Shown here: positions 1 through 64,000 of the stretch, piece after piece
How the letters are laid out: every line of letters starts with the position of its first letter
Position numbering within the stretch: the first letter of the stretch is position 1
DNA from: Nonomuraea roseoviolacea subsp. carminata
GTDB taxonomy: Bacteria; Actinomycetota; Actinomycetes; Streptosporangiales; Streptosporangiaceae
DNA length: 64,000 nt
Assembly (NCBI RefSeq): GCF_024172185.1
Contig: NZ_JAMZEC010000001.1
Span: forward strand, 248,001 to 312,000
Direction of reading: 5' to 3'
The notes under the pieces: model-generated
The model's input: the letters and a program-made list of their open reading frames with translations, nothing else
What the model was told of the DNA's origin: nothing
Database searches by the model: none
Made by a program: the position numbers and the translations under genes

Positions 1-706
1 CGATCACCACGGCGCCCGTGACCGGGAGCCGGTCGAGGTTACGGAGCTGGGTCAGGCCGTACTTGCCGGCGCCCAGCAGGAAGGAGTGGCACGGGAACGC
101 CGGGTCGAAGGAGTGGGCGGCGCCCGCGTCGGTGCCGACGGTCTCGACGCCGATCCCGAGGACGGGCGTCTGCTCGGCGATCCAGCGCGCGCACTCCACC
201 GAGACGCCCGGCGTGTGGGGGCCGCTCTCGTCGGCGTTGAGGAACGCGGCCTGGTCGCCCGAGCGGGTGTCCCAGCCGGTGCGGTAGAGCAGCCAGCCGC
301 CCTCGGGCAGCGGGCCGTTGGCCCGTTCCCACTCCTTGACATGCGCGATCTGGAGCAGGAAGTCGGGGTCCTTGCCCGCCTCGGCGGAGAAGTCGAGGAC
401 GACGGCGGGGGCGAGCAGGCTGCGCGGCGGCACCTGGGAGACGTCCTCGCCGTCGCGGGCGGTGACCCAGTGGATCGGCGCGTCGAAGTGGGTGCCGGTG
501 TGCTCGCCGGTGTGGATGTCGTTCCAGTACCAGGCCGGGCCGCGGTCGTCGTAGCGGCTGATCTCCTCCAGCCGGAACGGGATGGTGTTGCCGAACGGCT
601 CGGGCAACCGGAGGATCGGCGTCTCCTCGGACAGCGGGGCGGTCAGGTCGATCACCTCGATCCGCCCGTCGCGCACGCTCTCGATGAGACTCCGCAGCAC
701 CGGCAT
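1..706 (-). CDS. Cyclase-family (kynurenine formamidase-like) metal hydrolase, C-terminus cut by window edge
   Basis: This is a cyclase-family amidohydrolase of the kynurenine-formamidase/isatin-hydrolase type. These soluble Zn or Mn enzymes open amide or lactone bonds. About 235 residues are visible. The metal-binding signature reads H69-T-G-T-H73-F-D75-A-P, followed by IHW, exactly as in the family. The N-terminus runs smoothly into the family opening (VIDLTAPLSEETP). The start is ATG at 706, preceded by a clear GAGGAGG Shine-Dalgarno. The stop lies left of position 1. The substrate cannot be told from sequence and the neighbours give no pathway clue. The family assignment is firm; kynurenine formamidase activity is only one possibility. 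Confidence 0.88.
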   Translation of the reverse strand, partial: MPVLRSLIESVRDGRIEVIDLTAPLSEETPILRLPEPFGNTIPFRLEEISRYDDRGPAWYWNDIHTGEHTGTHFDAPIHWVTARDGEDVSQVPPRSLLAPAVVLDFSAEAGKDPDFLLQIAHVKEWERANGPLPEGGWLLYRTGWDTRSGDQAAFLNADESGPHTPGVSVECARWIAEQTPVLGIGVETVGTDAGAAHSFDPAFPCHSFLLGAGKYGLTQLRNLDRLPVTGAVVI

Positions 707-781
707 GTCGTCCTCCTCGGGTCGCCTGGGTGCATCCTCCTACGCCGCCCCGCCCAGGTCGAGCAGCTTCGGCGTGGCGGA

Positions 782-1666
782 TCAGACGCCGCGGCAGGGG
801 GTGCGCTCGGGGCCGAGCTCCAGCCTCTTGCGCAGGGAGTTGAAGTTCTGCGCGTTCGAACGAGGACAGAAGCGGCTGACCGGCAGCGCGTACTCGACCT
901 GGAACACCGCCTTGCCGGCCTGGACGAACTGGTCGTACCCGTACTCGCCGTCGTTCTGCGCGGTGGTGCACTCGTCGTTGGACCAGCACTCCTCGTTGAG
1001 CGCGAAGTCGAAGTACGGCAGGAGCCGCGGGATCTGCTCGACGTCGTTCTTGAGCGCGACCGACAGGCCCCGCCTGTGCGCCTCGTTGGCCAGCCAGGTG
1101 TTGTAGGCGAGCTGGTCGGACGCCCTGATCGGGAAGCCCGTGTCGTTCGAGAAGCCGTCGACGTTGTCCGGCTCGACGGCGTCGAACCCGGCCGCCCGGC
1201 ACATGTCCAGGCGGGCCTTCATGATCTCGCCGAGCCGGCCGCGGTACTGGCGGATGTCGAGCCAGCGCTCGCCCGGCCAGCCGTCGAGTTCCTTGCCGAC
1301 CACGGACGCGGGGAACCGCCCGGCGTCGGGACGCCAGTCCTCCAGCGAGCCGGCGCTGATGTAGCAGACGACGCCCCGGCCCGGCCTGTCGGCCTTCAGC
1401 GCCCTGACGACGGCGCCGTCCCTGGCGTCGAAGCCGTCGATGTCGTACATCTGCACGTCGAGGAACGGCCGCGCGGGCAGGGAGGAGAGCTGCCACTGCC
1501 AGCTCGTGTCCAGGGCGGGCCGGTAGCAGGAGTCGCACGCCACGGGTGGAGGGAGGGCGGCCGCGGCGGGTGCGGGCGCCATCGCGTGAGCGATGCCGCC
1601 GGTGAGGGCGGTGGCGGTGAGGGCGACGGCGAACGAGACCGTGACCGTGATCGAGCTGTTGCGCAT
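782..1666 (-). CDS. Secreted GH114-like (endo-alpha-1,4-polygalactosaminidase family) protein
   Basis: The 294-residue product starts with a Sec signal peptide (hydrophobic stretch to about residue 28, AHA cleavage-like site), so it should be exported. The mature part matches GH114 TIM-barrel proteins: a W-Q-W-Q-L segment, VQMYDIDGFD, VVCYISAGS, the acidic VEPDNVDGF strand and ALKNDVEQI, with Cys pairs typical of a secreted fold. Family members cleave galactosaminogalactan-like or Pel-like amino-sugar polymers, so a role against fungal or bacterial exopolysaccharide is likely but inferred. Start chosen as ATG at 1666 because it heads the signal peptide; an upstream in-frame start at 1702 would only add a polar extension. 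No strong ribosome-binding site is visible. Confidence 0.82.
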   Translation of the reverse strand: MRNSSITVTVSFAVALTATALTGGIAHAMAPAPAAAALPPPVACDSCYRPALDTSWQWQLSSLPARPFLDVQMYDIDGFDARDGAVVRALKADRPGRGVVCYISAGSLEDWRPDAGRFPASVVGKELDGWPGERWLDIRQYRGRLGEIMKARLDMCRAAGFDAVEPDNVDGFSNDTGFPIRASDQLAYNTWLANEAHRRGLSVALKNDVEQIPRLLPYFDFALNEECWSNDECTTAQNDGEYGYDQFVQAGKAVFQVEYALPVSRFCPRSNAQNFNSLRKRLELGPERTPCRGV

Positions 1667-1754
1667 GGCGGAAGGCTCGTATCCGGCCGGACGGGACCGC
1701 AACCGCCTTGCCCGAAGGCATGGACGGCGTTTGCCCGGCGCTGGGCGGTCCGCC

Positions 1755-2327
1755 TCAGCCGCGGGTCCACCCGGTGCAGCCGTAGGTCTGGAACGCCTTG
1801 TCCGTGGGGGCTATGACGACGGTGGCCGGGCCGCGGGGCATGTCGGCCGCGATGACGTCGTCGGCCCGCGCCGTAGTGCCCCGCAGGCGCGCCCAGTAGC
1901 ACATGGGCTGGCCCTCGACGGGGCCGGACGTCCGGTAGGTGCCCGGCTGGATGTCCACGCCGACGAGCAGCGTGCGCCGCGCGCCCGCGGGTCCCTCGGC
2001 GAGGGCGGTCACGACGGCACCGGACGGTGACGGCGCGGCGGGCGCGCCGGTGGCCGGGGGCGCTGCGGGCGGCTGCCCGCCGGGCGGCGCGCCGGTGGCC
2101 TGCGGGACCCCGGACTGGACCCCGGGCGGGACCGCGGACTCCGAGGGCGGCTCCATCCGCATCGTCATGCGCGGCAGAGGCTCGGCGGCCGTCTCCGTCG
2201 CGCCCAGCCCCGCGACGAACCCGATGAGGAACCCCACCAGACCGGTCAGCCCCGACACCAGCAGGATGACGACAGGGCTGCGGGAGGCCCGCGGATAGTC
2301 CTCCGGTCGGTCAGGTCCGTACATCAC
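1755..2327 (-). CDS. Membrane-anchored extracytoplasmic protein with C-terminal GTYRT-type domain
   Basis: The 190-residue protein has a short basic cytoplasmic head, one transmembrane helix at about residues 19-41 and a low-complexity Pro/Ala/Gly linker (about 60-115). It ends in a compact domain of about 65 residues beginning VDIQPGTYRTSGP and including CYWARL and TDKAFQTYGCTGW. This end domain, with two Cys that could pair outside the cell, recurs at the C-terminus of many actinobacterial lipoproteins and signal-anchor proteins of unknown function. It is monocistronic, with 41 bp between the divergent-looking ends of its minus-strand neighbours. Function unknown; a cell-surface role is inferred from topology. 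Confidence 0.75.
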   Translation of the reverse strand: MMYGPDRPEDYPRASRSPVVILLVSGLTGLVGFLIGFVAGLGATETAAEPLPRMTMRMEPPSESAVPPGVQSGVPQATGAPPGGQPPAAPPATGAPAAPSPSGAVVTALAEGPAGARRTLLVGVDIQPGTYRTSGPVEGQPMCYWARLRGTTARADDVIAADMPRGPATVVIAPTDKAFQTYGCTGWTRG

Positions 2328-2367
2328 CGATCAAGCGTCCCACCCGTGTCAACGGCCGGGCGGGCCG

Positions 2368-2796
2368 TCACCGGTGCAGGTAGTCGACCAGCGACGCCTT
2401 CTCCGTCTCCAGCTCCTCGATCGCGCTCTTGACCACGTCGCCAATGCTGACGATGCCCGCCAGCCGCCCCTCGTCGACGACCGGCACGTGCCGGAAGCGA
2501 TGGGTCGTCATGGTCTTGCGCAGCTCCTCGACGTTGTCGGCCATGCCGACGGTCCGCACCTCCGACGTCATGATCGACGAGACGGGCAGGTCGAGGACGC
2601 CGGCGCCCCTGTCGTGCAGGTGACGCACGATGTCGCGTTCGGACACGATCCCGGTGATCGTGGCGCCGTCGGAGGAGACCACCACGGCGCCGATGTTGTG
2701 CTCGGCCAGCGCCGCCAGGAGCTCGCGGACCGTCGCCTCGGGCGGCACGGTCGTCACCTGGCTCCCCTTGTTGCGCAGGATCGTCTTGACGAGCAT
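2368..2796 (-). CDS. Two-CBS-domain protein
   Basis: The 142-residue protein consists of a tandem CBS pair. The first repeat starts at LVKTILRNKG and has AVVVSSDGATITGIVSERDI; the second contains TVGMADNVEELRKTM and HVPVVDEGRLAGIVSIGDVV. Stand-alone CBS proteins bind adenosyl nucleotides and act as energy sensors or allosteric partners; in Streptosporangiales and Streptomyces such proteins are numerous and mostly unassigned. Start is ATG at 2796, supported by GAGGTGG just upstream. An in-frame ATG at 2841 would add a Pro/Gly-rich stretch not seen in the family. It is divergent from the aminopeptidase gene, with a shared 175-bp promoter region. Confidence 0.9.
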   Translation of the reverse strand: MLVKTILRNKGSQVTTVPPEATVRELLAALAEHNIGAVVVSSDGATITGIVSERDIVRHLHDRGAGVLDLPVSSIMTSEVRTVGMADNVEELRKTMTTHRFRHVPVVDEGRLAGIVSIGDVVKSAIEELETEKASLVDYLHR

Positions 2797-2971
2797 GTGC
2801 ACCACCTCGGCTCTCAGGTACCCGCCGGGCGCCGCTGCCAACCGCCCGTCCGGGGTGTCTACCAGGCAAGCAACCCGGTGGGGACACCGTCAAGGGTTCC
2901 CGTAGGCTGCCTGCGTACCGAGGTCCCTCCGCCGGGAGGGGCCGCCCGACCAGCCGTCAGGACCCTCACCC

Positions 2972-4366
2972 ATGACCGAACAGCTCAACACCGGAAGCCA
3001 CGACCTGCCCGTCACCGAAGCGCTGGCCGCGTTCATGCGCACGGGGTGGGCCGACACCCGGCGCGCCGACGTCGAGCCGCTGCCGGTGGCGCCGTGGGCG
3101 GCCAAGCGCCGCGCCGCGCTGGCGGCCCGCTTCCCGGGCGAGCGGCTGGTCGTGCCGTCGGGGACGTTGCGGACGCGCAGCAACGACTGCGACTACCGGT
3201 TCCGGCCGCACAGCGCGTACGCGTACCTGACGGGCGCGGGCGAGCCGGACGACGTGCTCGTCGTGGAGCCGTCCGGCGAGGCCACGCTGTACCTCCGGCC
3301 GCGCTCGCCGCGCGAGGAGGGCGAGGAGTTCTACCGCGACCGGCGCTACGGCGAGTTCTGGGTGGGCCGGCGGCCCGACCTGGCGGAGGCGGCGCTGCTG
3401 TACCAGATGGAGTGCGCGCACATCCGCGACCTCGACCTCAAGGGGCCGGCCCGGGTGCTGCGCGGCGTGGACGCCCGGATCGATTCGCTGGTGCCGGCCG
3501 GCGGGGGTGACGCGGAGCTGGAGTCGTTCCTGTCGGAGATGCGGCTGGTCAAGGACGAGTGGGAGGTCGGCGAGCTGCAGGCGGCCGTGGACGCCACGGC
3601 GCGCGGCTTCGAGGACGTGGTGCGCGCCCTGCCGGCGGCGCTCGGCCATCCGCGCGGCGAGCGGTACCTGGAGGGCGTGTTCGGGCTGCGCTCGCGGCTG
3701 GAGGGCAACGCGGTGGGCTACGAGAGCATCGTGGCCTCCGGCGCCCACGCCTGCGTGCTCCACTGGATCCGCAACGACGGGCGGCTGCGCGGCGGCGACA
3801 TGCTGCTGCTCGACGCGGGCGTCGAGACCGACACGCTGTACACCGCCGACGTCACGCGCACGCTGCCGCTGTCGGGCCGCTTCGGCACGGTCCAGCGGCA
3901 GGTGTACGACCTGGTGTACGAGGCGCAGCAGGCCGCGATCGCGACGCTGCGGCCGGGCGCCCGCTTCCGCGACTTCCACCTGGCGGCCATGCGGGTCGTC
4001 TCGGAGGGGCTGCGCGACTGGGGGCTGCTGAAGGACCCGGTGGACGCGCTCATGGAGTCGGGGCTGTACCGGCGCTACACGCTGTGCAGCAGCGGCCACA
4101 TGCTGGGCCTGGACGTCCACGACTGCGCGCGGGCGCGGGCCGAGACGTACCTGGACGGGGTGCTGGAGGAGGGTCAGGTGCTGACCGTCGAGCCGGGCCT
4201 GTACCTCCAGCCGGACGACCTCACGCTGCCGGAGGAGTTCCGCGGCCTGGGTGTCCGCATCGAGGACGACCTGGTGATCACGGCGGACGGCGCCCGCCTG
4301 ATGTCGGACGCGCTGCCGCGCCGGGCGGACGACGTCGAGTCGTGGATGGCGTCGCTGCTGGGCTGA
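2972..4366 (+). CDS. pepP: Xaa-Pro aminopeptidase (aminopeptidase P, M24B)
   Basis: The 464-residue cytosolic metallopeptidase removes N-terminal residues preceding proline. It has the N-terminal creatinase-like domain (RSNDCDYRFRPHSAYAYLTG) and the C-terminal pita-bread domain. All five dinuclear metal ligands can be located: Asp in LLDAGVE, Asp in YTADVTRTLP, His in SGHMLGLDVHD, Glu in TVEPGLYL and Glu in RIEDDLVI. Length agrees with actinobacterial PepP proteins. Start ATG 2972 has AGGA about nine bases upstream and an N-terminus (MTEQLNTGSHDLPVTEALAAFM) resembling Streptomyces homologues. The gene stands alone, and peptide catabolism is the expected role. Confidence 0.93.
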   Translation: MTEQLNTGSHDLPVTEALAAFMRTGWADTRRADVEPLPVAPWAAKRRAALAARFPGERLVVPSGTLRTRSNDCDYRFRPHSAYAYLTGAGEPDDVLVVEPSGEATLYLRPRSPREEGEEFYRDRRYGEFWVGRRPDLAEAALLYQMECAHIRDLDLKGPARVLRGVDARIDSLVPAGGGDAELESFLSEMRLVKDEWEVGELQAAVDATARGFEDVVRALPAALGHPRGERYLEGVFGLRSRLEGNAVGYESIVASGAHACVLHWIRNDGRLRGGDMLLLDAGVETDTLYTADVTRTLPLSGRFGTVQRQVYDLVYEAQQAAIATLRPGARFRDFHLAAMRVVSEGLRDWGLLKDPVDALMESGLYRRYTLCSSGHMLGLDVHDCARARAETYLDGVLEEGQVLTVEPGLYLQPDDLTLPEEFRGLGVRIEDDLVITADGARLMSDALPRRADDVESWMASLLG

Positions 4367-4477
4367 GCCCGTCCCCGCGCCCGGACGGCTGCCGGAGCCG
4401 CCACGGGAGAGCGTCGCGGCCCGCGTGCCCACCGCCGCGGGTATGACAGGAATCTCCTCCCTGAGTCTGATGACCTT

Positions 4478-4510
4478 GTCGGGGATCTGGTCGATGATCA
4501 GGTCCCCGAC
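4478..4510. promoter_or_regulatory. Long near-perfect inverted repeat upstream of the secreted peptidase gene
   Basis: Two 13-base arms (4478-4490 and 4498-4510) flank a seven-base centre. The outer eight bases of each arm, GTCGGGGA and TCCCCGAC, are perfectly complementary, and the inner bases pair with two mismatches. It sits 13 bp before the GTG start of the peptidase. It could be an operator for a dimeric repressor or a stem-loop in the 5' leader. There is no following U-tract, so a terminator is unlikely. Confidence 0.5.
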
Positions 4511-4523
4511 GATTGGACTCGCC

Positions 4524-6071
4524 GTGCGAAGACCCCTCCTGGTCCTCACCCTCCTGTCCGCCGTGGCCACCGCCCTGCCGGCCGTCCCGGCCTCGGCGGA
4601 CGCCCCGGCCTCGGCGGAGGCCCCCATCGCGTGGGCGCCCTGCGCCGAGGACCCGACCGCCGAGTGCGGCACGCTCACCGTGCCGGTCGACTGGAGCAGG
4701 CCGGCCGGTGAGACGTTCCAGCTCGCGCTGGCCCGGCGCAGGGCGAGCGACCCCTCGGCCCGGATCGGCTCCATGGTGATCAACCCCGGCGGCCCGGGCG
4801 GCTCCGGCGTGGACGCCGTCGTGGACAAGCGGCTCACCTTCACGCCGGAGATCTCCCGACGCTTCGACGTCGTCGGGTTCGACCCGCGCGGCGTGGCCCG
4901 CAGCCATCCGATCACGTGCTCGTACGAGCTGGCCACGCAGGCGCCCGACCCGCTGGAGCTGAAGAGCCAGGCCGAGTTCGACGCCCTGCTGGCCCACAAC
5001 GAGCGCTACCGGCGCGACTGCCGCGCCCGCACCGGGCCGCTGTTCGACCACGTCGACACGGGCAGCGTGGTGCGCGACCTCGACGCCCTGCGCGCCGCCC
5101 TCGGCGAGGACAAGCTCACCTACTACGGCGTCTCGTACGGCACCCTGATCGGCCAGCTGTACGCCGAGCGCTACCCCCGGCGCGTGCGCGCCCTGGCCCT
5201 CGACAGCGACATGGACCACAGCCTCGGGACCACGGCCTTCCTCGACACCGAGGCGTGGAGCTCCCAGGACTCCTTCGACGAGTTCGTCTCGTGGTGCGAG
5301 CGCACCGCGTCGTGCGCGCTGCACGGCAAGGACGTGCGCGCCGTCTGGCGCGGCCTGCTGGAGCGGGCCGCCCGGGGCGAGCTGCCCCTGCCGGGGCTGC
5401 CCGACGTCAAGCTGACCAGGCTCGACCTGATCTCGCAGGCGTTCGGCGCGTTCTACGGTCCCGCGTACAAGGAGCTGGCCGAGTTCCTCGCGGCGCTCGA
5501 CGGCGGGACGGGCACGGCGCGGCCGATCATGGCGCCGCCGGCCGACGACCCGCCGGAGACCGTCAACGACGCGAGCCAGGTCTTCTGCCAGGACTACCTG
5601 CTGCCCGTCCGCGACTACCGCGAGTACGCCCGGCACCTGCGCCGCTCGGCGGCCATCGCGCCCGACATGCTGGTGAGCGCGGCGGCGCATCCGCTGACGG
5701 CGGCCTGCCTCGGGCAGCCCGCGCCGATCCCCGACCCGCAGCACCGGCTCCGCGTCGACGGCAGCCCCACCCTGCTGCTCGGCAACGCCCTGCACGACCC
5801 CGCCACCCCCTACCCGTGGGCGGTCGACGCCGCGCTGCAGATCGGCCGCGAGGCCCGGCTGCTGACGTACGAGGGCTGGGGGCACCGGATCTACGGCCGC
5901 GGCGACTGCCCGACACAGGCCTTCGACGCCTACCTGATCGCGCGGACGGTCCCGGCGAAGGGCGCGCGCTGCCCGGCGGTGCCGCCGGCCGAAGTGACGT
6001 CGCTCGCCGATCGCCGGCCGATCGGTCCCCTGCCCGGGCTTCCCGGCTACACCTCCGACCTGGCGCGGTAA
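4524..6071 (+). CDS. Secreted alpha/beta-hydrolase, tripeptidyl aminopeptidase (Tap/SlpD-E) family
   Basis: The 515-residue product has a signal peptide starting VRRPLLVLTLLSA and ending near PASADA, then the S33 peptidase core: oxyanion segment NPGGPGGSG, DPRGVARS, nucleophile elbow YGVSYGT, Asp near LLLGNALHDPATPYPWA and the catalytic His in EGWGHRIYG. These enzymes release N-terminal tripeptides from proteins in the medium and help streptomycete-type bacteria use extracellular protein. Start is set at GTG 4524 because it directly heads the signal peptide; the open frame extends to 4425 but would bury the signal sequence. A long inverted repeat precedes it. Transcription ends at a hairpin shared with the convergent MocR gene. 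Confidence 0.87.
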   Translation: MRRPLLVLTLLSAVATALPAVPASADAPASAEAPIAWAPCAEDPTAECGTLTVPVDWSRPAGETFQLALARRRASDPSARIGSMVINPGGPGGSGVDAVVDKRLTFTPEISRRFDVVGFDPRGVARSHPITCSYELATQAPDPLELKSQAEFDALLAHNERYRRDCRARTGPLFDHVDTGSVVRDLDALRAALGEDKLTYYGVSYGTLIGQLYAERYPRRVRALALDSDMDHSLGTTAFLDTEAWSSQDSFDEFVSWCERTASCALHGKDVRAVWRGLLERAARGELPLPGLPDVKLTRLDLISQAFGAFYGPAYKELAEFLAALDGGTGTARPIMAPPADDPPETVNDASQVFCQDYLLPVRDYREYARHLRRSAAIAPDMLVSAAAHPLTAACLGQPAPIPDPQHRLRVDGSPTLLLGNALHDPATPYPWAVDAALQIGREARLLTYEGWGHRIYGRGDCPTQAFDAYLIARTVPAKGARCPAVPPAEVTSLADRRPIGPLPGLPGYTSDLAR

Positions 6072-6081
6072 CGCGTCCCAC

Positions 6082-6114
6082 GAGGTGACGTCCCCTTCGG
6101 CGGGACGTCACCTC
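6082..6114. terminator. Bidirectional hairpin terminator between convergent genes
   Basis: A 13-bp perfectly paired stem (6082-6094 with 6102-6114) with a CTTCGGC loop fills the 52-bp gap between the peptidase and MocR stops. The UUCG-type loop and position between two converging genes argue for transcription termination in both directions. It lacks a long U-tract, as is common in high-GC actinobacteria. Confidence 0.75.
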
Positions 6115-6123
6115 TCCCGCGCG

Positions 6124-7521
6124 TCACAGCAGGCGGGCCTGGGTGAAGGCCGCGGTCAGTGCGTCGAGAGCCGCCGGGTAGGCGCGTTCGGCCGGTGCCG
6201 CGAAGCCGACCAGGACGCCCTCGGGGCGGCCCACGGGGTCGTGGTGGAGCTCGGTGAGGCCGCGCACGGCGACGCCGCGCCGGGCGCAGGCCGCCAGCAG
6301 CCGCTCCTCGGTCGAGCCGCCCGCGGCGAGCGTGACGAGGGTGTGCAGCCCGGCGGGGACCCCGTGCGCGGTGAGGCCCGGCAGCGCCGCGACGCGGTCG
6401 AGCAGCAGGTGGCGGCGTCTGCGGTAGCGCAGCCGGGCGGCCCGGATGTGCCGGTCGTAGGCGTGGCCGGCGATCAGGTCGGCCAGGACGAGCTGGCCCA
6501 GGGTCTCGGTGTACAGGTCGGCCTCCTGCTTGGCCCGCACCACCGGCGCCACCAGGTGGGGCGGCAGGACCAGCCAGGCCAGGCGGAGCGCGGGGCCGAG
6601 GGTCTTGGAGGCGGTGCCGCAGTAGACGACGTGGTCCGGGGCCGTGCCCTGCAGGGCGCCGACGGGCTGGCGGTCGTAGCGGTATTCGCCGTCGTAGTCG
6701 TCCTCGACGACCAGCGCGCCGGTGGCCCTGGCCCAGGCGGTCAGCGCCTGGCGCCGGCGGGCGTGCAGCGGCACCCCGGTCGGGTACTGGTGGGTGGGGG
6801 TGAGGAACGCCGCCCCCGTGCCCGAGGTGAGCGCGTCGATCCGGGCGCCGTGGTGGTCCACGGGCAGGGGCCGGACGGTGATCCCGGCGCGGCGCACGAC
6901 GTCGCGGAAGAGGTTGTGGCCCGGGTCCTCGGCGGCGGCCGTACGGGTTCCGGAAGCGGCGAGCACGCCGCTGAGCAGGCTCAGCCCCTGGTAGTAGCCG
7001 GAGACGACCACGATCCGGTCCGGGCCGGCGACCACTCCCCGGGTGCGGCCGAGATAGCCGGCCAGCGCGGTGCGCAGCTCCGGGTGGCCCTGCGGGTCAC
7101 CGGCGCCGAAGACGTCCGGCCGGGCGGCGGCGAGGACGCGGCGGGTCGCGGCGAGCCAGGCGCGGGCGGGGAAGGCGCTGACGTCGGGCAGACCGGGACG
7201 CAGGTCGTGCCGGGGCGCGGCCGGCGCTCCGGGCCGGGTCGCGGACGCCGGGACCGGCTGGGGGACGTCGGCGACGGTGGTGCCCGATCCGGCGCGGATC
7301 GTCAGGTAGCCCTCCTCGGCGAGCTGGTCGTAGGCGGCGCTGACGGTGCCCCGGGCCAGGCCGAGCTGGTGGGCCAGCCCCCGGGTCGAGGGCAGGCGCG
7401 TGCCGGGCGCCAGCCGGCCCGTCCTGACGGCGTCGCGCAGGGCGTCCTCCAGGCGGCGCCGCCGCCCGCCCTCCCCGCCCAGCTCGACGTGGAGGTCCCA
7501 ACTGGCCCAATGTTCCGGCAT
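6124..7521 (-). CDS. MocR/GabR-type regulator: GntR winged helix fused to PLP aminotransferase domain
   Basis: The 465-residue protein has a GntR-family DNA-binding domain (about residues 20-85; LRDAVRTGRLAPGTRLPSTR, ARGTVSAAYDQLAEEGYL) joined by a linker to a class I aminotransferase-like domain. The PLP-lysine appears in CGTASKTLGPALRLAW and the Asp/Tyr cofactor contacts in VVEDDYDGEYRYD. Such proteins use the aminotransferase fold as a ligand/PLP sensor and usually control PLP or amino-acid metabolism genes, often divergently. Start is ATG 7521. It faces the metallophosphoesterase gene across 69 bp carrying direct repeats (see next entry), but the regulated target cannot be decided from sequence. 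Confidence 0.9.
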   Translation of the reverse strand: MPEHWASWDLHVELGGEGGRRRRLEDALRDAVRTGRLAPGTRLPSTRGLAHQLGLARGTVSAAYDQLAEEGYLTIRAGSGTTVADVPQPVPASATRPGAPAAPRHDLRPGLPDVSAFPARAWLAATRRVLAAARPDVFGAGDPQGHPELRTALAGYLGRTRGVVAGPDRIVVVSGYYQGLSLLSGVLAASGTRTAAAEDPGHNLFRDVVRRAGITVRPLPVDHHGARIDALTSGTGAAFLTPTHQYPTGVPLHARRRQALTAWARATGALVVEDDYDGEYRYDRQPVGALQGTAPDHVVYCGTASKTLGPALRLAWLVLPPHLVAPVVRAKQEADLYTETLGQLVLADLIAGHAYDRHIRAARLRYRRRRHLLLDRVAALPGLTAHGVPAGLHTLVTLAAGGSTEERLLAACARRGVAVRGLTELHHDPVGRPEGVLVGFAAPAERAYPAALDALTAAFTQARLL

Positions 7522-7590
7522 GTGACCGGATCTTAATGCTGGTCCAGTGTGTCGGTAGGGTCCGGTCCAGACGACGGAAGGACGACAGCC
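7522..7590. promoter_or_regulatory. Divergent promoter with two GGTCCAG direct repeats, possible MocR operator
   Basis: The 69-bp spacer contains GGTCCAG twice (7541-7547 and 7564-7570), 23 bp apart, so on the same face of the helix. MocR regulators characteristically bind direct repeats next to their own promoter. TTAAGAT-like sequence at about 7530-7537 on the minus strand could be the -10 of the regulator gene. GGAAGGA lies just before the plus-strand gene's ATG. Confidence 0.45.
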
Positions 7591-8328
7591 ATGATCGTGG
7601 TGGCCCATCTCAGCGACACGCACATCGACGGGGAGCCCCGCAGCATCCAGCGCACGCGCAGGGTCGCGGAGTTCCTCGACGAGCTGCCGTACGACTTCGA
7701 CGCGGTCCTGGTCACCGGCGACGTCGCCGACCACGGCCGCGCCGACGAGTACGAGGAGGCGCGCAAGCTGCTCGACCTGCGCCACCCCACGTTCTTCTGC
7801 CCGGGCAACCACGACGACCGGGCGGAGTTCCGGCGCGTGCTCCTGGGCGAGGCGCCGGGCGGCGGCCCGGTCAACCAGCTCCACCGCACCCCGAGGGCCG
7901 TGTTCGCGCTGTGCGACTCGACCATCCCCGGCGAGGACGGCGGCCACCTGGCCGACGAGACCCTCGACTGGCTCGCCGCCGCCCTGGACGAGACGCCCGG
8001 CGACGTGCCGGTGTTCGTCGCCTTCCACCACCAGCCGATCGTCCTGCACCACCCCTACCTGGACGCCATCGGCCAGCGGGCCCCGGAACGCCTCGCCGCC
8101 CTGGTGGAGCGGCACCCCAACGTCGCGGCGGTGCTGTTCGGCCACTGCCACGCGGCGGTCGCCTCCAGCCTGGGCGGCCGTCCGCTGCGCTCGGCGCCGG
8201 GCGTGGTCAACAGCCTGCGGCTGCCATGGGAGGCGGACGTGGTGGACCTCGACGTCCCGCCGTCCCTGGCCGTCCACATCCTCGGCGACGACGGCGTCTT
8301 CCAGACGACGTACCGCACGGTGCTCTGA
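7591..8328 (+). CDS. Calcineurin-like metallophosphoesterase (CpdA-like)
   Basis: The 245-residue protein has the complete class III cyclic-nucleotide phosphodiesterase motif set: D-x-H in HLSDTHIDG, GD in VTGDVADHG, GNHD in CPGNHDDRAEF, H in VAFHHQP and GHCH in LFGHCHAAV. Family members hydrolyse cAMP or other phosphodiesters in the cytosol using two metals. Start is ATG 7591, which follows GGAAGGA by a normal spacing and begins directly at the first beta strand (MIVVAHLSD). It converges with the FAD oxidase gene 12 bp downstream. The intact motifs here contrast with the decayed copy of this domain inside the STAND protein at 54.3 kb. Confidence 0.9.
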   Translation: MIVVAHLSDTHIDGEPRSIQRTRRVAEFLDELPYDFDAVLVTGDVADHGRADEYEEARKLLDLRHPTFFCPGNHDDRAEFRRVLLGEAPGGGPVNQLHRTPRAVFALCDSTIPGEDGGHLADETLDWLAAALDETPGDVPVFVAFHHQPIVLHHPYLDAIGQRAPERLAALVERHPNVAAVLFGHCHAAVASSLGGRPLRSAPGVVNSLRLPWEADVVDLDVPPSLAVHILGDDGVFQTTYRTVL

Positions 8329-8340
8329 CCCGGCCGAGGA

Positions 8341-9738
8341 TCAGGGCGGGCGGATGTTGGCGTTGAGGTGGAAGACGTTGCCGGGGTCGTAGACCGCCTT
8401 CACCGCCGCCAGCCGGGCGTACTTCGCCGCCCCGTACGCGCGGCGCACCCGGTCCGCGTCCGCCTCCACCTGGAAGTTCACGTACGAGCCGGGGCCCGTG
8501 GCGTGCGGGAGCATCGCCTGCCAGGCGGCCCGCGACCACGCCCGCCCGGCCGGCAGCGCCTCGGGCGTCGGCGTCAGCGCCATGAACGACAGCGTGTGGT
8601 GCGGCGCCCGCGACCCGCCGTAGGCGGTGGCGGCGTCGTCCATGTCCGAGAACGCCCCGTCGAGCCGGAACGCCGGCACGAACGACATCGGCGAGGTCTT
8701 GCGCGCCGCCTGTTCGTTCAGCGTGGCCGCCGCCCCGGGGCCGATCACGGTCACGTCCAGCGCCCGCTCGTAGGCGTGGACGCCCCAGGGGGCGGCGTCG
8801 TCCAGGAGCCTCTGCAGCCGCGTGTACGGCATGGCCTCGGCGAACGCGAACAGCGGCCGCAGCGCCCGCGCCGCCCGCGCGGCCGTGGCCGCGTGCTCCT
8901 CCGCCGAGCCGAAGCCGGCGATCAGCAGGGCGTGGCCGAGCCGGCCCCGGTGCCGCGGCGGCACGAGCGGCAGCGGGGGCGCGCTCAGGCCGCACGCCGT
9001 CAGCACCCCGGCGCGCCGGGGCAGCCCGGCGATCGTCTCCTCGGCCGCCGCCAGCGCCTCCGTCCCGCGCTCGATCTCCCAGAACAGCAGCGCGAGGTGG
9101 ACCTCGGGCCCCACCGGGTGCAGGCGGAAGGTGAAGCCCGTGACGACGCCGAAGTTGCCGCCCCCGCCGCGCAGGGCCCAGAACAGGTCGGGGTGGTCGC
9201 GGGGCGAGGCGTGGACGTACTCGCCTCCCGCCAGCACCACGTCGGCCGACAGCAGGTTGTCGGCGGTGAGCCCGTGCGTCCGGGTCAGCCAGCCGAACCC
9301 GCCGCCCAGCGTCAGCCCGCCGACGCCCGTGTGGCTGACCGTGCCGCCTGGTGTCGCCAGGCCGTACGCCTGCGTGGCGGCGTCGAGGTCGGCCCAGGTG
9401 GCGCCGCCCTCGCAGACGGCGCGGCGGGTGCCCGGGTCCACGCGGACGCGGCGCAGCGCGCTCAGGTCGAGCATGAGGCCGCCGGAGGTCACGGCTGAGC
9501 CGCCGAAGTTGTGGCCGCCGCCGCGTACCGAGATCTCCAGTTCCTCCTCGCGGGCGAACCTGACGGCCGCCGACACGTCGCCGGGGCCGGCGCAGCGGAC
9601 GATCGCGGCGGGCCGGTGGTCGACGGCGCCGTTCCAGACGGCGCGGGCGGAGTCGTAGAGGGCGTCCTGCTCCGTGATCACGCGCCCGGCGCAGCGCTCG
9701 CGCAGCGCCTCCAGCTCACGCCTGATCAGCCGAACCAT
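8341..9738 (-). CDS. FAD-binding oxidoreductase, berberine-bridge-enzyme-like (PCMH/BBE)
   Basis: The 465-residue flavoprotein has an N-terminal PCMH FAD domain (VRGGGHNFGGSAV carrying the His expected to be linked to the FAD 8-alpha position, then GVGGLTLGGGFGWLTR) and a C-terminal BBE segment (AAVKAVYDPGNVFHLNANIRP). The second covalent Cys used by bicovalent members is not seen near the TPGGTVSHTGVGG segment, so mono-covalent attachment is likely. These oxidases act on sugars, phenols or secondary-metabolite intermediates; no biosynthetic cluster surrounds it. Start ATG 9738 begins MVRLIRRELEALRERC, a usual N-terminus. It is divergent from the phosphopantetheinyl transferase gene. Confidence 0.9.
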   Translation of the reverse strand: MVRLIRRELEALRERCAGRVITEQDALYDSARAVWNGAVDHRPAAIVRCAGPGDVSAAVRFAREEELEISVRGGGHNFGGSAVTSGGLMLDLSALRRVRVDPGTRRAVCEGGATWADLDAATQAYGLATPGGTVSHTGVGGLTLGGGFGWLTRTHGLTADNLLSADVVLAGGEYVHASPRDHPDLFWALRGGGGNFGVVTGFTFRLHPVGPEVHLALLFWEIERGTEALAAAEETIAGLPRRAGVLTACGLSAPPLPLVPPRHRGRLGHALLIAGFGSAEEHAATAARAARALRPLFAFAEAMPYTRLQRLLDDAAPWGVHAYERALDVTVIGPGAAATLNEQAARKTSPMSFVPAFRLDGAFSDMDDAATAYGGSRAPHHTLSFMALTPTPEALPAGRAWSRAAWQAMLPHATGPGSYVNFQVEADADRVRRAYGAAKYARLAAVKAVYDPGNVFHLNANIRPP

Positions 9739-9895
9739 GGCGCACCCCCGGCCGTTCCCCGGAGCTGGGCGGACATCACCCCATCCTAGTTTTCGGGGGC
9801 TCAGCCGGGCGTCGCCCACCGGTGAAATCCTGGTCATGCGCTCCGGTCCGCCGTTCCCGGCCGCGGCCCGCCGCCGGGGCCGTAAGATCGCGAAG

Positions 9896-10504
9896 GTGAC
9901 GATCGGCCCCGTGGCAATGGGGGGACGCCCCGACCAGGTGCGCGCCCCCGAGGACTGGCTCACTCCCGTCGAGAGGGAGCGGGCCGCGCGGTTCGCCTTC
10001 GCCGCCGACCGCGCCGCGTTCGTCGCCGCCCACCTCCTCGTACGGCAGTGCGCGGCCGCCGCTCTCGGCGCCCGCCCGGAGGAGCTGACGCTGGCGCAGC
10101 ACTGCGACGTCCACGGCCCCGGCCACGGCCGGCCGTCGATCGAGCAGGCGCCCTCCCTCGGCGTCAGCCTCAGCCACACGCGCGGCTACGTCTGCGCGGC
10201 GGCGGGCGACGGCCGGGTGGGCGTGGACGCGGAGCGCGTGCCGGCGGGCCCGTTCGACGCGGCGCTGGCGGAGATCGCGCTGACCCCCGCCGAGCTCCGG
10301 CGCGTCACCGGCAACGACGCGCTGATCCGCCTGTGGGCGCGCAAGGAGGCGCTGATCAAGCGGGGCGAGCTGGCGCTGGACCGGCTGCGCGCCGCCGAGA
10401 TCGACTGGACGGGGCGCCACGTGCTGGAGTGGACGGCCGAGGAGGACGTCGTGGTGGCCGTCGTCACAGACATGCCCTGTCGCCGGCTGCCGCTTCCCTC
10501 GTAA
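9896..10504 (+). CDS. 4'-phosphopantetheinyl transferase, Sfp type
   Basis: The enzyme moves the phosphopantetheine arm of CoA to carrier-protein domains of polyketide, nonribosomal peptide or fatty-acid synthases. Of about 202 residues, the magnesium/CoA signature GVDAERV and the distal WARKEALIKRGE helix (WxxKEAxxK) are intact, as is VSLSHTRGYVCAAA. The N-terminal half is the usual ERERAARFAFAADRAAFVAAHLLVR. The start is uncertain: GTG 9896 gives a family-length protein, while ATG 9836 would add 20 Arg-rich residues. No synthase genes lie in the window, so it probably serves clusters elsewhere. Confidence 0.88.
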   Translation: MTIGPVAMGGRPDQVRAPEDWLTPVERERAARFAFAADRAAFVAAHLLVRQCAAAALGARPEELTLAQHCDVHGPGHGRPSIEQAPSLGVSLSHTRGYVCAAAGDGRVGVDAERVPAGPFDAALAEIALTPAELRRVTGNDALIRLWARKEALIKRGELALDRLRAAEIDWTGRHVLEWTAEEDVVVAVVTDMPCRRLPLPS

Positions 10505-10597
10505 GCTGGACAGATGTTCTGCAAGAAGGCTCCGGACCTCCGGCCGGCCTGTTGATCATCGAAGTGGCATCACTCAGCGTGCGCTAGATTGGAGATC

Positions 10598-11056
10598 ATG
10601 AGCGCGCCCCGCTGGCTTTCCCCCGCCGAACAGCGTGCCTGGCGCACCCAGCTTGCCGTGCACAAGCTGCTCATGCACCGGCTCGACCGTGAGCTGCAGG
10701 AGCACTCACTGTCCGTGAACGACTACGAGATCCTGGTCAACCTCTCGGAGAGCCCGGGCCGGCGCATGCGCATGAGCGACCTGGCCGACGCCACGATCCA
10801 GTCGCGCAGCCGCCTGTCCCACCAGATCTCCCGCATGGAGGCCAAGGGCCTGGTGTCGCGCGAGGAGTGCCGCGACGACCGGCGCGGCACGTTCGCGGTG
10901 CTGACCGAGGAGGGCTGGGAGACGATCCAGCGCGTGGCGCCCCACCACGTGGCCAGCGTGCGCGAGCACTTCATCGACCGGCTCACCGACGACCAGCTCG
11001 ACGCCCTGGAGCAGGCGTACCGGCCGATCGTCGAGCACCTGAAGAAACTGCGCTGA
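10598..11056 (+). CDS. MarR-family transcriptional regulator
   Basis: The 152-residue protein has the MarR winged-helix fold: an N-terminal dimerisation helix (SPAEQRAWRTQLAVHKLLM), the recognition helix region RSRLSHQISRMEAKGLV and the DR-rich wing ECRDDRRGTFAVLTEEGW. Homologues sense phenolic compounds or oxidants and repress nearby efflux or catabolic genes. Start ATG 10598 follows GGAG closely; TTG 10589 is an alternative. It stands alone upstream of the lipoprotein-MFS operon, in the same orientation, with 88 bp between. Control of that operon is possible but not shown. Confidence 0.9.
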   Translation: MSAPRWLSPAEQRAWRTQLAVHKLLMHRLDRELQEHSLSVNDYEILVNLSESPGRRMRMSDLADATIQSRSRLSHQISRMEAKGLVSREECRDDRRGTFAVLTEEGWETIQRVAPHHVASVREHFIDRLTDDQLDALEQAYRPIVEHLKKLR

Positions 11057-11144
11057 CGCCGCGCCGGGGCCCGCTCGGGCGCCGACACCCAACCGATACC
11101 GGCGAGCCGCGCGCGCGGATCCGGCCGCTCGCTACGATCCGCTC

Positions 11145-11795
11145 ATGCTGAGAAAGCTGCTGCTCGTCGTTCTTGTCGCGCTCGTGTCGGCCTGTTCGTC
11201 GGGTGGCGGCGCGGAGCTTCCCGCCGGCCCCGACCTGATGAAGAAGGCGTCGCAGGCCATGAAGACGGTCAAGTCGGCCTCGTTCACCATCAGCACCGAG
11301 GGCAAGCCGAAGGTCCCGCTGAAGCAGGCCGACGGCCGCCTCACCGCCGCCGGCGACGCCGACGGGACGATCACGCTGGAGGTGCTCGGCAGCCTCCAGG
11401 AGATCACCTTCGCGCTCGTCGGCGACACCGTCCACTTCAAGGGGCCGACCGGCGGGTTCCAGAAGCTGACCCGCAAGGAGCTGGCGCAGCTCTACGACCC
11501 CTCGCTCATCCTGAGCCCCGACAAGGGCGTCCCCCAGTTGCTCGCCACCGCCGGCGACCCGCGCGTGGAGGCGGAGGAGAACGGCGCCTACCGGGTCGCG
11601 ACGACGTTCTCCGGCCCGGTGCTCGGCACGCTGGTGCCCGGCGTCACCCAGGGCGTCAACGGCACCGTCTGGGTGGACAAGGCCACCAGCCGGCTCACCA
11701 AGGTGGTGCTGCCGCTGCAGGACGGCACGGTGACGGTCGCGTTCAGCGACTACGACGCGCCGGTCACGATCACGCCGCCGCCCTCGGCGGGATGA
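11145..11795 (+). CDS. lprG: LppX/LprAFG-family lipoprotein (LprG-like)
   Basis: The 216-residue lipoprotein has a signal peptide ending in the lipobox VSAC (Cys17). The rest matches the LppX_LprAFG fold, a half-barrel that carries acylated lipids: [31 protein letters not shown], a middle [19 protein letters not shown] and a C-terminal [19 protein letters not shown]. Four bases after its stop begins an MFS transporter. In mycobacteria the same pair (lprG with the P55 efflux pump) shuttles triacylglycerides and lipoglycans to the surface. The architecture and coupling support the same partnership here, though the cargo in a bacterium without visible mycolate genes is unknown. Confidence 0.85.
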
Positions 11796-11799
11796 GCTG

Positions 11800-13371
11800 A
11801 TGGGCCTCCTCCACAGCGGGGAGCGGCCGGTGCGGGCGGCCCGCGGGGTCGCCCTGGGGGTCGGCGGCGCGGTGGTGCTGCTCGCCGCGCTCGACGCCTA
11901 CGTGGTCGTGACCGTGCTCATCGACATCGCCGAGGACATCGGCATCCCGGTCAACCGCCTGGAGCGGGTCACACCGGTGGTCACCGGGTTCCTGCTGGGG
12001 TACGTGGCGGCGATGCCGCTGCTCGGCCGGCTCTCCGACCGTTACGGCCGCAAGCCCCTCATCCACCTCTGCCTGGCGGCCTTCGCCGTCGGCTCGGTGC
12101 TGACGGCGCTGGCGGCCGGCGAGGTCATGGTGGTCGCCGGCCGGACGATCCAGGGCGTGGCGGGCGGTGCGCTGCTGCCGATCACGATGGCGCTCATCGG
12201 CGACCTGTGGGAGGAGCGGGAGCGGGCCACCGCGCTGGGCGCCGTGGGCGCGGCGCAGGAGCTCGGCAGCGCCCTCGGCCCCCTGTACGGCGGGGCGCTG
12301 GCGAAGATCTCCAGGACGTCGTTCCTGGGGGTGGAGCTGGGCGGCTGGCACGCCATCTTCTGGATCAACGTCCCGCTCGCCGTCCTGGCCGCCGTCGCCG
12401 TCCAGGTCACCGTCCCCTCACCCCGCCCGAAGGAGGTCGCGGGCGATCCGGAGACCGGGGCCGTTGCGGCGGCCGCTCCGGCCGTGGAGCGGATCGACGG
12501 GAAGGGCGGGGCGCTGCTGGCGCTCGCCCTGGCCCTGCTGGTGGCCGGCCTGTACAACCCGGACCCGGCCAAGGCCGTGCTCCCGCCCTGGGGGCTGCCG
12601 CTGATCGGGGCCGGTCTGCTGGTGGGCGCGGTGTTCGTCCGGTGGGAGATCCGCTCCCCCGTACGCCTGCTCGACCTGTCCGGCACCCGCAAGGGCCCGC
12701 TGCTGGCCACCCTGGGCGTCAGCTTCCTGACCGGCGCGGCGCTGCTCGTCACCATGGTGTTCGTCCAGTTCACCGCGCAGACGCTGCTGGAGATGGAGGC
12801 GCTGGACGCGGCCTGGCAGGTGCTGGGCCGGTTCCTGATCGCGCTGCCCGTGGGCGCCCTCGCGGGCGGGCTGCTGGCGCGCCGGCTGGGCGACCGGAGC
12901 GTCGCGGTGGCCGGCCTGCTGGTGGCCGCGGCCGGCTACGCGCTGATGAGCCGCTGGCCCCTCGACCTGGCCGCCGCCCGCACGCAGATGGACGTCGACC
13001 TGGTGATCGCCGGACTCGGCCTCGGCCTGGTCATCGCCCCGGTGTCGGCCGCCGTGCTGCGCGTGACACCGGCCGCCCAGCACGGCGTGGCCTCCGCCGC
13101 CGTGGTGGTGGCCAGGATGATGGGCATGCTGATCGGCATCGCGGGCGTGTCGGCCTGGGGGTTCTACCGGTTCCAGTCGCTGACCGCGCACCTGGACACG
13201 CCGCTGCCGTTCGGCGTCGACCCGGCGGTGTACGCCCGCAGGATGGCGGACTACCTGGCCCGGGTCGACGCCGCGCTGCACCTGGAGTACACCGAGATGT
13301 TCCTGGTGACGGCGGTGCTGTGCCTGCTCGGCGCCGCGGCCGCCCTCTTCATGCCCCGGCGCGGCGCCTGA
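11800..13371 (+). CDS. MFS transporter, P55/DHA2-like, partner of the LprG-like lipoprotein
   Basis: The 523-residue integral membrane protein shows about 14 hydrophobic segments, typical of the DHA2 drug/H+ antiporter branch. It has motif D1 ([14 protein letters not shown]) in TM1, motif A ([11 protein letters not shown]) between TM2 and TM3, and the long central loop. Mycobacterial P55, its likely counterpart, exports lipids and drugs together with LprG. Start ATG 11800 lies four bases after the lipoprotein stop, so translation is probably coupled. The operon converges on the AspRS gene, with only a small duplicated segment between. Confidence 0.87.
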
Positions 13372-13415
13372 GCGGGCGGCGCGCCGGGGCGGGGACGCGG
13401 CGGCCGGGCGGACGA

Positions 13416-13472
13416 CGCGTCAGGGTGAGAGGCGGTGGCTGAGCCGGCCGCGCGTCAGGGTGAGAGGCGGTG
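13416..13472. repeat. Direct duplication of the 3' end of the AspRS gene
   Basis: A 22-base sequence beginning CGCGTCAGGGTGAGAGG occurs at 13416-13437 and again, identically, at 13451-13472 (period 35). The right copy contains the last 18 bases of the AspRS gene including its stop; the left copy is a spare tail outside the gene. It looks like a tandem duplication formed by replication slippage. Confidence 0.8.
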
Positions 13473-14726
13473 CAGGTCGCGCGGGAACAGCGCCGCCTGC
13501 CTGATGTTGGGCGCGCCCGTCAGGCGGGCCGTCCAGCGTTCGAGCCCGATCGCGAACCCGCCGTGCGGCGGCATCCCGTGCTCGAACGCCTTCAGATACC
13601 CCTCGTACGGCTCCACCGGCTCGCCCCGGGCGGCCAGCGCGTCCAGGTAGTCCTGGTGGCGGTGCAGCCGCTGCCCGCCCGTCACCAGCTCCAGCCCCCG
13701 GAAGAGCAGGTCGAACCCGTTGGAGTGGCCGGGCCGCGCCGGGTCGGGATGCGTGTAGAAGGGCCGCTTGGCCATCGGATAGCCGGTGACGAACAGGAAC
13801 TCCGAGCCGTGCTCGCGCAGCGCCCACTCCGACAGCCACCGCTCCTGCGCGGGCGACAGGTCCGGCTCGCCGTCCCCGCCGCTGAGGCGCTTGGCCTCGG
13901 TGAAGTGGACGGCCGGGATCTCGGCCGGCACCTCGGGCAGGGCGACGTCCAGGGCCTCGACAGCGCGGGCGGCGCGCAGCCGTACCGCCTCCAGCATGCC
14001 CGCCAGGGCCTCGCGCAGGACGGCCATCACGTCGCGGTGGTCGCCGACGAACCCCAGCTCGGCGTCCAGGCTCGTGTACTGGGCCAGGTGGCGCACGGTG
14101 TCGTGCGGCTCGGCCCGGAACACCGGCCCGACCTCGTAGACCCGCTCGAACAAGCCCACCATCGCCTGCTTGAAGAACTGCGGCGACTGGGCGAGGTAGG
14201 CGGGACGGCCGAAGTAGTCGACGGCGAAGACGTTCGCCCCGGACTCGGTGGCCGAGGCGACGAGCTTCGGCGTGTGGATCTCGGTGAACCCGAGCCCGTC
14301 GAGCGCCGCCCGGAACCCGGCCACGCTCGCCGCGGAGATCTCCAGCGGCGCCCGCAGCAGCGGGTGCCGCAGCGCGACGGGCGCGTGGTCGAGGACCACC
14401 GGCAGCTCGGCCGGGACGACGGGCCGGTAGAGGCCGAACGGCGGCGCCTGGGTGGGCTCCGCCAGCACCTCGATGCTGGGGCCGGTGAGCTCGGCTCCGC
14501 CGGGCGCCTGCGTGCCGGACCGGACGACCCCGGTCACCCGGACGACGCTCTCCTCGGCCGGGAGCGCCGTCCCACGCGGGACGACGACCTGGGACACGCC
14601 GCGCCGGTCGCGGACGAGGAGGAAGGACACGGACTTCAGCCGCCGGCGGCGATGGACCCATCCGGCGATCGTCACTCGCTGGCCGGCGTGCTCCTTGAGC
14701 TCCGCCGACAGGACACGAGAGATCAT
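13455..14726 (-). CDS. aspS: Archaeal-type aspartate--tRNA(Asp/Asn) ligase
   Basis: The 423-residue class IIb synthetase charges tRNA with aspartate in the cytosol. An OB-fold anticodon domain (VTIAGWVHRRRRLKSVSFLLVRDR) precedes a catalytic core with QSPQFFKQ, motif 2 (VFRAEPHDTVRHLAQYTSLD) and motif 3 (GFAIGLERWTARL). Length and the lack of the large GAD insertion of bacterial AspRS show the short archaeal/eukaryal type, which often also charges tRNA-Asn for the amidotransferase route. Whether it discriminates cannot be judged. Start ATG 14726 follows AAGGAGTT. Its leader is a T-box riboswitch, so expression should rise when uncharged cognate tRNA accumulates. Most actinobacteria use the bacterial AspRS, so this is likely a second, acquired copy. 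Confidence 0.9.
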   Translation of the reverse strand: MISRVLSAELKEHAGQRVTIAGWVHRRRRLKSVSFLLVRDRRGVSQVVVPRGTALPAEESVVRVTGVVRSGTQAPGGAELTGPSIEVLAEPTQAPPFGLYRPVVPAELPVVLDHAPVALRHPLLRAPLEISAASVAGFRAALDGLGFTEIHTPKLVASATESGANVFAVDYFGRPAYLAQSPQFFKQAMVGLFERVYEVGPVFRAEPHDTVRHLAQYTSLDAELGFVGDHRDVMAVLREALAGMLEAVRLRAARAVEALDVALPEVPAEIPAVHFTEAKRLSGGDGEPDLSPAQERWLSEWALREHGSEFLFVTGYPMAKRPFYTHPDPARPGHSNGFDLLFRGLELVTGGQRLHRHQDYLDALAARGEPVEPYEGYLKAFEHGMPPHGGFAIGLERWTARLTGAPNIRQAALFPRDLHRLSP

Positions 14727-14730
14727 CACA

Positions 14731-14975
14731 ACTCCTTGGAGGATGTGCGTGATCCCTTGGGAGTGCGGGGGAGAAGGGAGCTCCCGGTGCCACCGCACTT
14801 TCGCCGCCCCGGCGAGGGGACGGCCTCGGCGACCCTGTGACGGGGGTCAGGCCGGCGGGGCATTTCCTCCCCGCACTCGGGAGTGTCTTCACCGGGAGGC
14901 GTGGGACCGCCTTCACAGCTGCCGGCGGCTCTCTCGGCCCGCGCGGTCTCCCGGCTACTCGTCTCCGTCCACGTG
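14731..14975 (-). promoter_or_regulatory. T-box riboswitch leader, candidate GAC (Asp) specifier, translational type
   Basis: Read on the minus strand, the leader shows the canonical T-box order. The AGTA motif is at 14959-14956, then a 5' stem arm GCCGGGAG. AGAGAG at 14934-14929 opens the distal stem I hairpin. The returning arm CTCCCGG is at 14898-14892, followed by GAAGACA with a candidate specifier triplet GAC at 14887-14885. The T-box bulge sequence TGGCACC lies at 14792-14786, flanked by complementary arms AGTGCGG (14799-14793) and CCGCACT (14768-14762). ACTCC overlapping the second arm can instead pair with the ribosome-binding GGAGT (14735-14731). This supports tRNA-dependent control of translation start. 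No U-tract terminator is seen. Confidence 0.85.
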
Positions 14976-15052
14976 TTAGCCGTGGATGTTAGCGGCCGGC
15001 CCGGGGACGGGGCAACGGATTAACCCGCGGCCCCGCCCCCCGGGACGACCGG

Positions 15053-16468
15053 CTACTTGCGCTGCTGGGAGGAAGAGGAGGCGCCGCCCTTGCGCTTCTC
15101 GCGGATCTTCATGGTCACCTCGATCGGCGACCCGGCGAAGCCGAACTCCTCGCGGATGCGCCGCTCGACGAAGCGCCGGTACGTCTCCTCCAGCCACCCG
15201 GAGGTGAACAGCACGAACTTCGGCGGCTCGACCGACGCCTGGGTGGCGAACAGGATCTTCGGCTGCTTGCCGCCCCGCACCGGCGGCGGCGTCTGCTGCA
15301 CCAGCTCGGTCAGGAACGCGTTGAGCCTGGCCGTCGGCACCCGCGTGGACCACGACTCCAGCGCCTTCTCCAGCGCGGGGACGAGCCGGTCCACGTGGCG
15401 GCCGGTGCGGGCGGAGATGTTGACCCGCAGCGCCCACGGGGTGCGCACGAGCTGCCGGTCGATCTCCTTCTCCAAGTAGTAGCGGCGGTCCTCGTCGACG
15501 AGGTCCCACTTGTTGAACGCCACGACCATGGCCCGGCCGGACTCGATCACCAGGCCGATGATCCGCAGGTCCTGCTCGGTGAGTGGCTCGCTGGCGTCGA
15601 TGAGCACGACCGCCACCTCCGAGCGGTCCAGCGCGGAGCGGGTGCGCATGGCGGCGTAGAAGTCGGCGCCCTGCAGCTCGCGGTCGCGCCGCCGGATGCC
15701 GGCGGTGTCGACGAAGCGCCAGGTGCGCCCGCCCAGCTCGATCAGCTCGTCCACCGGGTCGCGGGTGGTGCCGGCTATCGGGTCGACCAGCACCCGCTCC
15801 TCGCCGGCGAGCTTGTTCAGCAGCGACGACTTGCCGACGTTGGGCTTGCCGAGCAGCGCCACCCGGGCCGGGCCGCGCTCGGTGGCGAAGGTCTCGCGCG
15901 GCGTCTCGGGCAGCGCGTCGAGCACGACGTCGAGCAGGTCGCCGCTGGAACGGCCGTGCAGGGCCGAGACGGGGTACGGCTCGCCGAGGCCGAGCGACCA
16001 CAGCCCGGCGGCCTCCAGTTCGAGCTGCTGGTTGTCGACCTTGTTAGCGGCCAGGATGACCGGCTTGCCCGCCTGGCGCAGCACCGAGCCGACGATCTCG
16101 TCGGCGTCGGTCGCGCCCACGGTCGCGTCGACCACGAACACGATGACGTCGGCCAGCTCGACCGCGACCTGCGCCTGCTCGGCGATGCGCAGCCCCATGC
16201 CGGTGGCGTCGGGGTCCCAGCCGCCGGTGTCGACGACCGTGAAGCGCCGGCCACGCCAGTTGGCCTCGTACGTCACCCGGTCGCGGGTGACGCCGGGCAC
16301 GTCCTCGACGACCGCCTCGCGGCGGCCGATGATGCGGTTGACCAGCGTGGACTTGCCCACGTTCGGGCGGCCGACGATGGCGACGACGGGCAGCGGGCCG
16401 CTGTCGTCGTGGTCTTCGGACAATGCGAGGTCGTCGAGATCAGCCTCGACCCAGTCCCCCGTAGACAC
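15053..16468 (-). CDS. der: Der (EngA) tandem-GTPase ribosome assembly factor
   Basis: The 471-residue essential GTPase assists late 50S subunit maturation. Two G domains are complete: G1 GRPNVGKS with VDTGG and NKVD in the first, and [19 protein letters not shown] and NKWDLVD in the second. A C-terminal KH-like RNA-binding domain ends in a Lys/Arg/Ser tail. The first 27 residues form an acidic extension common in actinobacterial Der. Start is GTG 16468, with AAGGA about nine bases upstream. It follows cmk by 32 bp in the conserved cmk-der pair and ends the minus-strand core operon. Confidence 0.96.
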
Positions 16469-16500
16469 GTTGTTTCATCCTTAGTGAGTCCCGCACCTGT

Positions 16501-17220
16501 TCAGGCGCGCTCGTAGTGGTGGCCGGCGGGGCCGCTCCGCGCCGCGGAACCACCCCGCTCCTCGACCAGTCTCAGCACCTCCGCGATGACCTGCTGCAGG
16601 TCGAGCGCGGTGGTGTCGAGCTCGATGGCGCCATCCGCCAGCGAGAGAGGATCGGTCTTGCGCGTCGAGTCGATCGTGTCGCGCCTGGCCAGCTCGGCCT
16701 GCTGGGCCTCGACCGTGGTGGTCTCGGCCCCTCCGCCGGACAGCTCCGCGTGACGGCGCCGCGCGCGGGCCTCGGCGCTGGCGGTGAGGTAGATCTTGAG
16801 CGTGGCGTCGGGCGCGACGACCGTGCCGATGTCACGGCCTTCGACCACGATGCCGCCGTCGCCGATGATCTGCCGCTGCAGGGCGACGAGCCGGGCCCGC
16901 ACCTCGGGCACGGCCGCGACCTGCGAGACGGCCCCGGTGACCCGGGCGCCCCGGATGGGGCCCGCCACGTCGACGCCGTCGACGTGGATGGTCGGGGCGT
17001 CGGGGTCGGTGCCGGAGACGATCTCGGGCTCGACGGCCCGCGCCGCGACCGCGTCGGTGTCGGCGGGGTCGACGCCCTGCTCCAGCACCCACCAGGTCAT
17101 CGCCCTGTACATGGCGCCGGTGTCGAGGTAACGCAGCCCGAGGGCCTTGGCGACCCCGCGCGACGCGCTCGACTTGCCCGACCCCGAAGGGCCGTCCATG
17201 GCGACGACCAGACCGGCCAC
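16501..17220 (-). CDS. cmk: Cytidylate kinase
   Basis: The 239-residue cytosolic enzyme phosphorylates CMP and dCMP to the diphosphates. The P-loop DGPSGSGKSSASRGVAKALG, YLDTGAMYRAMTW, VEGRDIGTVVAPDA and the RRDTIDSTRKTDPL lid are all intact. Length is normal; the C-terminal 15 residues (Gly/Ser/Ala-rich) extend slightly past the usual end. Start is GTG 17220, backed by GGAGGAG. It is translated with der, and sits in the actinobacterial tyrA-cmk-der order, although here two glycosyltransferase genes on the opposite strand have been inserted between tyrA and cmk. Confidence 0.96.
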   Translation of the reverse strand: MAGLVVAMDGPSGSGKSSASRGVAKALGLRYLDTGAMYRAMTWWVLEQGVDPADTDAVAARAVEPEIVSGTDPDAPTIHVDGVDVAGPIRGARVTGAVSQVAAVPEVRARLVALQRQIIGDGGIVVEGRDIGTVVAPDATLKIYLTASAEARARRRHAELSGGGAETTTVEAQQAELARRDTIDSTRKTDPLSLADGAIELDTTALDLQQVIAEVLRLVEERGGSAARSGPAGHHYERA

Positions 17221-17697
17221 GGCCTCTCCTCCACGCTGTCCCGACCCGAACAGGCCCCTGCGGCCCGCAGCGGTCCACGCTGTTCACTCGACCTGAAGAG
17301 GCTACCGCCTCGCGCCCCTTCCGACGTCCGCGCGCCCCGGACGAGGCCGTCCCACCGCGCGGCCGCCGGGGACAGCTCCGGTCCTCCCACGCAGCCGCCG
17401 GGGGGAGATCCGGTCCTCCCACGCGACCGCCCGGAGGCAGATCCGGCTCCGCCGCGCGACCCCCCGGAGACAGATCCGGCTCCGCCGCGCGACCCCCCGG
17501 AGGCAGATCCGGTCCTCCCACGCGACCGCCCGAGGGCAGATGCGGTCCCGCCGCGCGACCGCCCAGGGACAGTTCCGGTCCTTCCCCGCGACCGCCGGGG
17601 GCAGGTCGGTCCTGCTCCGCGGCTGCCACGCCGGCCTTGTCGTCCGCCCCGGCGCGGGGGACGACTAAGGGTGGGCATTTCGGAAAGAGACCGGTAC
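17221..17697. other. Intergenic region between divergent cmk and glycosyltransferase genes
   Basis: This 477-bp gap holds the promoter and ribosome-binding site of cmk at its left end, a 33-bp tandem repeat array through its middle and the glycosyltransferase leader at its right end. No convincing gene is present; open frames through the repeat encode only simple Arg/Gly/Ser repeats. Confidence 0.7.
17369..17632. repeat. Degenerate 33-bp tandem repeat array, about eight units
   Basis: Units resemble GGCAGATCCGGCTCCGCCGC followed by GCGACCCCCCGGA, repeated about eight times with substitutions, most alike in the middle four copies. The array lies in the non-coding spacer upstream of the glycosyltransferase pair. 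Boundaries are approximate because the outer units have drifted. Confidence 0.8.
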
Positions 17698-18537
17698 ATG
17701 GATGAACGGGTGACGGTGGTGGTGGCCACCAGGAACCGGAGGCGCGCGCTGGCCGGGTCCCTCCCCCACCACCCGCGCCCCGTCATCCTCGTCGACAACG
17801 GCTCCACCGACGGAAGCCCCGGCTTCGTGCGCCGCCACTTCCCGCACGTCACCGTCGTCGAGGCCGGGCGCAACCTGGGCGCCCCCGCCCGCAACGTGGG
17901 CGTGCGCATGGCGGGCACCCCGTACGTGGCCTTCGCCGACGACGACTCCTGGTGGGCGCCCGGCGCCCTGGCCCGCGCCGCCGACGTCCTGGACGCGTGT
18001 CCGCGCCTGGCCGTGCTGGCCGCCCGCGTCCTGGTCGGCCCGGAGGAGCGCCTGGACCCGGTGTGCGAGGAGATGGCCCGCTCCCCGCTCGGTCATGAGC
18101 CGGACCTGCCCGGCCCGAGCGTGCTGGGCTTCCTCGCGTGCGGGGCCGTGGTGCGCGCGGACGCCTTCCTGGAGGCCGGCGGGTTCGACGACGTGATCTT
18201 CTTCTTCGGCGAGGAGGAGCGCCTGGCCGTGGACCTGGCCGCCAGGGGCTGGAGGCTCGCCTACGTGGACGACGTCGTCGCCCACCACCACCCGTCGCCG
18301 TCCCGGGACCCGCGCGGGCGCAAGGAGCTCGCCACCCGCAACTCCGTGCTCACGGCCGTGCTGCGCCGCCCGTGGAGCGTCGTGGCGCGCCGCTCGCTGG
18401 CCGCCCTGCGCCAGGGCCCGAACGGCTGGCGCGGGCTGCGCACGGCCGTCCCGAGGCTGCGGCCCGCGTTGGCACAGCGCCGCGAGCTGCCCCCGGCGGT
18501 CGAACGGGCGCGCCGCCTGCTGGAGGACGGCCGATGA
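17698..18537 (+). CDS. Family 2 glycosyltransferase
   Basis: The 279-residue GT-A-fold enzyme should add a sugar from a nucleotide-sugar donor. It opens with VTVVVATRNRRRAL, VILVDNGSTDGS and the nucleotide-binding/metal region YVAFADDDSWWAPG, followed by the acceptor-side GGFDDVIFFFGEEERLAVDLAARGW. Members of this rhamnosyl-transferase-like group decorate surface glycans or natural products. Start ATG 17698 is preceded by GGAAAGAGA; GTG 17671 is an in-frame alternative without a good site. A decayed paralogue follows, overlapping by four bases. Its insertion between tyrA and cmk breaks a normally continuous core operon. Confidence 0.85.
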   Translation: MDERVTVVVATRNRRRALAGSLPHHPRPVILVDNGSTDGSPGFVRRHFPHVTVVEAGRNLGAPARNVGVRMAGTPYVAFADDDSWWAPGALARAADVLDACPRLAVLAARVLVGPEERLDPVCEEMARSPLGHEPDLPGPSVLGFLACGAVVRADAFLEAGGFDDVIFFFGEEERLAVDLAARGWRLAYVDDVVAHHHPSPSRDPRGRKELATRNSVLTAVLRRPWSVVARRSLAALRQGPNGWRGLRTAVPRLRPALAQRRELPPAVERARRLLEDGR

Positions 18538-19367
18538 CACCGGCGCCAGGAAGCCGAGGCGGCGCGGCCGGCGACCCGCGAGTCGCTCACAGCGCGGACG
18601 ACGCCCGCGCGCAGGCCGTCACCGCCACGTACCCGGACGTGGACGTGGTGGCGCTGTGCGAGAACCTCGGCGCGGTCGGCCGCGACATCGGCGCCAGGCG
18701 GCTGGACACCCCGTACGTGGCGTTCGCCGACGACGACACCTGATGGGCGCCCGGCTCGCCGGCCCGGGCCGCCGACGTGCTGGACGCGCACCCGTCCCTG
18801 GCCGTCGTCGCGGCCCGCATCCTCGCCGAGCCCGGCGCGCGGGAGGACCCGATCGTGCCCGAGCTGCGCGACTCCCCCGTGCGCGGGCCGTCCTGGCTGC
18901 CGGGACCGGCGCTGGGCAGCTTCCTGGCGGGCGCGTCCGTGCTGCGCCGCGACGCGTTCCTGCGGTGTGGCGGGTTCTCGCGGCGGCTGTGGCTGGGCGG
19001 CGGGGAGGAGCTGCCGGCCGTCGATCTGGCCACCGCCGGGTGGGAGCTGTGCTACCTGGAGGGGCTGACCGTCCACCACGAGGCGTCCCGCAACCGCGAC
19101 CCCCACGCCCGGCGGCGGGTGGGGCCGCGCGACACGCTGTGGTCCACGTGGCTGCGCCGCCCGGTGGGCGCGGCGCTGCGCCGCACGGTGCGGCCGGCCC
19201 GGATCGTGCCGCGCGACCGCGTCTCGCCGCCGGCGGCCCTGGACGCGCCGCGCGGCCTGCCGTGGGTGCGCGCCGAACGCCGCAGGGTGCCCGCGCGGGT
19301 GGAGGCCCGGCTGGTCAGCCTGGAGGAGTCGCAGGCCACCTCACGGGCCCGCCGCTACATCTCCTGA
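18534..19367 (+). pseudogene. Glycosyltransferase family 2 paralogue with in-frame stop and shortened N-terminus
   Basis: The frame opens with ATG 18534, overlapping the previous stop (ATGA). It reads to TGA at 18741-18743, then continues open in the same frame to 19367. The stop falls exactly where the upstream paralogue has Trp: DTPYVAFADDDT-stop-WAPGSPARAADVLDA against GTPYVAFADDDSWWAPGALARAADVLDA. It therefore looks like a single TGG-to-TGA change (or a sequencing error). The N-terminus also lacks the donor-binding VVVATRN/VDNGSTDGS region, so the gene was probably inactive already. The distal part keeps GGFSRRLWLGGGEELPAVDLATAGW. Its end overlaps tyrA by 13 bp. Confidence 0.8.
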
Positions 19368-20458
19368 CCGGGTCCGGGGACCTGCCAGCCCCGCTCGTGC
19401 AGGGCCCCGGTGAGGACGGGGGCGGCGTCCGGCTGCACCGACACCTCGGCGATGCCCAGCGGCAGGCCCGGCGCGTGCTCCAGCCGCACGTCCTCGACGT
19501 TGACCCCGACCTCGTCGCACACCTGGAACAGCTTGGCGAGCTGGCCGGGACGGTCGCCGATGACCACCTGGACCACCACGTAGGAGGAGGCGGGACCGCC
19601 GTGCTTGCCCGGGATGCGCCCGTGGCCCGCGACGCCCCGCTTGAGGAGCTGGGTGATGTCGGAGGAGGCGGTGCCGTCGCCCTCGGCCACCGCGCGCAGC
19701 GCGGACGCCGCCTCGGCCAGGTCGCGGGAGACGGCCTCCAGCACCTCGGCGACGGGCGCCGCGTTGCCGGACAGGATGCCGAGCCAGAGGCCGGGGTCGC
19801 CGCCCGCGATCCGGGTGACGTCGCGCACGCCCTGCCCGGCCAGCCCGAGCGCGACCTCGGAGGCGTCGGCCAGGCGCGCGGCCACGGCCGAGGCGGTCAC
19901 GTGGGGCGCGTGGGAGACCACGGCGACGGCCCGGTCGTGGTCGCCGGCGTCGACCTCGACGGGGTTGGCGCCGCACAGCTCCACCAGGCGCAGCACCGCC
20001 GCCCGCGCCTCCGGGGAGCTCTCGGGCGTGGGGCAGAGCGCCCACGGCCGGCCGAGGAACAGGTCGGCCCGCGCCGCTCCCGGGCCGGACTTCTCCCGCC
20101 CGGCCAGCGGGTGCGAGGCGACGTACGCGCCCAGGTCGCAGCCCAGGCGGCGGGCCTCGTCGATGGGCAGGGCCTTGACGCTGGCCACGTCGGTGTAGTG
20201 GCCGGCGGCGCCGGCCTCCTGGAGGGCGAGCAGCTCGGTGGCGACGTGCGCGGGCGGCACCGCGATCACCGCCAGGTCGGCCCGATCGCCGCCGGCGTGC
20301 CACTCCTCGCCGGCTCCCAGCTCGCGGGCCAGGCGCACCGCGCCCTGGTCGCGGTCGGCGAGCAGCACGCGCACCCCGTGCCCGCGCAGCGCCAGCGCCA
20401 CGGAGGTGCCGATGAGACCGGTGCCGACGACGAGCACGGTGCGCAGTTCGGAGGCCAT
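19355..20458 (-). CDS. tyrA: Prephenate dehydrogenase with C-terminal ACT domain
   Basis: The 367-residue enzyme oxidatively decarboxylates prephenate to 4-hydroxyphenylpyruvate for tyrosine synthesis using NAD(P). The Rossmann motif VGTGLIGTSVALAL is at residues 10-23, the active-site segment ASHPLAGREKSGPGAAR lies mid-N-domain, and the helical dimerisation domain follows (VSHAPHVTASAV, AGQGVRDVTRIAGGDPGLW). An ACT domain (about 295-367, YVVVQVVIGDRPGQLAKLFQVCDEVGVNVED) suggests feedback by tyrosine. Start ATG 20458. It is 51 bp downstream of the chorismate mutase gene, the preceding step in the pathway. Confidence 0.94.
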   Translation of the reverse strand: MASELRTVLVVGTGLIGTSVALALRGHGVRVLLADRDQGAVRLARELGAGEEWHAGGDRADLAVIAVPPAHVATELLALQEAGAAGHYTDVASVKALPIDEARRLGCDLGAYVASHPLAGREKSGPGAARADLFLGRPWALCPTPESSPEARAAVLRLVELCGANPVEVDAGDHDRAVAVVSHAPHVTASAVAARLADASEVALGLAGQGVRDVTRIAGGDPGLWLGILSGNAAPVAEVLEAVSRDLAEAASALRAVAEGDGTASSDITQLLKRGVAGHGRIPGKHGGPASSYVVVQVVIGDRPGQLAKLFQVCDEVGVNVEDVRLEHAPGLPLGIAEVSVQPDAAPVLTGALHERGWQVPGPGQEM

Positions 20459-20509
20459 GTCGATGTCCTGGTCGAGGTGTGGTGGTCGGGGCCGGGTGGA
20501 AGGGCGCCG

Positions 20510-20869
20510 CTACTGGGCGATGTCCTGGCGCAGGGCCACGGCGCCGCGCAGGTAGACGTGCTGGATCTCCGAGCGCGGCTTGTCGGTCTCGACGTGCGCC
20601 ATGAGCCGCACCACGCGCGGCAGCGCGCCCGGCACGTCGATCTCGGTGCAGCAGATGAGCGGCACCTCGTGGAAGCCCAGCTTACGCGCCGCCAGCGCCG
20701 GGAACTCCGACGTCAGGTCGGGTGTGGCGGTGAACAGCACGCTGATCACGTCGTCGGTGGTGAGCTGGTTGCGCTCCATCAGCGTGGCGACGAGCTCGGT
20801 CGTGCCCTCGATGATGGCGTCACGGTCGTCGGAGTCCACCTGGATCGCGCCGCGGATCGCCCGCACCAT
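20510..20869 (-). CDS. aroH: Chorismate mutase, AroH class
   Basis: The 119-residue trimeric enzyme converts chorismate to prephenate. It is the monofunctional AroH fold: MVRAIRGAIQVDSDDRDAI, TTDDVISVLFTATPDLTSEFPA, LICCTEIDVPGALPRVVRLM and the C-terminal HVYLRGAVALR, carrying the conserved Arg, Glu and Cys/Arg residues that line the active site at subunit interfaces. Start ATG 20869 with AGAGGGGA upstream. Gene order rluB-aroH-tyrA is conserved in actinobacteria and supplies prephenate directly to TyrA. Confidence 0.95.
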   Translation of the reverse strand: MVRAIRGAIQVDSDDRDAIIEGTTELVATLMERNQLTTDDVISVLFTATPDLTSEFPALAARKLGFHEVPLICCTEIDVPGALPRVVRLMAHVETDKPRSEIQHVYLRGAVALRQDIAQ

Positions 20870-20942
20870 GGTGATCTGTCCCCTCTGGATAAGCGGTGGA
20901 GCCCGTGCGGACCTCCGCACGGGCTCCTGCGTACTGATCAGG

Positions 20943-22796
20943 TTACAGCTTCACGGCCGCGTAAAGCTCACCGACCTCGTGCAGCGTGAGCGCGCGCACG
21001 GTGCCGGGCTTGGTCCGGCCGAGCTTGACCGGCCCGAACTCGATCCTCGCCAGGTCGATGACCCGGTGTCCGGCCTCCTCCAGCAGGCGCCGCACCACGT
21101 GCTTGCGGCCCTCGTGCAGCACGACCTCGACCAGCGCCTGCTGGCCGTGCTCCTGCACGATCTTGAAGTCGTCCACCTTGACCAGGCCGTCCTCCAGCTC
21201 GACGCCCTGCCTGAGGCGGCGGCCGAGGTCGCGCGGGATGGGACCCGGCACCTTGGCCCAGTACTTCTTCTGCACGCCGTAGCTGGGGTGGGTCAGCCGG
21301 TTGGCCAGCTCGCCGTCGTTGGTGAGCAGCAGCAGGCCCTCGGTCTCGGTGTCGAGCCGGCCCACGTGGAACAGGCGCGGTGCCAGCTCCTCGACGTAGT
21401 CGGCCAGGCACGGGCGGCCCTGCGGGTCGCTCATGGTGGACACGACGCCGATGGGCTTGTTCAGGGCGTAGTAGACGAGGTCGGGGGCGGTCGGGATGCG
21501 CTTGCCGTCGACGTGGATGACCTGCGTGGCAGGGTCGACCTTGGCGCCGAACCTGCGCACGACCTGGCCGTTCACGGTGACGCGGCCGTCGCCGATCATC
21601 TCCTCGCAGGCGCGGCGGCTGGCCACGCCCGCCTGGGCGAGCACCTTCTGCAGGCGAACGCCGTCGGGGACCTCCGTGGTGTCGCGCTCGTCGGTGTAGC
21701 CCTCGGGGTAGAAGTCGCGGTCGCGCATCGGCTGACGGGCCGTCTTGAACCGGTCGCGGGGCGCCTCGCCGCCGCGGCCCGCCGTCTGCGCGCCGCCGCC
21801 CGAGCCCGCGGGCCGCCCGCCCCGGCCGGCGCCGGAGGAGCCGCCGTACGAGCCGTGGCCGCCGTAACCGTCACGCCGCGAGCCGCCGCCCGCGGACGAG
21901 GGCCGGCCGCCGGAGGGGCGGCCGATGGTCTGGACGCCGTCGCGGCGGGAACCGCGGGGCTCCTCGCGGCGGCCGTAGCGGGCGCGCCCGGTGCTGGGAG
22001 CGTCCTCGCGCCGGCCGCTGCGGTCGGCGCGGAAGGAGGAACCGGCGCCGGGCCGGGACTCGCCGCGGGCGTCGCCCTCGCGGTCGTCACGACGGCCGGC
22101 ACGGAAGCCGCCGTCGCGGTCGTCGCGGCGCTCGGGACGGAAGCCGCCGTCACGCCGGTCGGAACGGAAGCCGGAACGGGGGGCGCCGTCGCGGTCGTCA
22201 CGACGGTCGGAACGGAAGCCGCCACGGTCGTCGCGGCCGGCGGAGCGGTAGGACGGGCGCTCGTCGCGGCGGTCCGGGCGCTCGTCACGGCGGTCGGTGC
22301 GGTCGTCGCGCCGGTAGCCGCCGCGGGCGTCGGAGCGGTCCGTACGGTAGCCGCCGCGATCGTCGGAGCGGTCGGAACGGTAGCCGCCGCGGTTGTCGGA
22401 GCGGTCGCCGGAGCGCTCGCCACGGTAGCCGCCGCGGTCGTCACGGCGGTCGTCGCGCCTGTCGGAACGGAAGTCGCCCCGGCCGTCGCGCGGGCCGGAG
22501 CCGGAGCCGCGACGCTCGGAACGGAAACCGTCGCGGTCGTCACGCCGCTCGGAGCGGAAGCCGCCGTCACGGCCCTCGGAGCGGAAGCCGCCTCGCTCGC
22601 CGCCGGAGCGGTCGCGGGAGGCGGAGTCGCCGTACCGGGCGCGGGCGCCGCCGCGATCGGCACGGAGGGAATCGCGGCCGGAACCACCGCGGCTGTCGTC
22701 GGAGCGGAAGGCGGGACGCCCGCCGCGGCCGGTGGAGCCGCCGGTACGTCCTCGACCGCGTCCATCACCGGACGGGGTGCTGCGCCTGTTGATCAC
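20943..22796 (-). CDS. rluB: 23S rRNA pseudouridine synthase RluB with a very long Arg/Asp/Gly-rich N-terminal tail
   Basis: The C-terminal about 240 residues are a complete RsuA/RluB enzyme. They hold an S4 domain (RLQKVLAQAGVASRRACEEMI) and the catalytic domain with FHVGRLDTETEGLLLLTNDG, whose Asp attacks uridine, and VVLHEGRKHVVRRLL. Ahead of it lie about 375 disordered residues made of RDDR, FRSERRDD, GGYRSDRSDDR and similar tandem motifs, rich in Arg, Asp, Gly and Ser. The usual protein is about 250-300 residues. The tail resembles RGG/RD RNA-binding regions. Start is GTG 22796, overlapping the scpB stop by four bases. High-GC strand symmetry makes the reverse strand of the tail also open, which is artefactual. 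Confidence 0.92.
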   Translation of the reverse strand: MINRRSTPSGDGRGRGRTGGSTGRGGRPAFRSDDSRGGSGRDSLRADRGGARARYGDSASRDRSGGERGGFRSEGRDGGFRSERRDDRDGFRSERRGSGSGPRDGRGDFRSDRRDDRRDDRGGYRGERSGDRSDNRGGYRSDRSDDRGGYRTDRSDARGGYRRDDRTDRRDERPDRRDERPSYRSAGRDDRGGFRSDRRDDRDGAPRSGFRSDRRDGGFRPERRDDRDGGFRAGRRDDREGDARGESRPGAGSSFRADRSGRREDAPSTGRARYGRREEPRGSRRDGVQTIGRPSGGRPSSAGGGSRRDGYGGHGSYGGSSGAGRGGRPAGSGGGAQTAGRGGEAPRDRFKTARQPMRDRDFYPEGYTDERDTTEVPDGVRLQKVLAQAGVASRRACEEMIGDGRVTVNGQVVRRFGAKVDPATQVIHVDGKRIPTAPDLVYYALNKPIGVVSTMSDPQGRPCLADYVEELAPRLFHVGRLDTETEGLLLLTNDGELANRLTHPSYGVQKKYWAKVPGPIPRDLGRRLRQGVELEDGLVKVDDFKIVQEHGQQALVEVVLHEGRKHVVRRLLEEAGHRVIDLARIEFGPVKLGRTKPGTVRALTLHEVGELYAAVKL

Positions 22797-23650
22797 TTTG
22801 TCGTCTCCTCGAGATTCTCCACGTCGTCCGGGAGGAACGGAGCCAGCTCGGGGAGCTCGCTGAGGTCCTTCAGTCCCAGACGTTCAAGGAAGTATGAGCT
22901 TGTCCGGTAGAGCACTGCCTGGCTCTCCGGGTCGGTGCCGGCCTCCTCGACCAGCCCCCGCGCGACGAGCGTCCGCATGACGCCGTCGCTGTTCACGCCG
23001 CGGACCGCGGCGACGCGGGCGCGGCTCACCGGTTGCCGGTAGGCCACGACCGCGAGTGTCTCCAGCGCGGCCTGGGTGAGCCGCGTCTGCTGGCCGTCGC
23101 GAACGAACCGCTCGACCAGGGGTGCGCAGTCGGCACGCGTGTAGTAACGCCAGCCGCCCGCGACCTGTCTCAAATCGAAACCCCGCCGGGCTTCGGTGTA
23201 TTCCGCCGCCAGCGATCTGAGGGCGGCGGCCACCTCGTGGGTGGGGCGTTCGAGCACCTGCGCCAGCGTCACCTCGGGGACGGGGACGTCCACGACCATG
23301 AGGATGGCTTCGAGCGCGGCGTGCAGGCCGGGCGCGGGCGTGGCGTCGTCCTCCGGCTCGTCCAGGGCCTCCTCCGGCGCCTCGGTCAGATCGATGACCG
23401 GCTCGGGGGCTTCCGGCGTGGCCGGCTCGGGAGCTTGAGGGGTGGCCGGCTCGGAGTCGGCGGGAGCTTCGGGGGCGGCCGACTCGGGGTCGGCGGGAGC
23501 TTCGGGGGCGGCCGGCTCGGGGTCGGCGGCGGCCAGGGAGCCCGGCAGGGTCATCCAGGCCGGCAGCGCCGCCTCCGGTGACCTGCGCGGCTGCGGCGGC
23601 GCGTCGGCCGGGTGGTCGTCCGCGTGCTCGCCGGGGCGGTCGTCACTCAT
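22793..23650 (-). CDS. scpB: Segregation and condensation protein B
   Basis: ScpB forms a dimer of winged-helix domains that binds ScpA and the SMC ATPase to compact and segregate the chromosome. The conserved core runs from about residue 110 (HAALEAILMVVDVPVPEVTLAQVL) through TQAALETLAVVAYRQPVSRARVAAVRGVNSDGVMRTL to LGLKDLSELPEL. The first about 100 residues are an Ala/Pro/Glu linker with repeated PEAPADSEPA-like units, unusually long compared with most ScpB. Start ATG 23650 overlaps the scpA 3' end by 8 bp. Its stop overlaps rluB. Confidence 0.95.
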   Translation of the reverse strand: MSDDRPGEHADDHPADAPPQPRRSPEAALPAWMTLPGSLAAADPEPAAPEAPADPESAAPEAPADSEPATPQAPEPATPEAPEPVIDLTEAPEEALDEPEDDATPAPGLHAALEAILMVVDVPVPEVTLAQVLERPTHEVAAALRSLAAEYTEARRGFDLRQVAGGWRYYTRADCAPLVERFVRDGQQTRLTQAALETLAVVAYRQPVSRARVAAVRGVNSDGVMRTLVARGLVEEAGTDPESQAVLYRTSSYFLERLGLKDLSELPELAPFLPDDVENLEETTK

Positions 23651-24506
23651 CAGCAGCCTTCTCCGCCTTCTCCGCGCTGAGCGCGCTCTCCTCGTAGTCG
23701 TCGCCCACCGCGACGTCGCCCTCGTCGCTGCCCGTCCAGGTGACGTGCAGGTCGCCCAGCGGCTCGACCTGGTCGAAGCTGACCGCCGCCTCACGGAACA
23801 GCTCCAGGACGGCGAGGAAGCGGGCGATGACCTCGAAGGTGCCGTCACAGTCGGCGACCAGGGCCCGGAAGGTGGCCCGGCGCATGCGCCTGAGGCGCTG
23901 GACCAGGATAGCGGCTTGCTCGCGGACGCTGGCCAGCGGTTGGTAGATGTGGCCGACGGCGACCGTGGGCGGCGCCTTCGGGGTGAACGCCCTGGCCGCG
24001 ATCCTGGCGAGCTGTTCGGGGCCGATGCCGAGGATCAGCTCCGGCAGCAGTTCGGCGAAGCGCGGCTCCATCGGCACCGCGCGGGGGTAGCGCAGCGCCT
24101 CGTCGGCCATCCGGCCCGCGAAGACCTTCGCGACCTCCTTGTACGCCTTGTACTGCAGCAGCCGGGCGAACAGCAGGTCGCGGGCCTCCAGCAGCGCGAG
24201 GTCCTCCTCGTCCTCGACCTCGCCGCTGGGCAGCAGCCGGGCCGCCTTCAGGTCGAGCAGGGTGGCCGCGACCAGCAGGAAGTGGCTGGTCTGGTCGAGG
24301 TCCCATTCGGGGCCGCGCGAGCGGATGTAGGAGATGAACTCGTCGGTGACCTTGGACAGGGACACCTCGGTGATGTCGAGCTTGTGCTTGGCGATCAGCC
24401 CGAGCAGCAGGTCGAACGGTCCCTCGAAGACGTCGAGGTGGACCTGGAAGCCGGACGTGCCGGTCTGCTCCTCGTCCTGGACTGCGCTCCCCCGCTCTGG
24501 CGTCAC
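23643..24506 (-). CDS. scpA: Segregation and condensation protein A (kleisin)
   Basis: The 287-residue kleisin bridges the SMC heads. N-terminal FQVHLDVFEGPFDLLLGLIAKHKLDITEVSL and the C-terminal winged-helix part (CDGTFEVIARFLAVLELFREAAVSFDQ) are typical; an acidic tail ends the protein. The start is GTG 24506, which overlaps the parA stop by four bases. parA-scpA-scpB-rluB therefore form a tightly coupled operon, as in other actinobacteria. Confidence 0.96.
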   Translation of the reverse strand: MTPERGSAVQDEEQTGTSGFQVHLDVFEGPFDLLLGLIAKHKLDITEVSLSKVTDEFISYIRSRGPEWDLDQTSHFLLVAATLLDLKAARLLPSGEVEDEEDLALLEARDLLFARLLQYKAYKEVAKVFAGRMADEALRYPRAVPMEPRFAELLPELILGIGPEQLARIAARAFTPKAPPTVAVGHIYQPLASVREQAAILVQRLRRMRRATFRALVADCDGTFEVIARFLAVLELFREAAVSFDQVEPLGDLHVTWTGSDEGDVAVGDDYEESALSAEKAEKAADE

Positions 24507-25444
24507 CTGGCCATTGTGGCAGGCGCCGGCCAGCGCGAGAGCACTTCGCGGGCCAGCTCACGGTAGGCGCTGGCGCCGAGGGAGGACGGGTCGAAGGTGG
24601 TGATCGGCTCGCCGGCGACCGTCGCGTCGGGGAAGCGGACGGTGCGGTTGATCACGGTGTGGAAGACCTTGTCGCCGAACGCCTCGACGACGCGGGCCAG
24701 CACCTCGCGGCCGTGCAGGGTGCGGGCGTCGTACATGGTCGCCAGCAGGCCCTCGATCTCCAGCTCGTCGTTGAGGCGCTCCTGGACCTTGGAGATGGTG
24801 TCCATGAGCAGGGCGACGCCGCGCAGCGCGAAGAACTCGCACTCCAGCGGCACCATGACGCCGTGGGCGCAGGTGAGCGCGTTGATGGTGAGCAGGCCGA
24901 GCGACGGCTGGCAGTCGATGAGGCAGACGTCGTAGTGCGGCAGCAGCGGCTTGAGCACGCGGCCGAGCACCTGCTCGCGGGCGACCTCGGTGACGAGCTG
25001 GACCTCGGCGGCCGACAGGTCGATGTTGCTGGGCAGCAGGTCGAGGCCCTCGACGCCGGTCTCCAGCAGCACGTCCTCGGCGGTGACGTTGCGCTCCATC
25101 AGCAGGTTGTAGACCGTGAGGTCGAGCTGGAGCGGGTTGATGCCGAGCCCGACGGACAGGGCGCCCTGCGGGTCGAAGTCGACGAGCAGGACCTTGAGGC
25201 CGTACTCGACGAGCGCGGCGCCGAGGTTGATGGTGGTCGTGGTCTTGCCGACCCCGCCCTTCTGGTTGACCATCGCGACGACCCGGGCCGGCCCGTGCAC
25301 CTCCGGCGGCACGGGCTCCGGGAACACCGGCCGGGGGCGCCGGGTGGGGCCCAGGTTCACGCCGGTGGAGGGCGTGTCGGTCTTCGTGTCACCCCAGGGG
25401 TTGTCGGGGGTCCCCGGGGTCGAACCGTTGGTCGTCACAGTCAC
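24503..25444 (-). CDS. parA: ParA-family ATPase of the scp operon
   Basis: The 313-residue P-loop ATPase has the deviant Walker A NQKGGVGKTTTTINLG, LLVDFDPQGALS (A'), and LIDCQPSLGLLTINAL (Walker B). A disordered Pro/Thr-rich head of about 50 residues precedes it. No parB or parS-like site accompanies it, which separates it from the oriC-proximal ParA; this locus copy is conserved with ScpAB in actinobacteria and probably helps SMC-ScpAB or polar positioning. Start is GTG 25444, with GGGAGG about 11 bases upstream. It lies 116 bp after xerD. Confidence 0.92.
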   Translation of the reverse strand: MTVTTNGSTPGTPDNPWGDTKTDTPSTGVNLGPTRRPRPVFPEPVPPEVHGPARVVAMVNQKGGVGKTTTTINLGAALVEYGLKVLLVDFDPQGALSVGLGINPLQLDLTVYNLLMERNVTAEDVLLETGVEGLDLLPSNIDLSAAEVQLVTEVAREQVLGRVLKPLLPHYDVCLIDCQPSLGLLTINALTCAHGVMVPLECEFFALRGVALLMDTISKVQERLNDELEIEGLLATMYDARTLHGREVLARVVEAFGDKVFHTVINRTVRFPDATVAGEPITTFDPSSLGASAYRELAREVLSRWPAPATMAR

Positions 25445-25560
25445 CAGCTCGAACCTCCCTGACGATCCCGAACCGGACCGTCCGGACGGACACTATGGCG
25501 TCATCACTAAACGCGGCAAGGCGGCACGCCGAACCGTGGCACGCCGCAAAAGACTATAGA

Positions 25561-26466
25561 TCACTGCCGGGCGCGGGGGTGCGCGGCGGCGTACACCTCA
25601 CGGAGCTTGTCGACCGTGACCAGCGTGTAGACCTGGGTGGTCGTCACCGAGGCGTGGCCGAGCAGCTCCTGCACCACCCTAACGTCGGCGCCGCCGTCGA
25701 GGAGGTGGGTTGCGAAGGAATGACGGAGTACGTGCGGGGATATCCCGTGGAGTCCGGCTCGTTCGGCGGCGGCCTGGAGCACCTCCCAGGCGCCCTGGCG
25801 GGTCAGGCGCCCGCCGCGCGCGTTGAGGAAGACCGCGGGCGTGCCGCGGCCGTGGGCCAGCAGGCCGGGCCGGGCCCGGACGAGGTAGGCGTCGAGCGCC
25901 GAGCGGGCGTAGCGGCCGAGCGGGACGATCCGGGTGCGGCCCCCCTTGCCGCGCAGCCGTACCTGGTCCTCCTCCAGGTCGTCCACCGCCAGGCCGACGG
26001 CCTCCGAGATGCGCGCGCCCGTGCCGTACAGGAGCTCCAGCAGGGCGCGGTTGCGGAGGGTCAGCGGCGCGCCGTCGGGGCCGGAGGCGGCGATGAGCCG
26101 CTCGACCTGGTCGACGGCGATCGCCTTGGGCAGCCTGCGGAGCTGGCGCGGCGGGCGCACCTGGTGGGCCGGGTCGTGGGCGGTGACGCCCTCGCGCAGC
26201 GCGAAGCGGTGCAGCCCGCGCACGGCGGACACCGCCCGCGCGGCCGAGCTGGCCACGAGGGCGGGGTGCTCGCCGTCGCCCTCGCGCAGCGCGGCGAGGA
26301 AGCCGAGGACGTCGTCCTCGCCGACCTCGCCGAGCGTGGCGCGCCCGCGCGAGCGCAGGTGCTGGACGTAGCGGCTCAGGTCACGGCGGTAGGAGGCCAG
26401 CGTGTTGGCAGCCAGGCCCCGCTCCACCGCCAGATGGGCGAGGTAGCTGGACAGCACCGCCTCCAC
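25561..26466 (-). CDS. xerD: Tyrosine recombinase XerD
   Basis: The 301-residue recombinase resolves chromosome dimers at dif with XerC. The SAM-like core-binding domain ([23 protein letters not shown]) precedes the catalytic domain, in which Arg ([12 protein letters not shown]), Lys (LRGKGGRTR), His-x-x-Arg ([10 protein letters not shown]), His ([13 protein letters not shown]) and the nucleophilic Tyr are all in place. Start is GTG 26466. Location next to parA, scpAB and pyrG is the standard actinobacterial context, so this is the housekeeping recombinase rather than a phage integrase. Confidence 0.95.
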
Positions 26467-26530
26467 GACTCGGTCCTTCCGTCACACGCTGGGCCGTCAC
26501 ATTCCGAGACCGTCACGCCTCGGGCGGGCG

Positions 26531-28848
<2,318 letters not shown>

Positions 28849-28913
28849 TCAGGATATCAAACAACGTCCCCGACATGCCCGAACGGTATGACCTAGCGGT
28901 AACTTTGGGCGCT

Positions 28914-29756
28914 ATGTCATGCGTACGGCGGGCCATGGGCACGCTGATCCACCGTGCCTACGCGGCGATCCGCGATGCCGGGGCCATCACCCCGGCGAGT
29001 CCCGGGGGGCACGCGTTCCGCGGTCTGGGCGAGGGAGCCAAGATCGCCTTCCCGCCGGGAGCGATCTTCGGCGAGCGGTGGATCGAGATCGGCGCCCATA
29101 CGCTCGTCGGCGAGCGGGTGTCGCTGTCGTGCGGCATGATGCCGGGCGTAGACCTCGGGCCGGGCTCGATCCTGCGGATCGGCGGCGGCTGCTCGATCGG
29201 CCGGGGCTCGCACATCGTGGCGCACCACTCGATCGACATCGGCGACGACGTCTTCACCGGCCCGTACGTCTACATCACCGACCAGAACCACGTCTACGAC
29301 GACCCGGACGTGCCGATCGGGCGGCAGTGGCCGCGCAACGCCGCGGTCGCGATCGGCGCGGGCTCGTGGCTGGGGGCCGGAGCGATCATCCTGCCCGGCA
29401 CGCGGCTCGGCCGGCACTGCGTGGTGGCGGGGGGCGCGGTGGTGCGGGGCGAGTTCCCTGACCACAGCGTGGTGGCGGGGGTGCCGGCGCGGCTGGTGCG
29501 CACGTACGACCCGGAGCTGGGCTGGCACGCGCCCGGCGACCGCCCCGAGCGGGGCGGCCGTTCGGAGCCGGCCGGTCGTTCGGAGCCGGCCGGTCGTTCG
29601 GAGCCGGGCGGTCGTTCGGAGCCGGGCGGTCGTTCGGAGCCGGGCGGTCGCTCGGAGCCGGGCGGTCGTTCGGAGCCGGACGTCATGGACGCGGTCGCCA
29701 CGGGGACGGACGGCGTGGAAGCGGATCATCCGGGGCTGGACCGAACATCGTTCTGA
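28914..29756 (+). CDS. Left-handed beta-helix (LbH) acyltransferase with repetitive tail
   Basis: The 280-residue protein has hexapeptide-repeat coils of the maltose/galactoside O-acetyltransferase superfamily (IEIGAHTLVGERVSLS, LRIGGGCSIGRGSHIVAH) and the acetyl-CoA end GAGAIILPGTRLGRHCVVAGGAVVRGEFPDHSVVAGVPARLV. The catalytic His may be in the TDQNHVYDDPD loop. It probably O-acetylates a sugar or glycan. After the domain comes a tail of seven GRSEPG/A units encoded by an 18-bp tandem repeat. Start ATG 28914 is chosen; ATG 28935 is equally possible. No dedicated neighbour reveals the substrate. Confidence 0.85.
   Translation: MSCVRRAMGTLIHRAYAAIRDAGAITPASPGGHAFRGLGEGAKIAFPPGAIFGERWIEIGAHTLVGERVSLSCGMMPGVDLGPGSILRIGGGCSIGRGSHIVAHHSIDIGDDVFTGPYVYITDQNHVYDDPDVPIGRQWPRNAAVAIGAGSWLGAGAIILPGTRLGRHCVVAGGAVVRGEFPDHSVVAGVPARLVRTYDPELGWHAPGDRPERGGRSEPAGRSEPAGRSEPGGRSEPGGRSEPGGRSEPGGRSEPDVMDAVATGTDGVEADHPGLDRTSF
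29556..29681 (+). repeat. 18-bp in-frame tandem repeat (seven units) in the acyltransferase tail
   Basis: Seven nearly identical 18-base units encode GRSEPA (first two) and GRSEPG or GRSEPD (the rest). Unit identity is high, so expansion is recent. It adds a charged flexible tail without touching the catalytic fold. Confidence 0.85.
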
Positions 29757-29772
29757 CGGTTAGCGTCGGTGC

Positions 29773-30921
29773 ATGCGCACCGCCATCTGTGAGCGTCTCG
29801 GCGTCGAGTTCCCGCTGTTCGCCTTCAGCCATTGCCGCGACGTCGTGGCCGCGGTGACCAACGCCGGCGGCTTCGGCGTGCTCGGCGCCATCGCGTACAC
29901 GCCCGAGCAGCTCGACACCGAGCTCACCTGGCTCGACGAGCGGGTGGGCGGCCGGCCGTACGGGGTGGACGTGCTGCTGCCCGGCAAGGTCGACGCGCAG
30001 GCGCTCGACCGCGAGGCGCGCCTGGCCGACGCCGTCCCCGAGCGGCACCGTGACTTCGTCGCGCACCTGATGGCCAAGTACGGCGTGGGCGGAGCGGGCG
30101 GGCCCATCGGCGGGCCCATCGGCGGGCCCGCGGCCGGGTCGGCCGACGAGGTGGGCCGGCGGGTCACCGCGGCCGGCGCGGCCGGGCTCATCGACGTGGC
30201 GCTGAAGCACCCCATCGGCCTGGTCGCCAGCGCGCTCGGCCCGCCGCCGCCCGAGCTGGTCGCGCGGGCCCGCGAGGCCGGGGTGCCGGTCGCGGCGCTG
30301 GTCGGCACCGTCGAGCACGCGCGCAGGCAGGTGGAGGCGGGCGCGGACATCATCGTGGCGCAGGGCACCGAGGCCGGCGGGCACACGGGCGAGATCTCCA
30401 CGATGGTGCTGGTGCCGCAGGTGGTGGACGCGGTCGGGCCGGTGCCGGTGCTGGCGGCCGGCGGGATCGCCTCCGGGCGGCAGATGGCCGCCGCCATGGC
30501 GCTTGGCGCCGAGGGCGTGTGGTGCGGCTCGGTCTGGCTGACCACCGAGGAGGCGGAGACGGCTCCGGCGGTCAAGCGCAAGATGCTGGCCGCCTCGTCG
30601 CTCGACACCGTGCGGTCCCGCTCGCGCACCGGCAAGCCGGCCCGCCAGCTCCGGTCGGCGTGGACGGACGAGTGGGACTCCGGCCAGGAGAGCCCGGGGC
30701 CGCTGGGCATGCCGCTCCAGCTCCTCGTCGCCGAGTCGGCGATGGCCCGCATCGGCGCGGCGGCCGAACGGGGCGAGCCCGGGGCGCTGGAGCTGGCCAA
30801 CTACTTCGTCGGCCAGGTCGTGGGCCAGCTCGACCAGGTCAGGCCGGCGCGCGAGGTGGTGTACGCGATGGTGAGCGAGTTCGCCGACGCGGTGGAGCGG
30901 CTCGGCCGGCTGTCCGGCTGA
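29773..30921 (+). CDS. Nitronate monooxygenase family FMN enzyme
   Basis: The 382-residue TIM-barrel flavoprotein belongs to the NMO/2-nitropropane dioxygenase group, which oxidises toxic propionate-3-nitronate. It shows NAGGFGVLGAI near the N-terminus, AQGTEAGGHTGEISTMVLVPQVVDAV with the FMN phosphate segment AAGGIASGRQMAAAMALGAEGVWCGS. A Gly/Pro insertion with three GGPIGGP units lies at about residues 110-125. Start ATG 29773, 16 bp after the acyltransferase stop, so the two may be co-transcribed. The precise substrate is inferred from the family. Confidence 0.88.
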   Translation: MRTAICERLGVEFPLFAFSHCRDVVAAVTNAGGFGVLGAIAYTPEQLDTELTWLDERVGGRPYGVDVLLPGKVDAQALDREARLADAVPERHRDFVAHLMAKYGVGGAGGPIGGPIGGPAAGSADEVGRRVTAAGAAGLIDVALKHPIGLVASALGPPPPELVARAREAGVPVAALVGTVEHARRQVEAGADIIVAQGTEAGGHTGEISTMVLVPQVVDAVGPVPVLAAGGIASGRQMAAAMALGAEGVWCGSVWLTTEEAETAPAVKRKMLAASSLDTVRSRSRTGKPARQLRSAWTDEWDSGQESPGPLGMPLQLLVAESAMARIGAAAERGEPGALELANYFVGQVVGQLDQVRPAREVVYAMVSEFADAVERLGRLSG

Positions 30922-30976
30922 CCCCTCCCCCGCCTTCGGGGACGCGGGGCGGGCGTCCGCGGGGCAGACTGGATCC

Positions 30977-31615
30977 ATGCTCGCTGCTCTCACAGGGCTC
31001 GGATTGTCGACGGCCGCCGGCCTGAACGCCTACATCCCGCTGCTCGTGGTGGGAGTGCTGGCCAATCTCACCGACGCGGTGAAGCTGCCCGACGGCTACT
31101 CCTGGCTGTCGAACTGGGGCGTGCTCGCCGTCATCGCGGTGCTCCTCGTCGCCGAGATGGTGCTCGACAAGGTACCGGCCGTCGACTCGGTGAACGACAT
31201 GATCCAGACCGTGGTGCGTCCCGCGTCCGGCGGCGTGGTCTTCAGCGCCACCAGCGCCGCGGCGCAGCTCGACCACTCCACGTGGATGGCCGAGAACCCG
31301 TGGGCCGGATGGGTGCTCGGCATCGTGCTGGCCCTGGCCGTGCACGCCCTGAAGGCCGCCGCCCGCCCGGTGATCAACGTGGGCACGGCCGGTGCGGGCG
31401 CTCCCGTGGTCAGCACGGTCGAGGACGCGGGGTCGCTCGGCATGAGCCTGGCTGCCGTGTTCGCGCCGGTCCTGGTGATCATCGGGGTGGTGGTGTTCGG
31501 GCTGCTCGCGTGGTGGGGCATCCGCAAGGCCCGGCGGGTACGGGCCCGCCGCAGGGCCGCGCGCGCGTCGTCCGCGGACCTCACGTCACCGTCCCTGGAC
31601 CCGCGCCGCCCCTGA
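30977..31615 (+). CDS. DUF4126-family membrane protein
   Basis: The 212-residue protein has about four membrane segments and matches the DUF4126 family pattern: AALTGLGLSTAAGLNAYIPLLVVGVLA at the N-terminus, AEMVLDKVPAVDSVNDMIQTVVRPASGG in the middle, then two further helices and an Arg-rich cytosolic tail. The GLNAY and D-K-V-P-x-x-D motifs are diagnostic. Function is unknown across the family. The start is ATG 30977, 55 bp after the previous gene. Confidence 0.85.
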   Translation: MLAALTGLGLSTAAGLNAYIPLLVVGVLANLTDAVKLPDGYSWLSNWGVLAVIAVLLVAEMVLDKVPAVDSVNDMIQTVVRPASGGVVFSATSAAAQLDHSTWMAENPWAGWVLGIVLALAVHALKAAARPVINVGTAGAGAPVVSTVEDAGSLGMSLAAVFAPVLVIIGVVVFGLLAWWGIRKARRVRARRRAARASSADLTSPSLDPRRP

Positions 31616-31975
31616 GCGCGCCGTCCCAGCGGCTCCTGGAAGTTCGCGTCGCTCCCAGACGCCGTCCCTGGACCGCACCGTCCTGGGCCCGCGCTCTCCC
31701 TGGCCCCGCGCCGTACCCGGACCCGCGCCGCTCATGGGGGTCCGTCGCCCCTGGAGCCGTGTCATCCGCTGGGGTGACGGGGGCTCCGCCGCGAGGGTGA
31801 CGATCCGCCGGTCCGCCCGGCCGTACGATCGCCGTGCGTAAGTGACGGGAGGACGCGTGTGGGCGCTCAGTGGCCCCCGCCTCCGCGCCCACACGTTCCC
31901 CGCCCGGACTTCGCTCGCCCGCACATCAGGTCAGCCGCGTGTGAGGCGTTCGCCGCGCGAGCCCGCCGGGCGGCC
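31616..31975. other. Intergenic region, convergent, no gene seen
   Basis: This 360-bp gap separates the ends of the DUF4126 and alpha/beta-hydrolase genes. The left part is a low-complexity stretch with imperfect repeats of CCGTCCCTGGACCCGC, apparently derived from the 3' end of the DUF4126 gene (codons SLDPRRP). The right part holds a strong inverted repeat (31856-31895). Short open frames on both strands show no family features. Confidence 0.7.
31856..31895. terminator. Inverted repeat, candidate terminator for the convergent pair
   Basis: Perfect 11-bp arms (CGTGTGGGCGC at 31856-31866, its complement at 31885-31895) enclose 18 bases. It lies downstream of the minus-strand hydrolase gene and also after the plus-strand DUF4126 gene, fitting a factor-assisted terminator. 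There is no U-tract, so an operator cannot be excluded. Confidence 0.5.
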
Positions 31976-32809
31976 TCAGTGCTCCGGCGTCAGGTGCTCG
32001 GCCAGGATCTCCCGCACCCACCCGCTCACGACCTCCACGAACTCCGCCGGCCGCTCCTCGTGCAGCCGATGGCTGGAGCCCTCCCAGCACACGACCTTCG
32101 ACCCGGGGTGCTTGAGCAGCCCCGCCTCCCAGACCGCCCGCACCGGGTCGGCCCAGATCGACAGCACCGGGCAGCGGCGGCGGGCGAGGTACTCGTCGCT
32201 GGCCGGTCTGACGCCCATCGAGCCGGGCAGCGCGAACATCGCCTCGAACGCCTGCGCCAGCACGTGCGCGGGCATCCCGTCCAGCCTGCGCCGGTGCCAG
32301 CGCCGGATGACGGCGGGCGTGGCGGCGTTCGTGCACCACCGGTCGAGCCGCAGCGCCACCTCGGTGGCCCGCTCGCCGCGCAGCCCCTCGATCGTCCGGG
32401 AGAAGCCGCGCGCGACCTCCGGCCCGATGCCGTACCCGGGATCGACGGCGACGACGCCGGCGACCCGGTCGGGATGCTCGACGGCGAGGATGGAGACGAC
32501 CTGGCCGCCCATGGAGTGCCCCACGGCGAACACCTCGGGCACGCCCAGGGCGTCCAGCAGCGCGACGAGGTCCGCGGCCATGGCGTGCGGGGTGTTGCCC
32601 TCGGCGGGGACCGACGAGTAGCCGTGGCCGCGCAGGTCCACCGCGATCACCCGGTGCTCGGCGGCGAGCGCGTCTATGTGCCAGGACCACTGGTGGGAGT
32701 CGGCCCCCCACCCGTGCACCAGCAGCAGCGGCGGCCCGCCACCGGCCCCGTCGTCGGTGTGGAACAGCCTGACCGCGCCCTGGTCCGTCTCGACCGTCGT
32801 GTACGGCAC
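31976..32809 (-). CDS. Alpha/beta-hydrolase
   Basis: The 277-residue cytosolic hydrolase has oxyanion motif LVHGWGADSHQW, DLRGHGYS, nucleophile elbow GHSMGG, an acidic residue in the LSIWADPVRAV strand and the catalytic His in EGSSHRLH. It is an esterase, lipase or C-C hydrolase of the epoxide-hydrolase-like group; the substrate is not evident. Start is GTG 32809, chosen because GAGGAGG sits eight bases upstream; the open frame to 32851 lacks a site. It is divergent from the coiled-coil protein gene. Confidence 0.88.
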   Translation of the reverse strand: MPYTTVETDQGAVRLFHTDDGAGGGPPLLLVHGWGADSHQWSWHIDALAAEHRVIAVDLRGHGYSSVPAEGNTPHAMAADLVALLDALGVPEVFAVGHSMGGQVVSILAVEHPDRVAGVVAVDPGYGIGPEVARGFSRTIEGLRGERATEVALRLDRWCTNAATPAVIRRWHRRRLDGMPAHVLAQAFEAMFALPGSMGVRPASDEYLARRRCPVLSIWADPVRAVWEAGLLKHPGSKVVCWEGSSHRLHEERPAEFVEVVSGWVREILAEHLTPEH

Positions 32810-32947
32810 CGGCTCGCCTCCTCGCGTCCGCTCTCCCGAGGAGGGAACCACAGCCCCGGCTACCGATCAAGAGCTTGCTTGGTCACCGGCCCGCCACGCG
32901 CGCGTCCCCGGCGGACTATCCTCGAAGGGGTAACGGCGAACCAGGAG

Positions 32948-33559
32948 GTGGGCGCAATCGGCGAGGTCCTTCTGATCGTGCTGGCGATCCTGGCCTTCCT
33001 CCTGCTGCTGACCGGCGTGGGCGTGTACGTGCTGGTGAAGGTGGGGCGCAAGGCCGCGGTCAAGGCGAAGCAGGCCACGACCCGGCTGACCACCCACGTC
33101 AACGCCATGGGCGTCGGCGAGGCGGCCGAGGTCGAGCGGCTCCGTCTCGACCTGCGGCGCGAGGTGTCGCTGACCCGGCAGGCCATCGAGACCGCGCAGC
33201 AGCAGGGCTGGGGGCTCGGCGACCTGCCGCAGCTCCTCGCCGACCTGTCCCGGCAGGCCGACGTCCACGACGCGCAGCTCGGCATGTACGCCCAGCAGCT
33301 CCGCGTGTCCGCCTACATCGACCACGCCACGCTCGGCAAGCTCCGCGAGCACCAGGCCAAGCTGACGGCGATGTGCGCGCGCATCCGCGCCGACCTGCTC
33401 GGCCACCAGGTCCAGCACGCCTCGGCCGGCATCGACGACCTGCGCGCCCGAACGGACCTGGAGATCGAGGCCCGGCGCACGACCGCCGTCCCCGACCCGC
33501 TGGACGAGATCGACCACCTCTACCGGCGCACGATGGAGCAGCGCAAAGAGCCCTCCTGA
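32948..33559 (+). CDS. Single-TM coiled-coil protein of unknown function
   Basis: About 203 residues. One hydrophobic helix (LLIVLAILAFLLLLTGVGVYVLV) lies near the N-terminus. A Lys-rich cytosolic stretch follows, then a long amphipathic helical part (GVGEAAEVERLRLDLRREVSLTRQAIETAQQQG, DLSRQADVHDAQLGMYAQQLRVS) ending in a charged tail. It would be membrane-tethered with a helical cytosolic body. No family recognised. Start is uncertain: GTG 32948 touches AGGAGG, and GTG 32978 would leave only the TM helix; an AUC start at 32956 with better spacing cannot be dismissed. Confidence 0.7.
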   Translation: MGAIGEVLLIVLAILAFLLLLTGVGVYVLVKVGRKAAVKAKQATTRLTTHVNAMGVGEAAEVERLRLDLRREVSLTRQAIETAQQQGWGLGDLPQLLADLSRQADVHDAQLGMYAQQLRVSAYIDHATLGKLREHQAKLTAMCARIRADLLGHQVQHASAGIDDLRARTDLEIEARRTTAVPDPLDEIDHLYRRTMEQRKEPS

Positions 33560-33616
33560 CGACCGCGTCGCGTGGCATTCTCACCACGACGGGTAGTCGT
33601 GCGAGAGAGGCGCGTG

Positions 33617-34189
33617 GTGGGCGATCTTCCCGAGTGGTTGTACCCGGGGCCTCCCGGCGGCTGGGAGGCCGACATGCTGGACCGGCTCCCGGCCGGCGCC
33701 CCCCGCGGTGTCGAACTGATCGACGGCGCACTTGTGTGGACGCCTCCGCAGACCGCCTCCCACATGCTGACCGTGCGGCTCCTGGAGCAGGGGTTCCAGG
33801 TTCCCGGAGGGCTCGCCGTCGCCTGGGGGATGACCGTCACTCTGGATTGTCGCCAGCGGCCCAGAGCCGACCTCCTCATCGTGCGCAGAGCGGCTCTTAC
33901 CCTGGCGACCAGGACATTCTTTCCCGAAGACGTTCACCTGGTGGTCGAGGTGGCGTCGGAGCCGTCGATCGACCGAGACCGCACCACCAAGCCAGCCAAG
34001 TACGCCCAGGCGGGCATCAAGCACTTCTGGCGGGTGGAGGAGGAAGACGACCAGCCCGTGGTGTACACCTTTGAGCTGGAGCCCGCGGTCAAGGCGTATG
34101 TGCCGACCGGTATCCACCGCAAGCGGCTGCAGACCTTCATCGGTTTCGAGCTCGACATCGATCTCGACCTCAAGCGGGTCATCGGCTGA
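33617..34189 (+). CDS. Uma2-family (DUF820) putative PD-(D/E)XK nuclease
   Basis: About 190 residues of the Uma2 fold: DMLDRLPAGAPRGVELIDGALVWTPP, the acidic strand RPRADLLIV and the VVEVASEPSIDRDRTTKPAKYAQAGIKHFW segment, where D, E and K of a restriction-like active site appear. These proteins are multiplied in actinobacteria and cyanobacteria and their biological role is unknown; nuclease activity is inferred from fold. Start GTG 33617 follows GAGAGG; GTG 33614 is adjacent. A short inverted repeat (33585-33601) lies upstream. It converges with the zinc-ribbon gene 15 bp away. Confidence 0.85.
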   Translation: MGDLPEWLYPGPPGGWEADMLDRLPAGAPRGVELIDGALVWTPPQTASHMLTVRLLEQGFQVPGGLAVAWGMTVTLDCRQRPRADLLIVRRAALTLATRTFFPEDVHLVVEVASEPSIDRDRTTKPAKYAQAGIKHFWRVEEEDDQPVVYTFELEPAVKAYVPTGIHRKRLQTFIGFELDIDLDLKRVIG

Positions 34190-34204
34190 GCAGTCGCCGG
34201 GCCC

Positions 34205-34759
34205 TTACCTCCCCCAGTCGTACACGGCGGCCACGATGCGTTCCATGCTCGCGCCCTCGTTGTACAGCGCCCGCGTCGCCTGGGCCTGAGCGGTCGTAGG
34301 CAGGCGGCCCTCCAGCAGCACCGGCAGCGACAACCGGCGCAGCAGCAGCTCGCCCTCCGAGACCCAGTGCGGGCGGCGCACCGCCGCCACGTTGACCCGC
34401 AACGCGTGCTCGTTGCCCGGCGGCACATGCGGCCGGTCGGTCTCCACCGCGATGAAGCGGAAGCCGTTGGCCAGGTCGCAGGGGCCGCAGCCGACCGGGC
34501 CACGGCCCAGCCCGCCGCCGCACTCGCCGCAGGTCAGCCGGTCGTAGGCGGCGTCCACGACGCGCCACTGGTGCCGGTCGGGCTCGTCGGTGACCAGCTC
34601 GGCGATCGCCCGCTCCTCCTGCGGCCCCACCTCCGGGAACTCCCGCGCCAGGAACGCCCGCCAGCCCTCCTCGACGATCTCGTCCACCAGCCGCGCGCAA
34701 CGGGCGCAGCCGGGCGCCCCCGCGGGCTCCCAGAGGGCGCACTCCTCGCATCGCCTCAT
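34205..34759 (-). CDS. Hypothetical protein with two four-cysteine zinc knuckles
   Basis: The 184-residue protein begins CEEC...CARC (residues 4-21) and has a second set CGEC...CGPC at about 77-93. Each is a likely zinc site. The rest contains helices and no recognised domain; a conserved-looking W-R-A-F-L-A-R-E-F segment and a basic C-terminus (RIVAAVYDWGR) are present. Cytosolic, function unknown; nucleic-acid or protein binding would suit the zinc ribbons. Start is ATG 34759. No clear operon partner. Confidence 0.7.
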   Translation of the reverse strand: MRRCEECALWEPAGAPGCARCARLVDEIVEEGWRAFLAREFPEVGPQEERAIAELVTDEPDRHQWRVVDAAYDRLTCGECGGGLGRGPVGCGPCDLANGFRFIAVETDRPHVPPGNEHALRVNVAAVRRPHWVSEGELLLRRLSLPVLLEGRLPTTAQAQATRALYNEGASMERIVAAVYDWGR

Positions 34760-34790
34760 GCGGTCACCGTATCCGGGGCCCGGGCGGGGC

Positions 34791-35762
34791 TCAGCTGGTG
34801 ATCCGCTCCCCCGTGCGGACAGGCGGGGGCAGGCAGGGCAGGCCGCCGCTCAGTGTGTCCTCGGGGCGTACGGTCAGGTTGGAGTCTTTGATCCAGTACG
34901 TCGGCATGCGTCCGGAGTCGCGCAGGAGCCGGTGAAGGTAGCGGCCCACCAGGGCCACCGACGCGAGGGTCAGCCCGGCGAGCAGGAGCTGGGCCGCGGC
35001 GACGAGCGGCAGGCCGTACCCGAGCAGCGCCGCCACCGCGAGCAGCGGCGCGAGGAGGCCGCCGAGGGCCGCCGCGGCGTAGACCGCGTTGAGCGGCCGG
35101 ACGGAGAAGCCGAAGAACAGCTCGAAGGAGTGCCCGGCCAGCCGGGCCAGGCGCAGCCGTGAACGACCCGCGGTCCGCGGCCGGTGCGTGACGGGCACGG
35201 CGGCGTACCGGGCGCCGACCAGCGGGACGGCCGGGATGAACCAGGGCAGCCGCAGCTCGGTGATCGTGCGGGCCACGCCCGTGCGCACGAGCCGGAAGGT
35301 GGAGGCGCCCCTCGGCATGTCGATGCGGAACACCCGCCGGGCCGCCCAGTGCAGGCCCGCCGAGCCGGCCTTGCGGACCAGCGGGTCGCGCCGCCCGCGC
35401 CGCCGGCCGAACACCACGTCGTACCCCTCTCCGGCCTTGGCCAGCAGGGTCCAGATCTCCTCGGGCGGCACCTGGAGGTCGGCGTCGCACTGGACGGTCC
35501 AGGGCCGCCCCGCGTAGCGGAAGCCGGCCGCCATGACCGCGTCGATGCCGAAGTTGCGGGTGAACGCCACGTAGCTCACCCGCGGGTCCGCCTCGGCCAG
35601 GCGGCGGATCCGGTCGAGGGAGTCGTCGGTGCTGCCGTCGTCGACGAAGAGGATCTCCAGGTCGCCGATCTCCGCGAGCGCGGCGGTCAGCTCGGCGTGG
35701 GCGACCTCCACCTGCGGTCCTTCGTTGAAGCAGGGCACCAGCACGGTCAGCCCGGTGTTCAC
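34791..35762 (-). CDS. Membrane-associated GT2 glycosyltransferase (GtrB/DPM1-like)
   Basis: The 323-residue enzyme has the dolichol/polyprenyl-phosphate sugar synthase layout. The GT-A domain holds LTVLVPCFNEG, LFVDDGSTDDSLDRI, RNFGIDAVMAAGF and the metal motif VQCDADLQVPPEEI; two transmembrane hairpin helices (about 235-285) and a cytosolic tail follow. It should charge an undecaprenyl carrier with a sugar at the membrane inner face. The start is GTG 35762, overlapping the flippase stop by four bases. As the last gene of a five-gene minus operon, it fits the loading step for a lipid-linked glycan that the flippase exports. Confidence 0.87.
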   Translation of the reverse strand: MNTGLTVLVPCFNEGPQVEVAHAELTAALAEIGDLEILFVDDGSTDDSLDRIRRLAEADPRVSYVAFTRNFGIDAVMAAGFRYAGRPWTVQCDADLQVPPEEIWTLLAKAGEGYDVVFGRRRGRRDPLVRKAGSAGLHWAARRVFRIDMPRGASTFRLVRTGVARTITELRLPWFIPAVPLVGARYAAVPVTHRPRTAGRSRLRLARLAGHSFELFFGFSVRPLNAVYAAAALGGLLAPLLAVAALLGYGLPLVAAAQLLLAGLTLASVALVGRYLHRLLRDSGRMPTYWIKDSNLTVRPEDTLSGGLPCLPPPVRTGERITS

Positions 35763-36988
35763 ATGTGCCTCCTCAGCACCGTTCCGAGGACGAATCCCTG
35801 CGCTCCCAGCGCGTACACCGCTCCGGCCGCCCCGGCGAAGGGGATCACCAGCGCGCCGAGCGCGGCGACCACGGCCCAGGACAGGACGACGGCCTTCGCG
35901 CAGGCGCGCAGCCCGGCCCGGCCGGTGTTCTCCAGCACGAACACCACCAGGCCGGCCAGCGCGTTGGCGGGCAGCAGCGACGCCAGCAGCGCCCCGAGCG
36001 CGACCAGGGAGCGGGTGCCGGCCAGGCCGCCGGCCAGCGCGACCCCCGCGAGGAGCAGCCAGACCCCGCTGACCGCGGTCGACAGCGCCGCGACCCGCCG
36101 CGCGAGCGCGCGCACCTGGCCGGCTCCGGCCGAGCCCATCCGCAGCGCCAGGCGGGGCTGGTAGATCCGCTGCAGCGTGTAGACCACGGATGTGGCGAAG
36201 CCCCAGCCGAGGATCATCATGTAGAAGTCGCCGCTCTGGTCCGCGTGCGGGGTGAGCGACAGCTCCACGAAGAGCGTCCCGACCGTGGCGTTGCCCATGA
36301 CGTCGACCGCGCCCATCAGCACCACGGTGCCGGCCACGACGCCGCGCAGGGTCCGGCGCGGCGTCCGCTCGGGCCCGGGCGCGGCGGGGCTGGTCGCGGT
36401 CGCGCGCGGCAGGCCGCGCAGCAGCGCCAGGTTGAGCGCCGTCACGAGGGTCAGCAGCCCCGCGAGGTAGCCGGTGGGCCGGATGTGCGCGGTGAACGCC
36501 AGCCCGGCCATGCCGATCATCCCCACGCCGAGCAGCGCGAAGTGGGCGGTGTCGCGGGCGTACCGGCCGAGGGCGCGGTGCAGGGCCACCCCCAGCATGC
36601 CGCAGCCGAGCGAGACGTAGTAGGCCACGCTCAGCAGGTACACGGTGACCGTGGCGTGCGGGGCGAGGACGAGCCCGGCCGCGGCGGCCGCGGCGAAGGG
36701 CAGCGGGACGCGGGCGACGACGGCGCGCAGCATCCCGGCGATCTGGTCGCGGGTGCGGCGGGCGCGCGGGATGAGCGTGAGCGCGGCCTTCTCCGGGCCC
36801 GACTGGACGACCATGCTGAGCCAGCCCGCCGCGCCCACCGCCGCCGCGTACGCGTTGAAGTCCTCCCGGCTCCACGCGGCGACCAGCACGGCCGCGGAGC
36901 CGTACAGCAGGAGGCGGAAGGTGGCGCGCCCGCCCAGCAGGGTGAGCAGGCGGCGCGGGCCGATGCTGTGCAGCGTGGCCGCGGTCAC
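35759..36988 (-). CDS. Polysaccharide flippase-like multispanning membrane protein (Wzx/MOP type)
   Basis: The 409-residue protein has about 12 hydrophobic segments and no soluble domain. Its pattern (GGRATFRLLLYGSAAVLVAAW, EKAALTLIPRARRTRDQIA, QRIYQPRLALRM and paired helices throughout) resembles O-antigen/teichoic-acid flippases of the MOP superfamily. It would move a lipid-linked saccharide across the membrane. The start is GTG 36988, overlapping the upstream stop by four bases; its own stop overlaps the glycosyltransferase start in the same way. Assignment is by topology and context, so moderate certainty. Confidence 0.7.
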   Translation of the reverse strand: MTAATLHSIGPRRLLTLLGGRATFRLLLYGSAAVLVAAWSREDFNAYAAAVGAAGWLSMVVQSGPEKAALTLIPRARRTRDQIAGMLRAVVARVPLPFAAAAAAGLVLAPHATVTVYLLSVAYYVSLGCGMLGVALHRALGRYARDTAHFALLGVGMIGMAGLAFTAHIRPTGYLAGLLTLVTALNLALLRGLPRATATSPAAPGPERTPRRTLRGVVAGTVVLMGAVDVMGNATVGTLFVELSLTPHADQSGDFYMMILGWGFATSVVYTLQRIYQPRLALRMGSAGAGQVRALARRVAALSTAVSGVWLLLAGVALAGGLAGTRSLVALGALLASLLPANALAGLVVFVLENTGRAGLRACAKAVVLSWAVVAALGALVIPFAGAAGAVYALGAQGFVLGTVLRRHM

Positions 36989-38010
36989 GAGGCGTCCAGC
37001 CGGCCGCCCGGCCCGGGGCGGCGGTCGAAGGCGGGGTCGGGGTCGGCGGCCAGGTCTGCTGCCACGATCTCGCGCAGGGGACGCTCGCCGGTCTTCAGGT
37101 AGGCGAGCAGGGCCTCCCTGACGCCCTCGTCGCCGAACCGCTCGCGCACCCCGGGCACCGACGGCCCCTTGTCCACGCCGAACAGCGCGCCGAAGAGAGC
37201 CCTGACCTGATCGGCGGTGAACGACCGGGGCGGTGTCAGCAGCTCCTCCACGGCTGAAGGCTCCGGGTCGGGGGCGGGGGCGGCCTCCAACCAGGTGGTG
37301 GAGCGGCCCGCGGTGGCCAGCCAGCGGCGCAGGTGGCCGATCCGCTCGGCGACGACCGCGGGATCCGCGCCGGCCAGCCTGGACGCGGCGAGCCCGGCGT
37401 CGTAGCAGGTCGCGTGGAGCGCCGCGCACACCTTGGAGAAGGCCGGCGGCTTGACGGGCAGCCGGTCGAGGGGGACGTCGCTGACCCGCTCGACGGCGGC
37501 GCGGGCCTCGGGTGAGCTGCGGGCGGCGGCGACGAGGGCGTCGAAGTCCTTGTACCAGCGCGCCAGCGTGGCCCGGTCGGGCGCGTCGGGGACCGGCTCT
37601 GGTCCGGCCTGCGCGCGTACCCAGCGGACCATGCGGACCGGCATGAACGCCGCCAGCGGATCGCCGTCCGCGTCCGGCCTCTCCGGATCACGGCCGATGT
37701 CCCCCGGCCGCGGACCGTCGGCCGCGGCGGCGGACACCGGGTCGGGGTTCGCCGCCAGCGGTCCACGGCCGCCGTCGCGGCCCGGCGGGGGAAGCCGGTC
37801 CTGCGCGGTGTTCCGGCCCGGCGGGGCAAGCCGGTCCTGCGCGGTGTTCGGCACGGGCGGCGGGCCGGGCCGGAACACCGCGCCGCAGGAGCGGCAGGAG
37901 TAGCGGACCGGCCGCAGGGGCCGCCGGATCAGCGAGGGGTGCGGATGTCCGCACTGCACGCAGGCCGATGCCGCGCCCGCGGCGGAAACGTCCGCGTCAG
38001 AAACGTCCAC
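36985..38010 (-). CDS. Hypothetical protein with N-terminal zinc ribbon, within the glycan operon
   Basis: About 341 residues. A CVQC...CRSC zinc ribbon lies near the N-terminus. A low-complexity region with two copies of NTAQDRL-PPGR follows, then a helical body (LARWYKDFDALVAAARSS, FSKVCAALHATCYDAGLAA, TADQVRALFGALFGVDKG). No family recognised. It overlaps the flippase by four bases and is 17 bp or less after the GNAT gene, so it belongs to the operon. Start GTG 38010 is a choice; TTG 38025 would reach back into the GNAT stop region. A regulatory or assembly role is a guess. Confidence 0.68.
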   Translation of the reverse strand: MDVSDADVSAAGAASACVQCGHPHPSLIRRPLRPVRYSCRSCGAVFRPGPPPVPNTAQDRLAPPGRNTAQDRLPPPGRDGGRGPLAANPDPVSAAAADGPRPGDIGRDPERPDADGDPLAAFMPVRMVRWVRAQAGPEPVPDAPDRATLARWYKDFDALVAAARSSPEARAAVERVSDVPLDRLPVKPPAFSKVCAALHATCYDAGLAASRLAGADPAVVAERIGHLRRWLATAGRSTTWLEAAPAPDPEPSAVEELLTPPRSFTADQVRALFGALFGVDKGPSVPGVRERFGDEGVREALLAYLKTGERPLREIVAADLAADPDPAFDRRPGPGGRLDAS

Positions 38011-38027
38011 GTCAGCAACATCCAAGG

Positions 38028-39047
38028 TCAGAGGGGTACGGCCAGCGCCGACGAGGGGACCAGGTCGGCGCCGAGGGAGCTCTTGGCCTCGGCCTGCCCC
38101 TTGCCGAGGACCAGCCCCGTCTTGCCGGCGGCGACGGCCCACTCGACCATCCGGACGTAGCCGTCGAAGTAGAGGTGCTTGCGCCCGCCGTCCTCCGGCG
38201 TGACGGCGCCCCAGCTCAGGCAGACGGGCCAGCGGGGGTGGTCCAGGATCAGGGACAGGCCGAGGAGCCGCCCCTCGCGGTCGCGGTAGGCGATCGCCAC
38301 GACCTCGTCGCCGCCGACCAGGGCCTCCAGGTACGGCAGCGGCAGGGGCGCGAGGGGGAAGAGCCGGTTGCGGTGCTTGAGGTCGTTGGCGGCGCGCAGG
38401 GCGGCGGCCTCCTCGGCGGTGACGAGCTCGCGGGCGGGACCGACGCCGATCGACAGGCCGGGGTCGGCGGCGAAGCTCCTGGCACGGCGCCTGAGGGATT
38501 CGCGGCGGGCGCGGTCGAGACCGGCGTACCAGCCGTCGAGGCCGGTCCACGGGGTGGCCAGCCGGGCGAGCGGCGCGGTCGGCAGGGTGACCCGGAGCAG
38601 GCCGGGCAGCAGCTCGGGCTCGCCGGGCGACACCTCGCGCCACACGACGCTCCGCCAGCCGGGGCCCAGCTCGCGGCGGACGCCGCGGACGTAGCCGCGC
38701 AGCAACTCGCGCCGCCGTTCCGGTTCGAGGTCGCCGGCGAACCACCATCCCTTCTGGGAGCGGTTGCCGGGCGCGTGGACGTCGAGGATCCCCGCCGGGT
38801 CGCGGCGGGCCGCGGCGTAGACGCCTCTGCTGGGCCGGATGCCGCGCAGGGACGCCGACACGGCGCCGACCGCGACGCCGTCCTTGCGCAGGACCGTCAG
38901 GAGGACGGGGGCCTGGGCCGCCCAGGCGTAGGCCCGCAGCAGGTCGTAGCGCCAGGTGACGCACTGGCCGGCCGCGGTGCGCAGCCGCTCCCAGCCGGCG
39001 GGCTCGGGGTCCTCGCGGGGGTCGAGGATCTGCAGGGTGAGGCTCAT
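38028..39047 (-). CDS. BioF2/FemX-like GNAT acyl- or aminoacyltransferase, copy 1
   Basis: The 339-residue protein shows the double-GNAT layout of the BioF2-like (PF13480-type) and Fem-type transferases: VLLTVLRKDGVAVGAVSASL early, then the C-terminal core LLGLSLILDHPRWPVCLSWGAV, LYFDGYVRMVEWAVAAGKTGLVLGKGQAEAKSSLG. Relatives transfer acyl groups or amino acids to polysaccharide or peptidoglycan precursors. It is clearly paralogous to the upstream gene (shared opening LxILDPxxDPEPxGW and shared ending). The start is ATG 39047, overlapping the upstream stop (ATGA). Confidence 0.78.
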   Translation of the reverse strand: MSLTLQILDPREDPEPAGWERLRTAAGQCVTWRYDLLRAYAWAAQAPVLLTVLRKDGVAVGAVSASLRGIRPSRGVYAAARRDPAGILDVHAPGNRSQKGWWFAGDLEPERRRELLRGYVRGVRRELGPGWRSVVWREVSPGEPELLPGLLRVTLPTAPLARLATPWTGLDGWYAGLDRARRESLRRRARSFAADPGLSIGVGPARELVTAEEAAALRAANDLKHRNRLFPLAPLPLPYLEALVGGDEVVAIAYRDREGRLLGLSLILDHPRWPVCLSWGAVTPEDGGRKHLYFDGYVRMVEWAVAAGKTGLVLGKGQAEAKSSLGADLVPSSALAVPL

Positions 39048-40066
39048 CCCATCGCCCACCGGGGAACGGCGACCAACGCCATCGGGACGTAGTCGAATCC
39101 CAGGGACCGCTTGACGTCGGCCATGCCCCGCCCGCACAGCAACTGCTTCCTGCCCGTCTCGACGGCGGAGCGCACGATGCGGACGTAGCTGTCGAAGTAG
39201 AGGCCCTTCAGGCCGCCCTCCTCGGGGCGCAGGGCCGCCCACGGGCCGTACACGGGCGCGTCCGGATGCTCGTACACGATCGCGAAGGCCAGCAGCCGCT
39301 CCCCCGAACGGTAGGAGATCACGTTGACGTCCTCGCGGCGGAGCAGGGCGGCGAAGTACGCGGCGGGCAGATCGGCGCGGGGGTCGAGGCGCGCGGCCAG
39401 GCGTGCCGTGTGCGTCCGGTTCAGCTCGGCCATCTCGGACGGGTCGAGGTCCGGCCGGGCGGTGCCCTGGTCCACGACCACGCCGGCGGCCTCGGAGATC
39501 CGCCTGCCCTGGCGCCGCAGCTCCTGTCTGCGGCCCTTGGTGAGGGAGCCGAGCCAGCCGTCCACCGACGACCAGCGCAGCGGCATGACCATGCTGCCCG
39601 GCGACTCCCGGACGAACGCGCCCCGGCGGGCGACGAGGGGCAGGCAGGGGCCGGTCACCATGCGGTACAGGGCGCCGGCGAGCCCCCATCCGAGGTGCTC
39701 CCGCGCCGCACGCTCGAACCGCCGCAGCAGCAGCGCCCGGGTCTCCGGCGTGACGTCCTCGGCGAAGTGCCAGGTCGGTCCGTTGGAGTGGGCCGGCAGG
39801 CGGACGTCGAGGAGGATCGGCTCCCGCCTGGGCCGCGGCTGCCGGGTGGAGTTCGGTAATCGCAGGCCGACGCAGACCGCCCCGACCACCCCGGCGACGC
39901 GCGGGCCGTCGCGGAAGACGGCCAGCAGGGGGCGCGCCCATGATCCCTCGGACGACGCGGCGATGACGTCGTAGGCCCAGACGGCGGTCAGGCCCTCGGC
40001 CTGCCGGAAGTCCTCCCAGCCGGGGGGCTCGGGGTCATGGCAGGGGTCCAGCAGTTCCAGGTGCAC
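39044..40066 (-). CDS. BioF2/FemX-like GNAT transferase, copy 2, with a TTA codon
   Basis: The 340-residue paralogue of the next gene has the same domain plan, ending LYFDSYVRIVRSAVETGRKQLLCGRGMADVKRSLGFDYVPMALVAVP. It is the first gene of the five-gene minus operon. Codon 70 is TTA (39857-39859), which in streptomycete-type bacteria depends on the bldA tRNA and usually marks developmental or antibiotic-phase genes. The start is GTG 40066 with GAGGG eight bases upstream; the open frame to 40201 would run into the promoter region. Two diverged copies suggest sequential or alternative transfers to one acceptor. Confidence 0.77.
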   Translation of the reverse strand: MHLELLDPCHDPEPPGWEDFRQAEGLTAVWAYDVIAASSEGSWARPLLAVFRDGPRVAGVVGAVCVGLRLPNSTRQPRPRREPILLDVRLPAHSNGPTWHFAEDVTPETRALLLRRFERAAREHLGWGLAGALYRMVTGPCLPLVARRGAFVRESPGSMVMPLRWSSVDGWLGSLTKGRRQELRRQGRRISEAAGVVVDQGTARPDLDPSEMAELNRTHTARLAARLDPRADLPAAYFAALLRREDVNVISYRSGERLLAFAIVYEHPDAPVYGPWAALRPEEGGLKGLYFDSYVRIVRSAVETGRKQLLCGRGMADVKRSLGFDYVPMALVAVPRWAMG

Positions 40067-40219
40067 GCGATGGCCCTCGATGGCGAAATGATCACAACAT
40101 GGACACGAAGCATTGATTGGACATGATTGTCGCAGAATATGTCTCCAGTGATCACCGTCGTGCGCGTCCGACACCCTTGATGCGCGCCCAAAACCGTGCA
40201 CTCATACTCAAGGGACGGC
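40067..40219. promoter_or_regulatory. Comparatively AT-rich divergent promoter region of the glycan-like cluster
   Basis: The 153 bp between the divergent GNAT and epimerase starts are markedly richer in A and T than the surroundings (for example TGATTGGACATGATTGTCGC and GAATATGTC). They carry several overlapping TGATC/GATCA half-sites, including ATGATCACAACAT on the left and AGTGATCACCG on the right. Promoters for both operons must lie here, and the paired TGATCA elements could be a shared operator. Confidence 0.55.
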
Positions 40220-41218
40220 ATGAAGGTTGGAGTAACCGGCGGAAATGGGTTCATCGGCCGGTATGTGTGCGAGGAACTCGCGTCGCGCGGCCACGTTCCG
40301 CTCGTATTCGATCACAGAGGGCGTGCTGAGCACGACCTGCCCTGGGAGGTCATGCGGGGCGACATTCGTGACGCCACCGCCATGACGGAATTAGCGGCAC
40401 ATTGTGACGCAATCGTACATTTAGCGGCTGTTCTCGGCACTCAGGAGACCATCACCAATCCGCGGCCGGCCGCCGAGACCAATCTCATGGGCGGGCTCAA
40501 CTTCCTGGAGGCCATCGCCCAATACGACCTGCCCGGCGTCTACATCTGCGTCGGCAACCACTGGATGGACAACAGCTATTCCATCTCCAAAACCGCGGTC
40601 GAGCGGTTTGTCCGGATGTTCAACGCCCACCGCGGGACGCGGGTGAACAACGTCCGGGTGGTCAACGCCTACGGCCCCCGCCAGCAGGCCGCGCCGCCGT
40701 TCGCCCCCGGCAAGGTCCGCAAGATCACCCCTGCCGTCGTCTGCCGCGCGCTGAGCGGCCTGCCCGTCGAGCTGTACGGCGGCGGCACCCAGGTCTCCGA
40801 CATGGTCTGGGTGGGGGACGTGGCGCGGGCGCTCGTCGCGGCCCTGGAGGCGGCCGCCGCCGGAGAGGTCCTCGACCACGTCGTCGAGGTGGGCCCCACG
40901 ACGTCGTCCAGCATCCGCGAGGTCGCCGAGCTGATCATCGACCTGTGCGTGGCCCGCGGCTACCCGCGCGTGGACATCGCCGACCTGCCGATGCGGCCCG
41001 GCGAGACGCCGGGCACGGCGGTGACGGCGCAGACCAAGACCCTCCTGTCGGTGGGCATCGACCCCCGTTCGCTCGTCTCCCTCGAAGAGGGCATGGCGCG
41101 GACCGTGGACTGGTTCATCGACAACCGCGGGATCCACTGGGACGTCCCGGGCGCGACGGCCGGCCCGGCGGTCAGCACAGAAGCCGCCCCGGCGACCGGC
41201 ACGGTGGCCGGGGCGTGA
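40220..41218 (+). CDS. NAD-dependent sugar epimerase/dehydratase (extended SDR), with two TTA codons
   Basis: The 332-residue enzyme has the Rossmann motif GVTGGNGFIGRYV, DIRDATAM, VHLAAVLGTQET and the catalytic Tyr-x3-Lys in NSYSISKTAVE, followed by RVVNAYGPRQ and the WVGDVARAL substrate side. It should act on an NDP-sugar. Start is ATG 40220 with AAGGGA upstream. The first third is less GC-rich than its neighbours and contains two in-frame TTA codons (40391-40393 and 40421-40423), consistent with bldA dependence and possible acquisition. Its stop overlaps the ATP-grasp start (GTGA), so sugar formation and ligation are probably coupled. Confidence 0.88.
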   Translation: MKVGVTGGNGFIGRYVCEELASRGHVPLVFDHRGRAEHDLPWEVMRGDIRDATAMTELAAHCDAIVHLAAVLGTQETITNPRPAAETNLMGGLNFLEAIAQYDLPGVYICVGNHWMDNSYSISKTAVERFVRMFNAHRGTRVNNVRVVNAYGPRQQAAPPFAPGKVRKITPAVVCRALSGLPVELYGGGTQVSDMVWVGDVARALVAALEAAAAGEVLDHVVEVGPTTSSSIREVAELIIDLCVARGYPRVDIADLPMRPGETPGTAVTAQTKTLLSVGIDPRSLVSLEEGMARTVDWFIDNRGIHWDVPGATAGPAVSTEAAPATGTVAGA

Positions 41219-42399
41219 AGCGGCTCGTCATCCTGGGCGGCTCGGACGGGACGATCAGTTCCTTCCGGGCCGCCCGGCGGCTCGGCCTGGCCACCGTGTG
41301 CGTCGACATGCGCGCCGACGCCCCGGGGGCGCGCGAGGCCGACGAGTTCCTGCACATCAGCACCCGGGACGTGGAGGCGGTCACGGCCGCGCTCCTCGGC
41401 CGTGACGACGTGGCGGGCGTGCTCGCCCCCGGGACCGACATCAACCTGCCGGCCCTGGTGGAGGTGACGCGACGGCTCGGCCTTCCGTGCGGGCTGTCCG
41501 ACGCCGCCCTGCGGGTGTCGGTGGACAAGGCGTACTTCCGCGAGGTCTGCGCCCGGCTGGGCCTCGGCGGGCCCGCGTACGTCAGCGGCAGCGCCCGCGA
41601 GGTCATGCGCGAGGCCGGGCGGCTCTCCTTCCCCGCGATCGTCAAACCCGTCGACTCCGGGAGCTCCCGGGGGATCACGGTGTGCGCGGACCCGTCCGGG
41701 CTGGCCGGCGCCGTCGAGGCCGCCGCCGCCGTCTCCCCGTCCGCGACGGTGATCGTCGAGGAGCTGGTGGCGGGCCGCGACCTGTGCGGGGAGGCGTTCC
41801 TCCAGGACGGCCGGGTGGCCCTGCTCGGGCTGAGCGACCGCGTGGTGGCGGCGCCGCAGGTCGTCGCCGTCGGCCACGACATGGCGCCCCGCGACGAGAC
41901 GCTGACCGCGGAGGTCACGCGGCAGCTCGAAGCGGTCTGCGCCGAGGTGGGCTACACCGACGGCCCGCTCAACCTCGACCTCTTCGTCACCGGCGACGCC
42001 GTCGTGCTCATCGAGATGGGCGCGCGGATCGGCGGCAACGGCATGGGCGAGGCGCTCGGCCTCATGTACGGGGTGGACACCGTGGCGGCCGCCGTCCTGC
42101 TCGCCATCGGCGAACGCCCGGAGCTGACGCCCCGGTGGAGCCGGCACGCGTCCGTCCGCATGCTGCGCTCCCGGTCGGCGGGCACCCTCCTGGCGCTCGA
42201 CGGGCTGAGCGAGGCGCTGGCGCTGCCCGGCGTGTCCGACGTGGTGGTCACCACCCGGCCGGGCGAGCCGGTCGTGCCGTACACCGAGTGCCGGGCCAAG
42301 CTCGGGTACGTGCTGGCCTCCGGGGATTCGGCCACCGCGGTCGCGGAGGTGCTGGCGGCCGTCGAGGACACGGTCCGGGTCAGCGTCGATGCCCGCTGA
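41215..42399 (+). CDS. ATP-grasp ligase
   Basis: The 394-residue protein has a preATP-grasp Rossmann-like domain (LVILGGSDGTISSFRAARRLGL) followed by an ATP-grasp core: LSFPAIVKPVDSGSSRGI, VIVEELVAGRDLCGEAF, and the metal-binding LNLDLFVTGDAVVLIEMGARIGGNG. These enzymes join a carboxylate to an amine through acyl phosphate; the subgroup resembles amino-acid ligases of biosynthetic clusters. The start is GTG 41215, overlapping the epimerase stop. Beside an epimerase and GNAT transferases, it may attach an amino acid to a sugar or build a short amide; the substrate is not determined. Confidence 0.87.
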   Translation: MKRLVILGGSDGTISSFRAARRLGLATVCVDMRADAPGAREADEFLHISTRDVEAVTAALLGRDDVAGVLAPGTDINLPALVEVTRRLGLPCGLSDAALRVSVDKAYFREVCARLGLGGPAYVSGSAREVMREAGRLSFPAIVKPVDSGSSRGITVCADPSGLAGAVEAAAAVSPSATVIVEELVAGRDLCGEAFLQDGRVALLGLSDRVVAAPQVVAVGHDMAPRDETLTAEVTRQLEAVCAEVGYTDGPLNLDLFVTGDAVVLIEMGARIGGNGMGEALGLMYGVDTVAAAVLLAIGERPELTPRWSRHASVRMLRSRSAGTLLALDGLSEALALPGVSDVVVTTRPGEPVVPYTECRAKLGYVLASGDSATAVAEVLAAVEDTVRVSVDAR

Positions 42400-43315
42400 C
42401 TTCTCGGCACGGCGCTGGGAACGGGCCCGCCGCCGGGTGGTCGCCTCGGCCTTCCTGCGGGTGCCCTTCTACCGCGACCAGTGGGCGGCGGCGGGGCGGG
42501 CCCTGGACGAGCCGGAGCCCACGCCGTCCGCCGCGCTCCCGGGGCAGCTCCATCGCCTGTGCCCGTTCGCGCGGCCGTTCGACCCGTCGCGGGAGCCGTC
42601 GCCGTGGATCGGCGACGGGCGGGACCTGCGGGACGCCCTCGCCGTGGCGGGCGCGCCGCGCCGGGCGCCCGTGCTGGAGGTGCGGCCCGCCATCCTGGAC
42701 CGGCGCACGCTGGCCGGGGGTGCGCTGCCCTGGGGGGACGTGCTGCCCTGGGGCGACGCGCTCTCGTGGGGTGGCGGCCGGCCGTACGGGGTGCTGCTCG
42801 CGCCCGAGGCCAGGGTTGTGGACGAGGCGCGCCGTCGTGCCCTCGACGCCGCCGCGCTCGGCCTGGCGGCCGAGGCGGGCCGGGCGATCGTGGTGGGCGA
42901 ACGGGCCGCCCTGGACGCGGTCCTGCCGCGGCTGGAGGGGGTACGGGTCCACGCCGTCCAACGCGTGTCACTGGGCCAGGCCGTACGGACGGCGCAGGGC
43001 GCGGCGGCGGTGGGCATCGCCGGAGGCGTGGCGGGCGCGCCGGTGGGTGACCCGGCCGGGGTGGGCGCGGTGGTCGCGCACGACCCGCATCTGGGCTATC
43101 TCGCGGCCGTCGCCCCCGGCTGCGGACGGGTGCACCTGCTGTGGCGGCACCTCCACGCCCGCCCGTTCGCGGGGCCCGGCGGCCCGGCGGTGGCGTTCAC
43201 CGCGCTGCGCCGGCGAAGACCCGTGCTGGTCGACGTGGTCCCCGACGACGCCGGGACGCTGACCACCGCGCTCTGCCCCGAGCACGGCACCCCCGTCGTC
43301 ACCTCACCCGCCTAG
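42389..43315 (+). CDS. Unrecognised protein of the ATP-grasp operon
   Basis: The 308-residue protein begins ATG 42389, overlapping the ATP-grasp gene by 11 bp. The N-terminal RRRVVASAFLRVPFYRDQW resembles the opening helix of phenylacetate-CoA-ligase/CapK-like adenylate-forming enzymes, but the AMP-binding motifs of that family are not visible. A WGD repeat (LPWGDVLPWGDALSWGGG) lies centrally, and the C-terminus (RRRRPVLVDVVPDDAGTLTTALCPEHG) looks folded. It may be a reduced relative of CapK proteins. Translation coupling ties it to the ATP-grasp step. Confidence 0.7.
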   Translation: MPADFSARRWERARRRVVASAFLRVPFYRDQWAAAGRALDEPEPTPSAALPGQLHRLCPFARPFDPSREPSPWIGDGRDLRDALAVAGAPRRAPVLEVRPAILDRRTLAGGALPWGDVLPWGDALSWGGGRPYGVLLAPEARVVDEARRRALDAAALGLAAEAGRAIVVGERAALDAVLPRLEGVRVHAVQRVSLGQAVRTAQGAAAVGIAGGVAGAPVGDPAGVGAVVAHDPHLGYLAAVAPGCGRVHLLWRHLHARPFAGPGGPAVAFTALRRRRPVLVDVVPDDAGTLTTALCPEHGTPVVTSPA

Positions 43316-43390
43316 CCCGGCCGGCCGGCCGTCATCCCCTGCCCCGCGCTTCCACCGAGATCCTCCTTCACGACGTACTGACGGGAACCC

Positions 43391-44095
43391 ATGCTGCTCA
43401 CTCCGACCCCGAGGCCGACCACCTCGTTCTGGCGCGACAACGCCGCCGCGCTGCTCATGGGAGCCGTGGCGGTCGCGCTCGCCGGGCTGGTCCGGTTCGT
43501 CATCCCCTACGAGCGGGAGATCACCTCGGCCTGGACCCTCCTGGTCAAGCTGACGCCGCAGATCGCCGCCTGCCTGGCCGTGGCGTGGCTGGACGTGGCG
43601 TGGGCGCGGTGGCTGCGGCTGCACCTGGTGGCGCTGCCCGCGATCTTCCTGGGGTTCCTCTGCTACTTCGTGCCGAAGACGTTCATGACCGCGCTGGACA
43701 TGGTGGACGGCACCGCCGAGTTCGAGGACCTTTACTTGCACGTGGTCGTGTTCGTGCCGTACCTCATCATCGCGCTCGTGCTGGCGTTCCGGGCCGGCGG
43801 CGGCTCGCGGGAGGGCGTGCTGCGGGCCGGGGCGGCCATGACGATCCTGCAGATGTCGGGGCTGGAGGACCTGATGGCGGTCCTGATGAACCGGCGGCTG
43901 GACGGGATCCCCGAGGTCTGGGACTGGGCCCACCACATGACGGTGCGGCTGGGCCATCCGGCGACCCGTGACGAGGCGTACGCGTTCATCGTCGTGCACG
44001 TGGTGCTCGCCGTGCTGGCGCTGGCGCTCCCCCGGCGGTGGTTCGCCGCGCTCGGCCGCCGGCTGCGCCCCGGCCGGGCCCGCCGCGGCGCCTGA
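43391..44095 (+). CDS. Multispanning membrane protein of unknown function
   Basis: The 234-residue protein has about five membrane helices (for example AALLMGAVAVALAGLVRFVI, LHLVALPAIFLGFLCYFV, LHVVVFVPYLIIALVLAF) and an Arg-rich cytosolic C-terminus. It has no transporter signature that I recognise; charged residues within SGLEDLMAVLMNRRLDGIPEVWDWAHHM could form a functional site. It follows the operon by 75 bp in the same direction, so it may or may not belong to it. Start ATG 43391 has ACGGGAA upstream. Confidence 0.75.
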   Translation: MLLTPTPRPTTSFWRDNAAALLMGAVAVALAGLVRFVIPYEREITSAWTLLVKLTPQIAACLAVAWLDVAWARWLRLHLVALPAIFLGFLCYFVPKTFMTALDMVDGTAEFEDLYLHVVVFVPYLIIALVLAFRAGGGSREGVLRAGAAMTILQMSGLEDLMAVLMNRRLDGIPEVWDWAHHMTVRLGHPATRDEAYAFIVVHVVLAVLALALPRRWFAALGRRLRPGRARRGA

Positions 44096-44104
44096 CCGGC
44101 CCCG

Positions 44105-46213
44105 TCAGCTGATCCCGGCCTCCTTCATGTCGCGCAGCTCCCGCTTGAGCTCCTTGATCTCGTCGCGCAGCCGGGCCGCCACCTCGAACTGCAGGTCGGC
44201 GGCCGCCTGGTGCATCTGCTCGGTCAGCGACTCGATCAGCGACTCCATCTGCGCCCGCGGCATCTCGCCCGCGATGGCCTTGGCGTGCTGGCCGGCCTGC
44301 TTGGCGGCGAAGCCGGGCACCGGCGCCTTGCCGCGCGACTGCTGCCGCCCGCCGCCCATGAGCTGCTGGGTGTCGGCGTCCTCGCGCTGCAGCGAGTCGA
44401 GGATGTCGGCGATCTTCTTGCGCAGCGGCTGCGGGTCGATGCCGTTGGCCTGGTTGTAGGCGACCTGCTTGGCCCGGCGCCGGTTGGTCTCGTCGATGGC
44501 CCGCTCCATCGACGGCGTGATCTTGTCGGCGTACATGTGGACCTGGCCCGAGACGTTGCGGGCCGCGCGGCCGATCGTCTGGATGAGCGAGGTCTCCGAG
44601 CGCAGGAAGCCCTCCTTGTCGGCGTCGAGGATGGCCACCAGCGACACCTCGGGCAGGTCGAGGCCCTCACGCAGCAGGTTGATGCCGACGAGCACGTCGA
44701 ACTCGCCGGTGCGCAGCTCGCGCAGCAGCTCGATACGGCGCAGCGTGTCGACCTCGCTGTGCAGGTAGCGCACCCGGATGCCGAGCTCCAGGAGGTAGTC
44801 GGTGAGGTCCTCGGCCATCTTCTTGGTCAGCGTGGTGACCAGGGCGCGCTCGTCGCGCTCGGCCCGCTCGCGGATCTCGTGGACCAGGTCGTCGATCTGC
44901 CCCTTGGTGGGCTTGACGACCACCTCGGGGTCGACCAGGCCGGTGGGGCGGATGACCTGCTCGACGACGTCGCCCTTGACCCGGCCCAGCTCGTACGGGC
45001 CGGGCGTGGCCGACAGGTAGACGGTCTGGCCGATGCGCTCCAGGAACTCCTCCCACTTCAGCGGCCGGTTGTCGAGCGCGGACGGCAGCCGGAAGCCGTG
45101 CTCGACCAGGGTGCGCTTGCGGGAGGCGTCGCCCTCGTACATGGCGCCGATCTGCGGCACCGTCTGGTGCGACTCGTCGAGGACGAGCAGGAAGTCCTCG
45201 GGGAAGTAGTCGAGCAGCGTGTTGGGGGCGCTGCCGGGCTCGCGGCCGTCCATGTGCCGCGAGTAGTTCTCGATGCCGGAGCAGGTGCCGATCTGCCGCA
45301 TCATCTCGATGTCGTACGTGGTGCGCATGCGCAGCCGCTGCGCCTCCAGCAGCTTGCCCTGGCGCTCCAGCTCGGCGAGCCGGTCGGACAGCTCGGCCTC
45401 GATGCCGCGCACGGCCGCCGTCATGCGCTCCTCGCCCGCGACGTAGTGGGAGGCGGGGAAGATGTAGAGCTCCTCGTCCTCCGTGATGACCTCGCCGGTC
45501 AGCGGGTGCATGGTGGACAGCTTCTCGATCTCGTCGCCGAACATCTCGATGCGGACGGCGAGCTCCTCGTACTTCGGGATGATCTCGATCGTGTCGCCGC
45601 GCACCCGGAAGGTGCCCCGCGTGAAGGCGAGGTCGTTGCGGGTGTACTGCATGTCGACGAGGCGGCGCAGCAGCCGGTCGCGGTCGATGTCCATGCAGAC
45701 GCGCAGCCGGGTCATGCGGTCGACGTACTCCTGCGGCGTGCCCAGGCCGTAGATGCAGGACACCGAGGCGACCACGATGGTGTCGCGGCGGGTGAGCAGG
45801 GAGTTGGTGGCCGAGTGGCGCAGCCGCTCGACCTCGTCGTTGATCGAGGAGTCCTTCTCGATGTAGGTGTCGCTCTGCGGGACGTACGCCTCGGGCTGGT
45901 AGTAGTCGTAGTACGACACGAAGTACTCGACGGCGTTGTTGGGCAGCATCTCGCGCAGCTCGTTGGCGAACTGGGCGGCCAGCGTCTTGTTGGGCTGCAT
46001 GATGAGCGCGGGGCGCTGCAGCCGCTCGATCAGCCACGCGATGGTGGCGGTCTTGCCCGTGCCCGTGGCGCCCAGCAGCACGCTGTCCTTGGCCCCGGCC
46101 GTGACGCGGCGCTCCAGCTCGGCGATGGCCGTCGGCTGGTCGCCCGAAGGAGTCATCTCGGTGACGACCTCGAAGGGCGCCACCTTCCGCTGCAAATCAG
46201 TGACCGGTCGCAT
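44105..46213 (-). CDS. uvrB: UvrABC excinuclease subunit B
   Basis: The 702-residue DNA-repair helicase-like protein verifies lesions for nucleotide excision repair. It shows Walker [14 protein letters not shown], the beta-hairpin [21 protein letters not shown], Walker [10 protein letters not shown], helicase motif TIGRAARN and the C-terminal UVR domain that binds UvrC ([28 protein letters not shown]). Length is standard. Start ATG 46213 begins [17 protein letters not shown], as in homologues. It converges with the membrane-protein gene 9 bp away and is divergent from the SPFH operon. Confidence 0.97.
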
Positions 46214-46347
46214 GCTGCCCACTGTAGGTCGCGCCACCGACAGAACCGCCACGCGGCCTGCCCCGGCGTACGGGGGCCGCGCTGCAAGCGAATAGCAAGT
46301 CGTACCCGATACGGTCGAAACCGCCTGTAGCGGAAAAGGAAGGTGCT

Positions 46348-47949
46348 ATGTCACGACCCAGAGAGGCGCTCATCCAGGCAGGCCAGGGCATGGCCCAGGC
46401 CGTCATGCAAGGAGGCGACCTCCGGCAGGCGGCCGGTCAGGCGGCCGGCCAGCTGATGAACCAGGCGGGTCAGGCCGGCCAGCTCGTCAACCAGGCCGGC
46501 CAGCACGGGTTCGCCCTCGACCCCCGCGACTTCGCCGCCGCCCGTGACGGCGGCGCGTCGGTGGGGACGCTGATCGAGGCGAGATCCGCGTCGCTGAACG
46601 AGGCCGGCGAGATCGTCAACCGCAGCTTCGCCGAGAACGGCATGCACGTCATCTCGCCCGTGGTGATCCCCAAGGGCACCACCGCCAAGGTGGTCGTGCC
46701 CCTGGGCGTCCTCGTGCTGCTCGGCCTGATCGGCGCCCTGGGCAACGTCATCCCCCGCACCGAGCTGGTCTTCGGCCCCCACTACTGGTTCGTGCTCGTG
46801 CTGGCCGCGGGGTTCCTGTGGTGGCGGCGCAGTGTCGTCATGGTGCCCGAGGGCTGCAAGGCGCTGATCACCAAGTTCGGCAAGCTCGTGCAGATCGCCG
46901 ACCCGGGGCGGGTCACGCTGCTCAACCCGTGGAAGCGGGTCAGCTACATCGTCAACACCACCCGCGAGTACCCCTTCAACGCCCCCATCCGCGAGGCGCC
47001 GACCCAGCAGGGCGTCAAGGCCAGCGTGGACCTGTTCCTGCAATTCAGGATCGAGAACCCGGCGGAGTTCATCTTCGTGCTCGGCTCGGTCAGCGGCTTC
47101 CAGTCCAAGCTGCAGAACGCCATCAGCGAGGTCACCCGCTCCCTCATCTACGCCCAGCGCGCCGAGGACATCTACGACCTGGTGGGCGAGAGCACGCTCG
47201 GCATGCTGGAGAGCCTCAACCAGCAGTTCCTGCCGGCCGTCCGGCTCACCGACGTCAACATCACCCACGCCGAGCCGTCCAGCCAGGAGTACCGGATGGA
47301 CCTCGCGGCGCCCGAGATGGTGCGGGTCGCCAAGGAGGCCTACACCTACGAGTACGAGCTCCAGCTTCGCAAGGAGCAGAACGAGGGCGACCTGGTCAAG
47401 GAGCTGGCCGGGCTCCAGGAGACGCTCAGCGCCATCCAGGCGGAGATCGCCGGCTACCAGGCCCGCATGGACACCGCCCTCGAACGCGCCTCCCACCAGG
47501 CCAAGGCGCAGGCCAGGCAGCGGCTGGTCGAGGCGGAGTCCACGGCCAACGCCAACGCGGCGCTGCTGGAGGCGCAGGCCCTGGACATCCGGGCGCTGAG
47601 CGCGGCCGAGGCGCCGGAGATCCTCGACTACCGCTTCCAGCAGGACCTGCTGGACAAGCTGGAGTCGGTCTCCTCGCGGCTGCCCCAGGTGGTGCAGGTG
47701 GGCGAGCAGAGCGACATCGACTTCCTTGAGCTCGCGCAGCAGCTCGTCGGCGGCCGGGGGGCGGCGCTGTTCTCGGCGGAGGACATGGCGGCGATCCGGA
47801 GCCGGCTGGCGGAGATCGGCGAGCGCGTGCGCGCCCGCGAGGCCGAGATCGCGGCCCTGCTCGGCAGAGCGGGAACGGCGGCGGACCCCGCCGTGCCGGC
47901 CGACGAGGTGACCGGACTGGACGTGACGACGGAGGGTGGGGCCCGATGA
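46348..47949 (+). CDS. SPFH/Band-7 domain membrane protein, first of a pair
   Basis: The 533-residue protein has an N-terminal Gln/Ala/Gly repeat region (residues 10-55, with NQAGQ repeats), two close membrane segments (VVVPLGVLVLLGLIGALG; WFVLVLAAGFLWW) and an SPFH domain (VPEGCKALITKFGKLVQIADPGRVTLLNPWKRVSYIV onward). A long coiled coil (ELAGLQETLSAIQAEIAGYQ) and a C-terminal helical part follow. SPFH proteins assemble into membrane cages or rafts that organise proteases and lipids. SD AAGGAAGG precedes ATG 46348. Its stop overlaps the second SPFH gene (ATGA), implying a hetero-oligomer like HflK/HflC or flotillins. Confidence 0.85.
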   Translation: MSRPREALIQAGQGMAQAVMQGGDLRQAAGQAAGQLMNQAGQAGQLVNQAGQHGFALDPRDFAAARDGGASVGTLIEARSASLNEAGEIVNRSFAENGMHVISPVVIPKGTTAKVVVPLGVLVLLGLIGALGNVIPRTELVFGPHYWFVLVLAAGFLWWRRSVVMVPEGCKALITKFGKLVQIADPGRVTLLNPWKRVSYIVNTTREYPFNAPIREAPTQQGVKASVDLFLQFRIENPAEFIFVLGSVSGFQSKLQNAISEVTRSLIYAQRAEDIYDLVGESTLGMLESLNQQFLPAVRLTDVNITHAEPSSQEYRMDLAAPEMVRVAKEAYTYEYELQLRKEQNEGDLVKELAGLQETLSAIQAEIAGYQARMDTALERASHQAKAQARQRLVEAESTANANAALLEAQALDIRALSAAEAPEILDYRFQQDLLDKLESVSSRLPQVVQVGEQSDIDFLELAQQLVGGRGAALFSAEDMAAIRSRLAEIGERVRAREAEIAALLGRAGTAADPAVPADEVTGLDVTTEGGAR

Positions 47950-49196
47950 GCGGCGGCCGCGAGTTCTCGAAGATCAAGGAGTCGCTGGCCTCCTGGTCGG
48001 ACATCCGCCAGCTCCTGCGCGGCGGCGAGCAGGGCCAGCTCGTGCCCGTCGTGATCCCCAAGGACCGGCGCGGGTTCGCCTGGATGACGCTGGTGTTCCT
48101 GGCGGTGTACTTCGCCGGGATGGCCGTGGTGACCGACCTCAAGGCCCTGCCGGCGCTGGCCGCGGTGCTGCTGCTGCTGATCTCCGCCGTGCTCGTGTGG
48201 CGCAAGGCGATCATCGAGATCGAGGAGGGCACGACCGGCGTGCGCAGCCGCTGGGGCGCCATCACCGGCACCCTGCCGCCAGGACGGCACTACCTGTGGC
48301 TGCCGTGGGACCGGGTGGACGCGGTGGTCGACACCTCCACCGAGATCCCGTACACGGCGCCCATCGTGGCCTGCCCGACCGCCGAGAACGTGCCGCTGAA
48401 GTCGATCGAGTTCTTCCTGAAGTTCCGCATCGTCGACCCGGTCGCGTTCGTGCGCACCATCGGCGCGGGCAACTTCGACCTGGTGCTGGCCAGCGCCGTG
48501 CAGGACGCCATCCGCCAGCGCAGCCGCCGCGTCCACACCGAGCACGCGTACGACCTGCGCGGCTCCGACGTGGGCGACATGCAGGAGGCGCTCAACCGCC
48601 AGCTCGGCCGCTACGGCGTGCGCGTCACCGGCTCCAACATCCCCGACGTGCAGCTCCCCGACCAGTACCAGCAGCACCTGGCCACCCGCGAGAAGGTCGC
48701 CAAGGAGCTGTCGGCCTACGAGCGCGAGTGGGAGCTGACCCGCAAGCGGCGCATCGACACCCTGCTCATGGAGATCGAGCGCTCCAAGAAGACCCGCGAC
48801 GCCCGCGTGGTCGAGGTCAAGGCCGCCTACAACACGGCGCGCAAGGACGTGGCCCGCATGCTGGAGGAGCAGGAGACCGAGGCGCAGCGGGTGCGCTGGG
48901 AGATCGAGGCGCGCGGCCGGGCCGAGCTGACCGCCGCCGAGAACGAGGCCAAGGCGCTGCGCCGGCTCGCCGAGTCCTACCGCGACAACCGGGCCGTGCT
49001 CCAGTACGAGCTGGCCCGCCGGCGCCTCGACGTGGGCGCCAAGCTCGCCGAGAGCGCCCCGCAGCCGCTGGTGGTCCGCACGCAGCAGGGCTCGGGCGAC
49101 TCCTCGGCCCTGTCCACGATGCTGCTGGCCCAGTACCTCCCCCGGCTGTCGGGCCAGCCGTCGCCCAACGGCTCCGCGCCGTCCGCGCAGCGCTGA
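47946..49196 (+). CDS. SPFH/Band-7 domain membrane protein, second of a pair
   Basis: The 416-residue partner has two membrane helices (FAWMTLVFLAVYFAGMAVV; ALAAVLLLLISAVLVW), then the SPFH domain (IEEGTTGVRSRWGAITGTLPPGRHYLWLPWDRV, IEFFLKFRIVDPVAFVRTIG). A charged coiled coil (REWELTRKRRIDTLLMEIERSK, ARMLEEQETEAQRVRWEIEARGRAELTA) ends in a Ser/Pro tail. The start is ATG 47946, overlapping the previous stop. The two diverged copies next to each other suggest alternating subunits in one ring. Confidence 0.85.
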   Translation: MSGGREFSKIKESLASWSDIRQLLRGGEQGQLVPVVIPKDRRGFAWMTLVFLAVYFAGMAVVTDLKALPALAAVLLLLISAVLVWRKAIIEIEEGTTGVRSRWGAITGTLPPGRHYLWLPWDRVDAVVDTSTEIPYTAPIVACPTAENVPLKSIEFFLKFRIVDPVAFVRTIGAGNFDLVLASAVQDAIRQRSRRVHTEHAYDLRGSDVGDMQEALNRQLGRYGVRVTGSNIPDVQLPDQYQQHLATREKVAKELSAYEREWELTRKRRIDTLLMEIERSKKTRDARVVEVKAAYNTARKDVARMLEEQETEAQRVRWEIEARGRAELTAAENEAKALRRLAESYRDNRAVLQYELARRRLDVGAKLAESAPQPLVVRTQQGSGDSSALSTMLLAQYLPRLSGQPSPNGSAPSAQR

Positions 49197-49234
49197 CCCC
49201 CACCGGCAACCGAACCGCAGAGGAGAAGAACCCC

Positions 49235-50008
49235 ATGGTGTTCCGCAAGCTGATGGCCGCGTTCGGCGCGGGCGTCGAGGTCGACACGGTGCTGTCCGGC
49301 ACCACCGTCCGTCCGGGAGAGCCGCTGCGCGGCGTGGTGAACTTCCGGGGCGGCGGCTCCGACTACAAGGTCGAGGGCATCCACCTGGACCTGACCGCCG
49401 TGGTCGAGGTGGAGAGCGGCGACAACGAGTACAAGACCACCTACAGCTTCCTGCGCCGCCAGGTCGCGGGCGGCTTCCAGCTCGCCGCGGGGGCGCAGCA
49501 CAGCCAGCCGTTCGAGCTCCAGGTCCCGTGGGAGACGCCGATCAGCGCCGTCGGCGGGCACCCCCTGCACGGCATGCGGCTCGGCGTGCAGACCGAGCTG
49601 GCGCTGGCGGGCGCGCTCGACAAGGGCGACCTCGACCCCCTGTTCGTCAACCCGCTTCCGGCGCAGGAGCACCTGCTCGGCGCCCTCGACCGGATGGGCT
49701 TCCACTTCAAGAAGGCCGACCTGGAGCGGGGCACGCTGTACGGCTCCACGATGCCGTTCTTCCAGGAGATCGAGTACCACGCCGGCGGGCAGTGGCGGCG
49801 CCACTTCAACGAGCTGGAGCTGACCTTCATCGCGGGTCCGCAGCAGATGGACGTCATCCTGGAGGCCGACAAGCGGGGCGGGTTCCTGACCTCCAGCCAC
49901 GACGCCTACAACCGCTTCACGGTCCGCTACGACACCGGGCCGGGCGCGGCCGACGCGGCCCTGCACCACGGCCTGGAGCAGATGGCCCGCCACCGCGGCT
50001 GGTTCTGA
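49235..50008 (+). CDS. spo0M: Spo0M-like arrestin-fold protein
   Basis: The 257-residue protein matches the Spo0M family: MVFRKLMAAFGAGVEVDTVL, RPGEPLRGVVNFRGGGSDYKVEGIHLDL, QVPWETPISAVGG, and the C-terminal SSHDAYNRFTVRY. In Bacillus Spo0M affects sporulation and cell-wall or division processes through an arrestin-like scaffold. Start ATG 49235 is preceded by GAGGAG. It is 38 bp downstream of the SPFH pair, so the arrestin could be a cargo adaptor for the SPFH assembly. Confidence 0.9.
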   Translation: MVFRKLMAAFGAGVEVDTVLSGTTVRPGEPLRGVVNFRGGGSDYKVEGIHLDLTAVVEVESGDNEYKTTYSFLRRQVAGGFQLAAGAQHSQPFELQVPWETPISAVGGHPLHGMRLGVQTELALAGALDKGDLDPLFVNPLPAQEHLLGALDRMGFHFKKADLERGTLYGSTMPFFQEIEYHAGGQWRRHFNELELTFIAGPQQMDVILEADKRGGFLTSSHDAYNRFTVRYDTGPGAADAALHHGLEQMARHRGWF

Positions 50009-50125
50009 CCCGCACCGCGGAGGGAGGGGGCCACGGCACCCTCCCTCCCGCGTGGTGGCACGGGCTTGGGACGATCGTTACCATGGCGCTCGGGGACTGA
50101 ACGATCGTCGGATGCGGGGCCAGCG

Positions 50126-51172
50126 ATGTCACGGTTCAGGGCGGCGTGGAGCCGGGTCGCGCCATGGGCGGCCCAGAACGCCGACGGCGCGATCGCCCTG
50201 GTCCTCGCCGTCGTCGTCGGCGTGCTCGGCATCATGCCCGACGACATGTTCGGCAAGCCCCCCGAGGGCGACAAGGTGCAGCAGCAGCTCGTCAGCGCCG
50301 CCACCCTGGTGATCCTCGCGCTCGTGGCCACCGCGCTGCTGCGCGACCGCGTCCGGCAGGCGCCCGTCGAGGAGACGATCACCTCCGGCGCGCTCGCCGA
50401 CCTGCCCGTGCGACTGGCCCGCCTGGAGGAGATCGACGGCCTGGTCGCCGGCACCCGCAAGGCGCTGGACGCGCTCCAGCTCGTCCGGGTGCTGGGCAGC
50501 CGCCAGGAGATCGCGCAGGCCCACGCCGAGGCGCGCAAGGACACCACCCGGTGGAGCTTCAGGGGCGGCACCGGCACCTACCTGCGGGCCGTCACCCTGC
50601 CCGAGTGCGTGGCCGCGGCCCGCCGCGTCAAGCGGCACCTCACCGTGCGGATCGAGATCGTCGACCCGACGAACGCCGAGGTGTGCGAGACGTACGCCCA
50701 CTACCGGCGGTCCTTGTCGGACGCGCCCGACGGCACGGGCGAGACGTGGACGACCGACCGGGTCAGGAAGGAGTCGTACGCGACGATCCTGGCCGCGTTC
50801 TGGCACCGCCAGCGTTACGGCCTGCTCGACATCGGGGTGGGACTGTCGGCCACGATGACGACGTTCCGCTGGGACATCTCGGCGACCCGCCTCCTCATGA
50901 CGGTCGAGGACCCCAACCGGGCGATGACCGCCCTGGCCGGCACGTTCTTCTACGAGAACTGCGACACCGAGCTGCGGCTCAGCTTCGAGCAGGCGCGCCG
51001 GGTGCCGCTGGAGAAGTACAAGAAGGTGCCGCTCAGCGACGAGCCGACGGTCGAGGAGGTCCAGGACCTGTTCGAGCGGATCGGGGTGCCGCTGCCGCGC
51101 TCGTACAACGAGCACGACGTGGTGGACATCGCCCGCAAGGCGCTGCGCGCCCTCAACCCGTACGCGGGGTGA
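50126..51172 (+). CDS. Two-TM protein of unknown function
   Basis: The 348-residue protein has two N-terminal membrane helices (GAIALVLAVVVGVLGIMP; SAATLVILALVATALL), then a helical linker and a cytosolic alpha/beta domain with RWSFRGGTGTYLRAVTLPECV, IEIVDPTNAEVCETYAHYR and a helical C-terminus ending ARKALRALNPYAG. I recognise similar unannotated proteins in actinobacteria but no named domain. The stop overlaps the next start (GTGA), followed closely by an IMPase-family gene. The set may be a small signalling or defence cassette, which is inference from layout only. Start ATG 50126. Confidence 0.75.
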   Translation: MSRFRAAWSRVAPWAAQNADGAIALVLAVVVGVLGIMPDDMFGKPPEGDKVQQQLVSAATLVILALVATALLRDRVRQAPVEETITSGALADLPVRLARLEEIDGLVAGTRKALDALQLVRVLGSRQEIAQAHAEARKDTTRWSFRGGTGTYLRAVTLPECVAAARRVKRHLTVRIEIVDPTNAEVCETYAHYRRSLSDAPDGTGETWTTDRVRKESYATILAAFWHRQRYGLLDIGVGLSATMTTFRWDISATRLLMTVEDPNRAMTALAGTFFYENCDTELRLSFEQARRVPLEKYKKVPLSDEPTVEEVQDLFERIGVPLPRSYNEHDVVDIARKALRALNPYAG

Positions 51173-51792
51173 GCGGCGTGACCCACGACGAGGTCTACGA
51201 GGAGCTGACCGGGGGCCGGGCCCGGGAGTGGACGCTGCGGGCGCTGTCCGGGGCGGTGCGGGCGGTGCGCCACCCGCTCGGCTTCGTCTGCCTGCCGCTG
51301 GAGCGCCGGGGCGGCGACGGCGTGTGCGTCCACCTGTGGTCGGGGGCGCTGGCCCACGCCGAGAGCACCACCTCGCAGATCCACTGCCACAGCTGGGACC
51401 TGTTCAGCCACGTCCTGTACGGCCAGATCCGCAACGTCCACGTGGACGTCACCGACGCCGGCCCGGACGCCACCCACCGGGTCTTCGAGGTGGTCAGCGA
51501 CGTCACGGGCGACCACCTCACCCCGACCGGCCGCACCGTGCGCCACGCGACGGGCCTGGTCGAGGCGTTCGGCCCCGGCGACAGCTACACCCTGGGCGCG
51601 GGGCGCTTCCACAGCAGCCTGGTGCCCGAGGGCGGGGAGGCGGCCACGATCGCCCTGGGCCGGGGCCGGCCGGGCAGCCGCGACCTGTCGCTCGGCCCGC
51701 TGGCCGGCCGCGGCCACCACGTCGCCAGGCAACCGCTCGACGCCGAGGAGACGGCCCGCGCCGTCGGACTGATAGCCGCCCACCTGACCTGA
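51169..51792 (+). CDS. Cupin-like small-molecule enzyme or sensor
   Basis: The 207-residue protein appears to be a single-domain beta-barrel of the cupin type: STTSQIHCHSWDLFSHVLYGQIRNVHVDV supplies two metal-binding His with a later partner in FGPGDSYTLGAGRFHSSLVPEG. Similar proteins include cysteine dioxygenase relatives. The start is GTG 51169, overlapping the preceding stop; GTG 51178 is an alternative. The tight coupling to the two-TM gene and IMPase gene suggests joint action, but substrate and role are unknown. Confidence 0.68.
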   Translation: MSGVTHDEVYEELTGGRAREWTLRALSGAVRAVRHPLGFVCLPLERRGGDGVCVHLWSGALAHAESTTSQIHCHSWDLFSHVLYGQIRNVHVDVTDAGPDATHRVFEVVSDVTGDHLTPTGRTVRHATGLVEAFGPGDSYTLGAGRFHSSLVPEGGEAATIALGRGRPGSRDLSLGPLAGRGHHVARQPLDAEETARAVGLIAAHLT

Positions 51793-51801
51793 GGGGTGCC
51801 G

Positions 51802-52602
51802 ATGGACCTACAGCACGCGCGCGCGGTCGCCGTCGAGGCCGCCGAGGCCGCGGGGCGGCTGATCCGGACGGGAGCGGGCGGCGCGCTGGGGGTCCGCGCG
51901 AAGGGCCGCTCCGGCGACGTGGTGACCGACCTCGACCTGGCCTCGGAGAAGCTGCTGCTGGAGCGGGTCCTGACGGCGTTCCCGTCGCACTCGGTGATCG
52001 CCGAGGAGTCGGGGCTGCTGGGGGCGCGCGACGGGGAGTGGACGTGGCTGGTCGACCCGCTCGACGGCACCAACAACGTGGCGATCGGCCTGCCGGCGTA
52101 CGTGGTCGGGCTGGCCCTGTGCCGGGCGGGGCGGCCGGTGGTGGGCGTGGTGCACGACCCGGTGGCCGGGCAGACGTGGTCGGCGGTGCGGGGCGACGGC
52201 GCGCTCACCTCCTCGGGGGCGCGGCTGTCCGCGCCGTACCAGCCGTCGCCGCACGGCCCGCTGCTGGCCTGGACGCAGGGCTACACCGTCGCGCGCGGCG
52301 ACGCCGTCGTGCGGGAGCTGAAGGCGCGGCTGGAGGGGCACGCCCGCCGGATGCTGCAGCTCTGGGCGCCGTTGCTGCAGTGGGCGATGCTGGCCAGGGG
52401 CGACATCGACGGCTTCGTCGGCTACCGGGCCGAGGCGGTGGACCTGCCGGCCGGGGCGCTGCTCGCGCGGGAGGCGGGCATCGAGATCCGGGCGCTGGAC
52501 GGCGGGCCGTTCGCGGAGGGCTTCGGCGGGGCGCCGGAGGACCGCAGCTTCGTCGCCGCCCATCCGCGCGCCCTGCCCGCCCTCCTCGACCTGGTCCGCT
52601 GA
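51802..52602 (+). CDS. Inositol-monophosphatase-family phosphatase
   Basis: The 266-residue Mg-dependent phosphatase keeps the family metal motifs: DVVTDLDLASEKLL, VIAEESG, WLVDPLDGTNNVAIGLP and a distal acidic motif in YRAEAVDLPAGALLAREAG, where the usual W-D-x-A-A is replaced by V-D-L-P-A. Substrates may be inositol phosphate, histidinol phosphate or a 3'-phosphonucleotide. Start ATG 51802 follows GAGGGG by seven bases. It lies nine bases after the cupin-like gene, third in the cassette, and converges with the lipoprotein gene. Confidence 0.87.
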   Translation: MDLQHARAVAVEAAEAAGRLIRTGAGGALGVRAKGRSGDVVTDLDLASEKLLLERVLTAFPSHSVIAEESGLLGARDGEWTWLVDPLDGTNNVAIGLPAYVVGLALCRAGRPVVGVVHDPVAGQTWSAVRGDGALTSSGARLSAPYQPSPHGPLLAWTQGYTVARGDAVVRELKARLEGHARRMLQLWAPLLQWAMLARGDIDGFVGYRAEAVDLPAGALLAREAGIEIRALDGGPFAEGFGGAPEDRSFVAAHPRALPALLDLVR

Positions 52603-52604
52603 CC

Positions 52605-53060
52605 TTACTTGACCTTGTACTCGCACAGTCCCTTGGCGGCGACGACCTTCCTGCCGTCGACGCTGATACGGCAGGAGCCCTCGGTGATCTGGCCGTCCGT
52701 GGTCTGCACCCCACCGGCCACGACGGACACGAGCTTGCCGACCTTCTGCTCGGCGGGGGTCAGCTCCAGCGTCACGGTCTTCGACCAGGGCAGCGTCATG
52801 CCGCCGGTCTCGGTGCCGTTGAAGTCGCCGACGTACATGATGGGCTGAACGGCCCGGCCCTCGCCGAGGACCTCCAGCTTGACGGTCCGGACGGCCGTCG
52901 GCCCCTCGGCCGGCGCGCTCGGGGCGGGTTCGGAGGAGGACACCGCCGACGGCGCCGTGCTGGTGGACGACGTCGCGCCGCCGCACCCCGCCAGGCCGGC
53001 GACCGCGGTCACCCCGGCGACGAGCAGCCCGACCTTCTTATGGGGCATGGTGTGACTCAT
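52605..53060 (-). CDS. MmpS-like lipoprotein
   Basis: The 151-residue lipoprotein has signal peptide and lipobox LAGC, a Ser/Thr/Pro linker and a beta-sandwich domain. The domain contains VRTVKLEVLGEGRAVQPIMYVG, GMTLPWSKTVTLELTPAEQ, ISVDGRKVVAAKG and a Cys pair (SCRISVDG, LCEYK). This is the pattern of MmpS proteins, which assist MmpL RND transporters in mycobacteria and relatives. No MmpL gene is adjacent. Start ATG 53060 or 53048 (MPHKK). It would sit at the outer face of the membrane. Its 3' end nearly touches the IMPase gene. Confidence 0.78.
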   Translation of the reverse strand: MSHTMPHKKVGLLVAGVTAVAGLAGCGGATSSTSTAPSAVSSSEPAPSAPAEGPTAVRTVKLEVLGEGRAVQPIMYVGDFNGTETGGMTLPWSKTVTLELTPAEQKVGKLVSVVAGGVQTTDGQITEGSCRISVDGRKVVAAKGLCEYKVK

Positions 53061-53089
53061 GGGGCCATTGTTGCGAACTTAACACCTGC

Positions 53090-54289
53090 TCAGGAAGTGG
53101 TGACGAGCGCCCAGACCGTGACGAGCAGCCCGACGACGGCGAGTCCGGCGCCGGTCCCGAGGAAGCGGCGCATCGGCACGGGCACGTCGTGGCGCCGGCA
53201 CGACTCGAACCACAGCAGCGTGGCCAGCGAGGCCCAGGGGGTGATGACGGGGGCCACGTTCGTGCCGACGAGCAGCGCGAGGAGCTGGTCCTGCTGACCC
53301 GAGGGGATGACCTGCTCGACGGCCTTGTACGCGGGCAGGTTGTTGATCGCGTTGGCCAGCCCGCCGCCGACGGCGGCCGTGCGGTACGGGTCGGGGGTGT
53401 CGCCCAGCAGCAGGCTCATGAGGTCGGCCAGGCCGTACCGGCTGAGGGTGGGCACCACGAGGAACAGGCCGGTCACGAAGATGAGCAGCTGCCAGGGGAT
53501 CAGGCTCCACCTGAGCCGCCCGCGGTCGCGCACGGCGTAGGCGGCCACGACGATCAGCGCCGCGGCGGGGGCGGCGACGCCCACGTCCACCTTGAGCAGG
53601 AGCGCCACGATGAACAGGACGCAGGCCGCGGACGAGGCGGCGAACAGCACGCGGTCGCCGACGGGCTCCAGCAGCGGCGGCGTGTAGCGCAGGTCGCGGC
53701 GCTGACCGCGGCGCCAGTAGAACACCCACAGGAACACCATGGTCACGGCGATGGAGGCGATCTGCGGCGCCCACATGCGGGCGGCGAACTCCTGGGCGTT
53801 CAGGCCGATCTTCTGCATGCCGAGCAGGTTGGTGAGGTTGGAGACCGGCAGCAGCAGGCTCGCGGTGTTGGCCAGCCAGATCGTGGTCATGGCCAGGGGC
53901 AGCGGGGCGATGCGGGCCTTGGGCGCCAGGGCCAGCATGACCGGGGTGAGCAACACCGCAGTCGTATCAAGATTCAGAAATATCGTGACAAAAGAGGCGA
54001 AAGCCGTGCAGAGCAGGAAGAGGGCGACATAGTTACCGCGGCCGAGCACCGCCATCCGCGCCGCGATGACGTCGAAGACCTGAGCCTCCTTGGTCAGCTC
54101 GGCCAGCACGATGATCCCCACCAGGAACACCAGCAGGGGTCCGATGTCGTCCATGCTCTCGGCCGCCTCGCGCAGCGGCAGGAGCCCGGTCGCCACGAAC
54201 AGCACACCGAGCGCCAGCAGGCCGATCCTGATCCAGTCGAGCACGCCGAGACGCCGCCACACCCGACGATGATCGCACATCGCCTCCAA
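53090..54289 (-). CDS. ArsB/NhaD-superfamily (SLC13-like) ion permease
   Basis: The 399-residue protein has about 11 membrane segments and the ion-transporter superfamily features ESMDDIGPLLVFLVGIIVLAEL, NLDTTAVLLTPVMLALA, NTASLLLPVSNLTNLL and the late NAINNLPAYKAVEQVI with GTNVAPVITPWASLATLL. These two N-rich hairpins form the substrate site for arsenite, sulfate, Na+ or dicarboxylate. No arsenic-resistance genes are adjacent, so the ion is unknown. The start is set at ATG 54289; GTG starts further in (54244, 54262) would widen the very small 30-bp gap to the divergent STAND gene. Confidence 0.84.
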   Translation of the reverse strand: MEAMCDHRRVWRRLGVLDWIRIGLLALGVLFVATGLLPLREAAESMDDIGPLLVFLVGIIVLAELTKEAQVFDVIAARMAVLGRGNYVALFLLCTAFASFVTIFLNLDTTAVLLTPVMLALAPKARIAPLPLAMTTIWLANTASLLLPVSNLTNLLGMQKIGLNAQEFAARMWAPQIASIAVTMVFLWVFYWRRGQRRDLRYTPPLLEPVGDRVLFAASSAACVLFIVALLLKVDVGVAAPAAALIVVAAYAVRDRGRLRWSLIPWQLLIFVTGLFLVVPTLSRYGLADLMSLLLGDTPDPYRTAAVGGGLANAINNLPAYKAVEQVIPSGQQDQLLALLVGTNVAPVITPWASLATLLWFESCRRHDVPVPMRRFLGTGAGLAVVGLLVTVWALVTTS

Positions 54290-54319
54290 AACGCCGACGC
54301 CGCGAGGGATACTGAGCAG

Positions 54320-57300
54320 ATGTCACGCGACGGCAGGCCGACCGAGATCTTCGTCAGCTACTCCCCCGCCGACACGGCCTGGGCGACCTGGATCGCGTGG
54401 GAACTCGAAGCCGCCGGCTACCGGACCATGATCCAGGCGTGGGACTTCGTGCCCGGCACGAACTTCATCGACTTCATGGACCGCGGCGTCAGCGAGGCGC
54501 ACCTCGTCGTCGCCGTGCTGTCGCGCAACTACCTCACCTCCCGCTACGGGCGCCTGGAGTGGCAGGCCGCGCTGCGCGCCGACCCCGACGACCCGTCGCG
54601 CAAGCTGGTCACGATCCGGCTGGAGGACGTCCATCTGGAGGGTCTGCTGTCCACCATCACCTGGGTCGACCTCCTCGGCGTGACCGACCCCGACCAGGCG
54701 CGGGCGCGGCTGCTCGGCCGCGTCGGCGAGGCGCTGGCCGGCCGGGCCAAGCCCGACGTGCCGCCCGCCTTCCCCACCTCGGCCCAGGCCGGCGCGCCGG
54801 CGCCCGACCCGACCCTGCCGGCACCGGCCGAGCGCTCCCGGGCCCGCCGCACGCCGGTGACCGCGCCGAAGTTCCCGCCCGCGGCCGGGCCCGGGCACCG
54901 GCGCGAGTCGCTGAGCGTCCTGCACATCGGCGGGCCCCGCTTCGGCCGGGCGCTGCCCGACCCCGGCGAGCCGTTCACGCCCGAGGACATGCAGGCGCGC
55001 ATCTGGGCCGACCTCACCTCGATGTACGACCGGGGCATGCCGCGGCCCGACCTCATGGTGGTCAGCGGCGATCTGACCGAGTCGGGCAGCCTCGGGCAGT
55101 TCGCCCAGGCCACCCGGTTCGTGACCGACCTGCGGCTGCTGCTCGGGCTGGAGCCGCACCGCCTCGTCCTCGTGCCCGGGCCGCGCGACGTCACCAAGGC
55201 CGCGGCCAGCGCCTACTTCCTCACCTGCGAGGCCGACGACGTCAGCCCGCAGCCGCCGTACTGGCCGAAGTGGCGCCACTTCGCGGGCCTGTTCGACGAG
55301 GTCTACCAGGGCCTCGACGACCGGGTCTTCGACGGCGGGCAGCCGTGGACGCTCTTCCAGGTGCCCGACCTGAAGGTGGTCGTGGCCGGGCTCAACTCGA
55401 CCATGGCCATGAGCCACCTGGAGCGCGACGCGTACGCGCAGCTCGGCGAGGCGCAGGCGGCCTGGTTCGCCGAGCGGCTGCGGCCGTACGAGGAGAGCGA
55501 GTGGCTGCGGCTCGGCGCGATGGGCCACCCGCCGGCGGCGCTGCGCGACGCGCCCACGTTCGAGCGGCTGCTCGCCCACCGGCTCAACCTGCTCTTCCAC
55601 GGCACCGGACGCGACCCGGCCGGCGCGGCCGACGGCGAGGTGGCCCTGGCCGCGCCCCGGCCGGGCCGCCACCAGGTCGTCGAGATCACGCCCGGCGGCA
55701 TCCGCACCTGGCTGCCCGACCGAGAGCCGGTGAAGGCCACGCGGAGCTGGCGGGCCGCCCGGGCGCCGTTCGCCGGCGAGGCCCCGCAGGTGCCGCGCCC
55801 CCGCCAGGAGCCGCCGGAGCGCGAGCCCAGCCCGGTCGAGCTGCTGCTCGACCGGATCAGCGAGGTGTGCGAGGCCCGGCACGAGCGCGCGCGGATCCGC
55901 CGCTTCCCCACGCACCTCGTCGTCACCCATCCCGACGACGGGTTCGTCCGGCTGACCATGATCGGCGCGCACGTGGGCCGGGTGGACGAGGAGGCCGCCG
56001 AGGCGTTCGCCCGGCAGGCCCACGCGGCCGGGCTCCAGGGCGAGCTGGTCTACCAGGGGCCGCCGCCCGAGCGCGCGCTGCGCGACACGTTCGTGCGCCG
56101 AGGGGTCCTGCTGCGCAGCTTCACCGAGTTCCAGGGACTGCTCGACCTGTCCGGGTACGTCGCCGAGCAGACCGCCCGGCTGACCGGCGACCGGCGCTAC
56201 CCGCCCGGCCTCTACGTGCCCCAGCGCTACCGCGAGCTGGACCGCCCCGGTCACCCGGTCAGGGACGGGCTCACCGACGAGCTGATGCGGCTGCTCGCCA
56301 GCGACCACGGCCGGTTCCTGCTGCTGCTCGGCGACTTCGGGCACGGCAAGACGTTCGCGCTGCGCGAGCTCGCCCGGCGCCTGCCGGCCGAGCTGCCGCA
56401 CCTGACGCCGCTGTTCATCGAGCTGCGGGCGCTGGACAAGGCCCACTCGGTGGACGCGCTCGTGGCCGCCCACCTCGCCACCCACGGCGAGGAGCTGATC
56501 GACCTCAAGGCGTTCCGCTACCTGCTGCGGCAGGGGCGCATCGTGCTGCTGTTCGACGGCTTCGACGAACTGGTCGCCCGGCTCACCTACGACCGGGCCG
56601 CCGACCACCTCGCGACCCTGCTCGCCGCGGCCGAGGACAAAGCGAAGATCGTGGTGGCCAGCCGCACCCAGCACTTCCGCTCGCACGGCCAGGTGCTGCG
56701 CTCGCTCGGCGAGATGGTCGGCGTGCTGCCGCAGCGGCGGCTGCTGGCCGTCGAGGACTTCTCCCGCGACCAGATCCACTCCTACCTGGTCAACCGGTAC
56801 GACGACGGCGACGAGGCGGCGGCGCGCATGTCGCTGCTGGAGAGCATCGAGGACCTGCTCGGCCTGGCGCAGAACCCGCGCATGCTGAGCTTCATCGCCG
56901 ACCTCGACGCCGACCGGCTGCGCACGGTGGCCCGGGCTCGCCACACCACCAGCCCCGCGCAGCTCTACCAGGAGATCCTCACCTCCTGGCTGACGTTCGA
57001 GGCGCGGCGGGCGGCGCTGCCCGGCTCGGCCGCGGGCCTGACGCTGGAGGAGCTGTGGCGGGCGATCACGGCCCTGGCGCTGCGCCTGTGGGAGTCGAAC
57101 GAGGCGCTGCTCGGCGTGGAGGAGCTGACCGAGTTCGCCGAGACGCTGACGGACCTGGCGGGCGGGCAGATGTCGGCGGCGCACGCCGCGTACGCGATGG
57201 GCTCGGGCAGCCTGCTGGTGCGCACCGACGAGGGCATGTTCGGGTTCATCCACTCCTCCGTGATGGAGTGGCTGGTCGCCAGGCACGTCGCCGACACCCT

Positions 57301-59914
57301 CGACGACCCGGTGACGCTGGCGCGCGGGCCGCTGACGCCGCTGAGCGTCGAGTTCCTGTGCGACCTGGCCGACGTGCGGGCCCTGCGGGCGTGGGTGAAC
57401 GACCCGCCGCCCGGGCGGCACGCCGGCGCCAACGCCGTCAAGATCGCCGGCCGGCTGCGCACCCCGGCGCAGTCCGATCTGCGCGGCGCCAACTTCAAGG
57501 GCGAGGACCTGTCGGAACGCGACCTGCAGGAGGTCGACCTGACCGGCGCCGACCTGTCGGAGACGACGCTGGCCCGCACCAACCTGTCCAGGGCCGTCCT
57601 GCGCGACGCCCGGCTCACCGGCGCGCGGCTCGACGGCGCCTCGCTGGCCGGGGCCGACCTGCGGGGCGCCGACCTGTCCGGCACCCGCCTGGTCCACACC
57701 GACCTGAGCGACGTGACCGCCGACGGCGCCCGCTGGCACCGCGCGGCGCTCATCCACGTCACCGGCACGCTGCCCGACCTGCCGGGCGCCGCCGTGGTGC
57801 CCGGCACGCCGGTCGAGGTGCAGCTCGCGCCCGCCGCCATCGGCGTCCCGTACGGCTACCACTTCCAGACCAGCCGCCTGCCCGAGCCGATCGCCTACAG
57901 CCACGACGGCACCACGATCGCCATCGGCAACGAGGACGGCGGCGTGCTGCTCTGCGCGGGCGGCGCGCCCGTGCGCACCCTCCAGGGCCACCACGGCCGC
58001 GTCTACGCCGTCTCCTTCGCCGGCGACCTGCTCGCCTCCGGCGCGAGCGACGGCAGCGTGCTGCTGTGGGACGCGGTGACCGGCACGCTGCTGCGGCGGC
58101 TGGAGGGCCACCCAGACGGCGTCTGGCCGGTACGCCTCAGCCCCACCGGCGAGCTGGTGGCGGCGGGCGGCGGCGACGGCGTCGTGCGCGTCTGGGAGAC
58201 CGCCACCGGCCGCGAGGCCCACCGCCTGGCCGGGCACCGGGCGCCCGTCTACACGGCCTCGTTCGGGCACGCGGAGCTGGTGACCGGCGACTCGGCGGGC
58301 GTCGTACGGGTCTGGGACCTCGGCTCCGGCGAGATGACGGCCACCCTGGACGGCCACGACGGCGCGGTCTACCGGGCGGTCCACAGCCCCGACGGCACCC
58401 TGCTGGCCACCGGCGACGAGGCCGGCACGGTGCGGCTGTGGGACACCGCGACGTGGACCCTGCGCCGCGCCCTCACCGGTCATGCCGGGTCGATCTACTG
58501 CGTCGCGTTCTCCCCCGACGGCACCCTGCTGGCCACCGGCGACACGGCCGGGGCCGTCCGCCTGTGGGACCCGGTCGCGGCCGAGCCGCGCGGCCCGCAC
58601 ACGATCCACTCCGCGAGCGTCTACCAGGTGACGTTCAGCCCCGACGGCCGCACCATCGCCAGCGGCGACTCCAACGGCGTGGTCCGGCTGCAGGAGGTCG
58701 GCGCCACGACCCGCGTCGAGCTGACCGGCCACCGCAGCTCCGTCTGGCCGTTCGCGTTCCGTCCCGACGGCCAGCAGCTCGCCACCAGCAGCAACGACGG
58801 CACGGTCCGCCTGTGGGACCCGGCGAGCGGCAAGTGCCAGCGGATTCTGCGCGGGCACGGCCGGCGCATCTCGTCGGTGCGCTTCAGCGCCGACGGCACC
58901 ATGCTGGCCACCAGCGGCAACGACGGGGTCGTGCGCGTGTGGGAGGCGGCGACCGGGCGGCGGCTGCGCGAGTTCACGGGCGCCTCCGACCGGCTGGTCT
59001 CGGCGCTGTTCTCGCCCGCCGGGCCGGTGCTCGCCACCTCCAGCAACGACGGCGGCGTCCACTTCTGGAACGCCACCACCGGCGAGTACGAGCGCGAGCT
59101 CAACGCCGAGACCGACCACGTGTGGGCCGAGGCGTTCAGCCCCGACGGCACCCTGCTGGCCACGGCCAACGACGACGACAGCGTGCGCGTCTGGTACCGC
59201 GCGACCGGCCGCCTGGTCAGCAACCTGGCCGACCACCGGGGCCGGGTCCGCTCGATCGCGTTCAGCCCCGACGGCCGCCACGTGGCGACCGGCTGCGACG
59301 ACCGGCTGGTCCGCGTCTGGCACGTCGAGTCCGGCGGCCTCGTCGCCACCCTCGACGGGCACAAGGACCGGGTGTACGCGGTGGTCTTCTCACCGTCCGG
59401 CCGCTACCTGGCCAGCGCCAGCAACGACGGGACGGCCCGGGTGTGGGAGCTGCGGCCCGGCCAGCCCTGGCAGCCGGTGCTGCGGCACACCCTGGCCGAG
59501 CACGCCGGGCGGCTGTGGTCGGTGGCCTTCGACCTGACCGGGGAGCGCCTGGCGACCGCGGGCGACGACCTGACCGTGCGCGTGTGGGACACGGTCACGG
59601 GGCGGCTGCTGCACGCACTGAAGGGGCACACGCGGAGGGTGTGGTCGGTGGCCTACAGCCCGTCCGACCCCGACCTGCTGGCCACGGCCGGCGACGACGG
59701 CGTGGTGATCCTCTGGAGGGGGGAGGACCGCCACGCCACGCTTCTGGGTTTACCGGAAGGCTGGGCGGCGCTGTCGCCGAGCGGCCGGTACAAGGTGGAG
59801 GGAGAGTTGGCGGGGCAGTTCTGGCACGTGATCGGGATGTCCCGGTTCGAGCCGGGAGAGCTGGATCCGTACCTGCCGGACGTCCGGCCCGTACCCCTCG
59901 ACGCGCCCTTCTGA
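54320..59914 (+). CDS. TIR-(dead) metallophosphoesterase-NACHT-pentapeptide-WD40 STAND protein
   Basis: The 1864-residue protein has, in order: a TIR domain (8-140; EIFVSYSPADTAWATW, candidate NADase Glu80 in YGRLEWQAAL) and a Pro-rich linker. A calcineurin-like domain (about 196-455) follows, keeping GDLTESG (250-256) but lacking other metal ligands. After an unassigned region (505-630) comes NACHT (660-800) with Walker A GDFGHGKT (671-678) and LLFDGFDE (Walker B, 743-750). A helical region leads to pentapeptide repeats (1050-1140) and about 15 WD40 repeats (1190-1805). The end is a conserved cap (GWAALSPSGRYKVEG...FWHVIGMSRFEPGELD). By analogy with STAND immune receptors, WD40 would sense, NACHT oligomerise, and TIR degrade NAD. 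Codon 1811 is TTA. Start ATG 54320 lies 30 bp from the divergent permease. Confidence 0.92.
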   Translation: MSRDGRPTEIFVSYSPADTAWATWIAWELEAAGYRTMIQAWDFVPGTNFIDFMDRGVSEAHLVVAVLSRNYLTSRYGRLEWQAALRADPDDPSRKLVTIRLEDVHLEGLLSTITWVDLLGVTDPDQARARLLGRVGEALAGRAKPDVPPAFPTSAQAGAPAPDPTLPAPAERSRARRTPVTAPKFPPAAGPGHRRESLSVLHIGGPRFGRALPDPGEPFTPEDMQARIWADLTSMYDRGMPRPDLMVVSGDLTESGSLGQFAQATRFVTDLRLLLGLEPHRLVLVPGPRDVTKAAASAYFLTCEADDVSPQPPYWPKWRHFAGLFDEVYQGLDDRVFDGGQPWTLFQVPDLKVVVAGLNSTMAMSHLERDAYAQLGEAQAAWFAERLRPYEESEWLRLGAMGHPPAALRDAPTFERLLAHRLNLLFHGTGRDPAGAADGEVALAAPRPGRHQVVEITPGGIRTWLPDREPVKATRSWRAARAPFAGEAPQVPRPRQEPPEREPSPVELLLDRISEVCEARHERARIRRFPTHLVVTHPDDGFVRLTMIGAHVGRVDEEAAEAFARQAHAAGLQGELVYQGPPPERALRDTFVRRGVLLRSFTEFQGLLDLSGYVAEQTARLTGDRRYPPGLYVPQRYRELDRPGHPVRDGLTDELMRLLASDHGRFLLLLGDFGHGKTFALRELARRLPAELPHLTPLFIELRALDKAHSVDALVAAHLATHGEELIDLKAFRYLLRQGRIVLLFDGFDELVARLTYDRAADHLATLLAAAEDKAKIVVASRTQHFRSHGQVLRSLGEMVGVLPQRRLLAVEDFSRDQIHSYLVNRYDDGDEAAARMSLLESIEDLLGLAQNPRMLSFIADLDADRLRTVARARHTTSPAQLYQEILTSWLTFEARRAALPGSAAGLTLEELWRAITALALRLWESNEALLGVEELTEFAETLTDLAGGQMSAAHAAYAMGSGSLLVRTDEGMFGFIHSSVMEWLVARHVADTLDDPVTLARGPLTPLSVEFLCDLADVRALRAWVNDPPPGRHAGANAVKIAGRLRTPAQSDLRGANFKGEDLSERDLQEVDLTGADLSETTLARTNLSRAVLRDARLTGARLDGASLAGADLRGADLSGTRLVHTDLSDVTADGARWHRAALIHVTGTLPDLPGAAVVPGTPVEVQLAPAAIGVPYGYHFQTSRLPEPIAYSHDGTTIAIGNEDGGVLLCAGGAPVRTLQGHHGRVYAVSFAGDLLASGASDGSVLLWDAVTGTLLRRLEGHPDGVWPVRLSPTGELVAAGGGDGVVRVWETATGREAHRLAGHRAPVYTASFGHAELVTGDSAGVVRVWDLGSGEMTATLDGHDGAVYRAVHSPDGTLLATGDEAGTVRLWDTATWTLRRALTGHAGSIYCVAFSPDGTLLATGDTAGAVRLWDPVAAEPRGPHTIHSASVYQVTFSPDGRTIASGDSNGVVRLQEVGATTRVELTGHRSSVWPFAFRPDGQQLATSSNDGTVRLWDPASGKCQRILRGHGRRISSVRFSADGTMLATSGNDGVVRVWEAATGRRLREFTGASDRLVSALFSPAGPVLATSSNDGGVHFWNATTGEYERELNAETDHVWAEAFSPDGTLLATANDDDSVRVWYRATGRLVSNLADHRGRVRSIAFSPDGRHVATGCDDRLVRVWHVESGGLVATLDGHKDRVYAVVFSPSGRYLASASNDGTARVWELRPGQPWQPVLRHTLAEHAGRLWSVAFDLTGERLATAGDDLTVRVWDTVTGRLLHALKGHTRRVWSVAYSPSDPDLLATAGDDGVVILWRGEDRHATLLGLPEGWAALSPSGRYKVEGELAGQFWHVIGMSRFEPGELDPYLPDVRPVPLDAPF

Positions 59915-59947
59915 CGCGCCCGCCCTCGGGAGGCGCCCACCGAGGTC

Positions 59948-60043
59948 CGGCGGGCGCCCGGGGCGGGGTCATCTCTGGTCACGGCCTCGGCCCTGTCTCC
60001 GGGCGCGCCTGCCGACGTGCGGCGGGCGCCCGGGGCGGGGTCA
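59948..60043. repeat. Direct duplication of the 3' end of the pentapeptide-protein gene
   Basis: A 24-base sequence (CGGCGGGCGCCCGGGGCGGG plus GTCA) occurs at 59948-59971 and 60020-60043, period 72. The sequence following each copy is also similar (CTCGTCGCGGCCCCGGCCCT against CTGGTCACGGCCTCGGCCCT). The right copy contains the stop codon of the minus-strand gene; the left copy is a diverging spare. It is the second gene in the window with a duplicated tail. Confidence 0.75.
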
Positions 60044-61084
60044 CTTCTCGTCGCGGCCCCGGCCCTTCGGACGGCCGCCGCGCCGCCCGGCGGGCGCGTC
60101 CTGACGGCCGCCGCGCCCCCGCCCGCGCGGCTGGGCGTCGCGTCCTGTGCTCCGGGCGGGGGCGCTCTCCGTGGCGCTCCAGTGGGCGGGACGGGTGAGC
60201 CCGGGCGGGATGCGGGTGGCCGCGTCGCCGCGGGCCGCGTTGAGCTGGGGCTGCGTGAGGAAGACGCTGCCCGTCAGGTCGGCCCCGGACAGGTCGGCCC
60301 CTCTGAGGTCGGCCCCGATGAGGTCGGCCAGCCGGAGGTCCGCTCCCCTGAGGTCGGCCCCGATGAGGTACGCGCCGCGCAGGTCGGCGCCGTACAGGTC
60401 GGCTCCGCGCAGGCGCGCCCCGATGAGGTCGGCGCCCCGGCGGTCCTTCTTCCGGTCGCGCCCGCCCTGACCGCCCGCCCGCGCGGGCGCCCGGACGAGC
60501 TCGCTCACGCGCAGCAGCAGCGGGTTGACCCGCCCGCGCCACTCGGCCACGTCGAGACCCGTCAGCTCCTCCGGGCCCAGCCGGGTGAGGGCGTCGATCT
60601 CGTCCCTGGCCCGCAGGACCTCCTCGCGCACCGGCGCCGCCCCGGGCAGCGTCAGGGCCTCGGTGAGGTACCACAGCAGCTCGTGCAGGTGCCGTACGAC
60701 CGGGAACACCGCGAACATCCGCCCGGCCGTGCCCGGCTCGCTCCGCCAGTCGTGCCCGCCGAAGGTGACCTGGGAGACCTTCTGGCCCGCGCCGAAGCAG
60801 TCGTACACCGTGCACCCCGGGAACCCCTCGTCCCGCAGGTGCCGGTGGATGCCGCAGCGGAAGTCGTCCTGGAGGTTGTGGCAGGGCCGGCCCGCGTCCT
60901 TGTCGACGGCGAAGTCGGCGGACCTGGCGAACGGCAGCGCGACGCAGCACAGGGCGAAGCAGCTCGCGCAGTCGGCCCGCAGGTCCTGCGGTCGCATACC
61001 GGCGCCCGGAGCTTCGGCGGCGACCTCAGCCGCGGTGCCCTGAGCCCGGGTGTCCTGAGCCCGGGTTTCCTCCCCGCCCGTCAT
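60041..61084 (-). CDS. Cys-rich pentapeptide-repeat protein
   Basis: The 347-residue protein has an N-terminal Cys-dense domain (CASCFALCC, C in GRPCHN, FRCGIH, GCTVYDCFGAGQKVSQVTFGG), likely a metal or Fe-S site. A helical middle is followed by about 12 pentapeptide units (ADLIGARLRGADLYGADLRG and on; about 225-275) that form a right-handed beta-helix, and an Arg/Gly-rich tail. This architecture recurs in streptomycetes without assigned function. Start ATG 61084, or 60997 (MRPQDLR), which would drop a Glu/Ala-rich head. It converges with the STAND gene, whose product also has pentapeptides; a shared role is possible but unproven. Confidence 0.82.
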   Translation of the reverse strand: MTGGEETRAQDTRAQGTAAEVAAEAPGAGMRPQDLRADCASCFALCCVALPFARSADFAVDKDAGRPCHNLQDDFRCGIHRHLRDEGFPGCTVYDCFGAGQKVSQVTFGGHDWRSEPGTAGRMFAVFPVVRHLHELLWYLTEALTLPGAAPVREEVLRARDEIDALTRLGPEELTGLDVAEWRGRVNPLLLRVSELVRAPARAGGQGGRDRKKDRRGADLIGARLRGADLYGADLRGAYLIGADLRGADLRLADLIGADLRGADLSGADLTGSVFLTQPQLNAARGDAATRIPPGLTRPAHWSATESAPARSTGRDAQPRGRGRGGRQDAPAGRRGGRPKGRGRDEK

Positions 61085-61121
61085 ATCCTGCCCCGTCCCC
61101 CCGATCCGAACTCCCGCGATC

Positions 61122-62336
61122 CTACCCGCCCGGTGAGCGGTGGGACTCCGAGACGCCCAGCCGTTCCCGCAGCGCCCGGACGCCGGAGGCCAGGACGGGC
61201 GGGACGGTGATCAGGAGGGTGAGGGCGTCGGCGAGCCGGGTCGCCGCCGCGTCGGCCGTCAGCCAGAGCACCGGCGGGCCGAGCACCGCGCAGACGCGGG
61301 CATCGGTCGCGAGCACCCACCGCAGCGCCCGCACGGCCCGTGCGCGGGCACCGCGCCAGGCCGCCGCACCCCAGGCACCCACCGCGGCGATCCCCTGGCG
61401 GACGGCGGTCCGCGGGTCTGCCGCGGTCCATGGGTCTCCGGCGGCGACCCCTTGACCCGCTGCCGTCCGCCCCGCTGCCGTCCGCCCCGCTGCCGTCCGC
61501 CCTGCGACCGTCCGATCCGCGACCGTCCGATCCGCGACCGTCGTCCGGCGCCGCAGGACGATCGCCATGCGGGGCATGCCCCTGAGCAGTCCCGCCACGA
61601 AACGCGCACGCTCCAGGCCCCCGTCCGCCCGGCGCAGCTCTCCCAGCCACTCCTCCAGCCACCGGCCACGCGAGCCGGAAGGCAGCATGATCGCGGCGGC
61701 CTCCACCACGCCGAAGGAGACCCGGACGCCGTCGCGGGCCAGGGCCGACAGCCTCGCCTCGGCCAGCCTGCGCAGCTCGCGCTCCATCCCGCGCATCCCC
61801 AGCCGCGCCGCGGCGGGCGCGAACACCCGCAGGGTCTGCAGGCTCTTGGCGCGCTGCTTGGCCGGGGAGATCCAGCGCATCGTGCGCTGGTTGTGCAGCC
61901 GGTCGGCCAGTTTCAGCGTCAGCACCCGGGCGTCGGCGCGCCGCTCCCACTCCACGGCCGTGCGCCCGGCCTCCGCGTCCGCCTCCAGCCGCCCCAGGTC
62001 CCGCACCAGGGCGGCGATCCGCGGGCCGAACTCCCTTTCCAGGCCGGCCGCCGGGCAGGCGGTGTCGCGGAGCACGTCATGGAGCAACGCGGCGCACAGC
62101 AGCTCGTGGTCCGCGCCGAGGTCGGCGAGGATCGCCGCCACCGCGACGGGGTGGGTGATGTACGGATCGCCGCTGTGGCGGTTCTGGTCCCGATGCCAGA
62201 ACGCGGCGGTCGCGTGGGCCCGCTCGACCACCCGGAGCTGCTCGGCGTCCAACCGCCCGGCCAGACGGGTCCGTAACCGCTCGAACGACCCCTCGCGGGC
62301 CGAACCGCCGCCGCGGCGAATCGTCAGGACGCTCAT
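61122..62336 (-). CDS. RelA/SpoT-like HD-domain protein with internal repeats, TTA codon
   Basis: The 404-residue protein begins with an HD hydrolase domain like the (p)ppGpp hydrolase: RAHATAAFWHRDQNRHSGDPYITHPVAVAAILADLG, then ELLCAALLHDVLRDT and VLTLKLADRLHNQRTM. No synthetase, TGS or ACT domains follow, so it could be a stand-alone hydrolase. The second half has a 15-bp tandem repeat giving TVADR/TAAGR units and ends with hydrophobic helices. The start is ATG 62336, overlapping the small ORF stop (ATGA). Codon 21 is TTA (62274-62276). Confidence 0.82.
   Translation of the reverse strand: MSVLTIRRGGGSAREGSFERLRTRLAGRLDAEQLRVVERAHATAAFWHRDQNRHSGDPYITHPVAVAAILADLGADHELLCAALLHDVLRDTACPAAGLEREFGPRIAALVRDLGRLEADAEAGRTAVEWERRADARVLTLKLADRLHNQRTMRWISPAKQRAKSLQTLRVFAPAAARLGMRGMERELRRLAEARLSALARDGVRVSFGVVEAAAIMLPSGSRGRWLEEWLGELRRADGGLERARFVAGLLRGMPRMAIVLRRRTTVADRTVADRTVAGRTAAGRTAAGRTAAGQGVAAGDPWTAADPRTAVRQGIAAVGAWGAAAWRGARARAVRALRWVLATDARVCAVLGPPVLWLTADAAATRLADALTLLITVPPVLASGVRALRERLGVSESHRSPGG
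61456..61545 (-). repeat. 15-bp in-frame tandem repeat in the HD gene, about six units
   Basis: About six units encode TVADR (first copies) and TAAGR (later ones). Limits are approximate. The repeat lies between the HD domain and the C-terminal hydrophobic region, so it lengthens a linker. Confidence 0.7.
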
Positions 62337-62578
62337 GAGCCGTCACCTGACGCGCGGCGGGAGGCCTCCCGGGCGCTCACGCCGACCTTCCCGGCGCCCG
62401 GCGACGCATGAGGCCGCCCACGGCCGCAGACCTTCCCACCGCACGGCCGCCCATGGTCGCGAGCCTTCCCACCGCACGGCCGCCCATGAGACCGCCCATG
62501 GTTGCCCTTCCCGACGGGCCGCTGGCCGGAGCCGCCGTCGCGCGTCGCACGCTGTCGCCGACATGCCCGGCGGTTCAT
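62333..62578 (-). CDS. Small basic Gly/Arg/His/Cys protein between padR and the HD gene
   Basis: An 81-residue frame begins with ATG 62578 overlapping the padR stop by four bases and ends with TGA overlapping the HD start by four bases. The product is basic with two near copies of HGRPCGGK. It has no family resemblance, and the high GC makes chance open frames common. The exact overlaps at both ends nevertheless suggest a translated link in the operon. Confidence 0.45.
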   Translation of the reverse strand: MNRRACRRQRATRDGGSGQRPVGKGNHGRSHGRPCGGKARDHGRPCGGKVCGRGRPHASPGAGKVGVSAREASRRASGDGS

Positions 62579-62904
62579 GACGCGCCCCCCGCCGAGCCCA
62601 GGGGACGCGCCCAGTCGGGGACGAGTTGGCGGCGGGAGCGGTAGGCCGCGGCGATCGCGTCCCGGGCCTGCTCGGCGCCCCCGGAGGTCAGCAGGTAGTA
62701 ACGCCGGCGGGGGCGTCCCTCGCGAACGTGGACCTCGGGGTCCTCCCACCGGCTCTCCACCCAGCCGAGCTCCTCCAGCGTCGCCAGGATCGGGTACACC
62801 GTGCCGCTCGCCAGCCCGGCCTCCGCGCACACGTCGAGGCCGTACCGCTCGCGGGCCGGGTCGGAGAGGAACACGCGCAGCACGTCGCGTACGGACGTCG
62901 TCAT
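62575..62904 (-). CDS. PadR-family transcriptional regulator
   Basis: The 109-residue winged-helix regulator has MTTSVRDVLRVFLSDPARERYGLDVCAEAGLASGTVYPILATLEELGWVESRWED and the beta wing RPRRRYYLLTSGGAEQARDAI. PadR proteins repress genes for efflux or small-molecule responses. Start is ATG 62904. A comparatively AT-rich stretch (GGCATATCTCGAACTCTACA) lies upstream and probably includes its promoter and operator. It heads an operon with the small ORF and HD gene, so it likely regulates them and itself. Confidence 0.9.
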   Translation of the reverse strand: MTTSVRDVLRVFLSDPARERYGLDVCAEAGLASGTVYPILATLEELGWVESRWEDPEVHVREGRPRRRYYLLTSGGAEQARDAIAAAYRSRRQLVPDWARPLGSAGGAS

Positions 62905-62989
62905 GCGGGGCCTTCTCGGCATATCTCGAACTCTACATAGCCCCCCGAGCGGCGGACATGTCCGTCCGGGACAGGAACGTCTACCCCCG

Positions 62990-63592
62990 TCAGCCGCGGG
63001 CGGCGCGGCGCAGGAGGTCGTCCCACACCTCGTCGACCCGGGCCTGCAACGCGTCGAGCGAGCCCTCGTTGTCGATCACGATGTGCGCGACCGCGAGCCG
63101 CTCCTCGCGGGTGGCCTGGGCGGCGATGCGGGCCCGGGCGTCGCTCTCGGCCATGCCGCGGTGCTCGGCCAGGCGGGCGACGCGGGTCTCGTCGGAGGCG
63201 TCCACGACGATCACCACGTCGTACATCGGGGCCAGCTTGTTCTCGGCCAGCAGCGGCACGTCGTACACCACGATCGCGTCCTCGGCGGCCTGCCCCTGCA
63301 GCTCGGCGACCCGCTCCCCCACGAGGGGATGAACGATCGCGTTGAGTGCGGCGAGCCGGTCGGGGTCGCCGAAGACGATGGAGCCGAGCTTCTCGCGGTC
63401 GAGCGAGCCGTCGGCGCGCAGCACCTCGTCGCCGAACGCCGCCTGCACCCGCGCCAGGCCGGGCGTGCCCGGCTCGACGACCTCACGGGCGATCTTGTCG
63501 GCGTCGATCACCATGGCGCCGTGGGCGGCCAGCCGCCGCGACACCTCGCTCTTGCCGGATCCGATGCCGCCGGTCAGTCCGATCTTCAGCAC
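62990..63592 (-). CDS. coaE: Dephospho-CoA kinase
   Basis: The 200-residue enzyme performs the last step of CoA synthesis. Its P-loop is [22 protein letters not shown], followed by [36 protein letters not shown] and the lid-side R-x-x-Q region ([23 protein letters not shown]). Start taken as GTG 63592 (VLKIGLTGG, as in homologues); TTG 63598 adds two residues. GGAGGG lies upstream at longer spacing. The distance to uvrB fits the actinobacterial coaE-uvrB neighbourhood. Confidence 0.95.
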
Positions 63593-63624
63593 CCGCAAAG
63601 CCTATCGGCCCTCCTGCCCGATGC

Positions 63625-64000
63625 TCACCGCCGCAGGTGGACGAGTGTCAGGTGGTCGTCCATGCGCTCGCGGTGGGTCTCCCGGTAGCCGAGCCGGCGG
63701 TAGAGCCGCAGGTTGCCCTCGGACAGGTGGCCGGTGAACAGGTCGAACGCCGACGCCTCCGGCACCTGCTCGTGCAGGGTCCGTAACAGGGCCGTGCCCA
63801 GCCCCCGCCCCTGCTGGTCGGGCGCCACGACGAGCCGCCCCACGAGGCAGGTGGCGCCGGACAGGCGGCCGCGGACGGAGCCGACGACCCGTCCCCCGTC
63901 GACGGCCTTGAGCACGACGCCGGCGCGGATCGCCTCGCGGACCTGCTCGACGGACTCGACCAGCGGCGGGATGAACGGATCGCCGTAGAGCTGGGCCTCG
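63625..64000 (-). CDS. GNAT N-acetyltransferase, 5' end beyond the window
   Basis: The reading frame is open to the window edge, reading EAQLYGDPFIPPLVESVEQV from the edge, so the start lies right of 64000. Visible is the acetyl-CoA motif A (RLVVAPDQQGRGLGTALLRTLHEQV) and motif B side (TGHLSEGNLRLYRRLGYRE). It acetylates an unknown amine. An in-frame TTA codon occurs at TALLRTL (about 63784-63786). Confidence 0.88.
   Translation of the reverse strand, partial: EAQLYGDPFIPPLVESVEQVREAIRAGVVLKAVDGGRVVGSVRGRLSGATCLVGRLVVAPDQQGRGLGTALLRTLHEQVPEASAFDLFTGHLSEGNLRLYRRLGYRETHRERMDDHLTLVHLRR

Follow-up and report, generated by a model that had tools for sequence, protein, structure and literature searches.

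Which role is played by a single giant actinobacterial protein that carries a TIR domain, a phosphoesterase fold, a NACHT NTPase and two kinds of repeats? Most NLR-like proteins known from bacteria are phage defences with a patchy distribution. The gene lies in Nonomuraea roseoviolacea subsp. carminata, in a window of 64,000 nucleotides (the whole stretch of DNA that was analysed). A sequence-only reading of the window had put it forward as a candidate undescribed immune receptor, encoded alone. With a probability of roughly 0.6, we read it as a resident, chromosomally fixed NLR-like receptor whose TIR domain would break down NAD+ on activation and whose phosphoesterase once served that chassis as an effector. 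Our best guess at its function is an NLR-like, NAD-consuming cell-death switch that senses a conserved, perhaps host, molecule.

The receptor gene and its domains

The features of the gene are as follows.

54308..54313, plus strand: GATACT, a -10-like element 6 nt upstream of the receptor ATG
54320..59914, plus strand: the whole receptor gene, 1864 aa (TIR, dead MPE, NA-iREase3, NACHT, pentapeptide, WD40 propellers)
54347..54715, plus strand: TIR domain, residues 10-132
54557-54559, plus strand: codon of Glu80, the candidate NADase residue, within the TIR domain
54896..55756, plus strand: calcineurin-type phosphoesterase (MPE) fold with its metal site lost, residues 193-479
55841..56149, plus strand: NA-iREase3, a NACHT-associated inactive restriction-endonuclease-like domain, residues 508-610, Pfam PF22739
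56138..57454, plus strand: NACHT NTPase with helical arm, residues 607-1045
56330-56353 and 56543-56569, plus strand: Walker A and Walker B, within the NACHT domain
57470..57745, plus strand: pentapeptide-repeat beta-helix, residues 1051-1142
57902..59722, plus strand: WD40 repeats, residues 1195-1801, which form two propellers in the model

The single open reading frame of 1864 residues at 54320-59914 exists as first described, and Glu80 and Lys677 lie at the positions given for them. All five domains named in the sequence-only reading were confirmed with Pfam, and NA-iREase3 (residues 508-610) had been overlooked. TIR_2, NACHT (4e-12), pentapeptide and WD40 are clear matches, and Metallophos is a weak one (0.032). 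The match to PF22739 (E 8.6e-33; 113.9 bits, cut-off 27) places the protein in the NA-iREase3-NACHT family. Ten further matches to the protein in its own genome are all confined to the WD40 part. The predicted structure is of moderate quality (pLDDT 73.9, pTM 0.47); in this model the TIR domain resembles SARM1/SPARTA, the NACHT arm resembles NLRC4, and the MPE resembles Rv0805/SMPDL3A. Sequence and model both place the TIR domain at the N-terminus and the pentapeptide and WD40 repeats at the C-terminus, which is an NLR-like layout. By this layout, the TIR domain would act as the effector and the repeats as the sensor.

The position of the GATACT element supports 54320 as the start. Elements of this type lie 6-7 bases ahead of the start codon in 58 of 77 sequences (the window counted). 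GATACT itself is present in 53 of the 77 upstream stretches versus 1 of 229 control stretches, and it is absent from the Streptomyces rows. The receptor transcript would be leaderless, judging from this spacing.

Relatives and their distribution

The GTDB genome collection was scanned with receptor residues 191-1047, and 178 relatives were confirmed in Nonomuraea, Thermoactinospora, Streptosporangium, Microbispora, Planotetraspora, Herbidospora, Actinomadura, Streptomyces and other taxa. The nearest named relative is Nonomuraea rhodomycinica, with 98% identity over the core, and N. gerenzanensis carries the gene too. Architecture was read in the best 80 of the 178 relatives (L012-L091); row totals of 77 and 81 include the window protein. 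A comparison of domain order among homologues had been suggested from the outset. It returned the same six domains in unchanged order at all 76 loci with an intact 5' end among the best 80 of 178, and the four TIR-less loci among them are truncated by a contig end. The six-domain orthologue extends to Actinomadura and Streptomyces. The order was thus not confined to this strain, as its description as an undescribed arrangement might suggest; the claim of novelty stands insofar as a literature search found no description of it. This constancy is evidence on the orthologue (best 80 of 178) rather than on the family as a whole.

Among the 54 same-genus genomes that were listed (same genus first, with 171 matchless genomes outside the list), 51 carry PF22739: 49 with one match, and G196 and G611 with two. 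In the family, PF22739 is found in 150 of 341 genomes. The NACHT part is present in 33 of 36 searched genus members, with a single match apiece. When 150 genomes were drawn from the family, a NACHT match was found in 40, and 35 reached the orthologue level (E 1e-130 or better). The wider NA-iREase3-NACHT family occurs in 37 of 394 genomes of the class; in a second family, 24 of 35 genomes carry it.

The second chassis copy of G196 (L198, G196:C2:180500-195000) is ~68% identical to the window protein over NA-iREase3-NACHT. TIR and MPE were both searched for in this copy and neither was matched; its front is an additional STAND-like module with a P-loop (GQPGAGKS, by eye), so that the 2367-residue frame holds two NTPases. 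G055 (L101-L104) has five NA-iREase3 matches, including copies with a TIR and a live MPE and with a TIR and a half-decayed MPE.

Conservation of the TIR and NACHT domains

Glu80 is invariant (77/77 rows), and the TIR domain of the window protein combines the fold with the catalytic Glu of TIR NADases. The catalytic Glu by itself is not proof of NADase activity. In the wider TIR set of the NA-iREase3-NACHT family, this residue is kept in 12/12, 5/6, 6/6 and 10/13 sequences of four groups. The TIR is also the slowest-evolving domain, with 93% mean identity within Nonomuraea. Median dN/dS was 0.10 for the TIR, 0.25 for the dead MPE, 0.26 for NACHT, 0.27 for the pentapeptide part, 0.33 for WD40, 0.35 for NA-iREase3 and 0.41 for the first linker (NG86, 100 random pairs among Nonomuraea loci, a crude measure at this GC).

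The NACHT Walker motifs had been called intact, and this bears out: the Walker A lysine (K677) and the Walker B acidic residues (D746-E750) are kept in 81/81 rows, as in an NLR-like, NACHT-clade STAND NTPase. Taken together, the sequences support an architecture of the NLR type, in which the TIR looks competent and the phosphoesterase is dead.

A fixed chromosomal neighborhood

The receptor gene is surrounded by the following genes, and an IMPase-like gene is also among its neighbors.

44105-46252: UvrB
53090..54289, minus strand: ArsB/CitMHS-type transporter, the divergent constant neighbor
60041-61084, minus strand: distinct pentapeptide-repeat protein, its gene convergent with that of the receptor, with a match in 5/80 loci
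61122-62336, minus strand: 404-residue protein with an N-terminal HD domain like RelA/SpoT (NCBIfam 1.8e-43, ~150 residues)
62990-63598: dephospho-CoA kinase CoaE

The transporter gene is divergent and within 1.5 kb of the receptor at 74 of 74 testable loci. The IMPase gene lies within 6 kb in 65 of 72 loci, and coaE lies within 5 kb in 47 of 62. Since coaE was not found in the fetched flank of the Streptomyces and Herbidospora rows, the site is identical there on the transporter side only. Among the 80 loci, the RelA/SpoT-like protein has a flank match only in L012 and L017.

Between pairs of rows, receptor protein distances co-vary with those of CoaE (rho 0.83, slope 1.09, 57 rows), the transporter (rho 0.86, slope 1.09, 77 rows), the IMPase (rho 0.86, slope 0.95, 69 rows), the protein at 50066 (rho 0.89, slope 0.77, 70 rows) and UvrB (rho 0.73, slope 2.04, 20 rows). 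These correlations and slopes point to a shared history and to the rate of an ordinary enzyme, like that of CoaE and faster than that of UvrB.

Absences of the receptor are mostly clean. Thirteen genomes have the transporter only, and sites were fetched for 12 of these (G088 left out); at 11 of the 12, the CoaE match lies 69-400 bp from the transporter match. In L112 (G203:C63:89000-106000), ~1 kb between the transporter and coaE holds receptor remnants (NA-iREase3 at 55% and WD40 at 72% identity), with loss in progress. In G029, of the Nonomuraea group and without the receptor, the sequence is joined cleanly next to a transporter copy that is more distant. The genus members G011 and G021, also without the receptor, lack the transporter as well.

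The phage collection, searched with the receptor, gave no match, and the sole match above 60% identity in the plasmid collection is a chromosome-sized Nonomuraea record of 11.85 Mb. Neither a variable site, nor transfer, nor carriage by a mobile element was found for the orthologue, with its neighbors scanned with Pfam and NCBIfam. The fixed neighborhood, co-varying distances, mostly clean absences and lack of a phage copy thus argue for a resident, dispensable, vertically inherited gene, whose setting does not look like that of a typical mobile defence system.

We give little credence to a mobile antiphage STAND system of the conventional sort, directly triggered by a phage protein as ligand, which is where the framing of the sequence-only reading pointed. 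The grammar of TIR, NACHT and repeats does fit known antiphage STANDs, and some far relatives are multi-copy, such as the five matches in G055. However, such a system is at odds with an orthologue that adjoins the same transporter wherever this could be tested, with the phage and plasmid searches, and with presumed ligand-side positions (below) that are conserved rather than diversified.

The constant transporter raises the question of whether the TIR is instead a non-enzymatic scaffold paired with this protein. In addition to its place at all 74 testable loci, a transporter orthologue is found in 33 of 35 family genomes with a receptor orthologue (E-value limits set by the analyst). Against such a receptor-transporter pair, the receptor is missing from 13 of 46 genomes that have the transporter alone, and the single-contig genome G096 has the receptor without the transporter. 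The IMPase, further away, co-occurs too (31/35, counting a split match in G090), and shared neighborhood inheritance thus accounts for the pairing. Glu80, moreover, is invariant. We regard this explanation as about as unlikely as a mobile system. At the G096 locus (L120, G096:C1:1676500-1690500), where the transporter is unmatched, the TIR matches are split over two frames, which would reflect a frameshift or a sequencing error.

The WD40 propellers

The standard layout of WD repeats places the usual ligand side of a propeller, and sides were assigned from this layout rather than from the model. Presumed ligand-side positions vary less than other loops, with 0.23 versus 0.77 bits in 31 Nonomuraea rows and 0.58 versus 1.42 bits in 77 rows. 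Most of these positions vary strongly between blades. We take the low variation to point to a conserved ligand; structural constraint may account for some of it.

A conserved ligand could also be an internal signal. The receptor would then be a developmental or stress-related cell-death or dormancy switch of filamentous actinomycetes, with the same biochemistry. We consider this possible but unlikely. The conserved presumed ligand side speaks for it, as do PF22739 in 51/54 of the listed same-genus genomes, the conserved core neighborhood, the CoaE-like rate with distances that track those of CoaE (rho 0.83) and of the transporter (rho 0.86), the lack of phage copies and a plasmid copy only in one chromosome-sized record. 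The receptor is dispensable, however, as 12 fetched transporter sites are without an intact copy, and DS-8, the nearest proven relative in arrangement, is antiphage (PMC13092281).

The inactive phosphoesterase and its relatives

The two-metal ligand set of an MPE, which we take to be D-x-H/Q, GD, GNH, H and GHxH (partly read off live relatives), is missing from the window protein, which thus lacks the site of an active calcineurin-type phosphoesterase. The dead MPE keeps 0-2 of the 8 scored metal-ligand positions in 81/81 rows; the motif-1 Asp, motif-3 Asn and motif-5 HxH are found in 0/81. The former motif 1 is now a conserved G-P-x-F-G-R (Gly205 81/81, Pro206 79/81, Arg210 81/81), and the dN/dS of the dead MPE is comparable to that of NACHT.

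A dead enzyme inside the chain was among the features named in the sequence-only reading. The loss of the metal site stands, and the dead enzyme is accounted for by relatives with a live MPE. Chassis were sought in 56 family loci, of which L173 and L175 yielded none. Of 54 frames, some of them cut, 49 have the pentapeptide part and 45 have the WD40 part; the two repeat scaffolds thus recur in most of the wider family as read here. The fronts vary. Some relatives have a live MPE alone, others have a TIR or a protease ahead of a live MPE, others have the same ahead of a dead MPE, and others have a TIR alone.

An MPE at the tip is live in 5 of 6 cases (L096, L097, L105, L192, L197) and dead in L196, with L196 and L197 judged by eye. 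Behind a TIR, outside the 81 rows, it is live in 3 of 25 (L102, L103, L160), and behind a trypsin-like protease it is live in 1 of 3 (L098). This tally omits L163 and L189, which run off their contigs; L198 has no MPE match, and L199 and L200 are unscored. L188 (another TIR kind, by eye) and L187 (TIR in another frame) are counted as TIR-stacked. Metallophos is matched at 1.7e-15 in L096 and 2.3e-11 in L103, the two live-MPE relatives scanned. A clade of 13 tree rows has a TIR with the MPE unmatched, meaning no BLAST match at 1e-4. In L157 (G462:C55:30500-37645), a SEFIR/TIR-like domain precedes a second TIR (by eye) on the same chassis, possibly another stacking without an MPE.

Live MPEs are scattered over four regions of the tree, along which at least five switches between live and dead are needed (tree without outgroup; L104, L106, L172, L174, L184 and L185 omitted from trees). 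As regain of a lost metal site is unlikely, the live MPE is probably the ancestral state. Mean TIR identity between groups is 31-40%, below the 40-46% of the chassis, which leaves room for more than one TIR gain. Stacked effectors and MPE decay are associated by Fisher test when kinship is ignored (p 0.002); an independent-pairs test of decay following stacking, with 2-3 pairs and L199 entered as dead, was not significant. L196, with its decayed MPE at the tip and no TIR, is a counter-example.

In our reading, the dead MPE is an effector that has been retired and sits behind a newer TIR. A further reading, which we offer tentatively, is that of a bacterial NLR encoded in the core genome that stands guard over some conserved molecule belonging to the cell itself. 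It would display an effector succession caught in the act, from stacking through take-over to the rewriting of the metal site. In such a succession, a new TIR or protease would be stacked before a working MPE, and the old enzyme would become a conserved non-catalytic module, later perhaps deleted. All four front-end stages occur in living relatives on one chassis.

Proposed mechanism and significance

The steps from ligand to cell death are modelled on NLRC4, Apaf-1 and the biology of TIR NADases. At rest, the NACHT NTPase would be held closed by the WD40 propellers. The conserved propeller side would then meet its ligand, a conserved molecule that may be a component of the host which infection or stress has disturbed. 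NACHT would exchange its nucleotide and assemble a wheel, as in NLRC4 and Apaf-1. The TIR domains would be brought together, resulting in NAD+ breakdown or an ADP-ribose signal, and the hyphal cell would arrest or die. The MPE, presumably an earlier effector of the chassis, would now serve in structure or regulation, with purifying selection preserving its fold. Phage defence genes are not usually inherited with the core genome, which counts against this reading.

A vertically inherited NLR-like receptor in a housekeeping neighborhood, its presumed ligand side conserved, makes testable whether bacteria have guard receptors for self or stress signals. The same family makes testable how NLR-type receptors swap effectors while staying functional. 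Its natural series (live MPE, TIR with live MPE, TIR with dead MPE, and TIR alone) renders the hand-over measurable in existing proteins.

Comparison with known systems

A literature search, with subscription papers and supplements outside its reach, found no description of the architecture, the fixed neighborhood or a stacked dead effector. Against the PADLOC-DB 2023 library, the window protein gave only partial matches, to TIR/SEFIR and repeat models. Where animal STAND receptors of the Apaf-1/NLRC4 type carry a CARD, the window protein has a TIR and what is probably a retired phosphoesterase; it also differs from them in having a pentapeptide helix that separates NACHT from WD40. It belongs to the actinobacterial NA-iREase3 (PF22739)-NACHT family and shares its chassis, whereas other members have live MPE, trypsin-like plus MPE, or TIR-only fronts.

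Like bNACHT25 and other bacterial NACHT antiphage proteins, the receptor is centered on NACHT. In setting, the receptor differs by its conserved core neighborhood. bNACHT25 detects phage via host DnaJ, according to PMC12169576, and this is a precedent for a guard-type trigger, which would fit the conserved propeller side.

DS-8 (DefensePredictor, NF053861) is an MPE-NACHT protein in which both active sites are required for phage defence, according to PMC13092281. The likeness lies in a phosphoesterase and a NACHT in a single protein. In DS-8 the phosphoesterase is catalytically required, whereas in the window protein it is dead and is accompanied by TIR, NA-iREase3, pentapeptide and WD40 parts. 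The window protein scores 15.4 bits against an NCBIfam cut-off of 790 for DS-8, with the ligand positions lost. The MPE of its relative L096 is recognisably related in sequence to DS-9A and DS-8, with matches to DS9_1 (4e-29) and DS8 (7e-12) that are both under the cut-off. Finally, TIR and calcineurin domains are presented as alternative N-terminal effectors of STAND NTPases in PMC8195603. Unlike the STAND conflict proteins as described there, the window protein stacks both, with the inner one dead.
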